Source: Actinomycetota bacterium
Lineage (GTDB): Bacteria > Actinomycetota > Actinomycetes > Actinomycetales > Microbacteriaceae
Assembly: GCA_018268515.1 (NCBI GenBank)
Contig: JAFDWK010000051.1
Location: 1-44,690, forward strand
DNA length: 44,690 bases
Direction of reading: 5' to 3'
Under the pieces are notes generated by a model, which saw only the letters and a program-made list of their open reading frames with translations, was not told the DNA's origin and did no database searches. Shown piece by piece: positions 1-44,690 of this stretch. Every line of letters starts with the position of its first letter. Within the stretch, counting starts at the first letter, position 1. Made by a program: the position numbers and the translations under genes.

Positions 1-1
1 C

Positions 2-442
2 GACGCGGGCGCGCGGCCCGGCGCGCGTGGCGAGGTCGTCAGCAACGCCCAGGGCATCTTCTCCTACATCGTCGCGCCGAACGACACTCTGATCTCGATC
101 GAACAGCGGCTGTGCATCGACTACGGATCCATCAGGGTTTTCGACCATGTGCTCGGCGACGCGATTCAGCCCGGCGCTCAGCTGATCCTCCGCCCGGATC
201 CGACGATCCCCTGGATCGACCCGTACATGCCGTTCGACGTCGTCCCTGGCGTGACCAACACCGTCGACTACAACAGCACGATCTACGAGATGGGCGTCGC
301 CGTGCGCACGCACGACCTTGACTCCGCCCGCGCCCTGTGGGCCCGGTCGCTCTCCGGACACGTCACACCTGCCGCCCAGTCCGCCGCCACGAAGGCCCTC
401 GACGACGGCGATTGGCCGGTGCTGGAGCAGCTGTTCCCGTAG
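2..442 (+). CDS. LysM-like domain protein, 3' end only
   Basis: The reading frame is open from the window edge to a TAG stop, so the 5' end is missing. The visible part carries a LysM-like segment: SYIVAPNDTLISIEQRL, then an Ile-Gln-Pro-Gly-Ala-Gln-Leu segment that matches the usual LysM ending (pGqxLxl). LysM modules of about 45 residues bind peptidoglycan or chitin. After it come about 70 residues without a recognised domain, ending in LEQLFP. Only the C-terminal portion is available, so the full architecture and any signal peptide cannot be judged. The LysM call rests on spacing and a few key residues. The frame itself is convincing because it stays open to the edge and has normal high-GC codon use. 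Confidence 0.6.
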   Translation, partial: DAGARPGARGEVVSNAQGIFSYIVAPNDTLISIEQRLCIDYGSIRVFDHVLGDAIQPGAQLILRPDPTIPWIDPYMPFDVVPGVTNTVDYNSTIYEMGVAVRTHDLDSARALWARSLSGHVTPAAQSAATKALDDGDWPVLEQLFP

Positions 443-504
443 GAGCGGCGTAACCGGTCATTGAGCGACTGGAGCGGGACGTACCGCCCCGCCGATACGG
501 ACCC

Positions 505-573
505 ACCAACACTCCCGCGTTGATGCGCCCGGACGGCATCCGAGTCGTGCCGTTGGCGCTCCTCGGACCGTGA
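505..573 (+). pseudogene. Relic of a DUF4143 ATPase C-terminus
   Basis: Read to the TGA at 571-573, this stretch encodes NTPALMRPDGIRVVPLALLGP. It matches the last residues of the ATPase at 2816-4075 (NTGPAAYRRPDGIGVVPLAL, then LAP). At the DNA level 526-573 and 4028-4075 agree at about 42 of 48 positions by eye. No start or upstream ATPase sequence is left, because the LysM-like gene ends only 60 bases before it. It is the 3' scar of a deleted ATPase gene. Confidence 0.7.
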
Positions 574-629
574 GGCGGGCACGCTACCGCCGGGCGCCGC
601 TTCAGGAGCAGTCCGCATATCCTGGGCCG

Positions 630-2543
630 ATGACCCCATCCCCCTTCGACGACGCGGACTTCCGTGCCCAGCTCGCAGCCATGGGCGTTACACATCAGCC
701 CGGGCTGGCCGACGCGATGCTGAACGAGATCGCACCGTTGCTCAAGGCCGATGGTATCGATCTGAACGAGCTGGACGTGTCGGATCTCGATGCGGTGAAC
801 GAAGCTCTCGCTCGCGCGACAGCGCGGCAGAACTTCGAGCTGTTCACCCCGGTCGGGCCGCTCCGCGCGGCCTCCCTGGAGACGCTGCGCGCCTTCGCTC
901 TCGCGCTGCTCGCCGGTGATGTGACCGGCGCCAGGAGAATCGCGGGATCGATCGGTCCAGACCCGGCCGACGGCCGGCCGGCGGGTTCGCACGTCATCGG
1001 GGTGAGCCTCGGGCTGCTCGATGGCTGGGGAACGGATCCGGCGACCCGCGACCTGCTCGCGACGGTCCGGCCGCCGCACTGGCACCGCAAGCCCTCCCGC
1101 AAGGCTGCGGCCGACGAACTCGCCCTCGCGCGTGAGGGCCGTGCGTTCGACGCCCTCGACGAGCTGCATCGCACGCACACGGGTCAGTCGATCTTCGAGG
1201 GCGGGATGCTCGCGGTCGCCGCGGCCGTCGATGCGTTCGCTGCCGAGGAAGGCGTCGACGTATCCGTCGTCGCGGATCGACTGCTCACCCGTGCAGCCGA
1301 CGCCGCCGGCACGACGAGCACCACGAACGGCAGGGACCGCATCCGTACCGACGTCCCCCGCCCTGGAACCTTCGGTTCCGGATCGGCCTTCGTCCGCCCG
1401 GTGCCCGGTTCATCGGCGGGCCCCTCGCCCGCCGCGCGCCGAGGCGGGAAGGGGAAGGGCGTCTCGGGCAATCCGGCTCGCCGCGGGGGCGAGCTCGCCG
1501 ATCGACGGATGCTCCGCGACTTCGGTCGGTGGATCCGTGAAGACGATGAGGTCTCGGCGTCTGAGGCGGCGGTGACCGTGGGGAATCTGGAACAGGTGAG
1601 CACGAACGCCGGCCGTATCGGCCTTGACATCGCGGATCCGGCCGACATGGAGCGGATCGTGGAGATGGTGGTCTTCGCCGCAGAAAGGCTCGACGAGGAG
1701 GAGTTCCTCCTGGCCTGCCTCGGGGCATTGGACGAGTATGTGCACTTCCGGATCGAGACCGGAGATGCCTTGTCTTGGGAGTCCGCGGACCGCATTGTCG
1801 AAGAGGCACTGGACGAACACGACGAACGGGATCCGCTGACTTCGATCATCCTGGAATCCGAGAGCATCCCCGAGGCTGATCGCATCGCGGCCGCACTCGA
1901 CACTCCCCTCGCGCACGGGGTCAGCGGCGTGCTCGAGTGGATCGGCGCGGGCCGCCCCACCACGCAGACCGGGGCCGTGCGGCGTGCAGACATCCAGGCG
2001 TTCGCGTCGTTCCTGGGCATCGACGCCGTCGGGGTCGCCAAGCGCACGGCGAGTTCTGTCGAAGGGCCGGTCCAGGCACAGACGATGGATGACGTCCCCG
2101 CGCTGCGAGCCTGGTGGGAGTCGCTGCAACTGATCGACGCCATCGAGCTGACGGCGACGCGGGTGCGGCCGGGCCCGCTCGCGCACGAGTGGACCGCCGG
2201 CGCTGTGCCGCCGTTCGACAGCGTGGAGAAGCTCGTCGGGATGTTCCTCATCGAGCATCTCACCGGAGACGGCTCGCAGGTCTCGCTGATCGACGACGAA
2301 GTGATCCGCGAGCTGCTCATGATGCTCGTCCCGGAGATGGAGGACGCCTTCATCAACGATCCTCGGCGACCTTCCTGGGTTCCGCTCATCCACCGCAGGC
2401 TGCAAGGGCTGAGCAACCTCGGGCTCCTGGTACCGGGCGAGGAAGGGACGTTCTCGATACCGGCACCGCTGCGCGGGATCATGGCGCGCGGCATCCTCGC
2501 GACGATGACAGTCATCGCGGCGATGAAGGAGTTGGACGAGTAG
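630..2543 (+). CDS. Hypothetical protein, 637 aa
   Basis: No family is recognised. The start chosen is ATG at 630 (MTPSPFDDADF); the frame is open further upstream, but those codons overlap the ATPase relic. The protein is acidic and mostly helical in appearance. A basic, glycine- and proline-rich linker lies near residues 235-290 (PAARRGGKGKGVSGNPARRG) and separates an N-terminal half from a C-terminal half of about 340 residues. The last 100 residues (from VEKLVGMFLIEHL to GLSNLGLLVPGEEG) have the alternation expected of a winged-helix fold, which is only a guess. The gene sits between the relic of a DUF4143 ATPase and the relic of the small gene that normally lies beside that ATPase, so it may have been inserted into the module. 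Confidence 0.75.
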   Translation: MTPSPFDDADFRAQLAAMGVTHQPGLADAMLNEIAPLLKADGIDLNELDVSDLDAVNEALARATARQNFELFTPVGPLRAASLETLRAFALALLAGDVTGARRIAGSIGPDPADGRPAGSHVIGVSLGLLDGWGTDPATRDLLATVRPPHWHRKPSRKAAADELALAREGRAFDALDELHRTHTGQSIFEGGMLAVAAAVDAFAAEEGVDVSVVADRLLTRAADAAGTTSTTNGRDRIRTDVPRPGTFGSGSAFVRPVPGSSAGPSPAARRGGKGKGVSGNPARRGGELADRRMLRDFGRWIREDDEVSASEAAVTVGNLEQVSTNAGRIGLDIADPADMERIVEMVVFAAERLDEEEFLLACLGALDEYVHFRIETGDALSWESADRIVEEALDEHDERDPLTSIILESESIPEADRIAAALDTPLAHGVSGVLEWIGAGRPTTQTGAVRRADIQAFASFLGIDAVGVAKRTASSVEGPVQAQTMDDVPALRAWWESLQLIDAIELTATRVRPGPLAHEWTAGAVPPFDSVEKLVGMFLIEHLTGDGSQVSLIDDEVIRELLMMLVPEMEDAFINDPRRPSWVPLIHRRLQGLSNLGLLVPGEEGTFSIPAPLRGIMARGILATMTVIAAMKELDE

Positions 2544-2579
2544 AGGTCAGTGGAGCACCCGCCCGTCCGCTTTCGATCC

Positions 2580-2740
2580 TTCATTTCCGGCGGTGCCGCC
2601 ATTGTTCCCGCGAGCGTCCACGCGTTCTCGTCCACGCCACCGTGCGCCGCGTTGTCGAGCGCCGCGGTGGCGGCACCTGCTTAGAGCAGCCGCAGACCCT
2701 GCGCTGCTTTCACATCTGCTCGCACAAGTGAAGTCTCTGC
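2580..2740 (-). pseudogene. Relic of the 4104-4637 family gene
   Basis: Read on the minus strand this encodes RLL-stop-AGAATAALDNAAHGG followed by VDENAWTLAGTMAAPP. The intact gene at 4104-4637 ends RLLYADLAAASRDEAAHGG followed by VDENGWTLVGTMPVPP. A TAA has replaced a Tyr codon and no long frame continues upstream. The alignment is clear over about 45 codons. It lies directly upstream of the repeat array of the next ATPase gene. Confidence 0.75.
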
Positions 2741-2801
2741 TATCTGCCCAATAGAACTTCTGCTATCTGCCCAATAGAGCTTCTGCTATCTGCCCAATAG
2801 G
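2736..2801 (+). repeat. Three tandem 23-bp iteron-like repeats
   Basis: TCTGCTATCTGCCCAATAGA starts at 2736, 2759 and 2782, an exact 23-bp period with 3-bp variable joints. The array ends 15 bases before the ATPase start codon. The second ATPase gene in the window has an array of the same unit count and period (19606-19667), sharing the AATAGA(A/G)CTT element. The likely role is a binding site for the gene's own product or for a regulator. There are no unique spacers, so it is not a CRISPR array. Confidence 0.85.
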
Positions 2802-2803
2802 CG

Positions 2804-2809
2804 TACTCT
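2804..2809 (+). promoter_or_regulatory. Probable leaderless -10 element of the ATPase gene
   Basis: TACTCT fits the actinobacterial -10 pattern TANNNT. It is separated from the ATG at 2816 by six bases, which would place transcription initiation at the start codon. No Shine-Dalgarno sequence is present. The paralogous gene at 19599 has the same arrangement (TAGATT, six bases, GTG), which supports the reading. Confidence 0.5.
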
Positions 2810-2815
2810 GATCGC

Positions 2816-4075
2816 ATGGACGCGCAGTATCATCGCCGCATCGTCGATGAGGAACTCGACGAGCTCTTCCCCGGTCTCGCTGCGATCGCGCTGGACGGCG
2901 CGAAGGGCGTGGGCAAGACCACGACAGCCGTGCAGCGAGCCTCGAGCACGGTGAATCTGGACGATCCTCTCATCCAGCAGGTGATCGGCGCGGATCCTGC
3001 TGGCATCCTTCGCCTTCCGCGTCCTTTGCTCATCGACGAGTGGCAACGTGTGCCGGCAGTTTGGGACGTCGTGCGCCGCGCCGTCGACTCCGATCGTTCG
3101 GGGCAGCAGTTCCTGCTCACCGGCAGTGCCACTCCGCGCCCCGGCGCGACGGCACACTCCGGGGCAGGCAGGATCGTCCGTCTGCACACGCGACCTCTCA
3201 CGCTCGCCGAACGAGGGTTCGCCGCATCGGTATCGCTGGCAGATCTGCTCGCAGGGGTTGCCCAGCTCTCCGGATCCACCCGTGCAACACTCGCCGACTA
3301 CGCGGACGAGATCGTGAGGTCGGGGCTTCCGGGCATCCGCACCCTCGCGCCGCGGCTGCGACGCGCACAGCTCGCCGGCTATGTCGAGAACATCGTCGAT
3401 CGCGACGTACCCGATGCAGGCATCTCCGTTCGCCGACCGCAGTCGCTGCTGTACTGGCTCCGCGCATACGCTGCCGCGTCGTCGACGACCACGACGTACA
3501 CGCGGATCCTCGACTCGGCGACCGCGGGCTTCTCCGACAAGCCCACCCGCAACACCACAGCCGCGTACCGCGACGCCCTCGAGCAACTGTGGATTCTGGA
3601 ACCGGTCCCCGCATGGATGCCCATCGGCGCCGAACTCGGCCGGCTTGCCCAGGCTCCGAAGCATCAGCTCTTCGATCCCGCGATCGCCGCCTCCCTTCTT
3701 GGGCTTACGGCAGAGTCGTTGACCCGCGGCGAGGGCGGGGGCGAGGGGCATGCGTTCGGAAATCTCTTCGAGTCGCTCGCGACCCTGTGCGCACGTGTCT
3801 ACGCCCAACGCAATGAGGCCATGGTCTCGCACTTCCGTGATCGCAACGGCGAACGCGAAGTGGATCTGATCGTGTCGAACCCGGACGGCTCATTCGTGGC
3901 GATGGAGGTGAAACTCGCCGGCACCGTGGACGATCGTGACGTGCGTCACCTGAAATGGCTCCGGGACCGGGTGGGTGACCAGTTGAGGGACGCGGTCGTC
4001 ATCAACACCGGCCCCGCCGCATATCGACGCCCGGACGGCATCGGAGTCGTGCCGCTGGCACTCCTCGCGCCGTGA
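2816..4075 (+). CDS. DUF4143-type AAA ATPase with nuclease-like C-terminus
   Basis: 419 aa. The N-terminal AAA domain has Walker A GAKGVGKT (residues 28-35), Walker B LLIDEWQ (71-77) and a sensor-like LTGSA (101-105). The C-terminal DUF4143 region ends with EVDLIV (348-353) and MEVKL (363-367), the acidic-acidic-ExK spacing of PD-(D/E)XK-like folds. Proteins of this family are widespread, often laterally transferred and mostly uncharacterised. A role in defence or DNA metabolism is inferred, not shown. It is preceded by three 23-bp repeats and a leaderless-type promoter, and is convergent with the small gene ending at 4104. A paralogue lies at 18328-19599 and a 3' relic at 505-573. Confidence 0.85.
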   Translation: MDAQYHRRIVDEELDELFPGLAAIALDGAKGVGKTTTAVQRASSTVNLDDPLIQQVIGADPAGILRLPRPLLIDEWQRVPAVWDVVRRAVDSDRSGQQFLLTGSATPRPGATAHSGAGRIVRLHTRPLTLAERGFAASVSLADLLAGVAQLSGSTRATLADYADEIVRSGLPGIRTLAPRLRRAQLAGYVENIVDRDVPDAGISVRRPQSLLYWLRAYAAASSTTTTYTRILDSATAGFSDKPTRNTTAAYRDALEQLWILEPVPAWMPIGAELGRLAQAPKHQLFDPAIAASLLGLTAESLTRGEGGGEGHAFGNLFESLATLCARVYAQRNEAMVSHFRDRNGEREVDLIVSNPDGSFVAMEVKLAGTVDDRDVRHLKWLRDRVGDQLRDAVVINTGPAAYRRPDGIGVVPLALLAP

Positions 4076-4103
4076 CGTTCACGAGCACCGCCCAGCCGGT
4101 CCT

Positions 4104-4637
4104 CTACCGAGGCCCACATACCGCGGGCGGCACCGGCATCGTCCCGACGAGCGTCCATCCGTTCTCGTCCACGCCACCGTGCGCCGCCTCGTCGCGTGAC
4201 GCGGCCGCGAGGTCCGCATAGAGCAGACGCACGAGCCCGCGATCTTCCCACATGTGCTCGCGCGAGTACGCGTCCTCCCACATCACGAAGCTCCCACCGC
4301 CGGTGCGCTCCCGCAGTTCGGTGAGCCACGCGGCGTACTCCGGATCGGCCCGGCGCGCAGCCGGGTACGCCGCTGCGGCCTCGGCGAACGCATCCGCGAT
4401 CCCCTTGACGGTCGGGGTCAGGAACGGATCCCACCCGGATCCGCTGGTGTAGTCGAGCAGGATGTTCTGCTCGGACGGATCCCTCGGCTCCGGCACGAAC
4501 ACGCGGCACCGCCAATTGCCGGTCGCGTAGAAGTTCGCGTTGATGCGGACGCCCTGGAGCCCGCGCTCGTGCAGCAGCGCGACCGCTGCGGTGATCGCGA
4601 ACTCAGGACGGTCGGGATTCATGGACGCGCTTGTCAT
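4104..4637 (-). CDS. Hypothetical protein, partner of the DUF4143 ATPase
   Basis: No recognised family. The start chosen is ATG at 4637 (MTSASMNPDRPEF), giving 177 aa; ATG at 4622 is an alternative. The protein is soluble-looking and rich in Trp, Tyr and acidic residues. It has an N-terminal part FAITAAVALLHERGLQGVRI and a C-terminal VDENGWTLVGTMPVPP. It is convergent with the ATPase, with only 28 bases between the stop codons. A decayed copy of its C-terminus lies at 2580-2740, again associated with an ATPase relic, so the two genes appear to travel as a unit. An immunity or regulatory role would be a guess. Confidence 0.7.
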   Translation of the reverse strand: MTSASMNPDRPEFAITAAVALLHERGLQGVRINANFYATGNWRCRVFVPEPRDPSEQNILLDYTSGSGWDPFLTPTVKGIADAFAEAAAAYPAARRADPEYAAWLTELRERTGGGSFVMWEDAYSREHMWEDRGLVRLLYADLAAASRDEAAHGGVDENGWTLVGTMPVPPAVCGPR

Positions 4638-4663
4638 ACGAGGTCTCCGATTCTCGTCACTGG

Positions 4664-4834
4664 CTACCGCAGGTCGGGTAGCGCACAAACCAGTAAAGAG
4701 CCCTCGCCTGACAGCTCCTGCCCGCGCCTCCATCCGCACCCGGCAAGCACGTCACTCAGCAGGTCACTCAGCAGATCCTCGAGGAACGGATCGATGCGCT
4801 CGATCTCTTCCGCGGTCGTCCCGGCTTGTGCCAT
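4664..4834 (-). CDS. Possible small ORF, 56 aa
   Basis: ATG at 4834 opens a 56-codon frame beginning MAQAGTTAEEIERIDPFLED and ending at TAG 4664-4666. It begins 32 bases downstream of the methyltransferase-half gene stop, on the same strand, so it could be the last gene of that operon. The first 28 residues look like a charged amphipathic helix; the rest is less protein-like. There is only a weak upstream purine run. It is listed because it fills a gap and has plausible codon use, not because a family is recognised. Confidence 0.3.
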   Translation of the reverse strand: MAQAGTTAEEIERIDPFLEDLLSDLLSDVLAGCGWRRGQELSGEGSLLVCALPDLR

Positions 4835-4866
4835 CAACGGTCATCGGATTGCCCCTTTGTTGGACA

Positions 4867-5904
4867 CTATTGCATCGGCCGGATCTGCTCCTCGATGAAC
4901 GCGATCTCATCGTCGCTGAGGCCGTACTTGGAGTAGTGCTGCTGATCGATCTCGGCGACGCTCTTCGTCCAGTCGATGTCTGAGTCGGCTGTGAAGTCCT
5001 GCAGCGGCACGTACTTCCACACTTTGGCGGGATTGTGCTGGGTGATCTTCAAGACGCCGAGAAGGGCTCGCGCGAACTTCGTCTTGATGTACTTCAGGCA
5101 AGCTTCCGCGTCGTCCTCGACCGGGAAACTCCCGATGGTGATGAAGGTCTGGGTCACCGCCACCCCGGGGCCGACGACCAGAGGAGACGACAGCACCTCA
5201 CCCAAATGACCAGACCCGTTCGCTGCTGGCACCACCACCTTGTACGCACTGAAGCTCGGGGGCCCCGACACGTAGTCGGAACGGATCAATCGCGTGTGAC
5301 GCTTGTTCCTGACCAGCCCCAGGACTTGGACGTACTCGTGTCCGTCGCCGGGGTTAGACGAGAAGAAGACAGACGAGAACTGATCAAACGCGTTCGTATT
5401 GATGAGCGCAGCATTGCCCTTCGGACGAAGCTCGCGGAGCGCGGGATGGTCGTCGTAGAGCTTCTCGGAGTATCGATACGAACGTGAACTTGTCATCGCA
5501 AGACTGGCGACAGAGGCGATGTGGAGCGCAACCACTCTGTGCAGGATGTCGTTGAGTTCCGGATACTTCGTGAAGGTGCCGATCGGATCTCCAGAGCGAT
5601 CCACGTCGCGGTAGGTCACGGCGATGCCGCCCTTGATATCCGTTCCCGGGAACAAGTCGCCGCTGTCGGGCACGTAGTACGGGACCGTCAAACGCGAATC
5701 CGCGAGCATCTTCTCGTTCCAGGCCTTCGGAGTGAAACCCGCGTTGAAGAGGAAGCGCGCCGGCGTGATGAGAACCGCCTTCTTCCCCACCTCGTACGCC
5801 GCGTCCATGAAGCGGTGATAGACCGGTGTATCGCGCGTCCCGGAACCTTGAGCCTCCTCCTGGTATGGAGGGTTCCCGATGACGACGTCGAACTTCTTGA
5901 CCAT
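4867..5904 (-). CDS. Eco57I-type adenine methyltransferase, catalytic half
   Basis: 345 aa. It begins almost at catalytic motif IV: DVVIGNPPYQEE, with NPPY at residues 11-14. The remainder resembles the target-recognition and C-terminal part of Eco57I-like N6-adenine methyltransferases. The AdoMet-binding motif I that must precede NPPY is absent here. It is found in the 216-aa protein at 9199-9849 and, in degenerate form, at the C-terminus of the helicase protein directly upstream. Spacing to that helicase is two bases (TGACCATG), implying translational coupling. The product is probably inactive alone and must pair with an N-terminal half. Confidence 0.8.
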   Translation of the reverse strand: MVKKFDVVIGNPPYQEEAQGSGTRDTPVYHRFMDAAYEVGKKAVLITPARFLFNAGFTPKAWNEKMLADSRLTVPYYVPDSGDLFPGTDIKGGIAVTYRDVDRSGDPIGTFTKYPELNDILHRVVALHIASVASLAMTSSRSYRYSEKLYDDHPALRELRPKGNAALINTNAFDQFSSVFFSSNPGDGHEYVQVLGLVRNKRHTRLIRSDYVSGPPSFSAYKVVVPAANGSGHLGEVLSSPLVVGPGVAVTQTFITIGSFPVEDDAEACLKYIKTKFARALLGVLKITQHNPAKVWKYVPLQDFTADSDIDWTKSVAEIDQQHYSKYGLSDDEIAFIEEQIRPMQ

Positions 5905-5906
5905 GG

Positions 5907-8900
5907 TCAGTTGCCCTCCTCGAGCATGTCGTCGAGCATCTGCGCGCGCTCAGCCGTTGTCATCGTGGCGAGGTTGCCCCACCGGTAGTGGCCGGACTCC
6001 TCCATCCATCGCTTACGCTCGTCGACACCACCCGAGACCGCTTCGATGGTGATGTCATGCAGAATCTGGTTGTGGCTCATCTCGAAGATCTGCTTCGTGA
6101 GGACGTGCCGTAGGCGCTCCTGCGGATCAGGGATCGATGCCGCAAGCCCCGCATCGAGCCGACGTACCAGCTCCATGAGGAACAGCCCAGCCGTCGAGAA
6201 CAGATCCGCGAAGGTCTTCGTCGGATCCGTGAAGATCCCCGGATTCTCCTGCTCGAGCAGATCGACCATCTGCTTCACCACTGGCTGCGGAGTGAAGACC
6301 AGCGATGACTTCTGCCGCGGGATGTACGCGAAGATGTCCTCAGTGAGCGCCACATCGAAGTAGTCGGCGAGCTGCTCTTTCTTCGCGAGGAACTCCTGGA
6401 TCGCCTGATCAAACACGGATTCATCGAAGAGACCAGGGATGCGGGTGACGGTGCCGTCTTCTTCGGTGATGTCCTGGCCGTCGCGCAGAACGCGGAACTC
6501 CGCCTCACTGATTCCCGCAATCTCCTCGAAGACATCGTCGGGGGTGTGGTCGTCGAAGTTCGACAGGCGGATGCCTTTCGTCCCGTAGGCCATCAGGAAC
6601 ATCGGGATGGTCCGGGCGAAGCCCCGCAGATGCGAACGCGCATCATCCATCGCGGTGTTCGCGCGCTTCTGCTCCTTCTTGGTCTCTTCACGCATGACGA
6701 CCTCGGTCGTGATCGATGCAGTGCTCTCCTTGACGATCGCCATGATCTCCGCCGTGAATGCCGCGTCCTGCGTGGCCCTCTTCTCCTCGACGGCGTCGAT
6801 CTCTGCATCCGTCGTGGCCTGCTTATGCTCGTCGTCGAGGTGCCTCTTGGCGATCTCCTGATCGATGTACGCCCGCTCGACGGCCGCGGTGACGGTGGCT
6901 GCCGTGCGCTTCTCGTCGCGCTCGATCTGCGCCGCCGTGAGGTCGTACTCTTCCCGGAGCTTTTCGCGAGTCTCGCGCGCCTTTTGCGTCACGAGATCCG
7001 CCAGATCCTTCGCAGCCCTCTTCACCGGTGTGCTCGGGCTGACCACCGGGATCTCATCGATCTTCCACACAGGTGTTCCGAGCTCAGCGACCTTCGGGTT
7101 GATGACCGTGGCGACATCGATCTCGACGTTGCCCTGCGGATCCGTCACCGGAACTGGCTCCTCGATCGCGATGGCGGTGCCGGGCTTGACCTTCCCTTCC
7201 TTGGCTTCGGGCAGCTTCTCGAGGATCGACATCACATGCTCCGAGTATCGGAAGATCCCGGACACGTTGGCGAACAGCAGGTTCGAGAGGAAGCCTCGGC
7301 GGACGACCTCTTTCGCTTTGAAGATCTGCGGGAAGGTGAGGACCTGCGCGGCGTCGAGCTCGACCATCCGCCCCTCTGTGTCCTCGCCGATGACGGGGAA
7401 GAAATTGAGCAGAGTGCGGATGTTCTCCCGACGGACCTGGGGAGCACCCGAGGGATTCGGACGCAGGTTGTTCGCGAACTCATCGAAGATCGTGAGAGTG
7501 CGCTCGGGGGCGAAGTCGAAGATATATGCGTTCTTCTTCTGAAGCATGTGCTCACCCCGAAGGAAGGTGTACGGATTCTGCGCCCGGAACGCTGCCTGCA
7601 TGTAGAGCGCAGCCGAGGACAGATTCGAGAGCATGAGCACAGCCGTCCACTCCGGGACGGTGACGCCTGTCGTGAGTTGCCCCACCGACAGCGTGATGGT
7701 CTTCCCCCCGGCCTTCTCCGCCTCGGCGATCGCCGTCCTGACCTTGTCGAGCGACTTCATGGAGACGACGACATCGCTGTCATCCTCGCCGCGACCGTCG
7801 CCGGCGGCAAGGATGATCGTGTAGTCCTTGAAGACCTCGTGTTGTTTGAGCAACTTCTCAAGCGCCTTCGCGGATGCGACCCGGTTGAGCAGCCAGAAGG
7901 AGTGCCGGATCTCGTCGCGGAGTTCGGGCGTGGAGAAGGGATACTTCTCGTTCGTCGTCAGGCGGTCGAGGAACGTGACGACGTCGTCACGATGCTCGAA
8001 GACCCCGTTCTCCTTGGTCGCGAAGAACTCGGCGAGATCGAAGGCGAAGTCGATGTTCGCCTCATCCTCCTCGAGCGCGACGCCCTCCGCGAGCCGGTCT
8101 GTGATCATCCGCGAGAGCTGATACGTGAACATGTTCAGCGTTGGGAGTGCCTCGTACGGGTTCTCCAGCGCTGCGTCGGACCATTCGGCGCGCGCGGTCT
8201 GCTCGTCCTCATACGTCCAGTTGAAGATCTGTTCGGGGGAATCGAACTTGCCGGCGGCGAGCGCTTTGAACGGTGTGCCGGAGAGGTGCAACGTCCACCG
8301 GCGCGTGATCTTGTCGAACGCAATGTCGGTCTTGGTGGTGTCAACGCCTTCGTGCGCTTCGTCGATGACGAGCAGGTCCCATTCGAAGTCGGCGATGTGC
8401 TTGAGCTTCTTGTGGTGACCGCCGAAGTACTGGGAGCCCTTCAGATCCTGCAGAGACAGGAACTCGACGATGCGCGGATCCTCATGCTCGGCGGCATAGT
8501 GCGCCCACTGGTCGCGCGACATCGTCTCCCTGCTTGCCAGAGATGCAGAATCCGACACGAACACGTATGAGGTCTGGTGTCCGATGAAACGCGTGAAGTC
8601 GTCGAACCAGGAATTCGCGATGGCGGGCCGATTCGTCACGATGAGGACTTTGCGCGCATCGAGCCGGCGCATCAGATCGTAGGTCGTGAGCGTCTTGCCG
8701 AACCGGGGCTTCGCGTTCCAAAGAACCTCCGCATGCCCGGAGCCGAAGGCGTCGAGGGCCTGCGCGACGGCGGCCTTCTGCTCGGGGCGCAGCACGTAGT
8801 CTTCTTTGCCGCCCCGCTGCAGCTCAGCCCCATCCTGGCTGACGTACTCAAGGAAGTACTGCTTCGAAGTGAGCGGCATGTCGACGAAGCGGTGCCACTC

Positions 8901-9206
8901 GGTGCGCTTCGGCGTCGTGTCGGGATTGAACTCGCGCTCGACGCCGCGCTGCTTGAGGTACGCGTGGAAGTCCCTGTCGGTGAACCGTCCGCCGCTCTCG
9001 GTCTGGAAGAACGCGCGCAGCGCCCAGAGCTTCTCCTTGCGCACTGACAGCTGCGACGCCTGCTGCGCGATCCGGGCGTCAGGGCCGCCGGCCTGCTCCG
9101 TGTAGCCGATCTTCTCCCAGCCCTCGTACTTGGGGATGTCGGGGGTCGTCCACGAGTAGATGTACGGAATGACCTCACGGAACGTATCGATCGTCGGGTT
9201 AGCCAT
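5907..9206 (-). CDS. GIY-YIG-like / SF2 helicase / methyltransferase-half fusion
   Basis: 1099 aa. Residues 13-46 carry a GIY-YIG/T5orf172-like pattern (PYIYSW, then EKIGYT, then Arg45). The motor follows: LRPEQ (139-143), Walker A variant PRFGKT (167-172), DEAH (282-285) and LSGTPF (308-313). A charged coiled-coil-like stretch lies near residues 730-860. The last 130 residues look like the N-half of an Eco57I-type methyltransferase: VFTPQPVVKQMVDLL, DLFSTAGLF at 1001-1009 in place of motif I, IFEM at 1040-1043 and RWGNL. The first motif-I glycine is replaced by Thr, so AdoMet binding is uncertain. It overlaps the upstream gene by 8 bases and is coupled to the catalytic half downstream. The likely role is DNA translocation and cleavage in a restriction-like defence system. 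Confidence 0.8.
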   Translation of the reverse strand: MANPTIDTFREVIPYIYSWTTPDIPKYEGWEKIGYTEQAGGPDARIAQQASQLSVRKEKLWALRAFFQTESGGRFTDRDFHAYLKQRGVEREFNPDTTPKRTEWHRFVDMPLTSKQYFLEYVSQDGAELQRGGKEDYVLRPEQKAAVAQALDAFGSGHAEVLWNAKPRFGKTLTTYDLMRRLDARKVLIVTNRPAIANSWFDDFTRFIGHQTSYVFVSDSASLASRETMSRDQWAHYAAEHEDPRIVEFLSLQDLKGSQYFGGHHKKLKHIADFEWDLLVIDEAHEGVDTTKTDIAFDKITRRWTLHLSGTPFKALAAGKFDSPEQIFNWTYEDEQTARAEWSDAALENPYEALPTLNMFTYQLSRMITDRLAEGVALEEDEANIDFAFDLAEFFATKENGVFEHRDDVVTFLDRLTTNEKYPFSTPELRDEIRHSFWLLNRVASAKALEKLLKQHEVFKDYTIILAAGDGRGEDDSDVVVSMKSLDKVRTAIAEAEKAGGKTITLSVGQLTTGVTVPEWTAVLMLSNLSSAALYMQAAFRAQNPYTFLRGEHMLQKKNAYIFDFAPERTLTIFDEFANNLRPNPSGAPQVRRENIRTLLNFFPVIGEDTEGRMVELDAAQVLTFPQIFKAKEVVRRGFLSNLLFANVSGIFRYSEHVMSILEKLPEAKEGKVKPGTAIAIEEPVPVTDPQGNVEIDVATVINPKVAELGTPVWKIDEIPVVSPSTPVKRAAKDLADLVTQKARETREKLREEYDLTAAQIERDEKRTAATVTAAVERAYIDQEIAKRHLDDEHKQATTDAEIDAVEEKRATQDAAFTAEIMAIVKESTASITTEVVMREETKKEQKRANTAMDDARSHLRGFARTIPMFLMAYGTKGIRLSNFDDHTPDDVFEEIAGISEAEFRVLRDGQDITEEDGTVTRIPGLFDESVFDQAIQEFLAKKEQLADYFDVALTEDIFAYIPRQKSSLVFTPQPVVKQMVDLLEQENPGIFTDPTKTFADLFSTAGLFLMELVRRLDAGLAASIPDPQERLRHVLTKQIFEMSHNQILHDITIEAVSGGVDERKRWMEESGHYRWGNLATMTTAERAQMLDDMLEEGN

Positions 9207-9849
9207 CAGCCCTCACTTCTTTGTGGACGTGGTCGATACGACACACGGCGTACGTGTCGTAGTCGGTGAAGTCGAAAGCAGCGGTGCCGGCCGACCGACG
9301 CAGCGAGGCGAGGGGGAACGCGACGCGGCGCACCATCCCCGGCTCATTGAGTACGCGCTGCCACCACGAGAACTGGATCTCTTCGCCGTGGGCATCGAGC
9401 CCCGTCAGCGTGTTACCGCAGATGATGTTGCGCGTTACGAGCGTGGACGCCGAGCGGCGGAGATTGGTCCGGGGGCCGCAGGCATTCCCCGCGCGTTCAT
9501 GGAATGCGATGAACTCTGCAAGGAGTGCCCGCTGAGCAGCGTCGTGGTTGTCGGCGAGCAGTTCCACCGCGTAAACGGACGCAAGCGCGAATAGCGATTC
9601 GACCGGCCATACGGAGGGCTGGTAGCGCTTCTCGATCGCGTGAAGCTTGCGCTGAAGGATCGCGACGACGAAGTTGCCATCGCCAGCGGCCGGCTCGAAG
9701 AAGGTCTTGTCGACGAAGTTGGGACCGGTCTCAAGCTCAGGACGCACGAGGTCGAGCATCTGATTGACCATGTGCCGCGGGGTAAACACCTCACCGTGCG
9801 CCTTCACCCGGTGACGCGACTTGATGAGCCGCTCGTCCGCCATCGCCAC
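9199..9849 (-). CDS. N6-adenine methyltransferase, AdoMet-binding half
   Basis: 216 aa. It has GEVFTP (19-24), typical of the start of Eco57I-type and type ISP methyltransferases, motif I as EPAAGDGNF (52-60), motif II YAVEL (93-97) and NIICGNTL (141-148). The chain ends before NPPY. It is about a third the length of a complete enzyme, and the missing catalytic half is encoded two genes downstream. GAGGGG lies about 8 bases before the first of two adjacent in-frame ATGs (9849 and 9843). It is the first gene of a three-gene operon and divergent from an XRE regulator. Methylation of host sites, in complex with the 345-aa protein, is the expected function. Confidence 0.8.
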   Translation of the reverse strand: MAMADERLIKSRHRVKAHGEVFTPRHMVNQMLDLVRPELETGPNFVDKTFFEPAAGDGNFVVAILQRKLHAIEKRYQPSVWPVESLFALASVYAVELLADNHDAAQRALLAEFIAFHERAGNACGPRTNLRRSASTLVTRNIICGNTLTGLDAHGEEIQFSWWQRVLNEPGMVRRVAFPLASLRRSAGTAAFDFTDYDTYAVCRIDHVHKEVRADG

Positions 9850-9860
9850 CCCTCGGTTCC

Positions 9861-9889
9861 CACCCGAGATTGGTACTTATACCCGGGTG
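9861..9889. promoter_or_regulatory. Nested palindromic operator between the methylase and xre genes
   Basis: CACCCGAG (9861-9868) and CCCGGGTG (9882-9889) form an outer inverted repeat, and GGTACTTATACC (9872-9883) is a perfect inner one (GGTA/TACC). Read toward the methyltransferase the sequence contains TATAAG about 28 bases before the start, a plausible -10. The position between divergent genes is where control proteins of restriction-modification systems bind. Confidence 0.5.
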
Positions 9890-9933
9890 CGTTAACCCTG
9901 GCACAAGTCACAGACAATCCCGACGCTTGAGAG

Positions 9934-10209
9934 GTGCCCCGAGTCCCGTCCGCTGCAGCCATCCACATCGGGGGCCGGATCCGGGAGACGCGCCTGGCGT
10001 CGTCGATGACGCAGGACGAACTCGCGGTCGGCGCCGGCATCGATTCGTCGAACATCCGCGCCTACGAGGCAGGGCGGGCTCTGCCGAACCTGCTGTCGCT
10101 GGTGCGCATCGCCGAGGCTCTACGGACGCCGGCTGGTCACTTCCTCGAGGAGGTCACCGTCGGCATGTTCCCGGCGTCACCGGATGACAGGCGACGGCGA
10201 GCGGGTTGA
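9934..10209 (+). CDS. XRE-family regulator, C-protein-like
   Basis: 91 aa with a GTG start. A helix-turn-helix of the XRE/Cro class spans about residues 15-70: IRETRLASSMTQDELAVGAG followed by SSNIRAYEAG and LLSLVRIAEAL. Size and layout match control proteins that time endonuclease against methylase expression in restriction-modification systems. It is divergent from the methyltransferase/helicase operon across an 84-base gap with a nested palindrome, which suggests autoregulation and control of that operon. A GAGAG run lies immediately before the GTG, so the exact start is not certain. Confidence 0.75.
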   Translation: MPRVPSAAAIHIGGRIRETRLASSMTQDELAVGAGIDSSNIRAYEAGRALPNLLSLVRIAEALRTPAGHFLEEVTVGMFPASPDDRRRRAG

Positions 10210-10442
10210 CGATGCGCGCTGAGTTCCCTGTCCTGAACACTCGGGGGAAGGTCGGTGCACTCACGCTCATCATGAGCGGATGCGCGGACACACCCCACGG
10301 CGGGGCCGAGCGCGACACCAGCAACAACCGCCGCGCTGACCCCAAAGCCCGCTCCTTACCCTGTGACGGCGGACTGTGTCATCCGTACGGATGGGCTCGG
10401 GCCGATCCGGACGGGTAGAACTTCGCCGCCGAGACCACCGCA

Positions 10443-10865
10443 TTGCTCGCGCAACGCTTGGAACCGCTGGTGACGGACGGAGGCGTCGATTCGTCGCCTC
10501 AGGTGTGGATCAAGGATGAGGGGAACACCCGGGACCCCCTCCGGGGATCGGCCGCATCGGTACCCTGGCGGCGAACTCAATGCTCGGTGCCCCACTCGAG
10601 ACGACCCGTGCGGATCCGAAACAGTGATCCTGATCATTCCGGATGCCGCATTCGGCACGACCGAGGGCATCGACACCGGATCCACCCTCGATGAGGAGTG
10701 CGGGCCCTACCCCGGCCTGCCCGGTTCTCCTACGACGACGTACTCACGTTGAGCGGCACGAGCGACACCAGGATGAGTCTCGTCACCGACGCTGCGCGCA
10801 ATGGCGTGATCGACCACATCGAGATCAACACGAGCGAGCGACCATTCTCGGTGCAGTACGAGTGA
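10443..10865 (+). pseudogene. Frameshifted relic of an unknown protein
   Basis: Three protein-like segments follow one another in different frames. TALLAQRLEPLVTDGGVDSS is followed by SPQVWIKDEGNTRDPLRG, then VILIIPDAAFGTTEGIDTGS, then, after a further shift, RFSYDDVLTLSGTSDTRM through ERPFSVQYE and a TGA at 10863-10865. No single frame covers them, so at least two frameshifts or small deletions are needed. The family is not recognised. The rest of the gene-free stretch 10210-10926 holds no other feature I can support. Confidence 0.4.
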
Positions 10866-10926
10866 GCGAGACTCGCGGTCCGTGCCTCCATCCGAACGTC
10901 AGGTGCCACTGCTCGCGACGCGCACG

Positions 10927-13266
10927 TCACTCGACCTCGTCGACCTTGCCCTTCCGCCCCTTCTCGAACTCCGCGAACTGTGCCCGCAGCGCATCGAGAC
11001 CCGCCGGGTCGATCGACCATCGCCCTCCGGATCCGGGTTGCTCCTCCTTCGGAGTGATGCTGCGCAAGAACCGGCGAATGCTGCGGCCGTCGACGCCGAG
11101 TAACACTGCCAGCGCGGCCGGGGAGATGCCGCCTTCATCGGCCTCCTCCTCCGCTGAGTCGTCTTCGCCCATGCTCGCGGTGTACGCATCGCGGATCTCG
11201 GACAACCGCTGACCCGTTGTCGCCAGGCTCCAGTACCACCAGCCGTTGACGCTCCGGCTCGCAATCTCCCGGCCCGCTCCGGAAGGCGTGTCGTATGCGA
11301 CCTCGTCCAGGAACACTCGGCCGTCCTGAGCGATATCCGCCACGCGTCCCTCATGACCCGACAGCGTGAAGACGATCCGCGTCGCCGGTTCGATCCATCC
11401 CGACGAGACGAGCTGGGCCAGGTCTACGGTCGTGCTCGCGGTGACCGCTGCCGGAACCAGCTGCCCGACGTGCCCCTCGGGTGCAGGCCAGATCGCGAGG
11501 ATCTGCTCGATCAGGGCCTCGGTACGATCAGCGATCTGCTGTTCATCCCAGGCGCCCTCTCCCGATGCCGCCAGCGCATCGTTCGTGATCAGCACGTCGT
11601 TGAATCGACGGAAGTGTTCGCTCTTGGCGGCCCATGTACCGTTCGAGACCTTGCTGTTCAACGATTGCGTGACCAGCGTGAGGTTCCCCAGTCTCTGCAC
11701 GATCTGGTCCCGCTCGATCGCCTGAACCTCGGTGAGCGGATCCGTCCAATGCGCACGCCAAGTCTGCGGCATGAGGTGCTCGATCGTGCCCCGCTCCCGC
11801 ACGATCGGTCCCATCGCCAGTGGACGGTCACCGGGATACCCTCGACGCGCGTCTTCGAGCGCCTCCAGCACCATTCGCACTCGTGCACGCCGGTAGCCGC
11901 CATAGAAGTTCGCCGTCGCCAAGACGGCGCGAACTTCAGCGTCGCCCGGCCAGAAAGTCACTGTCGTGTGGTTCTCCGTCAGGTACTGCTGGAGCGCATC
12001 CGCGACGCCGTCCTTCGGCTGGCGGCTGAGGTGCTTCAGCAGGTCGACGAGAAATCGGTTCGATCCCTGCGATGGTGCCCGCACCAGCGCCCGCCGGACG
12101 AACCAGCTCTCGAGGATCTCGAGGATCCGGACCCGATCGCTGTCCGGGATCTCCGCCTGCTCGGACTCATCGAGCCAGATCAGCAACGGCCGCGCGACAT
12201 CGGAGTCCAGCGTTCCCACGCGGTAGTTAAAAAGCTCGGCACGGCTCAGACGACCGTCCTGACGCTCCGCGCCCTCGCTGAGTGAACGATAGCGATCCGC
12301 CGCTCGCTTGATCTGCGGCAGCAATGCGGAGACATCCTTGGCGACCGTGTTCACGTAGTGCTTGAACTGCGTGAAGACCTCGCGGATCGGGAAGTCATCG
12401 AGCGTCCGCGCTACGAGCCACTGCCACAGGAACAGCGATGCACGCGGGTTCTTCACGCGCCCGCTCGTGATCTCCTTCTCCCACCACGGCGTCTCGAAGT
12501 CCGCCCAGTTCGCCAGGTACGCCTGTTCGGCTTCCTTCTCCGGAATCTGCTGGAAGAGGAAGTTCTTGACGAGATCGGCCGCGGACAGAGGTGTACCTCG
12601 TGCGTTCAGCGTTTCGAAGATCGCTTGCGCGTCCTCGTTGGCGTCGAGGCTGATGCTGGCGATTTGCAGACGGTCCTTGATTGCAGGAACGAGCATCCAT
12701 GCGCGGTCCTCCGCGCTCGCGGGATCAGCATCCAGCCATCCCGCAATCTGCTCGGCGAAGAAGCGATGGCCGTCACGCATGCGGGATGCCGCGAGGCCGT
12801 CATAGTCCACGGGAACCGGCACCGACATCACCGTCGCGAATGCGTCTCGATCGCGGTTCGTGGGCCACACCTTGTAGCGGTCTTCGTCGCGACGCCAGCT
12901 GTTCTCCGGGTTCTCGATGAGGGGAAGGACCTGGCCCGCGAGGCGCGTGTATCCGCGACGCTCGAGCTCCGAGTGCAGCGCGTCGAGCAGCAGCTGCACG
13001 GTCGTCAAACGCTGCTGGCCATCGATCACGTTGGCCGCCGGAATGCTGCCGAGACCGGACGGCACCTGCTGCGTCACGATCGCACCGAGGAAGTGCGTGC
13101 CCGCCTCGTCGTGATTCGAGATGACTTCGACCAACCGCACGATGTCGTCCCACAGCGGTTGCCACTGCGTCTCCTTCGACCACACATACGGGCGTTGGAA
13201 CAGAGGAACCACAAGACGCGTCGGGTTGTAGAAGATCTCCTGAGGCGTGATGACGGTGGTCTTCAA
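10927..13266 (-). CDS. DUF262-DUF1524-RAMA protein (GmrSD-type restriction)
   Basis: About 779 aa from TTG at 13266, chosen because AGGGGG lies about 6 bases upstream and the protein then opens with KTTVITPQEIF, normal for the family; ATG at 13296 is an in-frame alternative. The DUF262 part has QRPYVW (24-29) and DGQQR (82-86). The DUF1524 HNH-like nuclease has EHLMPQ, and LGNLTLV follows. Residues about 614-695 form a RAMA-like domain (LVSSGWIEPAT, SGAGREIASRSVNGWWYWSL), a module found with restriction proteins and thought to read modified bases. The C-terminus is a small helical DNA-binding-like segment (LGVDGRSIRRFLR). DUF262/DUF1524 proteins act as type IV enzymes against modified phage DNA. 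Confidence 0.85.
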   Translation of the reverse strand: MKTTVITPQEIFYNPTRLVVPLFQRPYVWSKETQWQPLWDDIVRLVEVISNHDEAGTHFLGAIVTQQVPSGLGSIPAANVIDGQQRLTTVQLLLDALHSELERRGYTRLAGQVLPLIENPENSWRRDEDRYKVWPTNRDRDAFATVMSVPVPVDYDGLAASRMRDGHRFFAEQIAGWLDADPASAEDRAWMLVPAIKDRLQIASISLDANEDAQAIFETLNARGTPLSAADLVKNFLFQQIPEKEAEQAYLANWADFETPWWEKEITSGRVKNPRASLFLWQWLVARTLDDFPIREVFTQFKHYVNTVAKDVSALLPQIKRAADRYRSLSEGAERQDGRLSRAELFNYRVGTLDSDVARPLLIWLDESEQAEIPDSDRVRILEILESWFVRRALVRAPSQGSNRFLVDLLKHLSRQPKDGVADALQQYLTENHTTVTFWPGDAEVRAVLATANFYGGYRRARVRMVLEALEDARRGYPGDRPLAMGPIVRERGTIEHLMPQTWRAHWTDPLTEVQAIERDQIVQRLGNLTLVTQSLNSKVSNGTWAAKSEHFRRFNDVLITNDALAASGEGAWDEQQIADRTEALIEQILAIWPAPEGHVGQLVPAAVTASTTVDLAQLVSSGWIEPATRIVFTLSGHEGRVADIAQDGRVFLDEVAYDTPSGAGREIASRSVNGWWYWSLATTGQRLSEIRDAYTASMGEDDSAEEEADEGGISPAALAVLLGVDGRSIRRFLRSITPKEEQPGSGGRWSIDPAGLDALRAQFAEFEKGRKGKVDEVE

Positions 13267-13414
13267 AGTGCGTTCCCCCTGCGTGAGCGGATCCACCGGG
13301 CAATATCACCGGTGTCATCCACCCTGGCACACGTGCGAGCCGCTCCGACGTCGGCGCCCAGTGCTACGTTGCCCGGACGGGCGTACGAAGCACTCGCCGG
13401 GAAGGACGAACGCC

Positions 13415-14494
13415 ATGACCAGCAGCGCATCCGCGCACAATGATCCCTCGCTGTACTGCGCCTACTTCGGCGGTCCGCGGGATGGGTTCAAGACCGGCGA
13501 TCTGCCCGAAGTGTTCTCCGGGAAGAAGCTCACGGGCATGACGTCAAGGCTGCCCCTCGCCGAGCCGCATCAGTTCAGCCTGTACGCCGTGTACGTCTGC
13601 ACGAGCGAGACGCAAGTCGATGGGTTCTGGCGCTTCGAGTATCGGGGCATGACCGGCCCGAACGGAGAGCAGCTGGTCCCGGCAGATGTCCCGGAGGGAC
13701 ATCCGGCGTCTGCGCCAGCCCGGTACGAGCGCGCCGACGAAGCCGCGAGTGTGAACCGGTTCCGCCTCGTCGACGCGGAACTCGAAGGCTTCACCTCCGA
13801 CTCCTGGGGTGTCGAACTCGTCCTGCGCGCGCTGGCGGGCAGCCGCGCTCCGGTGCTGCCTACGCCCAACGACCGAGTCATCGACCATGCCCAGTACCTC
13901 GCCTACTGGCACGGTCTGCACTATCTGCTCGTCGCTCACCTCGGGTGGCGGGATCCGGGCCGCGGCCTGCGCGCCTGGCACGACGCGGGCCGCCCGACCA
14001 ATGACCCCACCCTCGCATTCATCGCGGCGGTATGGGGGCGCGATCGCACGCTCGACGCGTACATCGCGTGGGCCACTCTGCATCACGACTTCTTCACCGA
14101 ACATGCCAGGCATCCGCACCAGCCTTCGGACGCCTGGATCCGCTGGGCCCGGCAGGTCGAGGAACGTCACGGACTCGAGCTTCTCGTGGGCGGCTCCAAT
14201 CCGCCGCATTTCGGTTCCGCCTCCTCATCAACCGATCCGATCCGCGATCGCGGCCAGACGGCGGTGCTTACCATCATCGATGAGGAACGGCGCCGCGCGG
14301 TCTACGTCACCGGCGACCACGGCTTCGCCGACGACCTCCGACAGCGCTGGAGCGACCTGCCCGACGTCGCGCCGAACAACTGGCGCGTCGAGGTGTTCAA
14401 CCGGCGCCTCGGCTACCTCGGTGAGTATCGTCGCTCGCGCACAACCGGCCGTCTGCATGTCGGCACGCACTCGGTGCACATGCTCGGCAACTGA
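13415..14494 (+). CDS. Hypothetical protein, 359 aa
   Basis: The ATG at 13415 (MTSSASAHNDPSLYCAYFGG) has GAAGGA about 8 bases upstream and is preferred over longer in-frame extensions. The N-terminal 90 residues (GGPRDGFKTGDLPEVFSGKK, YAVYVCTSE, WRFEYRGM) look like a compact beta-rich domain. The middle is rich in Trp and His (YLAYWHGLHYLLVAHLGW, ATLHHDFFTEHARH). The C-terminal third is alpha/beta. There are no membrane segments or catalytic signature I can name. It follows the DUF262 gene divergently and precedes another unknown gene in the same direction, so a defence-associated role is possible by neighbourhood only. Confidence 0.7.
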   Translation: MTSSASAHNDPSLYCAYFGGPRDGFKTGDLPEVFSGKKLTGMTSRLPLAEPHQFSLYAVYVCTSETQVDGFWRFEYRGMTGPNGEQLVPADVPEGHPASAPARYERADEAASVNRFRLVDAELEGFTSDSWGVELVLRALAGSRAPVLPTPNDRVIDHAQYLAYWHGLHYLLVAHLGWRDPGRGLRAWHDAGRPTNDPTLAFIAAVWGRDRTLDAYIAWATLHHDFFTEHARHPHQPSDAWIRWARQVEERHGLELLVGGSNPPHFGSASSSTDPIRDRGQTAVLTIIDEERRRAVYVTGDHGFADDLRQRWSDLPDVAPNNWRVEVFNRRLGYLGEYRRSRTTGRLHVGTHSVHMLGN

Positions 14495-14601
14495 GTCGCT
14501 GCCCGGCTCCGAGATCGCCGCCTGGCCTATGTCCGCGATCGTGTCGGCCGCACCCGCTACCGTGGTGTTGTCCCGACCGACAAGCCACATAGGAGCTGAC
14601 C

Positions 14602-15861
14602 ATGGGCGATGAGATCGAGCTGATCAGCGACGGTGAAGGCCTTGCCGTGATCGGCGACGCGATCGCCGTCGAACGCTTCCTCTCCTCGGCGGGCGTACCG
14701 TCGAAGGACCTCGCCCTGCAGCAGCGGCTCGGATCCGCGCTCAATGCAGGCTCGGTGGCGGCGAAGGCCGGCTCCGAGATCGCCGCCAACTCGGGCCGCT
14801 GGGTGAAGCTCACCGAGGAATCGGCGAAGGTGATGAAGGTCGGCCACCTCATGAAAGGCTCGACGGAAGGCGTGAACCGCGCCATCGCGACGACCAGCAA
14901 GGGCAAGATCACCAACATCCTGGAGATCGTCAAGCCCGGGTCCTTCGGATCGATGCTGACCAATCCGGCACTGCTGGCGGGCGCAGCGGGGATCATGGCG
15001 CAGTTCGCCATGCAGCAGACGATGGAGGAAATCACCGATTACCTCGCGGTGATCGACGAGAAGGTCGACGACATCCTGCGCGCACAGAAGGACGCAGCGC
15101 TCGCCGAGATGATCGGCGTCGGCTTCGTCATCGATGAGGCGATGACAGTTCGTGAGCACACGGGGCGCGTCTCCGAGGTCACATGGTCGAAGGTGCAGGG
15201 GGCGTCACAGACGATCGCGACGACCCAAGGGTATGCGTTGCGCCAGCTCGACGGCATTGCTACGAAGCTGGAGAAGAAGCGCGCCGTTGGCGACCTGGCC
15301 GACGTCTCCGAAGACGCCGAGGAGACGGTCGAAGAATGGCTCGCCGTGCTGGCGCGGTGTTTCCAGCTCCAGGATGGTCTCGCCGTTCTCGAACTCGACC
15401 GCGTTCTCGACTCAAGCCCGGATGAACTCGAGCGCCACCGTGTCGGGCTCCGAGCAGCGCGCGACAAGCGCCGCGCACAGATCGCAGACACTACCCGCGC
15501 ACTCCTGGTGCGGATGGACTCTGCCGCCGAGCTCGCCAATGCCAAAGTTCTCTTGCACCCGATGAAGTCGGGTGCCGTAGTGCGGTCGGGCAACGAAGTC
15601 ATGACCGACATTGTCATCTTCAACGAACGTCTCGGAATCGAGGCGGGGCACAGCGCGATCGAGGCGAAGAAGTGGGCCGCGGCGGCCGGGGAGGCGCGCG
15701 ACAAGGCCGTTGACGTGAGTGTGGACAGCGCGGAAGCCGTCGCCAGGTTCAGCACCAGGGTCTTCATCAACGCCAAGTCAGCCAGCGAGAAGTTCGCCGA
15801 CGGTGTCGCGCAGCGATTCCCGCTGCGCCGAGCCGAGAAGCCCGGATCCGAGGACCGCTGA
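14602..15861 (+). CDS. Hypothetical helical protein with a hydrophobic segment
   Basis: 419 aa, unknown family. AGGAGCTGACC provides a good ribosome binding site for the ATG. Almost the whole chain is predicted-looking alpha helix rich in Ala and Glu. One hydrophobic stretch lies at about residues 113-135 (MLTNPALLAGAAGIMAQFAM), followed by long amphipathic helices and an acidic region (DVSEDAEETVEEWL). This layout, a single hydrophobic hairpin within a helical bundle, is seen in some membrane-active effectors, but that is analogy and no homology is claimed. It lies 107 bases after the previous unknown gene and may be co-transcribed with it. Confidence 0.7.
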   Translation: MGDEIELISDGEGLAVIGDAIAVERFLSSAGVPSKDLALQQRLGSALNAGSVAAKAGSEIAANSGRWVKLTEESAKVMKVGHLMKGSTEGVNRAIATTSKGKITNILEIVKPGSFGSMLTNPALLAGAAGIMAQFAMQQTMEEITDYLAVIDEKVDDILRAQKDAALAEMIGVGFVIDEAMTVREHTGRVSEVTWSKVQGASQTIATTQGYALRQLDGIATKLEKKRAVGDLADVSEDAEETVEEWLAVLARCFQLQDGLAVLELDRVLDSSPDELERHRVGLRAARDKRRAQIADTTRALLVRMDSAAELANAKVLLHPMKSGAVVRSGNEVMTDIVIFNERLGIEAGHSAIEAKKWAAAAGEARDKAVDVSVDSAEAVARFSTRVFINAKSASEKFADGVAQRFPLRRAEKPGSEDR

Positions 15862-15889
15862 GACCACCCCGGCAGCTTGCGGATCCGGG

Positions 15890-15911
15890 CCCTTCGACAG
15901 GCTCAGGGACC
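15890..15911 (+). repeat. CTTCGACAGGCTCAGGGACC intergenic repeat
   Basis: CCCTTCGACAGGCTCAGGGA plus CC is an imperfect palindrome (CCCT...AGGG). Variants occur at 16758-16779, 19684-19703, 21341-21362, 21418-21439, 25699-25721 and 25745-25766. It is a familiar intergenic repeat in actinobacterial genomes. Here it is followed by CGCCCTTCGTCTCGCTGCGC, part of a second repeat type that recurs at about 16790-16830 and, inverted, at 35318-35350. The gene-free stretch 15862-16057 holds only these. Confidence 0.8.
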
Positions 15912-16057
15912 GGATCCGCGTGCGGACGCCCTTCGTCTCGCTGCGCCCGCACAGGCACCGGGTGAGGCAGGACCCTCGAGGTGCGGCGTGTCGTCTCCGT
16001 CGGCTTCGCCGTCCTCGCTCAACGACCCCATGTGCGCCCATGATGTCATCGCGGTGT

Positions 16058-16084
16058 AATACGTATCAGGCGTATCATGTAATG
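16058..16084 (+). promoter_or_regulatory. Probable VapBC operator/promoter
   Basis: TAATACGTATCAGGCGTATC is followed by ATGTAAT. The core ATACGTAT is a perfect palindrome and CGTATCA is repeated 10 bases later. The same TAATACGTATCAGGC precedes the second vapB copy at 18081-18095, although there the second repeat is lost. VapB-type antitoxins usually bind palindromes in this position. Confidence 0.55.
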
Positions 16085-16101
16085 CAGTCGAGGGAGCCGC
16101 G

Positions 16102-16338
16102 ATGAAGTTGAACAGCAAGGGACAGGTGACGATCCCTGCAGAACTGCGGCGCAGCCATGGCTTCATCGAGGGCGACGAGGTCGAGGTCGTCGCCGACGGT
16201 GCCGCCCTGCGCATCGTCCACACACAACCGGAAGCCACCCGCGGCGAGCGCATCGTCGAGCGGATGCGTGGACGCGCCACGAGCAGCGCCCGCACCATGA
16301 GCACCGACGAGATCATGGCGCTGCTACGCGATGAGTGA
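16102..16338 (+). CDS. vapB: AbrB/MazE-fold antitoxin (VapB)
   Basis: 78 aa. The N-terminal swapped-hairpin AbrB domain is clear: NSKGQVTIPAELRR, then GDEVEVVADG and ALRIV. The C-terminal tail (about 50-78, ending STDEIMALLRDE) is the flexible toxin-neutralising part. It overlaps the PIN toxin gene by 8 bases, the standard antitoxin-first layout. GAGGGAG lies about 8 bases before the ATG. The pair should autorepress through the palindrome at 16058-16084. A second, truncated copy is found at 18127. Confidence 0.9.
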   Translation: MKLNSKGQVTIPAELRRSHGFIEGDEVEVVADGAALRIVHTQPEATRGERIVERMRGRATSSARTMSTDEIMALLRDE

Positions 16339-16741
16339 CGCACGGATCTTGGTCGACACGAACGTCCTACTCGATGTTCTCGTGCCGGATCCGACGTGGG
16401 AGGCATGGTCGACGAAGGCCCTCGCGGGCGCGCTGAGCCAAGGCTCGGTTGCGATCAACCCGATCATCTACGCAGAAGTATCCGTGGGTTTCGAGCGCGC
16501 CGAAGAACTCGACGACGCACTTCCGGAGCGTTTCTTCCTCCGGGAGCAGCTGCCCTATCCGGCAGGGTTCCTCGCCGGGAAGGCATTCGAGCGGTATCGG
16601 CGCAACGGCGGCACCCGGACGACGCCCATCGCGGACTTCTACATCGGGGCGCACGCCCTCGTGAACGGCTACGCCCTCCTGACCCGCGACCGGCGGCGAT
16701 ACTCCACGTACTTTCCGCGCCTGCCACTGATCACACCCTGA
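16331..16741 (+). CDS. vapC: PIN-domain RNase toxin (VapC)
   Basis: 136 aa. PIN-domain acidic residues are in place: Asp9 in LVDTNVLLD, Glu49 in IIYAEVSVGF, Asp102 in PIADFYIGAHA and Asp120 in LLTRDRRRY. VapC toxins are Mg-dependent ribonucleases that cut tRNA or rRNA and arrest growth when the antitoxin is lost. The gene begins inside the end of vapB (8-base overlap) and is full length, so the pair looks functional. Confidence 0.9.
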   Translation: MSDARILVDTNVLLDVLVPDPTWEAWSTKALAGALSQGSVAINPIIYAEVSVGFERAEELDDALPERFFLREQLPYPAGFLAGKAFERYRRNGGTRTTPIADFYIGAHALVNGYALLTRDRRRYSTYFPRLPLITP

Positions 16742-17027
16742 CCGCAGAGGATCCAGGCCCTTCGACAGGCTCAGGGACCGGACCCGTGCGTGCGGGACGC
16801 CCTTCGTCTCGCTTCGCTCGCTCAGGGACCAGATGCGCCAGGAGCGGCGTTACGTCTCGGTCGCCTTCGCCGTCCTCGCGAGGCGACCCCGAAGGAGGCG
16901 CTCCGCGAACCACCAGCCGAAACCCCCTTGCGCCGTGCCGCGGACAGGCGTAATGCGGAAGGTGGGACCGGTCGAGATGCCGCGGTTCAACGGTGGCCCG
17001 CCGGTCATGGGATCTAAGGAGATCATC
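16742..17027. repeat. Gene-free stretch with two intergenic repeats
   Basis: It holds the CCCTTCGACAGGCTCAGGGA repeat (16758-16779) and, next to it, CGCCCTTCGTCTCGCTTCGC (about 16797-16816) running into GCTCAGGGACC. The segment from about 16840 to 16885 resembles 15970-16020 (TTCGCCGTCCTCGC shared), so the two spacers flanking vapBC share sequence. A direct role is not evident. The last 15 bases carry the ribosome binding site of glpF. Confidence 0.6.
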
Positions 17028-17963
17028 GTGAGCGGTATCACTCCGCTCCGCAGCGCGTTGCGCACCGGAGCTCCACTGAAGCGTCTGGGAGGAACGTGGG
17101 GCGAGCTGCTCGCCGAGTTCCTCGGAACCTTCATCATCCTCGCGTTCGGAGACGGCGTCGTCGCCATGGCCGTCGCGGCCCTGCCCGGATCCGGCCGAGC
17201 CCAGACCCCCACGACGATCTTCCTCGCCGCGGGCGACTGGCTCCTCATCGCCTGGGGCTGGGCGTTCGCCGTCGCCTTCGCGATCTACATCGCCGGCGGC
17301 GTCAGCGGCGCCCACCTGAACCCGGCCGTCACGCTCGCGTTCGCCGTGCGACGCAAGTTCCCGTGGAAGAAGGTGCCGGGCTACTGGGCGGCGCAGCTGG
17401 TCGGCGCATTCGCCGGCGCGGCGCTCGTGTACGCGGTGTACTTCGAGGCCATCGACGCGTTCAACAAGGCCTCAAAGACCGCCCGTGACGCGAGCGGGGG
17501 CCTGGCGACCTTCTCCATCTTCGCCACCTTCCCGGCGCCCTACTTCGGCGGCAACAACTGGGGACCGTTCCTCGATCAGATCGTCGGCACGATGTTCCTG
17601 CTGATGCTCATCGCCGCGATCGTCGACGAGCGCAACATGGGCGGCTTCGACAAGCACTTCGCCCCGCTCATGGTCGGCCTGCTGATCGCCGCGATCGGCA
17701 TCTCCTACGGCGCCAACGCCGGATACGCGATCAACCCCGCCCGTGACCTCGGCCCACGGCTGTTCGCGTGGATGGCCGGCTGGGGGCAGGTGGCGATGCC
17801 CGGCACGGTCGACGGCTCCTTCAGCTGGTACTTCTGGGTTCCCATCGTGGGCCCGCTCATCGGCGGCATCATCGGCGTGGTGATCTACGACCTCTTCATC
17901 GGCGATGTGCTGCACTCGCGTCAGGCGGCGGAGGCTCTCGCGGGAGGCGACAAGCTGAAGTGA
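17028..17963 (+). CDS. glpF: Glycerol facilitator, MIP/aquaporin family
   Basis: 311 aa from GTG at 17028, chosen because TAAGGAG lies 6 bases upstream; an in-frame ATG at 17007 is the alternative. It is an integral membrane channel with six membrane segments and two half-helices bearing NPA motifs: HLNPAVTLAFA and YAINPARDLGPR. The Asp after the second NPA (NPARD) is the signature of glycerol-conducting members rather than strict water channels. No glpK or glpD is adjacent. It lies between two toxin-antitoxin loci within repeat-rich spacers, so its present position may be the result of rearrangement. Confidence 0.9.
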   Translation: MSGITPLRSALRTGAPLKRLGGTWGELLAEFLGTFIILAFGDGVVAMAVAALPGSGRAQTPTTIFLAAGDWLLIAWGWAFAVAFAIYIAGGVSGAHLNPAVTLAFAVRRKFPWKKVPGYWAAQLVGAFAGAALVYAVYFEAIDAFNKASKTARDASGGLATFSIFATFPAPYFGGNNWGPFLDQIVGTMFLLMLIAAIVDERNMGGFDKHFAPLMVGLLIAAIGISYGANAGYAINPARDLGPRLFAWMAGWGQVAMPGTVDGSFSWYFWVPIVGPLIGGIIGVVIYDLFIGDVLHSRQAAEALAGGDKLK

Positions 17964-18080
17964 GAGCGTGACGGATCCGGGCCTTTCGCTCCCTTGCCTC
18001 CCTCCAGCCAGCGCTCCGGGCTGCCGGAGCCTCTGAGGCGCGTGGGCCCGGCTCAGGGACCGGATCGGACAGGCCTCGCG

Positions 18081-18095
18081 TAATACGTATCAGGC
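18081..18095 (+). promoter_or_regulatory. Second copy of the VapB operator
   Basis: TAATACGTATCAGGC is identical to the sequence at 16058-16072 upstream of vapBC and sits 31 bases before the truncated vapB. The downstream half of the operator differs. Confidence 0.5.
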
Positions 18096-18126
18096 AGATC
18101 CAGCCGTACGCGAGGAATGAGCCGCG

Positions 18127-18348
18127 ATGAAGTCGAACAGCAAGGGTCAAGTGACGATCCCGGCGGAACTGCGACGCTGCCATGGCTTCATCGAGGGCGA
18201 CGAGGTCGAGGTCGTGGCAGACGACGTCACTCTGCGCATCGTCCACGCACGGCCGGAAGCCACCCGGGGCGAGCGCATCATCGAGCGGATGCGCGGACAC
18301 GCCACGAGCAGCGCCCGCACGATCGACCTAGCGTCCCAGCAGCGCTAG
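18127..18348 (+). pseudogene. Truncated VapB antitoxin without its toxin
   Basis: Residues 1-65 are about 80% identical to VapB at 16102 (NSKGQVTIPAELRR, GFIEGDEVEVVAD, GERIIERMRG). From residue 66 the normal tail STDEIMALLRDE is replaced by IDLASQQR, read from sequence that belongs to the end of the oppositely oriented ATPase gene. No vapC follows. Arrival of the ATPase cassette evidently removed the antitoxin tail and the toxin. The DNA-binding half could still be made and might act on the operators of both loci. Confidence 0.75.
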
Positions 18349-19599
18349 CGGCACGACCGCGATGCCATCCGGGCGGCGATACGCATCCCGCCCGGTCGTC
18401 ACGACGACCCGATCCGCCACGCGATCCCCGATCTGACCCTGCAACCAGGTGAGATGCCGCACATCGCGATCGCTCACCGTCGCAGACAGCTTGACCTCGA
18501 TCGCGACCACGCGGCGGTCCTCGCCCTCGACGATCAGGTCGATCTCATGCTCGGTGTTCGCGGTGCGCAGGTGGTACGCACGCGCACCGCTCAGCCCGAG
18601 ACCCGCACGCACGCTCAGCACGACGAGGGACTCGAAGAGCGCCCCCAGCCAGGTACCTGTGCTCAGGCCCGAGGGTTCTCCGCGCCCCTCAAGCAGACCT
18701 CCCCGCCCGATGCCGACCGTCCGTGCCGCGAGCGCCGGATCGAGCAGGTGATGCTTGGGCGCCTTGGTCAATCGCTTCAGTGGCGCGAGTGTCGGCAGCC
18801 AGGCTTCGAGAGGATCGAGCACGAACAGTCGCTCGAGGCTCTCGCGGTACTGCACCACCGTCTGGCGCGTCGGCTTCTCGTTCTCGCCCGGGGTCGCGGC
18901 ATCGAGGATCACCGAATGCGCAGCGTCCGTCGCCGTGGCGGCCGCATACGCATTGAGCCACGCGCGCAGAGCCGCGGGACGTCGCACCGAGACGCCGTTC
19001 TCCGGAAGCTCGCGATCCACGATGCGGTCCAGATAACTGTCCAGCTGCACACGCCGCACCGGTTCCGGCAGGTCGCGGATCCCCGGGAGCCCGGATCGCA
19101 GGATCTCATCGACATAGTGGTCCAGGCCGACATCGGTGCGCCCGGCGATCGCGGGGCGCGCACCGGCGAGCAGCGTTGTCAGCGACACCGTGGGCGTCTC
19201 GACGCTCCGCTCCTCGAACGACATCGGCCGCATCCTCATACGCACGATGCGGCCCGCACCGGAATGGATCCGCACGCCCGGCGCGAGTCCGGCCGATCCC
19301 GCGAGCAGGAACTGCCCGCCGGTTGCGTCGTCATCGACTGCGCGGCGCACGCGCTCCCACACGTCGGGCACGAGCTGCCACTCGTCGATGAACAGCGGAC
19401 GGGCGACGCGCATGAGCCGGTCGGGATCCGCTGTCACGATCTCACGGTCACGGGGTTCGTTGAGCGTGAGCACGCTGGACGACCGCCGCTTCGCCGTTGC
19501 CGTCTTGCCCACGCCCTTCGCGCCTTCGATCGCCACAGCGGCCAGGAGGGGAAAGAGCTCATCGAGGTCGTCGTCAATCGCGCGTCGCCGGTAGTCCAC
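18328..19599 (-). CDS. DUF4143-type AAA ATPase, second copy
   Basis: 423 aa with a GTG start. It is a paralogue of 2816-4075 along its whole length: Walker A GAKGVGKT (26-33), Walker B LFIDEWQ, sensor-like LLAGSAG, DUF4143, and the C-terminal pair HEIDLIV and IEVKLS that gives the PD-(D/E)XK-like spacing, ending GIAVVPLALLGR. It has its own three 23-bp repeats and a leaderless-type -10 (TAGATT, six bases, GTG). No partner gene of the 4104-4637 family is beside it. Its 3' end abuts a truncated vapB, and beyond its promoter lies a truncated symporter, so it behaves like an inserted cassette. Confidence 0.85.
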   Translation of the reverse strand: MDYRRRAIDDDLDELFPLLAAVAIEGAKGVGKTATAKRRSSSVLTLNEPRDREIVTADPDRLMRVARPLFIDEWQLVPDVWERVRRAVDDDATGGQFLLAGSAGLAPGVRIHSGAGRIVRMRMRPMSFEERSVETPTVSLTTLLAGARPAIAGRTDVGLDHYVDEILRSGLPGIRDLPEPVRRVQLDSYLDRIVDRELPENGVSVRRPAALRAWLNAYAAATATDAAHSVILDAATPGENEKPTRQTVVQYRESLERLFVLDPLEAWLPTLAPLKRLTKAPKHHLLDPALAARTVGIGRGGLLEGRGEPSGLSTGTWLGALFESLVVLSVRAGLGLSGARAYHLRTANTEHEIDLIVEGEDRRVVAIEVKLSATVSDRDVRHLTWLQGQIGDRVADRVVVTTGRDAYRRPDGIAVVPLALLGR

Positions 19600-19605
19600 G
19601 GCAGC

Positions 19606-19667
19606 AATCTAACATCTGAGAAGGAATCTATTTAACATCTGAGCAAAGTTCTATTTGACATTTGAGC
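19606..19667 (-). repeat. Three 23-bp iteron-like repeats upstream of ATPase copy 2
   Basis: On the plus strand ACATCTGAG occurs at 19612 and 19635 and ACATTTGAG at 19658, an exact 23-bp period. TCTATTT precedes the second and third units. Read in the gene's direction the units are GCTCAAATGTCAAATAGAAC, GCTCAGATGTTAAATAGATT and CTCAGATGTTAGATT. The last contains the probable -10 (TAGATT). Count, period and the AATAGAACTT element match the array at 2736-2801. Confidence 0.8.
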
Positions 19668-19707
19668 GATATGGGATCGGGCGCTTCGACAGGCTCAGGG
19701 ACCGGAT

Positions 19708-20095
19708 CTGGGGCTGACGGACCGGGTCGGCACCGACCTGGTGAAGGGCGCGGTCCCCGTGCAGGGCACGTGGTGGAACTTCCTGCTCGGGCTGATCCCG
19801 CAGAACTTCCTCGGCCTCGCGGTCAACACGACCGCCGGCCCCGCCGAGGGCACGTTCGTCTCCGGCGTGAACTTCAATATCCTGCAGGCCATCGTGGTCG
19901 CCGCCGTCGTCGGCATCGCCGCGCTCAAGGCGGGCCGCAAGGCCGAGCCGTTCCTCGTCTTCGGACACGGGTGCGGTTGCGGTCTCGGGTGCGGTTGCGG
20001 TCTCGGGTTCGGCAGCGGCCGAGGCGGGCTCGCCGGATGACGCCGTTGCGGCGACCGGATCCGCCGACGCGGAGGAGACCGTCGCGACGCGTTGA
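19708..20095 (+). pseudogene. Relic of a dicarboxylate/amino-acid:cation symporter
   Basis: The frame from 19714 gives DRVGTDLVKGAVPVQGTWWN, then LLGLIPQN and NILQAIVVAAVVGIAALKAG, ending AEPFLVF. This is a middle portion of the DAACS (GltP/DctA-like) fold. It then jumps, after a frameshift, to a repetitive Ala/Val tail (TGAVAVSGAVAVSG...DAEETVATR) ending at TGA 20093-20095. The N-terminal third and most of the transport core are missing. Its left edge coincides with a CTTCGACAGGCTCAGGGACC repeat and the promoter region of the ATPase cassette. Confidence 0.65.
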
Positions 20096-20114
20096 CGCCG
20101 CCTGCATCGCGAGG

Positions 20115-20143
20115 CCCTCGGATCCTGTCACGGGATCCGAGGG
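20115..20143 (+). terminator. Strong hairpin after the symporter relic
   Basis: CCCTCGGATCC (20115-20125) and GGATCCGAGGG (20133-20143) form a perfect 11-bp stem with a 7-base loop. There is no clear U-tract, as is common for actinobacterial terminators. It lies 20 bases after the relic's stop codon. Confidence 0.65.
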
Positions 20144-20309
20144 TCTCGTCGCATGCGGGAGCGGATCCGCCTTTCGTCTCGACAGTCGGCGGCGTCCTCG
20201 CGCGGAGGAGCGGGCGGAGCCGGACGCATGGCACTCGGGGCTCGGGCCTGCGAATGGTGCGGGGCGCCCGCCCGCACGATCGGGCCTCGACGCCAGCTAG
20301 AGTCGACGC

Positions 20310-20687
20310 ATGGGTTCACAGGGGTCTCGAAGCACATCTGCCGCCGAGCGTGAAGAGACGCAGAGCATCGTCGGAAGCAAGTCCGGGCTGTGGGGATGGC
20401 TCGCGGGACTTGTTGTGCTGTCGCTCATCGCGATCCCGCTGTCGGCATCGTTCGCGTTCGCGACCCACCCGCACACGAATCAGCTGTTCGCCGGCCGGCT
20501 CTCCGAGGTCGGTACGGGGGCATACCAGGCGTTCTGGTGGATCGTGACGCTCTTCCTGGTCGCGCTGCCGATTCTCGTCGGCTACGTCGTGGCCAATCTC
20601 TCCGCCCGCGCGCTCGCCATGGCCGGAGGCGTCCTCGTGCTCTTCGTCATCGCCATCATGGTGCTCGGTCAACTGTTCGTGTTCTGA
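20310..20687 (+). CDS. Small membrane protein, 125 aa
   Basis: Three hydrophobic segments are visible: about residues 27-51 (LWGWLAGLVVLSLIAIPLSA), 70-92 (AFWWIVTLFLVALPILVGYV) and 98-123 (RALAMAGGVLVLFVIAIMVL). The N-terminus is polar and probably cytoplasmic. There is no recognisable functional signature; it resembles the many short conserved actinobacterial membrane proteins of unknown role. It stands alone between the symporter relic and the mazEF pair. Confidence 0.75.
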   Translation: MGSQGSRSTSAAEREETQSIVGSKSGLWGWLAGLVVLSLIAIPLSASFAFATHPHTNQLFAGRLSEVGTGAYQAFWWIVTLFLVALPILVGYVVANLSARALAMAGGVLVLFVIAIMVLGQLFVF

Positions 20688-20723
20688 CCGAGGCCCACGC
20701 TCAGAGGCAGCAGCGCGACGCCG

Positions 20724-21041
20724 TCACGACTCCATCAGCGGCAGTTCGAGATCGAACGCGAGCACGATCGCATGTGCCAGCGTGCGTTCCTGCTCTTCGG
20801 AGAGGAATCCGATCGTGCGCCCGAGGCTCGCGACAGGAATCGTCACGGCGTTGTCGATCGATGCCGCACAGGCATGGTCGAGCCCGTTCTGCGCCCCGAG
20901 CGGCACCTCGCTGCTGAGACCCTTCACCGTCGATGTGATGGGCGCGACCGTGACCTTGGTCATCGCCGCCCGCGCCGCTTCGCGCGTCAGCACCAGCACG
21001 GGACGGGTCTTGTCGAGCCGCGCGAGGCAGATCTCGCGCAT
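20724..21041 (-). CDS. mazF: MazF/PemK-like endoribonuclease toxin
   Basis: 105 aa. The start at 21041 (MREICLARLDKTRPVLVLTR) overlaps the antitoxin stop as TGATG. The PemK/MazF barrel pattern is present: RPVLVL near the N-terminus, TVAPITS, SEVPL, and VTIPVASLGRTIGFLSEEQ. MazF toxins cut mRNA or tRNA at short sequences and are neutralised by the partner protein. Length is normal for the family. Confidence 0.8.
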   Translation of the reverse strand: MREICLARLDKTRPVLVLTREAARAAMTKVTVAPITSTVKGLSSEVPLGAQNGLDHACAASIDNAVTIPVASLGRTIGFLSEEQERTLAHAIVLAFDLELPLMES

Positions 21042-21274
21042 CAGTCGTCGAACTCGGCGTGCCGTGCCGTCCACGCGACGAGAGCATCGAGGTCGTCCGC
21101 CGTGCCCTCACCTTGGAGGATCTCCACATCGCGCTCGGCGAGAAGCCGTCGCATCTCGCGTTCGAGTGCAGACGCCACCACCGCTGCGCGGCTGCTCGCC
21201 CGCCCGGCGGAGACCTCACGGTCGAGGAACTCCACGACAGGATCCGGCAGGCGCACGGCGATCTGAGTGCTCAT
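21041..21274 (-). CDS. mazE: Ribbon-helix-helix antitoxin, MazE-like
   Basis: 77 aa. TQIAVRLPDPVVEFLDREV is a ribbon-helix-helix opening (beta strand then helix), followed by SSRAAVVASALEREMRRLLA. The acidic C-terminus (GTADDLDALVAWTARHAEFD) is suited to bind the toxin. It lies directly upstream of and coupled to mazF, and is preceded by a palindrome at 21293-21313 that is a likely autorepression site. Confidence 0.8.
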   Translation of the reverse strand: MSTQIAVRLPDPVVEFLDREVSAGRASSRAAVVASALEREMRRLLAERDVEILQGEGTADDLDALVAWTARHAEFDD

Positions 21275-21292
21275 GTCCTCAGGATATATCCG

Positions 21293-21313
21293 TGAATCCC
21301 ATATCGGGATTCA
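21293..21313. promoter_or_regulatory. Palindromic operator upstream of mazE
   Basis: TGAATCCC and GGGATTCA flank five bases (ATATC), a perfect 8+5+8 inverted repeat 19 bases upstream of the antitoxin start codon. The neighbouring GGATATAT may contribute to a -10. Confidence 0.6.
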
Positions 21314-21340
21314 TCTCTGTCGAAGCGCCCCATGAACCGT

Positions 21341-21439
21341 CCCCTCGACAGGCTCAGGGACCGGCACGGGGCACCCCCGGTCGCTGAGCTTGTCGAAGCG
21401 CCCGGCCCATGAACCGTCCCCTCGACAGGCTCAGGGACC
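21341..21439. repeat. Duplicated intergenic repeat block
   Basis: A block comprising GAAGCGCCC, CCATGAACCGTCCCCTCGAC and AGGCTCAGGGACCGGCACGG occurs twice (about 21322-21372 and 21396-21449). Between the copies lies GCTGAGCTTGTCGAAG, an inverted version of the core. It separates the mazEF promoter from the 3' end of the antiporter gene. Confidence 0.75.
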
Positions 21440-21449
21440 GGCACGGGGC

Positions 21450-23192
21450 TCAGCGATCGGCGCTGGGGCTCACCATGCGGGTGTCGAGGGCGAGCTCCTC
21501 GGCATCCATCGCGGTGATCAGTTCGCGCATGACCTCCTCGTTCAGCTCCCCCGCGTCGCGCTCGGCGATGAGCACGTCGCGGCGCACCTGCAGCCAGCCC
21601 TTCGACAGGCCGACCAGCTCGTCACGGCTGGGCCGTGGCAGGTCGTCCTCGTCGCGATGACCGAGCTCGGTGTCCCGCTCGACGCGCGTGAAGCGCTGCA
21701 CGAAACGGTCGAACCAGCCCAGTGACGCCGCGCCGTGCTTCTGCTCCCATGCCGCGCGCTTCTCATCGAGGAACTCCTTGCCGGCCTCGCGCGTGCGCGC
21801 CCGCACCTGCGCGAGCTGACGCTGGTCTTCCTCCTCTTCGTCGCGGACGTCGGCGACGCCGAGCCCCCGGATCAGCAGGGGCAGTGTCAGCCCCTGCAGC
21901 AGCAGGGTCCCCACCGTCACCACGAAGGCGACGACGACGATCGCGTGCGCCGCCTCCGCGTCGAGCCCGGCGAGGTCGGCCGCGGCGAGCGCGGTCGCCA
22001 GGGTCACCACGCCGCGCATGCCGGCCCACGAGATCACGGCGTTGTCGCGCCAGCTCAGCTGCGACTCGCGGAAGCGTTCGCGCAGCTGCTGCTCATCCGG
22101 CCGCCTGCTCGACCAGCCCCTCCGCGCACGCTTGTCCGCGACGGCCTGCATCCGCTGCTCGAGCTGCCCGGACTGCACCGAGCGCTCGAACTGATGCAGC
22201 CGCAGCTTCGACCAGAACGCACCCCACGCCGACGCGGGGTACACGAACAGCGGACGCACCACGAGCACGACGACGAGGACCCCGGCCGAGAGCCAGAGCA
22301 CCCGCCCGACCTGGGTCGCGCCGAGCTCTCCGAACACGGGCTTGAGTTGCAGCCCGATGTACGCGAACACGAACGACTCCAGCAGGAAGTCGGCCGACAG
22401 CCAGATCGGCGCCTCCTGCATGCGCGTCGCGTAGCTCGTGCGCGGCGCGTTGTAGCCGACCACCAGCCCCATCGCGACGACGCCGAGCACGCCGGATCCC
22501 TGCAGGTGCTCGGTGATCGCATACACGCCGAACGGCGCGAGCAACCCGAACGTGCCGATCACGACCGGATCCGAGATCCGCATGCGCAGCTGATGCATGC
22601 CGAATCCGGCGATCACGCCGATCGCCACCCCGACGACCACCGCGACCGCGAACTGCCAGAGCCCACTGCCGATCGTGATGGTCGCGGTGCCGGCGACGAT
22701 CACCGCGAACACCCGGTAGAGCGTGAGCGACGTCGCGTCGTTGATCAGGCTCTCCCCCGACAGCACCGTCATCACACGACGCGGGAGGCCGAGCCTGCGT
22801 CCGATCGCAGCGGCCGAGACCGCGTCGGGCGGAGCGACGATCGCCCCGAGCAGCAGCGCGCCGGGCAACGTCAGCGACGGCATGATCAGCCACGCCACCA
22901 GCCCCACCACCGCGGTCGTCACCACGACCAGCCCGATGCCGAGCCGGCGGATCTGCGGCATGCTGCGACGGAAGCTCACGAACGAGACGTCGAGCGATGC
23001 CGAGTACAGCAGCGGCGGCAGCACGAGGTTCAGCAGCACGTGCCCGTCGATCCGCAGGTTCGGTACCGCGGGGATGAACGACACGGCGAGCGCCACGACC
23101 GTCACGAGCAGCGGCGCGGGCCACCCCCTGCGCCGCGCGATCGCCGCGACGATGACCGATCCGACCAGCACGTAGAAGATCTCGGGATCCAT
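21450..23192 (-). CDS. CPA1-family Na+/H+ antiporter (NhaP type)
   Basis: 580 aa. About twelve membrane segments in the first 430 residues are followed by a charged cytoplasmic tail. Family hallmarks are LVLPPLLYSASLDV, IVAPPDAVSAAAIGR (the acidic site region) and VLSGESLINDATSLTLYRVF. These transporters exchange cytoplasmic Na+ for protons to hold pH and salt balance. Length is typical for actinobacterial members. A cytoplasmic insert near residues 310-380 is basic (RARRGWSSRRPDEQQLRERF). Confidence 0.9.
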   Translation of the reverse strand: MDPEIFYVLVGSVIVAAIARRRGWPAPLLVTVVALAVSFIPAVPNLRIDGHVLLNLVLPPLLYSASLDVSFVSFRRSMPQIRRLGIGLVVVTTAVVGLVAWLIMPSLTLPGALLLGAIVAPPDAVSAAAIGRRLGLPRRVMTVLSGESLINDATSLTLYRVFAVIVAGTATITIGSGLWQFAVAVVVGVAIGVIAGFGMHQLRMRISDPVVIGTFGLLAPFGVYAITEHLQGSGVLGVVAMGLVVGYNAPRTSYATRMQEAPIWLSADFLLESFVFAYIGLQLKPVFGELGATQVGRVLWLSAGVLVVVLVVRPLFVYPASAWGAFWSKLRLHQFERSVQSGQLEQRMQAVADKRARRGWSSRRPDEQQLRERFRESQLSWRDNAVISWAGMRGVVTLATALAAADLAGLDAEAAHAIVVVAFVVTVGTLLLQGLTLPLLIRGLGVADVRDEEEEDQRQLAQVRARTREAGKEFLDEKRAAWEQKHGAASLGWFDRFVQRFTRVERDTELGHRDEDDLPRPSRDELVGLSKGWLQVRRDVLIAERDAGELNEEVMRELITAMDAEELALDTRMVSPSADR

Positions 23193-23289
23193 GCGGCCAG
23201 GCTATCGGTGCGCCGCTTTCGCGCCTCCATCCGGACGCGGTCGGGGCGGCTCGGATCCGGCCCTCTCCATCCGCGTCTCCCGTCCTGTT

Positions 23290-23375
23290 CCCGTCGCAGA
23301 AGATGCGGCCATGGACCGCTCCCGTCGCAGAAACTGCCGCTTACCGGCGCTCAGAGCGGCATCTTTTGCGACGGG
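23290..23375. repeat. Intergenic hairpin element with an extra arm
   Basis: CCCGTCGCAGAAACTGCCGC (23321-23340) pairs with GCGGCATCTTTTGCGACGGG (23356-23375), 17 of 20 positions complementary. A third arm, CCCGTCGCAGAAGATGCGG, lies directly upstream at 23290-23308. It belongs to the family of GTCGC-arm hairpins also seen at 24657, 29540, 38226, 39687, 40627 and 44545. Confidence 0.75.
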
Positions 23376-23387
23376 AACCGGAGTAAG

Positions 23388-23486
23388 GGATCCGGTCCGG
23401 CCGGCGACGGATCCGGTCCGGCCGGCGACGGAACCGGTCCGGCCGACGACGGAACCGGATCCGGCCGACGACGGAACCGGATCCGG
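23388..23486 (+). repeat. 21-bp minisatellite built from GGATCCGG
   Basis: Four to five units: GGATCCGGTCCGGCCGGCGA plus C at 23388 and 23409, then GGAACCGGTCCGGCCGACGA plus C at 23430, a 22-bp unit at 23451, and a partial at 23473. Together with the hairpin it fills the 328-base gap between the antiporter and oxidoreductase start codons. Confidence 0.85.
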
Positions 23487-23520
23487 AATGCGCCGGGATC
23501 CGGTCGCGTTGGCACGAGGG

Positions 23521-24564
23521 ATGTCTTCTCTCGCGCTCTCCGTCCTCGACCTCGTTCCGGTGCGCACCGGGCAGACCAGCGCCCAGGCGGTGACGGCGTC
23601 GCTCGCCCTCGCCGCGCGTGCCGATGAACTCGGCTTCCGGCGGTACTGGTTCGCCGAGCACCACAACATGCCGGCCGTCGCCTCGACCGCACCGCCGGTG
23701 CTGATCGCCGCGGCCGCCACCCGCACGCAGCGCATCCGGGTCGGATCCGGCGGGGTCATGCTGCCGAACCACGCCCCGCTGATCGTCGCGGAGCAGTTCG
23801 CCGCGCTCGAGGCGATCGCACCGGGCCGGATCGACCTCGGCATCGGCCGCGCGCCGGGCAGCGACCCGGTGATCACGCAGCTGCTGCGCGCCTCCGGCAC
23901 CGCCGGCGACGTCGAACGGTTCCCGGACCACGTGCAGGACATCGCGCTCATGCTGCAGCCCGACGGCGCGACCGTGCAGTTCACCGCGGGCGGTGAGTAC
24001 GCCGTGCGCTCCACGCCCGCGGCGACCGGCGCTCCCGAGGTGTGGCTGCTCGGATCCAGCGACTACTCCGCACAGCTCGCGGCCTCGCTCGGCCTGCCGT
24101 ACGTGTTCGCGAACCACTTCTCCGGACACGGACTCGACCGCGCCCTCGCGCTCTACCGCGATGGCTTCCGCCCGACCGAGGCGCACCCCACCCCGCGCAC
24201 CTTCCTCACCGCGAACGTCGTCGCCGCGCCGACCACGGAGGAGGCGGCAGACCGCGCGCTCCCGCAGCTGCGCATGATGGCGAGGCTGCGACTGAACCGA
24301 CCGCTCACCGCGCTCGAGACCGTGGAGCAGGCCCGCGCCGCCCTCGCTGCGAACCCGGACCCGCAGGAGGAGCAGATCCACGCCGCCGCGCTCGCGAACT
24401 GGTTCGTCGGCGACGGCGCGTCGGTGCGGTCTTCGCTCGAGGCCTTCGCCGCGAAGCACGGCGTCGATGAGATCATGGTCTCGCCTGTGGCCGGATCCTT
24501 CGCCGCGGAGGATCCGTCGTCCGCACCCGGACGCGTGCAGACGTTGGAGCTACTCGCGGGGTGA
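23521..24564 (+). CDS. LLM-class flavin-dependent oxidoreductase
   Basis: 347 aa from ATG at 23521; the frame continues upstream, but only through the repeat block. It has the luciferase-like TIM-barrel pattern of the group-1 LLM family: LALAARADELGFRRYWFAEH, IRVGSGGVMLPNHAPLIVAE, RIDLGIGRAPGSDP and WLLGSSDYSAQLAASLGLPY. Such enzymes use FMNH2 and oxygen (or F420) on diverse organic substrates, and the substrate here cannot be predicted. The ribosome binding site is weak (GAGGG directly before ATG). Monocistronic, as far as the neighbours show. Confidence 0.9.
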   Translation: MSSLALSVLDLVPVRTGQTSAQAVTASLALAARADELGFRRYWFAEHHNMPAVASTAPPVLIAAAATRTQRIRVGSGGVMLPNHAPLIVAEQFAALEAIAPGRIDLGIGRAPGSDPVITQLLRASGTAGDVERFPDHVQDIALMLQPDGATVQFTAGGEYAVRSTPAATGAPEVWLLGSSDYSAQLAASLGLPYVFANHFSGHGLDRALALYRDGFRPTEAHPTPRTFLTANVVAAPTTEEAADRALPQLRMMARLRLNRPLTALETVEQARAALAANPDPQEEQIHAAALANWFVGDGASVRSSLEAFAAKHGVDEIMVSPVAGSFAAEDPSSAPGRVQTLELLAG

Positions 24565-24656
24565 GGCGCGGGCGGGGTTGGTGCGGGTTGCGGTCGACGC
24601 GGGGTGCGGTCGGGGCGGGTCATGGCCGGCGCGAACCGTGGCTGCGCGCATCGCGG

Positions 24657-24817
24657 CGCGAAATGCAGGAGGCCCCCGACCAAATGCAGGAGCAGGCCCG
24701 GCGGCGGCGGACTCGAGCCGCGGAATTCCGGACTCCTCGACCGCCGGATCCCCCGAGGCTCCTGCATTTCGCGCCCAGGCTCCTGCATTTCGCACCCAGG
24801 CCCCTGCATTTCGTCGG
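24657..24817. repeat. Multi-arm hairpin element (GAAATGCAGGAG arms)
   Basis: CGCGAAATGCAGGAGG (24657-24672) and CCAAATGCAGGAG (24680-24692) face three complementary arms: GGCTCCTGCATTTCGCG (24757-24773), GGCTCCTGCATTTCGC (24779-24794) and GGCCCCTGCATTTCGTCGG (24799-24817). Several alternative stems can form. Otherwise the 454-base gap 24565-25018 holds GC-rich sequence with no supported gene. Confidence 0.75.
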
Positions 24818-25018
24818 ACCCGCCCGCGCCATGGTGCTGACACACTACTCGACCGGACGCCGCGGCGCCGCCCGGCCCCGGTTCCCGGGTTCCGGTTCCG
24901 AGGCCCCGACTCCGGATCGGACTCGGGTTCCGGATCCCGCTCGGGATGAAAAACGCCGCCCGGATCCGGCAGTCAGCGGCTAGAACCATCCCCGGTGACG
25001 AACCCGTAGAGTGCGGGG

Positions 25019-25648
25019 GTGCTCGAACTCGATCCCGCCCTCGTCGACCGCGCCGCGGCACTCGCTCAGCGGGGCGACCGCGTCGTACTCGGCATCGTCG
25101 GAGAACCCGGATCCGGCAAGACCACGCTGACCACCGCGCTTCTCGCGGCGCTCCAGGACCGCAGCATCCCCGTCGCCTGGCTGCCGATGGACGGCTTCCA
25201 CCTCGGCGACGCCAGCCTCGACGCGCTCGGGTTGCGCGATCGCAAGGGCGCCGTCGAGACGTTCGACGGGTGGGGGTATCTCGCCACGCTGCGCCGCGTG
25301 CTCATGGAGGTCGACCACCCGGTCTATGTGCCGGGCTTCGAGCGCACGCTCGAGCAGCCGATCGCCGCAGACCGCGCCATCCCGCCCGGCCCTGCGCTCG
25401 TGCTCACCGAGGGCAATTACCTGCTCGACCAAGCCACGCCGTGGCCGCTCGTCCGCGAGGTCGTCGCCGAGATCTGGTACGCCGACGTCCCGCAGGACCT
25501 GCGGCGGGCGCGCCTCATCGCCCGGCACGTCGCATTCGGCAAGACACCGGCCGAGGCCGAGGCGTGGGTCGCCGCCGTCGACGAGCCGAACGCCGAGCGG
25601 ATCCGGTCCCGTCTGGCGATGGCGGATCTGGTCGTGCCGATCGGCTGA
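25019..25648 (+). CDS. P-loop sugar/nucleoside kinase (FrcK/uridine-kinase-like)
   Basis: 209 aa with a GTG start. Walker A is GEPGSGKTT, then WLPMDGFHLGD (substrate loop typical of the PRK09270/uridine-kinase group), VYVPGFERTLEQP and LVLTEGNYLLD (Walker B-like), and a lid region IWYADVPQDLRRARLIARHV. These enzymes phosphorylate nucleosides, pantothenate or sugars; relatives lie in fructose ABC operons as frcK. A sugar ABC operon lies 5 kb downstream here, so a sugar kinase role is possible but unproven. It is followed by two repeat copies and the end of a LacI gene. Confidence 0.8.
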   Translation: MLELDPALVDRAAALAQRGDRVVLGIVGEPGSGKTTLTTALLAALQDRSIPVAWLPMDGFHLGDASLDALGLRDRKGAVETFDGWGYLATLRRVLMEVDHPVYVPGFERTLEQPIAADRAIPPGPALVLTEGNYLLDQATPWPLVREVVAEIWYADVPQDLRRARLIARHVAFGKTPAEAEAWVAAVDEPNAERIRSRLAMADLVVPIG

Positions 25649-25698
25649 GGATCCGGGCGCGGCCTGACGCCGGGCTCCCTCAGGGGTCTCCGGAGCGG

Positions 25699-25766
25699 CC
25701 CCTTCGACAGGCTCAGGGACCGGACGCCGACCCCCGCACAAAGTCCCTTCGACAGGCTCAGGGACC
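25699..25766 (+). repeat. Two copies of the CTTCGACAGGCTCAGGGACC repeat
   Basis: CCCCTTCGACAGGCTCAGGG plus ACC at 25699-25721 and CCCTTCGACAGGCTCAGGGA plus CC at 25745-25766. They are direct repeats lying between convergent genes (kinase and LacI regulator), and could act as a bidirectional terminator through the CCCT/AGGG stem. Confidence 0.7.
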
Positions 25767-25791
25767 GAGTCTCCTCCGCGACCGGATGAGC

Positions 25792-26973
25792 TCAGAAGCC
25801 GAGCGAAGCAGGGCCGGTCGAGGTGCGCACGTGCAGGGTCGTCGGGAGGGTCTTCACCCGCGCAGGACCGGGGCGGCCTCCCGCCAGGCGTTCGTCGATC
25901 CGAGCCATGAGCATCCGGCCCGCGACGGCTCCCTTGGCCTGCAGCGGCTGCTCGATCGTCGTCAGCCCGGCCACGGCGGCGCGCTCGATGTCATCGACCC
26001 CGACGATGCTCACCCGTCCCGGAACATCGATCTCGAGCTCTGCCGCCCGGCCCAGTGCACCGAGCGCGATCTCGTCGGACAGGCAGAACACGGCGGTCAA
26101 CTCGGGATGCCGCGCCATCAGCGCCTCGAAGCCGGCCGCACCGGCCTGCTCGCTCGAGATCGTGCGCTCCTCGATCGGGATGTCGAAGCCTCCCGCGCCC
26201 CCTGGCGCAGCGGCCGCCCGCCCCGCGCCCGCGCCCGCGCGGAGCCCCTCCTGCATCCCCTCGATCCGGGAGCGCAGTACGGCATAGTCCGGCACATCGC
26301 CGGGCATCACCGGGCCGTTGCGCCGCGCCCGGCTGAGCCGCGGCGCGACCACGCCCACCCTGCGGTGCCCGAGCCGGGCGAGATGCTCCCCCACCGCGAA
26401 CCCGACTGCGCGGTCGTCGATGCCGACCCAGTCCCAGGCCTGGTCCGCATGCGGCTGATCCACGACCACGATCGGGATCCGCCGCGCCTTCGCCGCCGCG
26501 AGCAACGGCTCGCGGTCGCCCACCGAGTACACGATCACGCCGTCGATCGCGACCGTGCCGAGCAGCGGCACCGGCGACGCTGCACCGCCGCCCGCCGCCC
26601 CCGCCGTCGGATCGCCGATCGCCCCGAGCGCGGACCCGCGACCGCCCGAGGGCAGCATCACGAGGCTCCTCCTCGTCTCCTCGCAGACCTGCGCGACGCC
26701 GGCGAGGAAGCCGACCGCGGCGTGGTCCTCGAACGCGAACGGCAACTCGTCGGTGAGCACCAGTCCGATCGCGTCGGCCCGTCCTCGACGCAGCTGACGG
26801 GCAGCCGGATCCGGCCCGCCGTAGCCGATCCGGTCCGCCTCGGCGAGGACGCGAGCGAGCGTCGCGGAGGCCACGCGCTCAGGCCGGTTGAAGGCGTTGG
26901 AGACGGTCGCGGTGGACAGCCCGAGGGTCCGGGCGAGGGAGAGCAACGAGGCATCGGAAGCCGGGCGCGGCAT
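25792..26973 (-). CDS. LacI-family transcriptional regulator 1
   Basis: 393 aa from ATG at 26973 (MPRPASDASLLSLARTLGLS), with GGAGG about 10 bases upstream; an upstream in-frame ATG is disfavoured. The helix-turn-helix is LGLSTATVSNAFNRPERV, and the hinge region RQLRRGRADAIGLVL follows. The periplasmic-binding-like sensor domain contains two low-complexity Gly/Ala/Pro stretches (about 130-150 and 245-265), making the protein longer than the usual 340. It is divergent from the GMC oxidoreductase gene, which it most likely controls. No perfect operator palindrome was found in the 117-base gap. Confidence 0.85.
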   Translation of the reverse strand: MPRPASDASLLSLARTLGLSTATVSNAFNRPERVASATLARVLAEADRIGYGGPDPAARQLRRGRADAIGLVLTDELPFAFEDHAAVGFLAGVAQVCEETRRSLVMLPSGGRGSALGAIGDPTAGAAGGGAASPVPLLGTVAIDGVIVYSVGDREPLLAAAKARRIPIVVVDQPHADQAWDWVGIDDRAVGFAVGEHLARLGHRRVGVVAPRLSRARRNGPVMPGDVPDYAVLRSRIEGMQEGLRAGAGAGRAAAAPGGAGGFDIPIEERTISSEQAGAAGFEALMARHPELTAVFCLSDEIALGALGRAAELEIDVPGRVSIVGVDDIERAAVAGLTTIEQPLQAKGAVAGRMLMARIDERLAGGRPGPARVKTLPTTLHVRTSTGPASLGF

Positions 26974-27090
26974 GATGACGAATCCTCCAGACGTTAACCA
27001 TTCACATGACAGAAGCATCCTAGATCCTTGAAATCATGAGGACCTGGATCCGATGATTCATTCGTTATACATGATCGAAAGGATCCGCGC

Positions 27091-28593
27091 ATGACCATCA
27101 CAGCGGACTGCGTCGTCATCGGCTCCGGCATGGGCGGTGGCATGACCGCGCTCGCCCTGGCCCGCAAGGGCCTCGACGTGCTGCTCGTCGAACGCGGCGA
27201 GAGACTGCGCCGTGAACCGCAGAACTGGTCGCCCGAGGAGGTCTTCCTGAAGCGCCGGTACAAGCCCTCGGAGACATGGCTCGACGGCCGCGGACGCACC
27301 TACAAGCCAGGGGTGCACTACGTCGTCGGCGGCAGCACCAAGGTCTACGGGGCGAGCCTGCCGCGGTTCCGGGAGAGCGACTTCGAGGCGACCGCGCACG
27401 ACGACGGGCTCTCGCCGGAGTGGCCGTTCCGCTACGCCGACCTCGAACCGTACTACGCCGCCGCGGAGGCGCAGCTGAACGTGCACGGCACGAGCGGGCA
27501 GGACCCCACGGAGCCGTGGCGCAGCAGCCCGTACCCGTTTCCCGCGGTCGAGCACGAACCGTACATCGCCGACCTCGCCGAGCGGCTCCGTGCGCAGGGC
27601 GTCTCCCCCTCGGCGAACGCGATGGGCGTGGACCTGCGCCCGGGCGGGCTGTGCATCCGCTGCAGCACGTGCGACGGGTTCCCGTGCCTGGTCGGTGCGA
27701 AGAGCGACGCCGAGACGTGCGCGGTGGATCCGGCCCTCGCGACCGGCAACGTGCGCCTGCTCACCGGCGTGCGGATCGACCGGCTCGAAACGGATCCGTC
27801 CGGCGCACGCGTGGTCTCGGCGGTGGGCGCGGGGCCGGACGGCGAGGTGCGGATCTCCGCGGCGAAGTTCGTCGTCTCCGCCGGTGCCGTGAACTCGGCC
27901 GCGCTGCTGCTGCGCTCTGCCGACCCGAAGCATCCGAACGGTCTCGCCAACGCATCCGGTCAGCTCGGGCGCAACTACATGATGCACAACAATGCGCACA
28001 TCGCCGCGTTCGATGCCACCCGGCGCAACGACGTGGTGTTCCAGAAGACCCTCTCCGTCAACGACTGGTATCACGACGGCGGCGACGGCAAGCCCGGGGG
28101 CGTGATGCAGCTGGTCGGCAAGGTGCAGGGCTCGATGATGAAGCTCGAGGCGCCGTACGCACCGCGGTTCGCGCTGGACCGGTTCGCGAGACGCAGCGTG
28201 GAATGGCTGGTGATGAGCGAGGATCTGCCGTCGCCGGACAACCGCGTCACCCTCGACGCGTCCGGACGCATCGTCACCCACCGCACAGCCCGCGGCACCG
28301 CCGCGCACCGCCGCACGATGAGCGCCGCCAAACGGCTGCTGCACCGCGTCGGCTACCAGATCATCGGCACGCAGTGGTTCGGCATCGAGATGAACAGCCA
28401 CATGTGCGGCACTGTCGTCGCCGGGTCGGATCCGGCCCGCTCGGTGCTCGACGGCCATTGCCGGGCGCACGACGTCGCAAACCTGTGGGTGATCGACGGC
28501 GGGTTCTTCCCGTCCAGCGCCGCCATGAATCCCGCCCTCACGATCGCCGCGCAGGCGCTGCGCGTGGTCGCCGAATCCGACATCGCCGCGTGA
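27091..28593 (+). CDS. GMC-family FAD-dependent oxidoreductase
   Basis: 500 aa. FAD-binding VVIGSGMGGGMTALALARKG (residues 8-27), with LLVERG at the end of the second strand. GMC C-terminal signature: SHMCGT carries the catalytic His, and NPALTIAAQALRVVAE carries the Asn. A Cys-rich loop (CIRCSTCDGFPCLVG) lies near residue 188. GMC enzymes oxidise sugars, polyols or other alcohols, often at a ring carbon to give keto-sugars. AAAGGATC precedes the ATG. It is followed after 29 bases by the shikimate-dehydrogenase-like gene, probably co-transcribed, under divergent LacI control. No secretion signal. Confidence 0.9.
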   Translation: MTITADCVVIGSGMGGGMTALALARKGLDVLLVERGERLRREPQNWSPEEVFLKRRYKPSETWLDGRGRTYKPGVHYVVGGSTKVYGASLPRFRESDFEATAHDDGLSPEWPFRYADLEPYYAAAEAQLNVHGTSGQDPTEPWRSSPYPFPAVEHEPYIADLAERLRAQGVSPSANAMGVDLRPGGLCIRCSTCDGFPCLVGAKSDAETCAVDPALATGNVRLLTGVRIDRLETDPSGARVVSAVGAGPDGEVRISAAKFVVSAGAVNSAALLLRSADPKHPNGLANASGQLGRNYMMHNNAHIAAFDATRRNDVVFQKTLSVNDWYHDGGDGKPGGVMQLVGKVQGSMMKLEAPYAPRFALDRFARRSVEWLVMSEDLPSPDNRVTLDASGRIVTHRTARGTAAHRRTMSAAKRLLHRVGYQIIGTQWFGIEMNSHMCGTVVAGSDPARSVLDGHCRAHDVANLWVIDGGFFPSSAAMNPALTIAAQALRVVAESDIAA

Positions 28594-28622
28594 CAGTCCG
28601 ATCCCCCTCAAGGAGGCACACC

Positions 28623-29498
28623 ATGCCCGAACCCACCCTGCTCCGCCCCGCCCTGACCGGTTCCTTCTCCTCCCCGGCCGGCGGCAATCCGACCGGCGCC
28701 ATGGTCGAGGCGGCCTATGCCCACCACGGCGTGCTCGCCAGGTTCGTGAACTGCGACGTCCCGCCGGAGCGCCTGCCCGACGCGGTGCGCGGCGCGGTCG
28801 CGATGGGATGGACCGGCTTCAACCTCTCACTGCCGAACAAGCAGGTCGTGATCGCGCTGCTCGACGGTCTCGCGCCTTCGGCCGCGCTGATCGGCGCCGT
28901 GAACTGCGTGCAGATCACCGACCGCGGGCTCATCGGCAACAACACCGACGGGCAGGGCTTCGTGCAGGCGCTGCGGGAGCGGCGGGATCCGCGAGGCGCC
29001 CGCGTGGTGCTGTTCGGCGCAGGCGGGGCGGCCCGAGCGATCGCGGTCGAGCTCGCGCTCGCCGGCGTCGCGACGCTCACGATCGTGAACCGCAGCATCG
29101 AGCGGGCGGAAGAGATCGCCCGGATCGTGCGCGAGAACTCGGAGACGGTCGCGACCGCGGTGTCGTGGACCGGATCCTTCGCCCTTCCCGCCGACACCGA
29201 CGTGGTCGTGAACGGCACGTCGATCGGGCTGGCTCCCGACACCGAGGCGCGGGTGGACCTCGTCGCCGACACGATCCTGCCCGGCATGATCGTGTGCGAC
29301 GTGATCCCGAATCCGCCCGACACGGTGCTGCTGCGCGAGGCCCGAGCGCGCGGTGCGGAGACCCTCGACGGGCGGTCGATGCTCGTGAATCAGGCCGCTA
29401 TCAATCTCGGCCTGTGGATGGGACTGGATCCGGATCGCGCCGTGATGCGCATCGCGCTCGACGCGGCGATCGGCGACTGGCGACACCCGACGTCGTAG
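28623..29498 (+). CDS. Shikimate/quinate dehydrogenase-like oxidoreductase
   Basis: 291 aa with a strong AAGGAGG before the ATG. The fold marks of the AroE family are present: substrate loop GSFSSPAGGNP (normally HSxSP), Lys in SLPNKQ (normally PxK), NNTDGQGF with the catalytic Asp, nucleotide loop FGAGGAARAI, VNRS, VNGTSIGL, and DGRSMLVNQAA. The changes in the substrate loop and around the catalytic Lys, and its placement behind a GMC oxidoreductase instead of with aromatic biosynthesis genes, argue for a catabolic role on a cyclic polyol or shikimate/quinate rather than housekeeping AroE. Confidence 0.85.
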   Translation: MPEPTLLRPALTGSFSSPAGGNPTGAMVEAAYAHHGVLARFVNCDVPPERLPDAVRGAVAMGWTGFNLSLPNKQVVIALLDGLAPSAALIGAVNCVQITDRGLIGNNTDGQGFVQALRERRDPRGARVVLFGAGGAARAIAVELALAGVATLTIVNRSIERAEEIARIVRENSETVATAVSWTGSFALPADTDVVVNGTSIGLAPDTEARVDLVADTILPGMIVCDVIPNPPDTVLLREARARGAETLDGRSMLVNQAAINLGLWMGLDPDRAVMRIALDAAIGDWRHPTS

Positions 29499-29539
29499 GT
29501 CCTGGGGACGGAGCCTCCGTGGATGGGGCCACCTCTGCT

Positions 29540-29594
29540 CACTGGTCGCGAAATGCGGTCAAGCCGCCGCCAGAACCGCAATTTGCGACCAGTG
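29540..29594. repeat. Intergenic hairpin element (ACTGGTCGC arms)
   Basis: CACTGGTCGCGAAATGCGGT (29540-29559) and ACCGCAATTTGCGACCAGTG (29575-29594) pair at 18 of 20 positions around a 15-base loop. It lies between convergent genes and could terminate both. Confidence 0.8.
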
Positions 29595-29672
29595 AACGAA
29601 GTGGGGGCGCCCCCGATGACGCCACGCCACGGGTACACGCCACGCCACCCCCACAGCACCCCCACCGCGGCA

Positions 29673-30728
29673 CTACACCCGTGCCGGACGGATCTCACCG
29701 GATCCGCGGGGGATCAGATCCACCGGGACCACGACCGGCTCCACGACGGCCGCCGGATCGGGGCGCTCCCCCGAGTCGAGCAGAGCGAACAGCCGCTCGG
29801 CAGCCATGCGTCCGAGCTCCTGCGGACGCTGAGCGACGACGCTGATCCCCGGCTCCATGAGGTCCGCGAGCTCCACGTCGTCGAAGCCGATGAGGGCGAT
29901 GTCGCGATGGTGCCCGAGCTTGCGCAGCGCGTGCACGGCGCCGACCGTGATGAGGTTCTGCCCGCTGACGATCGCCGTGGGCGCGTCCGGCGCACCGAGC
30001 AGTGCCAGCACGGCGCGCTCGGCGGCGTCCTGGTCCGAGAGGTCGGCGACGATCGTCGCGTCGGAGGCCGGCACCCCGAACTCGTCGAGCGCCGCCAGGA
30101 AGCCGCGCTCGCGCTCGCGGGCGGTCCAGATGCCGCGGCGATCGATGAGCAGGGCGAGCCGGCGGTGCCCGAACCCGAGCAGGTGCCGGGCCGCGAGCCT
30201 GGCACCGCCGACGTTGTCGGAGTGCACGGTGTCGGCAGCGTAGCCGGCCGGTTCGCGGTCGATGAAGACCACCGGCATCTCGGGCGGTACGAGCTCTGCG
30301 AGATAGGCCTGGCTCTCGGCCACGCAGGTAAGGATCAGTCCGTCCACCTTGCGCCGCACGAAGGCCTCGACCGCGGCGATCTCACGCTCGGGGTCGTCGT
30401 CGAGGCTCGACGCGAACACGGCGACATCGCGGTGGATCGCGATGTCCTCGATCGCCCGGTGGATGGTCGCGGCGAACGGGTTCGCGACGCTGCCGAGCAG
30501 CAGCCCCACCGATCGCGTGCGCGTGGTCGTGCGGCGCAGGTTCGCCGCATGCGCATCGGGTTCCCAGCGCAGCTCCTCGATCGAGGCACGCACGCGCGCG
30601 GCCGTGGCGGGGGCGACGTTGGGCTCGTCGTTGATCACCCGCGACACCGTCTTGATGCCGACGCCCGCGTGCTGCGCCACCTCACGGATCGTGATCCGGG
30701 GCGGCTTCGGCATTGATAACGGTGTCAT
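29673..30728 (-). CDS. LacI-family regulator 2, controls the sugar ABC operon
   Basis: 351 aa from ATG at 30728 (GCAGGA upstream); ATG at 30713 is an alternative. The DNA-binding part is ITIREVAQHAGVGIKTVSRV, with a hinge (DAHAANLRRTTTRTRSVGLL) and a sugar-binding-like sensor (VFASSLDDDPEREIAAVEAF, VDGLILTCV, IALIGFDDVEL). Length is standard. It is divergent from the ABC operon, and two matching operators lie between, one overlapping its own start and one before the operon, so it should repress both until a sugar ligand binds. Confidence 0.9.
   Translation of the reverse strand: MTPLSMPKPPRITIREVAQHAGVGIKTVSRVINDEPNVAPATAARVRASIEELRWEPDAHAANLRRTTTRTRSVGLLLGSVANPFAATIHRAIEDIAIHRDVAVFASSLDDDPEREIAAVEAFVRRKVDGLILTCVAESQAYLAELVPPEMPVVFIDREPAGYAADTVHSDNVGGARLAARHLLGFGHRRLALLIDRRGIWTARERERGFLAALDEFGVPASDATIVADLSDQDAAERAVLALLGAPDAPTAIVSGQNLITVGAVHALRKLGHHRDIALIGFDDVELADLMEPGISVVAQRPQELGRMAAERLFALLDSGERPDPAAVVEPVVVPVDLIPRGSGEIRPARV
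30714..30727. promoter_or_regulatory. LacI-type operator O1
   Basis: TGATAACGGTGTCA is an imperfect palindrome with the central CG typical of LacI-family sites. It overlaps the start of the regulator gene, so binding there would block its own expression. Confidence 0.6.
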
Positions 30729-30792
30729 TCGGCAACCATCCTGCTTTATCCGACCTCTTGCGCGATCGGATCCGATGGGATAAACATACCTC

Positions 30793-30806
30793 TGACACCG
30801 TTGTCA
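30793..30806. promoter_or_regulatory. LacI-type operator O2
   Basis: TGACACCGTTGTCA has inverted TGACA/TGTCA halves around a central CG. It is about 53 bases before the binding-protein start codon and its centre is 79 bases from that of O1, a distance compatible with DNA looping. Confidence 0.65.
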
Positions 30807-30858
30807 ATCGACAGTGGTCCACCACGATGTGTACCTCCGATCCCAAAGGACAGCAAAG

Positions 30859-31965
30859 ATGCCCCTGCTCCCCCTGACCCGCCGCGGCACGATGTTCGCC
30901 GCCGTATCCCTCGCCGCCGTCGCGGCACTCTCCCTCTCCGCGTGCTCTTCCGGAGGCGCGGGCGGCTCCACGGCCGGTGCGAACGACAAGGTCGGCGTGA
31001 CCCTGATCGTGAAGACCACGACCAACCCCTACTTCGTCTCCATGGAGGACGCGGCCAAGGCCGACGCCGCCAAGGCGAACGTCACCCTCACCCTCGCCGC
31101 GGGCAAGAAGGACGGCGACACCGACAGCCAGATCCAGGCGATCGAGAACGCGATCTCCCGTGGCGACAAGGGCATCCTGATCACGCCCAACGGCACCGCG
31201 GTCAACAACGAGATCGCGAAGGCCCGAAAGGCGGGCCTCTACGTGATCGCCCTGGACACCGTGCCGGATCCCGCGAACACCGTCGACATCACGTTCGCGA
31301 CGGACAACTTCGCCGCGGGCGAACTGATCGGCAAGTGGACGGCGGCCAAGCTCGACGGCAAGAAGGCCACGATCGCGATGCTCGACCTGTTCAGCGACCA
31401 GATCGTGTCGGTCGACACCAACCGCGATCAGGGCTTCCTGAAGGGCATGGGCATCGCAGTGCCGGACAAGAGCAAGAACGGATCCGAGGCCGCCAGCGGC
31501 AGCTACACCGGCGGCAAGGGCGGCGAGTACACCGTGGTCGGACACCAGCCCACCCAGGGCGCCGAGGACGGCGGACGCTCGGCCATGGAGACGCTGCTCT
31601 CGAAGAACCCCGACATCAACGTCGTCTACACGATCAACGAGCCCGCGGCGTACGGCGCCTACCAGGCGCTCAAGGCGGCCGGCAAGGAGAAGGACGTGCT
31701 GATCGTCTCGATCGACGGCGGCTGCGCCGGCGTCGGCTACGTGAAGGACGGCATCATCGGCGCCACCTCGCAGCAGTACCCCTCGAAGATGGCGTCGCTC
31801 GGCATGGAGGCGATCGCCAAGATCGCCCGCGGCGGCGAGGCGCCCAAGCCCAGCGACGGGCTGGACTTCTTCAGCACCGGCCAGACCCTCGTCACCGACC
31901 AGGCGATGACGGGCATCGACAGCGTCACCTCCGCCGCTGCCTCCAGCACCTGCTGGGGCAAGTGA
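30859..31965 (+). CDS. Sugar ABC transporter substrate-binding lipoprotein (FrcB-like)
   Basis: 368 aa from ATG at 30859, with AAAGGA about 8 bases upstream. The signal peptide ends in a lipobox: LSLSACSSG, with Cys near residue 32 as the lipid anchor. The mature protein is a periplasmic-binding type I (ribose/fructose class) domain: VGVTLIVKTTTNPYFVSMED, IQAIENAISRGDKGILITPN, GLYVIALDT, and the C-terminal CWG ending seen in FrcB relatives. It captures a sugar outside the membrane for the permease and ATPase encoded next. Operator O2 lies directly upstream. Confidence 0.9.
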   Translation: MPLLPLTRRGTMFAAVSLAAVAALSLSACSSGGAGGSTAGANDKVGVTLIVKTTTNPYFVSMEDAAKADAAKANVTLTLAAGKKDGDTDSQIQAIENAISRGDKGILITPNGTAVNNEIAKARKAGLYVIALDTVPDPANTVDITFATDNFAAGELIGKWTAAKLDGKKATIAMLDLFSDQIVSVDTNRDQGFLKGMGIAVPDKSKNGSEAASGSYTGGKGGEYTVVGHQPTQGAEDGGRSAMETLLSKNPDINVVYTINEPAAYGAYQALKAAGKEKDVLIVSIDGGCAGVGYVKDGIIGATSQQYPSKMASLGMEAIAKIARGGEAPKPSDGLDFFSTGQTLVTDQAMTGIDSVTSAAASSTCWGK

Positions 31966-31970
31966 TCCCG

Positions 31971-31998
31971 GGGGCGCCGGCATCGTCGCCGGCGCCCC
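31971..31998 (+). terminator. Intercistronic hairpin after the binding-protein gene
   Basis: GGGGCGCCGGC (31971-31981) and GCCGGCGCCCC (31988-31998) form a perfect 11-bp stem with a 6-base loop, beginning 5 bases after the stop codon. Such stems usually stabilise the binding-protein mRNA and reduce read-through, giving excess binding protein over permease. Confidence 0.6.
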
Positions 31999-32030
31999 GC
32001 ACCCCTTCCCTCCGATTCCGGGAGAACACC

Positions 32031-33083
32031 ATGTCAGACACCACGTCCACCACCGATCAGGCGGGTCCGCCGACATCGGCGCTGCACCTCGCCGACGAGT
32101 TCCTCGCCCGCCAGACGCCTGTGCAGCGGATCCGCGCCCTCCTCTACCGCTATCCCGCGATCAGTCCGGCGATCGTGCTGGTCGTCGCCGTCATCATCTT
32201 CGGCGTCATCAACCCGCGGTTCCTCGCGCCCACCAACCTCTCGCTCATCACCCAGCAGGTGGCCGTGATCGGCACCCTGGGCGTCGCGCAGACGCTCGTG
32301 ATCCTGACGGCGGGCATCGACCTCTCCGTCGGCGCGGCCATGGTGCTGAGCTCGATCGTGATCGGCAACGGCGCCGCCGGGATGGGCGTGCCCGGCATCC
32401 TCGCCCTGATCGTCGGCCTCGTCGCCGGCATCGCGACCGGCGTCGTCAACGGCCTGCTGGTCACCCGGCTCAATCTGCCGCCGTTCATCGTCACCCTGGG
32501 CACGCTGAGCATCTTCACCGCGCTCACGCTGCTGATCTCCAACGGCGCGACGGTTCAGGGACTGAAGCTCCCCGACATCATCACGTGGACCGGATCCACG
32601 TTCCATCTCGGCGTCGACGTCACCTATGGCGTGCTGATGATGATCCTGCTCTACGTGGTCGTGGCGTTCGCGCTCGGGCGCACCTCCTGGGGGCGGCACG
32701 TGTATGCGGTCGGCGATGACAAGGAGGCCGCCCGCCTGAGCGGCATCCGCGTGAACCGCGTCCTGCTGAGCGTCTACGTGGTCGCCGGCGCCGTGGTCGC
32801 CCTGGCCGCCTGGATCCAGATCGGGCGCGACTTCGGCTCCAGCCCCAACGCCGCGGTCGACGCCAACCTCAACGCCATCACCGCCGTCGTGATCGGCGGC
32901 ACCAGCCTCTTCGGAGGACGCGGCAACGTGTGGGGCACCCTGCTCGGTGCGCTCATCGTCGGCGTGTTCCGCAACGGCCTGGCCCTCGCCGGGCTCGACG
33001 TCCTCTACCAGACCCTCGCCGTCGGCATCCTCGTGATCGTCGCGGTCTCCATCGATCAGTGGATCCGGAAGGTGCGCAAGTGA
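32031..33083 (+). CDS. Sugar ABC transporter permease (FrcC/RbsC-like)
   Basis: 350 aa. GGAGAACACC precedes the ATG. Eight to ten membrane segments of the BPD_transp_2 class; hallmarks are TLVILTAGIDLSVGAAMVLS, LNLPPFIVTLGTLSIF, and AVGDDKEAARLSGI followed by NAVTAV-like NLNAITAVVIGGTSLFGG. It forms the membrane channel of the importer. Its TGA overlaps the GTG start of the ATPase gene by four bases. The cytoplasmic N-terminus is about 50 residues long. Confidence 0.9.
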   Translation: MSDTTSTTDQAGPPTSALHLADEFLARQTPVQRIRALLYRYPAISPAIVLVVAVIIFGVINPRFLAPTNLSLITQQVAVIGTLGVAQTLVILTAGIDLSVGAAMVLSSIVIGNGAAGMGVPGILALIVGLVAGIATGVVNGLLVTRLNLPPFIVTLGTLSIFTALTLLISNGATVQGLKLPDIITWTGSTFHLGVDVTYGVLMMILLYVVVAFALGRTSWGRHVYAVGDDKEAARLSGIRVNRVLLSVYVVAGAVVALAAWIQIGRDFGSSPNAAVDANLNAITAVVIGGTSLFGGRGNVWGTLLGALIVGVFRNGLALAGLDVLYQTLAVGILVIVAVSIDQWIRKVRK

Positions 33084-33859
33084 ACGCCACGGCAACCGAG
33101 ACCCGCACGCCTGTCCTCTCGGCGAAGCGGCTCGTCAAGACCTACGGCCACGTCGTCGGCCTCGACGGCGTCAGCCTCGACCTGTACGCCGGAGAGGTGC
33201 TCGCCATCATCGGCGACAACGGCGCCGGCAAGACCACCCTCATCAAGTGCCTCACCGGTGCGGAGATCCCCGACGAGGGCGAACTCAGCCTCGACGGCCG
33301 ACCCGTGCATTTCCGCCGCCCGCAGGACGCCCGCGACGCGGGGATCGAGACGGTGTACCAGTCGCTCGCGGTCTCCCCGGCTCTCGATGTGGCCGCCAAC
33401 ATGTATCTCGGCCGCGAGATGCGCCGCCCCGGATTCCTCGGATCCGTGCTGCGCATGCTCGACACGAAGAACATGCGCCGCAACGCCCGCGACGAGCTCA
33501 CGCGGCTCGGGATCTCGACTCTGCAGGACGTGACGGTGCCGATCGAGAACCTCTCCGGTGGTCAGCGCCAGGCGGTCGCCGTGGCCCGCGCCGCCGCGTT
33601 CGGATCCAAGGTCGTCGTCCTCGACGAGCCGACCGCCGCCCTCGGCGTGCGCGAAGGCAACCAGGTGCTCGAACTCATCAAGCGGCTGCGGGACACCGGC
33701 GTGCCGGTGATCCTGATCAGCCACAACATGCCGCACGTGTTCGAGGTCGCCGATCGGATCCACATCCAGCGTCTCGGCAAGCGCGCGGGCACCATCACGC
33801 CGAGCTCGCACACCATGAGCGAGGCCGTCGCGATCATGACCGGCGCGCAGACGCTGTGA
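33080..33859 (+). CDS. Sugar ABC transporter ATPase, single domain (FrcA-like)
   Basis: 259 aa with a GTG start overlapping the permease stop (GTGA). Walker A GDNGAGKTT, Q-loop VYQSLAV, signature LSGGQRQAVAVARAA, Walker B VVVLDEPTAALG, and switch His in LISHNMPHV. It has one ABC domain rather than the two fused domains of RbsA/XylG, as in the fructose importer FrcA. Its end overlaps the next GTG by four bases, so expression is coupled. Confidence 0.9.
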   Translation: MNATATETRTPVLSAKRLVKTYGHVVGLDGVSLDLYAGEVLAIIGDNGAGKTTLIKCLTGAEIPDEGELSLDGRPVHFRRPQDARDAGIETVYQSLAVSPALDVAANMYLGREMRRPGFLGSVLRMLDTKNMRRNARDELTRLGISTLQDVTVPIENLSGGQRQAVAVARAAAFGSKVVVLDEPTAALGVREGNQVLELIKRLRDTGVPVILISHNMPHVFEVADRIHIQRLGKRAGTITPSSHTMSEAVAIMTGAQTL

Positions 33860-34197
33860 GCGCGAAGCACCTGTACGCCGAGTTCCAGGCGGTGCCCGGG
33901 GCGGGCGATGCGGTCGCGTCGCTCGTCGCCGGGTACCGCCGGGACGTGGTGTCCGAGCCCGGCAACGTGCGCTTCGACGCGCACCGGCTGCGAGATGATC
34001 CGGACCGGTTCTTCGTCTACGAGGAGTACCGCGACGACGACGCGTTCGCCGCGCATCTCACCGCCTCCGCCAATGCGGTGTTCAACGCCGCGCTCGCTCC
34101 GCTCGTCGTCGGCGGCGGGTCGGCGCTGACGTGGTTGGATGAGGTCGTGGACGCCCCGACCTCATCCCCATCCTCGGCCCGCGGGACAGCCGTATGA
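33856..34197 (+). CDS. Small ABM-fold protein, LsrG-like
   Basis: 113 aa with a GTG start inside the ATPase stop; its own stop overlaps the kinase ATG, so it is tightly embedded in the operon. The segment EPGNVRFDAHRLRDDPDRFF followed by VYEEYRDDDAFAAHL is the dimeric ferredoxin-like pattern of the antibiotic-biosynthesis-monooxygenase fold. It resembles LsrG (phospho-AI-2 isomerase), which has EEGNLRFDV...FYIYEAY at this place. It may be a sugar isomerase, mutarotase-like enzyme or monooxygenase; I infer a step on the imported sugar. Confidence 0.75.
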   Translation: MSAKHLYAEFQAVPGAGDAVASLVAGYRRDVVSEPGNVRFDAHRLRDDPDRFFVYEEYRDDDAFAAHLTASANAVFNAALAPLVVGGGSALTWLDEVVDAPTSSPSSARGTAV

Positions 34198-35129
34198 ACG
34201 CCTTCGCCGGGCGGATCCTCGTGATCGGCGAGGCCCTGATCGACATCGTGGACCGCGGCGGCGAGCCCGTGCGGCATGTCGGGGGTAGCCCGCTGAACGT
34301 GGCGTTCGGCCTCGCCAGGCTCGGCATCGCCACGACGTTCGCGACCGAGTTCGGCGACGACGCGGACGGCGCGGCGATCGCCGCTCACCTCGCGTCCGCG
34401 GGGGTGACGGTCGCCCGGACCGCCGGGCAGGACCTTCGCACCTCGACGGCGCTCGCACGCATCGGCGACGACGGATCCGCGACCTACGACTTCGACCTGG
34501 AGTGGATCTTCTCCGCTCCCCCCGCGACCGCGGGGATCTCCGCCGTGCACATCGGGTCGATCGGCGCGCTGCGCGCACCCGGATCCGAGGGCGTCCTGGC
34601 GCTCGTGGAGTCGCTGCCCGACGACGTGCTGGTGACGTTCGACCCGAACGTGCGCCCCGCGCTCATGCCGCCGGCGGACCTGACCCGTGCGACCGTGGAG
34701 CGCTACGCCGCCCGCGCCGCGGTCGTGAAGCTCAGCGACGAGGACGCCGAGTGGCTGTACCCGGGACAGGCCGATGCCGCACCCGCGCGGCTGCTCGCCG
34801 CCGGGGCACGGCTCGTCGCCGTGACGCACGGCGCCGCAGGCAGCGTGCTGCACACGGGGTCCGCCCGCCTGGACGTGCCGGTGCGACCGACCGTCGCCGT
34901 CGACACGATCGGCGCCGGTGACGCGTACATGTCGGGTCTGATCGCCGCGATCGTGCAGCGGGTCGGCGTCGTCGACGCACTCGCGGGGCGGTTCAGCGGC
35001 GCACAGCTCGCCGAGATCGGCCGCATCGCGGCGGTGTCGTCCGGCCTCACGGTCGCCCGCGCCGGAGCCATGCCGCCGACCGCGGCCGAGCTCGAGGTGG
35101 AGCTCAAGGCGGAGCCGGCCGGGATCTGA
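34194..35129 (+). CDS. PfkB-family carbohydrate kinase (fructokinase-like)
   Basis: 311 aa, ATG overlapping the previous stop (ATGA). The ribokinase fold is clear: ILVIGEALIDIVD at the N-terminus, HVGGSPLNVAFGLARLG (first PfkB signature), TFDPNVRPAL, and DTIGAGDAYMSG with the catalytic Asp and anion hole (second signature). It phosphorylates the sugar brought in by the ABC importer, most likely fructose or a related ketose. It is the last gene of the operon, and its final codons form the first unit of a 16-bp tandem repeat. Confidence 0.9.
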   Translation: MNAFAGRILVIGEALIDIVDRGGEPVRHVGGSPLNVAFGLARLGIATTFATEFGDDADGAAIAAHLASAGVTVARTAGQDLRTSTALARIGDDGSATYDFDLEWIFSAPPATAGISAVHIGSIGALRAPGSEGVLALVESLPDDVLVTFDPNVRPALMPPADLTRATVERYAARAAVVKLSDEDAEWLYPGQADAAPARLLAAGARLVAVTHGAAGSVLHTGSARLDVPVRPTVAVDTIGAGDAYMSGLIAAIVQRVGVVDALAGRFSGAQLAEIGRIAAVSSGLTVARAGAMPPTAAELEVELKAEPAGI

Positions 35130-35169
35130 GCCGGCCGGGATCTGAGCCGGGCGGGATCTGAGCCGGGCC
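35112..35169 (+). repeat. 16-bp tandem repeat spanning the kinase stop codon
   Basis: GAGCCGGCCGGGATCT at 35112 and 35128, GAGCCGGGCGGGATCT at 35144, then a partial at 35160. The first unit codes for the last residues (EPAGI) of the kinase. It is a recent slippage-type expansion. From 35190 to 35350 the spacer also holds GGATCC sites and GGTCCCTGAGCGAGCGCAGC, an inverted copy of the CCTTCGTCTCGC repeat. Confidence 0.8.
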
Positions 35170-35368
35170 GATGCGATCCGTATCCGTCTCGGATCCGGTC
35201 CCGCATCGCGACCGGATCCGAGTCGCACCTCGAGCCCGTTGCGCGAATCGCGAGCGCAGCCAGCACGCCCTTCGTCTCGTCGCGGCGCTCCTCACTCAGG
35301 GGCCGACCCGGGGACCGGTCCCTGAGCGAGCGCAGCGAGACGAAGGACGCCCACCGGCCCGGGGACGG

Positions 35369-36322
35369 CTACGCCTCCGGCTCGCCGCTCACCAAGGCGC
35401 GCAGCCAATCCCGCGCCTCCACGAACACGTCGTCCGCATAGCGCTCGGGGTACTGCACGATGCGCCGGTCGGCGCGGGGGTACGAACCGAGGTAGACGAC
35501 GCGCGGGCTGAACCGGCGGATGCCGAGCAGGGCGTCGGCCATGCGCTCGTCCTGGATGTGCCCGTCCGCGTCGAGCACGAACCGGTACCGGCCCAGCGCA
35601 TCGCCGATCGGCCGCGACTGCAGCAGCGACAGGTTGATGCCGCGCGTGGAGAACTGCTCCAGCAGCTCGAGCAGGGCTCCCGCATGGTCCTCGGGGAGCT
35701 CGACGATGAGCGAGGTCTTGTCGGCGCCGGTGGGCGGCGCCGGTGCCACGGTGCGCGCGACCAGCACGAACCGGGTGACGGCGTTGTCGTTGTCGCCGAT
35801 GCCGTCGGCGAGCAGTGCGAGCTCGTGATGCTGCAGGATCCCCGGGGCGGCGATCGCCGCGTCCACGGGGAGGGATCCGTCGAGCAGCCCCAGCGCCGAG
35901 GCGACGTTGCTCGCCGCCGGCACGTGCTGATGGCTCGGGATGTGCTCGCCGAGCCATCCGTAGCACTGCGCGTACGCGACGGGGTGCGCCGCGATGACCG
36001 TGACATCCTCGATCCGGGTGCCGGGCGCCGCGACCAGCACGAAGTCGACCTTGACCAGATACTCTCCGACGATCCGCAGGCCGGGCAGCGTCGCGAGGGC
36101 GTCGAGGGTGGTGGTGACCCCGCCCTCGACCGAGTTCTCGATCGCGATCATGGCGGCGTCGCTGCGGCCTTCGAGCACGTCGGCGAGCGCCTCGCCCACG
36201 TTGTGCACCGGACGCCAGTTCTGGCCGCGCGCCTCGGGCACCTGGTCCAGCGCCGCCTCGGTGAACGTCCCCGCAGGGCCGAGATAGCTGTAGGTGCGGC
36301 GGGCGGCGGCGGCATCGGTCAC
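35369..36322 (-). CDS. pheA: Prephenate dehydratase
   Basis: 317 aa from GTG at 36322 (TDAAAARRTYSYLGPAGTFT); a longer frame upstream is antisense to the next gene. The prephenate dehydratase domain has YLGPAGTFTEAAL, AMIAIENSVEGGV and the catalytic-site Thr in NAVTRFVLV. The C-terminal ACT domain has TSLIVELPEDHAGALLELLE and QSRPIG, the phenylalanine-binding regulatory region. It converts prephenate to phenylpyruvate in phenylalanine synthesis, with feedback by Phe expected. It is divergent from pgm. Confidence 0.92.
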   Translation of the reverse strand: MTDAAAARRTYSYLGPAGTFTEAALDQVPEARGQNWRPVHNVGEALADVLEGRSDAAMIAIENSVEGGVTTTLDALATLPGLRIVGEYLVKVDFVLVAAPGTRIEDVTVIAAHPVAYAQCYGWLGEHIPSHQHVPAASNVASALGLLDGSLPVDAAIAAPGILQHHELALLADGIGDNDNAVTRFVLVARTVAPAPPTGADKTSLIVELPEDHAGALLELLEQFSTRGINLSLLQSRPIGDALGRYRFVLDADGHIQDERMADALLGIRRFSPRVVYLGSYPRADRRIVQYPERYADDVFVEARDWLRALVSGEPEA

Positions 36323-36463
36323 GGCGTTCAGCCTAGTCCGGGGCGAGTGCACGACTGGGCGCGATGACGGGTGGCCGGTGATCCACAGGCCGGGCGCCGC
36401 GCGCGACCGGATCCGTCCCGAAACGATGATGCGGATGTCGGCAGGGCACGGCAGACTATCCCC

Positions 36464-38107
36464 ATGACGAGCCGAGCCGGCCTCCCCGCGGAGGAAAGCG
36501 ACCTGATCGACGTCGACGAGCTGATCGCCGCCTATTACGATCGGACCCCGGATCCGTCCGTGGCCGCCGAGAGAGTCGTGTTCGGCACCAGCGGGCACCG
36601 CGGATCCTCGTTGAGCGGCAGCTTCAACGAGCTGCACATCCTCGCCACCACGCAGGCGATCGTCGACTATCGCACCGCGCAGGGGATCACGGGTCCGCTG
36701 TTCCTCGGCCGCGACACGCATGCGCTCAGCCGCCCGGCGGAGCGCAGCGCGATCGAGGTGCTCGTCGCGAACGGCGTCGATGTGCTCGTCGACTCCCGCG
36801 ATGCCTGGGTGCCGACCCCGGCGCTCAGCCACGCGATCCTCACCTACAACCGCGACCGCACCGAGGACGAGCCCGGCCGCGCCGACGGCATCGTGGTCAC
36901 CCCCTCGCACAACCCGCCCCGCGACGGCGGCTTCAAGTACAACCCCCCGCACGGCGGCCCCGCCGACACCGACGCGACCGGCTGGATCGCGAACCGCGCG
37001 AACGAGCTCATCGAGGCCGGGCTCGAGGGTGTGAAGCGCACGCGCTACGCCGACATCGACACGAGCGGCCTCGGCACCTACGACTTCCGCGACGGGTACG
37101 TGCGCGACCTGCCCTCGATCATCGACGTCGAGGCGATCAAGCGCGCGGGCGTGCGGATCGGGGCGGATCCGCTCGGCGGCGCCTCGGTCGAGTACTGGGC
37201 CCTGATCGGCGAGATGCACGGCCTCGACCTCACCGTGGTGAACCCCGAGGTCGACCCGACCTGGCGCTTCATGACGCTGGACTGGGACGAGAAGATCCGG
37301 ATGGATCCGTCCTCCCCGTCCGCGATGGCGTCGCTGGTCGCGAAGAAGGGCGACTACGACGTGCTCACGGGCAACGACGCCGACGCCGACCGGCACGGCA
37401 TCGTCACCCCGGATGCGGGGCTGATGAACCCGAACCACTACCTCGCGGTCGCGATCGACTACCTGTTCTCGCACCGCGAGGGCTGGGGACGCGACGCCGC
37501 GATCGGAAAGACACTCGTGTCGTCGATGATCATCGACCGGGTCGCCGAGTCGCTCGGCCGGCGCCTGCTCGAGGTGCCGGTCGGGTTCAAGTGGTTCGTT
37601 CCGGGGCTGCTCGACGGATCCGTCGCGTTCGGCGGCGAGGAGTCGGCCGGGGCGTCCTTCCTGCGCAAGGACGGATCCGTCTGGTCGACCGACAAGGACG
37701 GGATCCTGCTCTGCCTGCTCGCCGCGGAGATCATCGCGGTGACCGGCAAGACCCCGTCGCAGCGCTATCGCGAGCTCGAGGAGGCGTTCGGCGCCTCTGC
37801 GTACCAGCGCGTGGACGCCCCCGCGACGCCCGAGCAGAAGGCCACGCTGGCGAGGCTGTCGCCGGAGTCGGTCACCGCGACCGAGCTCGCCGGCGAGCCG
37901 ATCACGACCAAGCTCTCGCACGCCCCCGGCAACGGCGCGGCGATCGGCGGGCTCAAGGTGCAGACCGAGCACGCCTGGTTCGCGGCACGCCCGTCCGGCA
38001 CGGAGGACGTCTACAAGCTCTACGCCGAGTCGCTGCTCGGCCCGGAGCACCTCGCCCGCGTGCAGGAGGAGGCCCGCGCGGTCGTCAGCGCCGCCCTCGG
38101 GGGCTGA
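36464..38107 (+). CDS. pgm: Alpha-D-glucose phosphoglucomutase
   Basis: 547 aa from ATG at 36464. It is a member of the phosphohexomutase superfamily: [19 protein letters not shown] near the N-terminus, catalytic serine loop [17 protein letters not shown], metal-binding loop [11 protein letters not shown], sugar-binding FGGEESAG, and phosphate-binding [10 protein letters not shown]. It interconverts glucose-1-phosphate and glucose-6-phosphate, linking glycogen and trehalose metabolism to glycolysis. Full length for the single-domain-order bacterial Pgm class. No co-directional partner genes. Confidence 0.95.
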
Positions 38108-38225
38108 CCGGGCCCCTGCCGAGTCGGGTCGGGCTGCTCCCGGGGCAGGCGGTCGAGCCGTGTCCACTTCTGACCTACCTTGTCCCGGATTCAGCGCGGA
38201 CCGGCGGCCGCCGCGCTCTCTCACT

Positions 38226-38286
38226 GCTCGCTGGTCGCGTGTTGCGCCCATGACGGCTACGAGGCCGCAACATGCGACCAGCGAGC
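38226..38286. repeat. Intergenic hairpin element (GCTCGCTGGTCGC arms)
   Basis: Two 21-base arms, 38226-38246 and 38266-38286, match at 20 of 21 positions (core CTGGTCGCGTGTTGCG against CGCAACATGCGACCAG). It lies between convergent pgm and LacI genes. The remaining part of the 333-base gap shows no gene I can support. Confidence 0.85.
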
Positions 38287-38440
38287 TGCGACGATGCGGG
38301 GCGGCGGATCAGCGGAGTTGCGAGCCGACGAAGCAGCGGCACGGGCGCCCTGCACGAACTGGGGGCCGGCCGGCGCAACGGACCGGCGGCGCTGGCCTCC
38401 TACATGCACCGGCGGCCGACCCGCGGCGCGCGGGTGTTCC

Positions 38441-39556
38441 TTACGCGATGCCCGGAGTGCTGTCCCGCACGATGACCTCGACGGGGAGCGGATCCTGGAT
38501 CCAGTCGTCGTCGACGATCGCCCGGAAGGCCTGGTATCCGGCCTCGTTCAGCGGCACCCGCACCGTGGTGAGTGCGGGGGTCACGTCGCTGCTCGCGGAG
38601 ACATCGTCGAACCCGCACACGGCGATGTCCGTGCCCACCGCGCGGCCGGCCGCGCGGATCGCCGACATCGCACCGAGCGCGACCACGTCGCTCATCCCGA
38701 AGACCAGGGTTCCCGGTTCGACACCCTCGGCGAGCGCGGCGGTCATGAGTGTCGCCCCCGACTCGCGCGTGAAATCACCGCGCAGGATCCGTTCGACGGC
38801 GCCGCCTCCCGACGCGAACCCCCGCGCGAAGCCGCCAAGCCGGTCGTCGGACGTGCGCACGCCCTCGGCCGCGCCGATGCCGACCGCGGTGCGGTAGCCG
38901 AGCGCGGCCATGCGGCGCCCGAGCTCCTCGGCTCCGCCGGCGTTGTCGATCACGATCGTGCGCTCCGGCTGCGGCGCGGCGTCACCGCCGGCGCGTCCGG
39001 CCGCGCCGAACGAGACCACGCGCGCTCCGAAGCGCTCGAACGCCGCCAGCTCGGCCGGTGCGGTGCCCGCGACGCCGGCCTCGTCGGCGCGATCGGCCCG
39101 GGACGCGGCGAGGATCAGCCCCTGCGGACGCTGACCGCGCAGTGCCCGCAGGATCCGGTTCTCCCGCTCCTGATCGCGCTCGGTGATCGAGATCGTCACG
39201 ACCAGGCCGCGCTCGTCGGCGCCCCGGGCGACCCCGGCCGCGATCTGGCCGAAGTAGGGGTCGGCGATGTCGGCCACGAGCAGCGCGATGACCGGGGAGC
39301 GGCCCCGAGCCGTCGCCTGCGCCGACATGTTCGGGGTGTAGCCGAGGGTCTCCGCGACACGTTCGACCCGCTCCCGGAACGCCTCGGCGACCTTGCGTTC
39401 GGAGCCGTTGAGCACGCGCGACGCGGTGGCGAGCGAGACACCGGCCTCGCGGGCGACGTCCTGCAGCGTGGCCGCGTGCGGCGCCCGGGACACGGCCGCG
39501 GACTCGGCCCGCGTCGAGGCGGCGTCTCCGGTCGGGGAAAGGCTTTCCGGACTCAT
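38441..39556 (-). CDS. LacI-family regulator 3, linked to the catabolic cluster
   Basis: 371 aa from ATG at 39556 (MSPESLSPTGDAASTRAESA); the longer upstream frame crosses a hairpin repeat and is not used. The helix-turn-helix is ATLQDVAREAGVSLATASRV, followed by LNGSERKV. The sensor domain includes IALLVADIADPYFGQIAAGV and VCGFDDVSASSDVTPALTTV. The extended N-terminal tail of about 28 residues is unusual but unstructured. It is the last gene of the minus-strand cluster that starts with the Gfo/Idh/MocA gene and is the obvious candidate to bind the paired sites at 44403-44445. Confidence 0.88.
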   Translation of the reverse strand: MSPESLSPTGDAASTRAESAAVSRAPHAATLQDVAREAGVSLATASRVLNGSERKVAEAFRERVERVAETLGYTPNMSAQATARGRSPVIALLVADIADPYFGQIAAGVARGADERGLVVTISITERDQERENRILRALRGQRPQGLILAASRADRADEAGVAGTAPAELAAFERFGARVVSFGAAGRAGGDAAPQPERTIVIDNAGGAEELGRRMAALGYRTAVGIGAAEGVRTSDDRLGGFARGFASGGGAVERILRGDFTRESGATLMTAALAEGVEPGTLVFGMSDVVALGAMSAIRAAGRAVGTDIAVCGFDDVSASSDVTPALTTVRVPLNEAGYQAFRAIVDDDWIQDPLPVEVIVRDSTPGIA

Positions 39557-39686
39557 GCCCTGAGCATAGTGCGCGCAGCAGCCGAGCACGCCGGCCGGGC
39601 TCGGCACCGCCCGGCGAGTTCCGCAAGCCCTGTCGCCCGGCCCCGACGTTCTGCGCGAGCGTCGTGCGGCGCCGTCCCGGTGTTCT

Positions 39687-39747
39687 GCTCCCGTCGCAGA
39701 AAGTGCCGCTTTCCGCGCTCCATGACGACAACTTTCGCGACGGGAGC
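39687..39747. repeat. Intergenic hairpin element (GCTCCCGTCGC arms)
   Basis: GCTCCCGTCGCAGAAAGTG begins the left arm (39687-39708), and ACTTTCGCGACGGGAGC ends the right arm (39727-39747), with a one-base bulge. It lies within the 254-base gap between two minus-strand genes. It uses almost the same arm sequence as the element at 23321. Confidence 0.75.
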
Positions 39748-39810
39748 GAGACAGGCCGGGGGCAGGTGTGTTCCGGATCCTGCCGCGTTGCGGAGAAGAA
39801 TCCGCCGGCG

Positions 39811-40563
39811 TCAGGAAAGGTACGCGCGCAGCGCCGCGACTTCTGCGGCGAGGGCCGCCGGATCGTCGTCCGGGACGAACTCGAGCAGCGCGTCGCGCGG
39901 CGGCACGGGAGCCGCGGCAGCCGCCGCGGCGAACGCCCGCCACAGCCCGTCGCGGCCGGTGAGCGGGAGGCGTTCCACCGCCGGCCACCAGGAGAACACG
40001 TGCACGGCGGAGACGCGGTCGGCGATGCGCTGGTACTCCGCCACAGCCACCGCATCGGGCGCAGCGACCGTGGGCTGCCAGTACGTCGACAGGTTCGGGG
40101 ATCCGACCTCCTCCAGCACCCGGAGGGTCTGCTCGGCGTCGTCAGCGAGGGTGCCGCCGTGGAACTCCAGGGCGAGCGAGATGCCGCGTCCGCCCGCCTC
40201 GGCGGCGGCGCGGGCGAGGCCGTCGATGATGTGCGCGCGCTCCGTCGGCGTCGCGTCGGCGGATCCGATCCGTCCCGCCCAGACGCGGATCCGATCCGCC
40301 CCGAGTGCCTCCGCGGAGTCCAGCACCGGTGCGATCCCCTCTCCCGGCTGCGCCCGGAAGTACGCACCGTACGAGCAGACCGCGAGCCCCGCGTCCGCGG
40401 TGATGGCGGCCACCTCGGCCGCCCGCCGTGCGTCGCCGGGGGGCACGTGCACGTCCCCGCCCCACTCGATCACCTGCAGCCCCGCGTCGGACGCGAGCGC
40501 CGCGATGCCGGCAGGATCCAGCTGGCGGAACGTGACGGAGCAGAGTCCGGTTCGGATGTCCAT
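39811..40563 (-). CDS. Sugar phosphate isomerase/epimerase family protein
   Basis: 250 aa. TIM-barrel of the xylose-isomerase-like AP_endonuc_2 family: TGLCSVTFRQLDPAGIAALA, VIEWGGDVHVP, IRVWAGRIGS, ISLALEFHGGTLAD (metal-ligand Glu) and VHVFSWWP. Members isomerise, epimerise or dehydrate sugars and inositols, or cleave keto-glycosides; the exact reaction cannot be read from sequence. It lies downstream of a related but separate TIM-barrel gene in the same cluster, with a repeat-rich 277-base gap between. Confidence 0.85.
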   Translation of the reverse strand: MDIRTGLCSVTFRQLDPAGIAALASDAGLQVIEWGGDVHVPPGDARRAAEVAAITADAGLAVCSYGAYFRAQPGEGIAPVLDSAEALGADRIRVWAGRIGSADATPTERAHIIDGLARAAAEAGGRGISLALEFHGGTLADDAEQTLRVLEEVGSPNLSTYWQPTVAAPDAVAVAEYQRIADRVSAVHVFSWWPAVERLPLTGRDGLWRAFAAAAAAAPVPPRDALLEFVPDDDPAALAAEVAALRAYLS

Positions 40564-40626
40564 GCGGTCAGCCTTTCACGTGGAGCGCCTCGCTCCGTGC
40601 CCCGCTGCCCTCGCTGCCCTCTCTGT

Positions 40627-40697
40627 CCGCGAGACTTCATCTGGGCGACGAGAATGCGGTTGTGGAGCGCAGTCTCGTCGCGGGGATGGAGTCTCGC
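40627..40697. repeat. Intergenic hairpin element with 31-base arms
   Basis: Arms 40627-40657 and 40667-40697: CGCGAGACTTCATCTGGGCG continues into ACGAGAATGCG, and the partner reads CGCAGTCTCGTCGCGGGGAT followed by GGAGTCTCGCG. Most positions pair, around a 9-base loop. It is the longest of the hairpin family in the window. Confidence 0.75.
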
Positions 40698-40743
40698 GGT
40701 CAAGGGGCAGCCGCAGCGGGGGCGCTTGCGGAGCGGGTCGCCC

Positions 40744-40820
40744 GGGGGCGGAGCGGGGGCGCCGGGGCGGAGCGGGGACGCCGGGGCGGAGCGGGGGCGC
40801 CGGGGCGGAGCGGGGGCGCC
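40744..40820 (+). repeat. 19-bp G-rich minisatellite
   Basis: Four units of GGGGCGGAGCGGGGGCGCC (the first with an extra G) at 40744, 40764, 40783 and 40802, with degenerate partial units on both sides (from about 40725). The plus strand carries many G runs. It lies just downstream of the stop codon of the 40841-41812 gene. Confidence 0.85.
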
Positions 40821-40840
40821 TGCGGAGCGGGGCGGAAGGG

Positions 40841-41812
40841 TCAGGCGAGGTGCGGCGAGACCGTGGACCCGAACGACTCCGCGGTGCGGCGGACGACCTC
40901 CGCCGGATCCTGCGCCCAGATGTCGGCGTTGAAGATCTCCACCTCGATGTCGCGGTCGTAGCCGGTCGCGACCACGGCCTGCGTCAGGGAGACGAAGTCG
41001 ATGACGCCGTCCCCGGGGTAGTGCCGACTCAGCAGCACGTCGGCGGGCAGCGGCGTCTTCCAGTCGCACACCTGGTAGGTCGCGATGCGGCCCTCGCGGC
41101 CGGCGCGGGCGATCTGGTCGCGCACCTGCGGATCCCACCAGATGTGGAAGGTGTCGACCGCGGCCCCGACCACGGCCGGGTCGAAGTCCGCCGCGATGTC
41201 GAGCGCCTGCCCGAGCGTGGAGACGACGCAGCGGTCGGATCCGAACATCGGATGCAGGGGCTCGATCGCGAGCGTGACTCCGGCAGCGGCCGCATCGGCC
41301 GACAGCTCGCCCATCGCGTCGCGCACCCGCTCCCGGGCGCCGATGAGGTCACGGGATCCCTCCGGCAGCCCGCCCGCGACGAGCACGAGCACGGCCGTCG
41401 ATCCCCGGGCACCGGCCGCGGCGAGCGTGGCGGTCTCCTCGATCGCGCGGCGGTTGTCGTCGAGCGCCGCACGCCGCTGGGGTCCGTCGGGCAGCGTGAA
41501 GAACCCTCCCCGGCAGTGCGTCGTGAAGCGCAGCCCGGAATCGGCGAGCATCCGCGCCGCGACGGCGAGACCGACCTCGTTCACGGGCTCGCGCCACAGG
41601 CCGATGCCCTGCACGCCCGCCTCCGCGGTCACCCGGAGCGCGGTGGCGAGGTCGGCGTACTTGATGGTGGCCTGATTGATCGACAGGCGCGGATCCGGCC
41701 CCGTCCCGCCGCGCCTTTCGAGGGCCTCGGGGAAATCGTCACGGGTTTCGGGGAACTCATCACGGGCCTCGGAGGCTCCCTCGCGGGTCTCCGGCATCGG
41801 TCGTCGGGTCAT
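40841..41812 (-). CDS. Sugar phosphate isomerase/epimerase family protein (second)
   Basis: 323 aa from ATG at 41812, whose codon overlaps the DUF993 stop (ATGA). A low-complexity N-terminal tail (ETREGASEARDEFPETRDDF) of about 40 residues precedes the TIM barrel: LSINQATIKYADLATALRVT, GIGLWREPVNEVGLAVAARM, VTLAIEPLHPMF (metal Glu), GAAVDTFHIWWDPQ, VCDWKTPLPADVLLSRHYPG. The Asp/His/Glu pattern suggests a metal-dependent isomerase or inosose-dehydratase-like enzyme. It is coupled to DUF993 and Gfo upstream. Confidence 0.87.
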   Translation of the reverse strand: MTRRPMPETREGASEARDEFPETRDDFPEALERRGGTGPDPRLSINQATIKYADLATALRVTAEAGVQGIGLWREPVNEVGLAVAARMLADSGLRFTTHCRGGFFTLPDGPQRRAALDDNRRAIEETATLAAAGARGSTAVLVLVAGGLPEGSRDLIGARERVRDAMGELSADAAAAGVTLAIEPLHPMFGSDRCVVSTLGQALDIAADFDPAVVGAAVDTFHIWWDPQVRDQIARAGREGRIATYQVCDWKTPLPADVLLSRHYPGDGVIDFVSLTQAVVATGYDRDIEVEIFNADIWAQDPAEVVRRTAESFGSTVSPHLA

Positions 41813-43158
41813 GCGTCCACTCCGTTCAGGCGCAGCATGCCGTGCCAGCGCTCGCGCGCGAGCTCCGGATCCTCGAGCGCCAGCGAGGCGTTTGCGAGCT
41901 CGACGATGCGGCTGAGGTGCGGCAGGCTGCGCGCGGAGTGCAGCCCGCCCACCATCTGGAACGCGGGCTGGTGCCCGTTCAGCCACGCCAGGAACGCGAC
42001 GCCGGTCTTGTAGTAGAACGTGGGCGCGGCGAAGACCTGGCGGCTGAGCTCCTCGGTCGGGCCGAGGATATCGAGGTACCGGGCCGGATCCCCCGCGTCG
42101 AGCGCCTGGATCGCCGCTGACGCGACCGGGGTGATCGCCGCGAACGCCCCGAGCAGTGCATCCGAATGGGTGCGGTGCTGCGGCGCGGTCACCGTCGCGG
42201 TCGCGCCGACTGCACGGCCTGGTGCCGAGTGCGCGGCCTGTTCGCGCGAAGAAGCCGTGCTCTCGGCGAGATCATGTGCTGTCGACGAGTCGACCGAAGC
42301 CGTGTCGACAGCGCCGGATCCGGATCCGATCCCGCCCCCGTCGATCCCGCCCCCGTCGATCCCGCCCGAGTCCCCGATCAGACCGACATAGTTGAAGTCG
42401 TCGCCGGTGAACATGCGCACGCCGTCGGGAAGCTGCTCGCGCACGGCGATCTCGGACTCGGCGTTCAGCAGGCTCATCTTGACGCCCGCGACCTTGCCCG
42501 GGTTCTCGGCGATGATCCGCAGCAGCGTGCTCGACGCCTCGCGCCAGTCCGCGGATCCGAAGTACCCCTCGAGCTGCGGATCGAACGCGGTGCCCAGCCA
42601 GTGCAGCACGACCGGGGTGGTCGCCTGCTGCAGCACGGAGGCGTACACACGCAGGTAGTCGGTGCGCGATTCGGCGACCCGAGCGAGGTGGCGCGAGGCC
42701 ATGAGCACGGGACCGGCGCCCTGCTCCTCGGTGAAGTGCAGCTGCTCGACGTAGGCGTCGATCACCTGCTGCAGGGAGAGGCGCTCCTCGTCGACGTGGT
42801 CGGTGTTGACGCCGACGACGACGGATCCGCCCTCCTCCCGTGCGACCTCGGCGCTGCGCGCGATGAGCTCGCGGGTGGCCGCCGCGTCGAGACCCATGTT
42901 GCGCTGCGCGGTGTCCATGGCGTCGGCGACGCCGAGACCCCACGAGTACACGTTGCGGCGGAACGCGAGCGTCGCATCCCAGTCGATGTCCGCGGGCTGC
43001 CCGGGCGTGTTGTCGGCGTGCACCTTGGGCACCACGTGCGCCGCGGCGTAGGCGACGCGGCTCTGCAGCGGCGCGGCGGGACGGGCGTACGCCCCGGAGT
43101 CGTTGAGCGCGGCATCGGTGGTCGCTCCCGAGCTCGCGAGGAGGCGGATCGTCGTCAT
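41809..43158 (-). CDS. DUF993 protein (dihydrodipicolinate-synthase-like TIM barrel)
   Basis: 449 aa. The DUF993 fold is seen as RVAYAAAHVVPKVHADNTPG, DWDATLAFRRNVYSWGLGVA, VVVGVNTDHVDEERLSLQQV, PVVLHWLGTAFDPQLEGYFG and KVAGVKMSLLNAES (the Lys in the position of the Schiff-base lysine of the DHDPS superfamily is inferred). Between FTGDDFNYVGLIGD and HRTHSDALLGAFAAIT there is an insert of about 60 low-complexity residues (GGIDGGGIDGGGIGSGSGAV and following). A retro-aldol or related lyase step on a keto-sugar is a reasonable guess. It lies 10 bases after Gfo and overlaps the next gene. Confidence 0.85.
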   Translation of the reverse strand: MTTIRLLASSGATTDAALNDSGAYARPAAPLQSRVAYAAAHVVPKVHADNTPGQPADIDWDATLAFRRNVYSWGLGVADAMDTAQRNMGLDAAATRELIARSAEVAREEGGSVVVGVNTDHVDEERLSLQQVIDAYVEQLHFTEEQGAGPVLMASRHLARVAESRTDYLRVYASVLQQATTPVVLHWLGTAFDPQLEGYFGSADWREASSTLLRIIAENPGKVAGVKMSLLNAESEIAVREQLPDGVRMFTGDDFNYVGLIGDSGGIDGGGIDGGGIGSGSGAVDTASVDSSTAHDLAESTASSREQAAHSAPGRAVGATATVTAPQHRTHSDALLGAFAAITPVASAAIQALDAGDPARYLDILGPTEELSRQVFAAPTFYYKTGVAFLAWLNGHQPAFQMVGGLHSARSLPHLSRIVELANASLALEDPELARERWHGMLRLNGVDA

Positions 43159-43168
43159 GACCGGCCCC

Positions 43169-44350
43169 TCAGCCCTCGTTCGGCGCGGCCAGGCTCAGCG
43201 CGGGCAGCGCGATCTTGCGCCCCTCGGCGGAGGACTGCAGACCCGCCTCGGCGAGCTGCACGCCACGGGCGCCGGCCAGCAGGTCGAAGGAATATTCCGT
43301 TCCGAGCACATACGACTCCAGGAACTCCTCCCACTGCTGTCGGAAGCCGTTGAGGAACACGTCGTTCACGGGCACCTCGGCCCAGTCCGCGTCGTAGTCG
43401 TGCGCGTCGGCGAGGTCGGGGTTCCACACCGGCTTCGGGGTGGCGTTGCGGTGCTGGATCTTGGCGCCGAACAGGCCCACGACGGCGGATCCGTGGGTGC
43501 CGTCGACCTGGAACTCGACCAGCTCGTCACGGTTCACCCGCACGGTCCAGCTGGAGTTGATCTCGGCGACGATGCCGCCGGAGAGCTCGAAGATGCCGTA
43601 GGCGGCATCTTCGGCGGTGGCCGTGTAGTGCTCGCCGTTCTCGTCCCAGCGGTCGGCGATGTGCACGGCGGCCTGCGCGTAGACGCTCTTGACCTCGCCG
43701 AAGAGGTTCTCCATCACGTAGTTCCAGTGCGGGAACATGTCGCTGATGATGCCGCCGCCATCCGCGGTGCGGTAGTTCCAGCTCGGTCGCTGGGCGGGCT
43801 GCCAGTCGCCCTCGAACACCCAGTAGCCGAACTCGCCGCGGACGGACAGGATCCGCCCGAAGAAGCCGGAATCGATGAGGCGCTTGAGCTTCTGCAGGCC
43901 GGGCAGGTAGAGCTTGTCGTGCACGACGCCGGTCTTGACGCCCGCCGCCTTCGCGAGGCGGGCGAGCTCGAGCGCCTCCTCGACCGACTCGGCGGTCGGC
44001 TTCTCGGTGTAGATCGCCTTGCCTGCGGCGATGGCCTTGCGGATCGCGGTCGCGCGCGCCTTGGTGACGAGGAAGTCCGCGTAGATCTCCCACTGCGGAT
44101 CCGCGAGCGCGGCGTCGAGGTCGGTCGTCCAGTCTGCGATGTCGTGCTTCGCCGCGAGCTCGGCCAGCTTCTGCGCGCTGCGACCGACGAGGATCGGCTT
44201 GACGGTGACGCGGGATCCGTCGGGCAGCTCGATGCCGCCCTGCTCGCGGATCGCGAGGATCGAGCGCACCAGGTGCTGGCGGTAGCCCATGCGCCCGGAG
44301 ACGCCGTTCATGATGATCCCGATCTCGCGGGTGCTGGTCGACTCCGACAC
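43169..44350 (-). CDS. Gfo/Idh/MocA-family oxidoreductase
   Basis: 393 aa from GTG at 44350, with GAGAGG about 7 bases upstream; an ATG further upstream at 44422 lies inside the operator region and is rejected. N-terminal Rossmann fold IGIIMNGVSGRMGYRQHLVR, then the family's EKP motif in IYTEKPTAESVEEALELARL and VVHDKLYLPGLQKLKRLID. The C-terminal alpha/beta domain contains FGYWVFEGDWQPAQRPSWNY and GGIISDMFPHWNYVMENLFG with the catalytic His. NAD(P)-dependent oxidation of a sugar or polyol is expected as the first step of the cluster. Confidence 0.9.
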   Translation of the reverse strand: MSESTSTREIGIIMNGVSGRMGYRQHLVRSILAIREQGGIELPDGSRVTVKPILVGRSAQKLAELAAKHDIADWTTDLDAALADPQWEIYADFLVTKARATAIRKAIAAGKAIYTEKPTAESVEEALELARLAKAAGVKTGVVHDKLYLPGLQKLKRLIDSGFFGRILSVRGEFGYWVFEGDWQPAQRPSWNYRTADGGGIISDMFPHWNYVMENLFGEVKSVYAQAAVHIADRWDENGEHYTATAEDAAYGIFELSGGIVAEINSSWTVRVNRDELVEFQVDGTHGSAVVGLFGAKIQHRNATPKPVWNPDLADAHDYDADWAEVPVNDVFLNGFRQQWEEFLESYVLGTEYSFDLLAGARGVQLAEAGLQSSAEGRKIALPALSLAAPNEG

Positions 44351-44402
44351 GGTGGTTCCTCTCCTGCTCCGGCGGCCATCCGGCCTCGCCGGACGCTCCG
44401 AC

Positions 44403-44445
44403 GGTAAGCGCTTTCCGTTCATGATGGCACGGGAATACGCTTACC
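44403..44445. promoter_or_regulatory. Pair of LacI-type operators before the Gfo gene
   Basis: GGTAAGCGCTTTCC (44403-44416) and, in the opposite orientation, GGTAAGCGTATTCC (plus strand GGAATACGCTTACC, 44432-44445), 29 bases apart. The centre AAGCGCTT of the first is the classical LacI/GalR-family core. The sites lie 53-95 bases upstream of the GTG start of the catabolic cluster. Confidence 0.65.
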
Positions 44446-44449
44446 GCAA

Positions 44450-44631
44450 GCACCGTCCATCGGACTCGGACGGTGCGCCGCCCTCTCCAGGGGCACCGGG
44501 GCGACCACGGTCCCTGCCGCAAGCACCCGGGCGCCGGGCGCAGCGTCGGAAAACGGAGGAGCTCCCGGCGCGCCGCACGCGGAACAGCCTCCGACACGCC
44601 GCACCGCGCTCACTGCTCCTCTGTTTCCGAC
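44450..44631. repeat. Two hairpins in the terminal gene-free stretch
   Basis: GCACCGTCC (44450-44458) and GGACGGTGC (44468-44476) form a perfect 9-bp stem. Further right GTCGGAAAACGGAGGAGC (44545-44562) and GCTCCTCTGTTTCCGAC (44615-44631) are complementary apart from two or three positions, a wide-loop version of the hairpin family. The remaining bases up to 44690 show nothing I can support. Confidence 0.65.
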
Positions 44632-44690
44632 CGCACACCGGAACCACGGGCGCCCCGCCCGGACCGCCCCGGACCGCAGGACCACCCCGG

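Follow-up and report, generated by a model that had tools for sequence, protein, structure and literature searches.

The window, by which we mean the whole 44,690 nucleotide stretch of DNA analysed here, carries a split adenine methyltransferase locus of three genes that run in the same direction on the minus strand, from 9849 to 4867 (Table 1). They encode an AdoMet-binding half (M1); a nuclease and helicase/translocase (Hel) ending in a second N-half (N2); and a catalytic and target-recognition half (Cat). The M1 and Hel-N2 genes overlap by 8 bp, and only 2 nt separate the TGA of the Hel-N2 gene from the ATG of the Cat gene. An earlier note on this DNA had described the outer two proteins correctly: the 216 residue translation of M1 has motif I and ends with no NPPY, and the 345 residue translation of Cat begins at NPPY and has no motif I, with MVKKFDVVIGNPPY near its start. 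The tail of Hel-N2 reads, in order, VFTP, FADLFSTAGLFL and RWGNL.

Table 1. Genes, domains and motifs of the split methyltransferase locus (positions in the window)
Feature	Position	Strand	Description and basis
M1	9199..9849	-	216 aa; AdoMet-binding half, motifs X, I, II, III; stops before motif IV
M1 motif X, GEVFTP	9778..9795	-	Read from sequence
M1 motif I, FFEPAAGDGNF	9670..9702	-	Read from sequence
M1 motif III, NIICGNTL	9406..9429	-	Sequence; in the family N in 119/119, G in 118/119
Hel-N2	5907..9206	-	1099 aa; GIY-YIG-like nuclease, helicase/translocase, second N-half
GIY-YIG-like nuclease domain of Hel-N2 (IYSW...GWEKIGYT...R)	8862..9206	-	Invariant residues in 10 chosen sequences; Pfam
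Helicase/translocase of Hel-N2	7137..8819	-	NAKPRFGKT, DEAH, SGTP, QAAFRAQ (presumed helicase motifs); ResIII, E = 9.7e-15; Hel profile
Hel-N2 linker, helicase to N2	6342..7136	-	Position; charged and helix-like by eye only
N2, pseudo-AdoMet N-half	5931..6341	-	C-terminus of helicase protein; N2 profile; hhalign to M1
N2 altered motif I, FADLFSTAGLFL	6177..6212	-	T at the place of the first AdoMet glycine
Cat	4867..5904	-	345 aa; catalytic and target-recognition half, motif IV onwards; Pfam Eco57I, PADLOC MTase_II
Cat motif IV, NPPY	5863..5874	-	Sequence; invariant in 13 rows of one alignment

Cat matches Pfam Eco57I (PF07669) at E = 1.4e-14, its 55.0 bits passing the gathering cut-off of 25.3, and the PADLOC model MTase_II (PDLC03375) at E = 9.8e-31. 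The helicase assignment of Hel-N2 comes from Pfam ResIII and from our Hel profile, which covers residues 1-689 and, like the N2 profile, was seeded partly with this very protein. In 10 chosen sequences the GIY-YIG-like domain keeps Y17, K32-I33-G34 and R45 without exception and is matched by Pfam T5orf172 (6 sequences) or MUG113 (4); the window's own domain matches MUG113 at E = 0.0046, under the cut-off. The linker has no Pfam match at E up to 1, and M1 by itself has weak Pfam matches only. An HsdS family of type I restriction-modification systems was not found by Pfam in the three genes and 6 scanned neighbours, and a PADLOC scan gave no strong match to markers of BREX, DISARM or other systems, its matches being MTase_I, MTase_II and IIG models, with weak partial matches to mad2 (E = 8.6e-5) and Nhi (E = 0.024). 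Searches of solved structures with single sequences returned no methyltransferase. Existing annotations of the modules vary among N-6 methylase, hypothetical protein, Eco57I methylase and helicase.

We are confident that the locus is a DrdVI-type split-methylase restriction-modification system in a three-gene form. DrdVI (M1.DrdVI, M2.DrdVI and DrdVI; Deinococcus wulumuqiensis NEB 479, pDrdVI) is described as 6mA, IIG, with GCAGCC, and its cloned M1-2 genes yield m6A (PMC6430315). The pDrdVI genes for M1 (212 aa), M2 (539 aa) and the GIY-YIG helicase match all four modules of the window, at 39.9% identity for M1 (residues 8-163), 33.7% for N2 (residues 957-1048, E = 2e-12), 27.0% for Cat (residues 4-345, E = 9e-35) and 31.4% for the GIY-YIG/helicase part (residues 1-644). 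The window thus has the marks of the type, namely a separate M1 with motif I and without NPPY, homologues of M2 (on two chains) and a translocase-GIY-YIG fusion in the operon, whose own GIY-YIG Pfam score lies under the cut-off. The arrangement differs: DrdVI holds N2 and Cat in one chain (M2) beside a separate nuclease-helicase, whereas the window has N2 on the nuclease-helicase and Cat free. Two further relatives are known by description. MaeIV (M1-M2.MaeIV) of Methanococcus aeolicus, which makes m6A at GCACY, is called a split methylase like DrdVI in PMC10113651, and cloning of its M1-M2 genes led to methylation in E. coli; its likeness to the window is by that description. The host used for both DrdVI and MaeIV was ER2796, an E. 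coli strain that lacks methylation. Btr188ORF1790/1760 of Bibersteinia trehalosi is said, in PMC4996451, to resemble M1.DrdVI plus M2.DrdVI with a DrdVI-like GIY-YIG gene, and to be fragmented and inactive.

Other classes fit less well. The single-chain PADLOC model REase_MTase_IIG (PDLC03626, 1359 positions) matches Hel-N2 (E = 1.8e-23) and Cat (E = 6.5e-25) but not the window's M1, at E up to 1. Type ISP enzymes (LlaGI, LlaBIII) place a Mrr-type nuclease, translocase, methyltransferase and recognition part in that order on one chain, with one N-half for both jobs and no separate M1, whereas the nuclease of the window is GIY-YIG-like; membership was rejected, since the locus has three genes instead of one polypeptide. 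Type IIG (MmeI-like) membership was also rejected, because none of the three chains combines motifs I and IV. Systems of the OspHL35III type likewise have a separate translocase, GIY-YIG endonuclease and methylase/specificity protein, but their methylase is a MmeI-like single chain, and no second N-half is mentioned in the excerpted text of PMC4752239. The DrdVI-type family is already published; the second N-half is the part of which no description was found in the literature searched.

That second N-half, which in the window lies close to the end of the helicase protein, is found in 140 non-redundant loci, the window included, and over motifs X-I its family aligns with that of M1 (hhalign probability 97.6%, E = 2.6e-12, 58 columns). 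The two differ in their AdoMet-binding residues. M1a domains have EPxxGxG at motif I in 119 of the 119 that span it and Asp or Glu at motif II in 120/120. The first motif I glycine is present in none of the 140 N2 domains, being replaced by K (119) or T (21), and K stands at the same position in the divergent classes N2b (14/14) and N2c (2/2, counted in L037 and L063, the same two loci from which the N2c profile was built). Motif X is kept (T in 138/140). The motif II acid is absent from all 140 at the position where we place it, a placement not confirmed by hhalign, which is confident for motifs X-I only and takes another register there. N2 of DrdVI also lacks the motif I glycine (DPCTKSGVFL). 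The earlier note had recognised a degenerate N-half at the end of the 1099 residue helicase; the second N-half stands, but N2 is not merely degenerate, because its own conserved signature replaces the AdoMet motif I. Nor was the idea of two alternative AdoMet-binding halves supported: with the motif I glycine and the placed motif II acid lost, N2 is better named a pseudo-AdoMet half, and of both N-halves only M1 looks able to bind AdoMet. The loss of AdoMet binding by N2 is judged from its motifs.

Relatives were surveyed with profiles whose seeds were the window and the loci collected first. The genome contig scan covered at least 587 stretches, from which the best 80 of at least 416 relatives were taken; viral scans contributed 2 of 7 stretches, 80 of 93 relatives and 16 of 16 relatives; and larger regions were fetched for 40 of the 55 non-window genomes with a match. 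Removal of near-identical Cat (>=97%) reduced 185 strong-Cat loci to 168; short loci (L001, L187-L247) stood outside the final count, and L267, with a broken Cat, fell below the Cat threshold. Among 145 complete non-redundant loci, the three-gene order of the window, which the earlier note had proposed to seek elsewhere, occurs in 24, of which 12 lie in other genomes of the genus to which the window belongs. Cat shares a chain with N2 in 92 and with M1 in 19, and stands free in 34, so that a constant need of Cat for an N-half in cis was rejected. Fusions of Cat to M1a (L025) and to M1b both occur. The Cat tree requires at least 19 changes of fusion state, and places the window within a starred set of 21 rows with free Cat throughout. 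Single-chain M1-Cat and N2-Cat profiles align end to end over 420 columns (E = 1.1e-74); L026 is a natural example of the latter. These fusions bear out the proposal that one catalytic half goes with two homologous N-halves, the first a separate protein and the second attached to a nuclease/helicase. Cat homologues with an AdoMet half of their own, which had been named as evidence against that proposal, do literally exist as the M1-Cat fusions, yet they favour pairing.

Where more than 4.5 kb of the fetched locus was read on each side, M1 was present in 101/101 non-redundant loci, and M1, Hel and N2 together in 100; the sole exception, L121, lacks both Hel and N2. Co-occurrence of M1, Hel, N2 and Cat is near-obligate in this sample, all of whose loci were selected by similarity to Cat (some to M1-Cat too). 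In the viral contigs L121 and L116, M1 and Cat form a single chain that neither N2 nor Hel accompanies; in L116 it adjoins genes for RNA polymerase, a gp2.5-like protein and a primase-helicase. A DrdVI helicase query found no relative in the whole records of L121 (35 kb) and L116 (20 kb), the same query returning E = 0 in L102, and N2-profile matches in both were weak and within the M1-Cat frame. Both contigs may be fragments, and L116 ends just upstream of the M1-Cat gene. The loci that fuse M1 to Cat and hold N2 in a different chain, together with these viral proteins, suggest that N2 is dispensable for the M1-Cat unit.

The best explanation overall, to which we assign a probability of roughly 0.6, is a DrdVI-type system in which Cat has a choice of partner between M1 and N2. 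In a first step, the pocket that binds AdoMet (motifs X, I, II and III) would come from M1, and the NPPY and target recognition from Cat; the joined pair is very probably the m6A modification methylase. Since the DrdVI N2 lacks the motif I glycine, methylation by its M1 and M2 should use the M1 pocket. Split methyltransferases can be partly active with just one subunit, according to PMC4335053, which would weaken this step if it concerns the DrdVI-type family. In a second step, N2, an M1 homologue minus the AdoMet-binding residues, would join Cat to make a module that reads sites, does not methylate them, and directs the GIY-YIG nuclease-translocase to unmodified ones; we lean towards this restriction role for N2-Cat. 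The link between N2 and restriction rests on the two viral contigs L121 and L116, possible fragments. In a third step, since M1 and N2 are each proposed to complete Cat, a single recognition half would serve methylation and restriction, the choice being set by the N-half it carries. We infer from the sequences, as the earlier note did, that one Cat may be common to two complexes; that M1 and N2 exchange exclusively on it is a more tentative suggestion. Against exchange, N2 of DrdVI remains fused to Cat within a methylating pair, and N2 therefore need not leave.

Catalytic and pseudo-catalytic methyltransferases can also work as a pair, as METTL3-METTL14 do, and on that model a ternary holoenzyme might form without any exchange of partners: N2-Cat would be a structural pseudo-methyltransferase on which M1 docks as AdoMet donor. 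We regard this as possible, though not probable. In its favour, N2 and Cat form one chain in most complete loci (92/145), DrdVI shares that layout and its cloned M1-2 genes give m6A (PMC6430315), and in one coevolution run (107 loci) the share of high scores was larger for M1-N2 than for M1-Cat or N2-Cat, an excess that could come from common ancestry or from contact between M1 and N2 within a ternary complex. In the run on 103 loci, however, normalised top scores for M1-N2, as for M1-Cat, N2-Cat and N2-Hel, did not leave the span of the five neighbour-swap controls made for each pair, and coevolution thus lent no support to the pairing of Cat with either N-half; the M1-Hel top-20 mean was 6.08 against 4.79-5.14 in controls, and the raw score spread exceeded controls for all five pairs. 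Also against a ternary enzyme are the 19 loci where M1 is fused to Cat while N2 sits apart, and the viral M1-Cat chains that lack N2. Further, M1 and N2 both align to the segment preceding NPPY, and so should not normally both complete one Rossmann sheet.

An unlikely account holds that N2 is a relic of the AdoMet half of a one-chain ancestor, retained only as a scaffold that folds the helicase C-terminus after M1 took over AdoMet, with no part in the choice between marking and cutting. Loss of the motif I glycine beside a retained motif X suits such a history, but decay should vary, and yet lysine occupies the position in most N2 domains and again in both divergent classes; N2 is also kept in 100 of the 101 well-flanked loci. 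The view that M1 belongs to a second, independent enzyme, a methylase part next to the restriction genes by chance, has the weak Pfam matches of M1 alone to recommend it, and is rejected as highly improbable because M1 lacks NPPY, accompanies Cat in every well-flanked locus and is fused to it in 19 of 145. A sequencing error, frameshift or decayed single-chain enzyme, which the 2 nt gap before Cat and the many fused relatives might bring to mind, is refuted by the 24 loci that share the three-gene layout, half of them in congeneric genomes other than the window's, and by the all-free-Cat set in which the window sits.

Enzymes that methylate and cut with a single recognition part face a conflict, in that the same domain must either mark a site or trigger its cutting. 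The DrdVI-type family appears to divide this decision between two homologous half-domains, only one of which has an AdoMet site. That would explain why its parts are annotated so divergently, and would allow the mark-or-cut decision to be tested with proteins that are small and separable. Tentatively, this would be a restriction-modification system that picks marking or cutting by swapping the N-half of its methyltransferase: the AdoMet-binding half would yield the methylase, the conserved pseudo-AdoMet half on the translocase-nuclease would make the same catalytic/recognition half a reader of methylation that sets off restriction, and the phage one-chain version, which has the AdoMet half, would act as a protective methylase. 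One M1 may also serve several catalytic halves (L134), and new specificities could arise naturally in this way.

The earlier note had described an adenine methyltransferase split over three genes, and reading of the genes in the window confirms both the genes and their halves: M1 is an AdoMet-binding N-half, Hel-N2 a nuclease-helicase carrying a second N-half (N2), and Cat the NPPY and target-recognition half. The M1 and Hel-N2 genes share 8 bp, and the Cat ATG lies 2 nt past the Hel-N2 stop. M1 ends ahead of motif IV and contains methyltransferase motifs X (GEVFTP), I (FFEPAAGDGNF), II (VYAVELLADN) and III (NIICGNTL). Pfam Eco57I matches Cat (E=1.4e-14), whose first residues are MVKKFDVVIGNPPY. 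Hel-N2 matches the ResIII helicase family (E=9.7e-15), with N2, a second methyltransferase N-half, near its C-terminus (residues 956-1092) and a putative GIY-YIG-like domain at its N-terminus, where ten chosen sequences all share Y17, K32-I33-G34 and R45; of the GIY-YIG families in Pfam, T5orf172 is matched by 6/10 of these and MUG113 by 4/10 (best E=5.5e-7), the window's own protein matching MUG113 alone and below cut-off (E=0.0046).

Positions of the split methylase genes, their neighbours and selected relatives
Record	Feature	Positions	Strand	Remarks
Window	M1, Hel-N2, Cat	9849 to 4867	minus	consecutive without gaps; 216, 1099, 345 aa
Window	AAA_14/DUF4143 ATPase	2816-4075	plus	operon flank
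Window	small HTH protein	9934-10209	plus	operon flank
Window	GmrSD protein, Type IV-like	10927-13296	minus	GmrSD_N E=1e-34; GmrSD_C E=4.7e-22; RAMA domain at C-terminus
L116	single-chain M1-Cat	317-1879		520 aa; contig end cuts just upstream
L134 (viral)	Hel-N2(KSG)-Cat, two Cat, M1	2646-8491		both extra Cat without N-half; single M1 of 141 aa
L147 (distant viral)	N-half+Cat proteins, free M1-like protein	3311-10349		motif I DPAIGGGQF in five proteins

The split into three genes is real. We sampled 168 non-redundant loci with strong Cat, all picked by Cat similarity, and 145 of these hold all four modules; the window's gene order, M1 / Hel-N2 / Cat, recurs in 24 of the 145, and 12 further genomes of the same genus as the window carry these three genes too. 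Of the 24 loci, 15 have an M1/Hel overlap of 8 nt. Measured from the Hel-N2 stop, the longest Cat frame opens 1-2 nt downstream in 10 loci; 6 loci show an overlap of 1-4 nt instead, and 8 one of 32-109 nt. In the Cat tree (145 sequences) the window belongs to a well supported group of 21 sequences, in every one of which Cat is free. Cat relatives occur in 40/366 genomes of the genus, 7/98 relatives and 16/396 genomes of the phylum, a patchy distribution like that of defence genes. In the window, the GmrSD gene adjoins the split methylase, and together they form a probable defence island.

The note had further proposed two alternative AdoMet-binding halves, and although there are two homologous N-halves, an intact AdoMet motif I is found in only one of them. 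By hhalign, M1 and N2 are homologous families whose motifs X and I align with 97.6% probability (E=2.6e-12, 58 columns). They diverge at the AdoMet-binding positions. The main M1 class, M1a, has EPxxGxG as motif I in 119/119 domains covering the motif, D or E as the motif II acid in 120/120, and the motif III N in 119/119. The first motif I glycine is found in 0/140 N2 sequences, where it is replaced by K (119) or T (21), all 21 T forms lying in free-Cat loci of the window's clade; the same lysine occurs in two divergent N2 classes (14/14 and 2/2). The putative motif II of N2, QIFEMS in the window, was placed by pattern, and the longer hhalign alignment uses another register for this stretch; the residue at this site is A, G or S in 138/140 and an acid in 0/140. 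N2 retains motif X (T in 138/140) and the last motif I glycine (140/140). Judged by sequence, N2 is a conserved pseudo-AdoMet half, not a randomly decaying one, and its motifs suggest that it would not bind AdoMet. A divergent class, M1b (~300 aa, often joined to Cat), stands in for M1a in L013, L008, L019 and other loci; its motif reads E-[ILV]-[TA]-[CA]-G-E-A-P in 33/33 domains covering it, so that GxG has another residue in place of its second glycine, and no Pfam family matches the L013 M1b at E≤0.01.

Comparative anatomy supports the idea that one Cat has two N-half partners. Of the complete loci, 92 join Cat to N2, 19 join it to M1 and 34 encode it as a free protein, in the orders M1 / N2-Cat / Hel (68 of 145), M1-Cat / Hel-N2 (18), M1 / Hel-N2-Cat (12), Hel-N2-Cat / M1 (7), M1 / Cat / Hel-N2 (6) and others (10), besides that of the window. 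Cat swaps fusion partners during evolution: well supported branches alone require at least 7 changes (N2-fused), at least 5 (free) and at least 5 (M1-fused). The states also run in lineages, since the fewest changes on the tree number 19 against a shuffled mean of 48 (FastTree, 145 loci). When two single-chain M1-Cat proteins are combined into a profile, it aligns end-to-end with the N2-Cat profile, M1 over N2 and Cat over Cat (420 columns, E=1.1e-74); both N-halves therefore occupy the same position ahead of NPPY. Weak matches to solved methylases agree with this: M1-Cat to BseCI (overall E=1e-4, neither stretch significant by itself), and N2-Cat to 7lo5 (E=2.4e-4) and HsdM 2okc (E=0.041). 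In L026, Pfam N6_Mtase covers both N2 and Cat; in L121, MmeI_Mtase covers M1 as far as NPPY.

This kind of system is already known, the window being a variant of the DrdVI-type family. Deinococcus wulumuqiensis NEB 479 has the same modules on its plasmid pDrdVI, as an M1 of 212 aa, an M2 of 539 aa in which N2 and Cat are joined, and a GIY-YIG helicase protein of ~850 aa. The DrdVI enzyme is termed 'a fused translocase and REase' in a paper on Bibersteinia (PMC4996451); another paper (PMC4335053) presents split methyltransferases with 2 or 3 subunits as a new class and gives evidence that one subunit by itself can be partially active, which may or may not concern the DrdVI type. The literature searched, which did not extend to subscription papers or REBASE, yielded no account of a second N-half, of the residues that mark it or of shifts in fusion partner.

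M1 probably lends its AdoMet pocket to Cat to form the methylase, because the DrdVI N2 likewise lacks the motif I glycine, yet the cloned DrdVI M1-2 genes give m6A (PMC6430315). How N2 and M1 share Cat may be read in two ways. They may displace each other on it, a tentative reading that we place at somewhat under even odds, to which their shared alignment position, the existence of M1-Cat fusions and the viral M1-Cat chains all point. That both sit on one Cat in a ternary complex is possible though rather doubtful; it is favoured by the joining of N2 to Cat in most loci, DrdVI included. Coevolution scores favour neither reading; M1 with the helicase N-terminus is the only pair whose normalised top-20 coevolution mean exceeds all five controls (103 loci).

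M1, Hel and N2 accompany Cat in 100/101 loci with >4.5 kb read on both sides of it; a further 67 loci lie near an end, and 45 of them have the complete set, the remaining 22 being short of at least one module. Helicase, M1 or Cat frames are interrupted in L060, L017, L122, L263 and L267, probably decayed systems, and an M1 / Hel-N2-Cat system lies near an erm gene on an Enterococcus faecium resistance plasmid (L005). Complete sets also occur on viral contigs (e.g. L101, L102). In the viral L134, three recognition halves may be served by one AdoMet half. The N-half+Cat proteins of L147, as of L141 and L150, have their own motif I intact, beside one extra free M1-like protein (DNSCGDGQF).

The lone exception of the 101 is viral contig L121, with a single-chain M1-Cat (511-523 aa) and neither Hel nor N2. 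L116 holds a second such chain, beside genes for an RNA polymerase (phrog_414, E=3e-224; T7-like in our reading), a gp2.5-like protein and a primase-helicase; lying directly upstream of the phage RNA polymerase gene region, it is likely an early anti-restriction methylase. A helicase relative is absent from the whole L121 and L116 records (35 and 20 kb, possibly fragments), the same DrdVI query detecting one in L102, and the N2 profile gives only weak matches there, all inside the M1-Cat frame (E=7.9e-7 and 2.1e-5). These chains, from two contigs, are the main ground for proposing that the translocase-nuclease would receive the same Cat through N2, as a site-reading module unable to methylate. 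On these two contigs, which may be fragments, a virus needing protective methylation alone appears to keep M1-Cat and to drop N2 along with the helicase, which would tie N2 to restriction.
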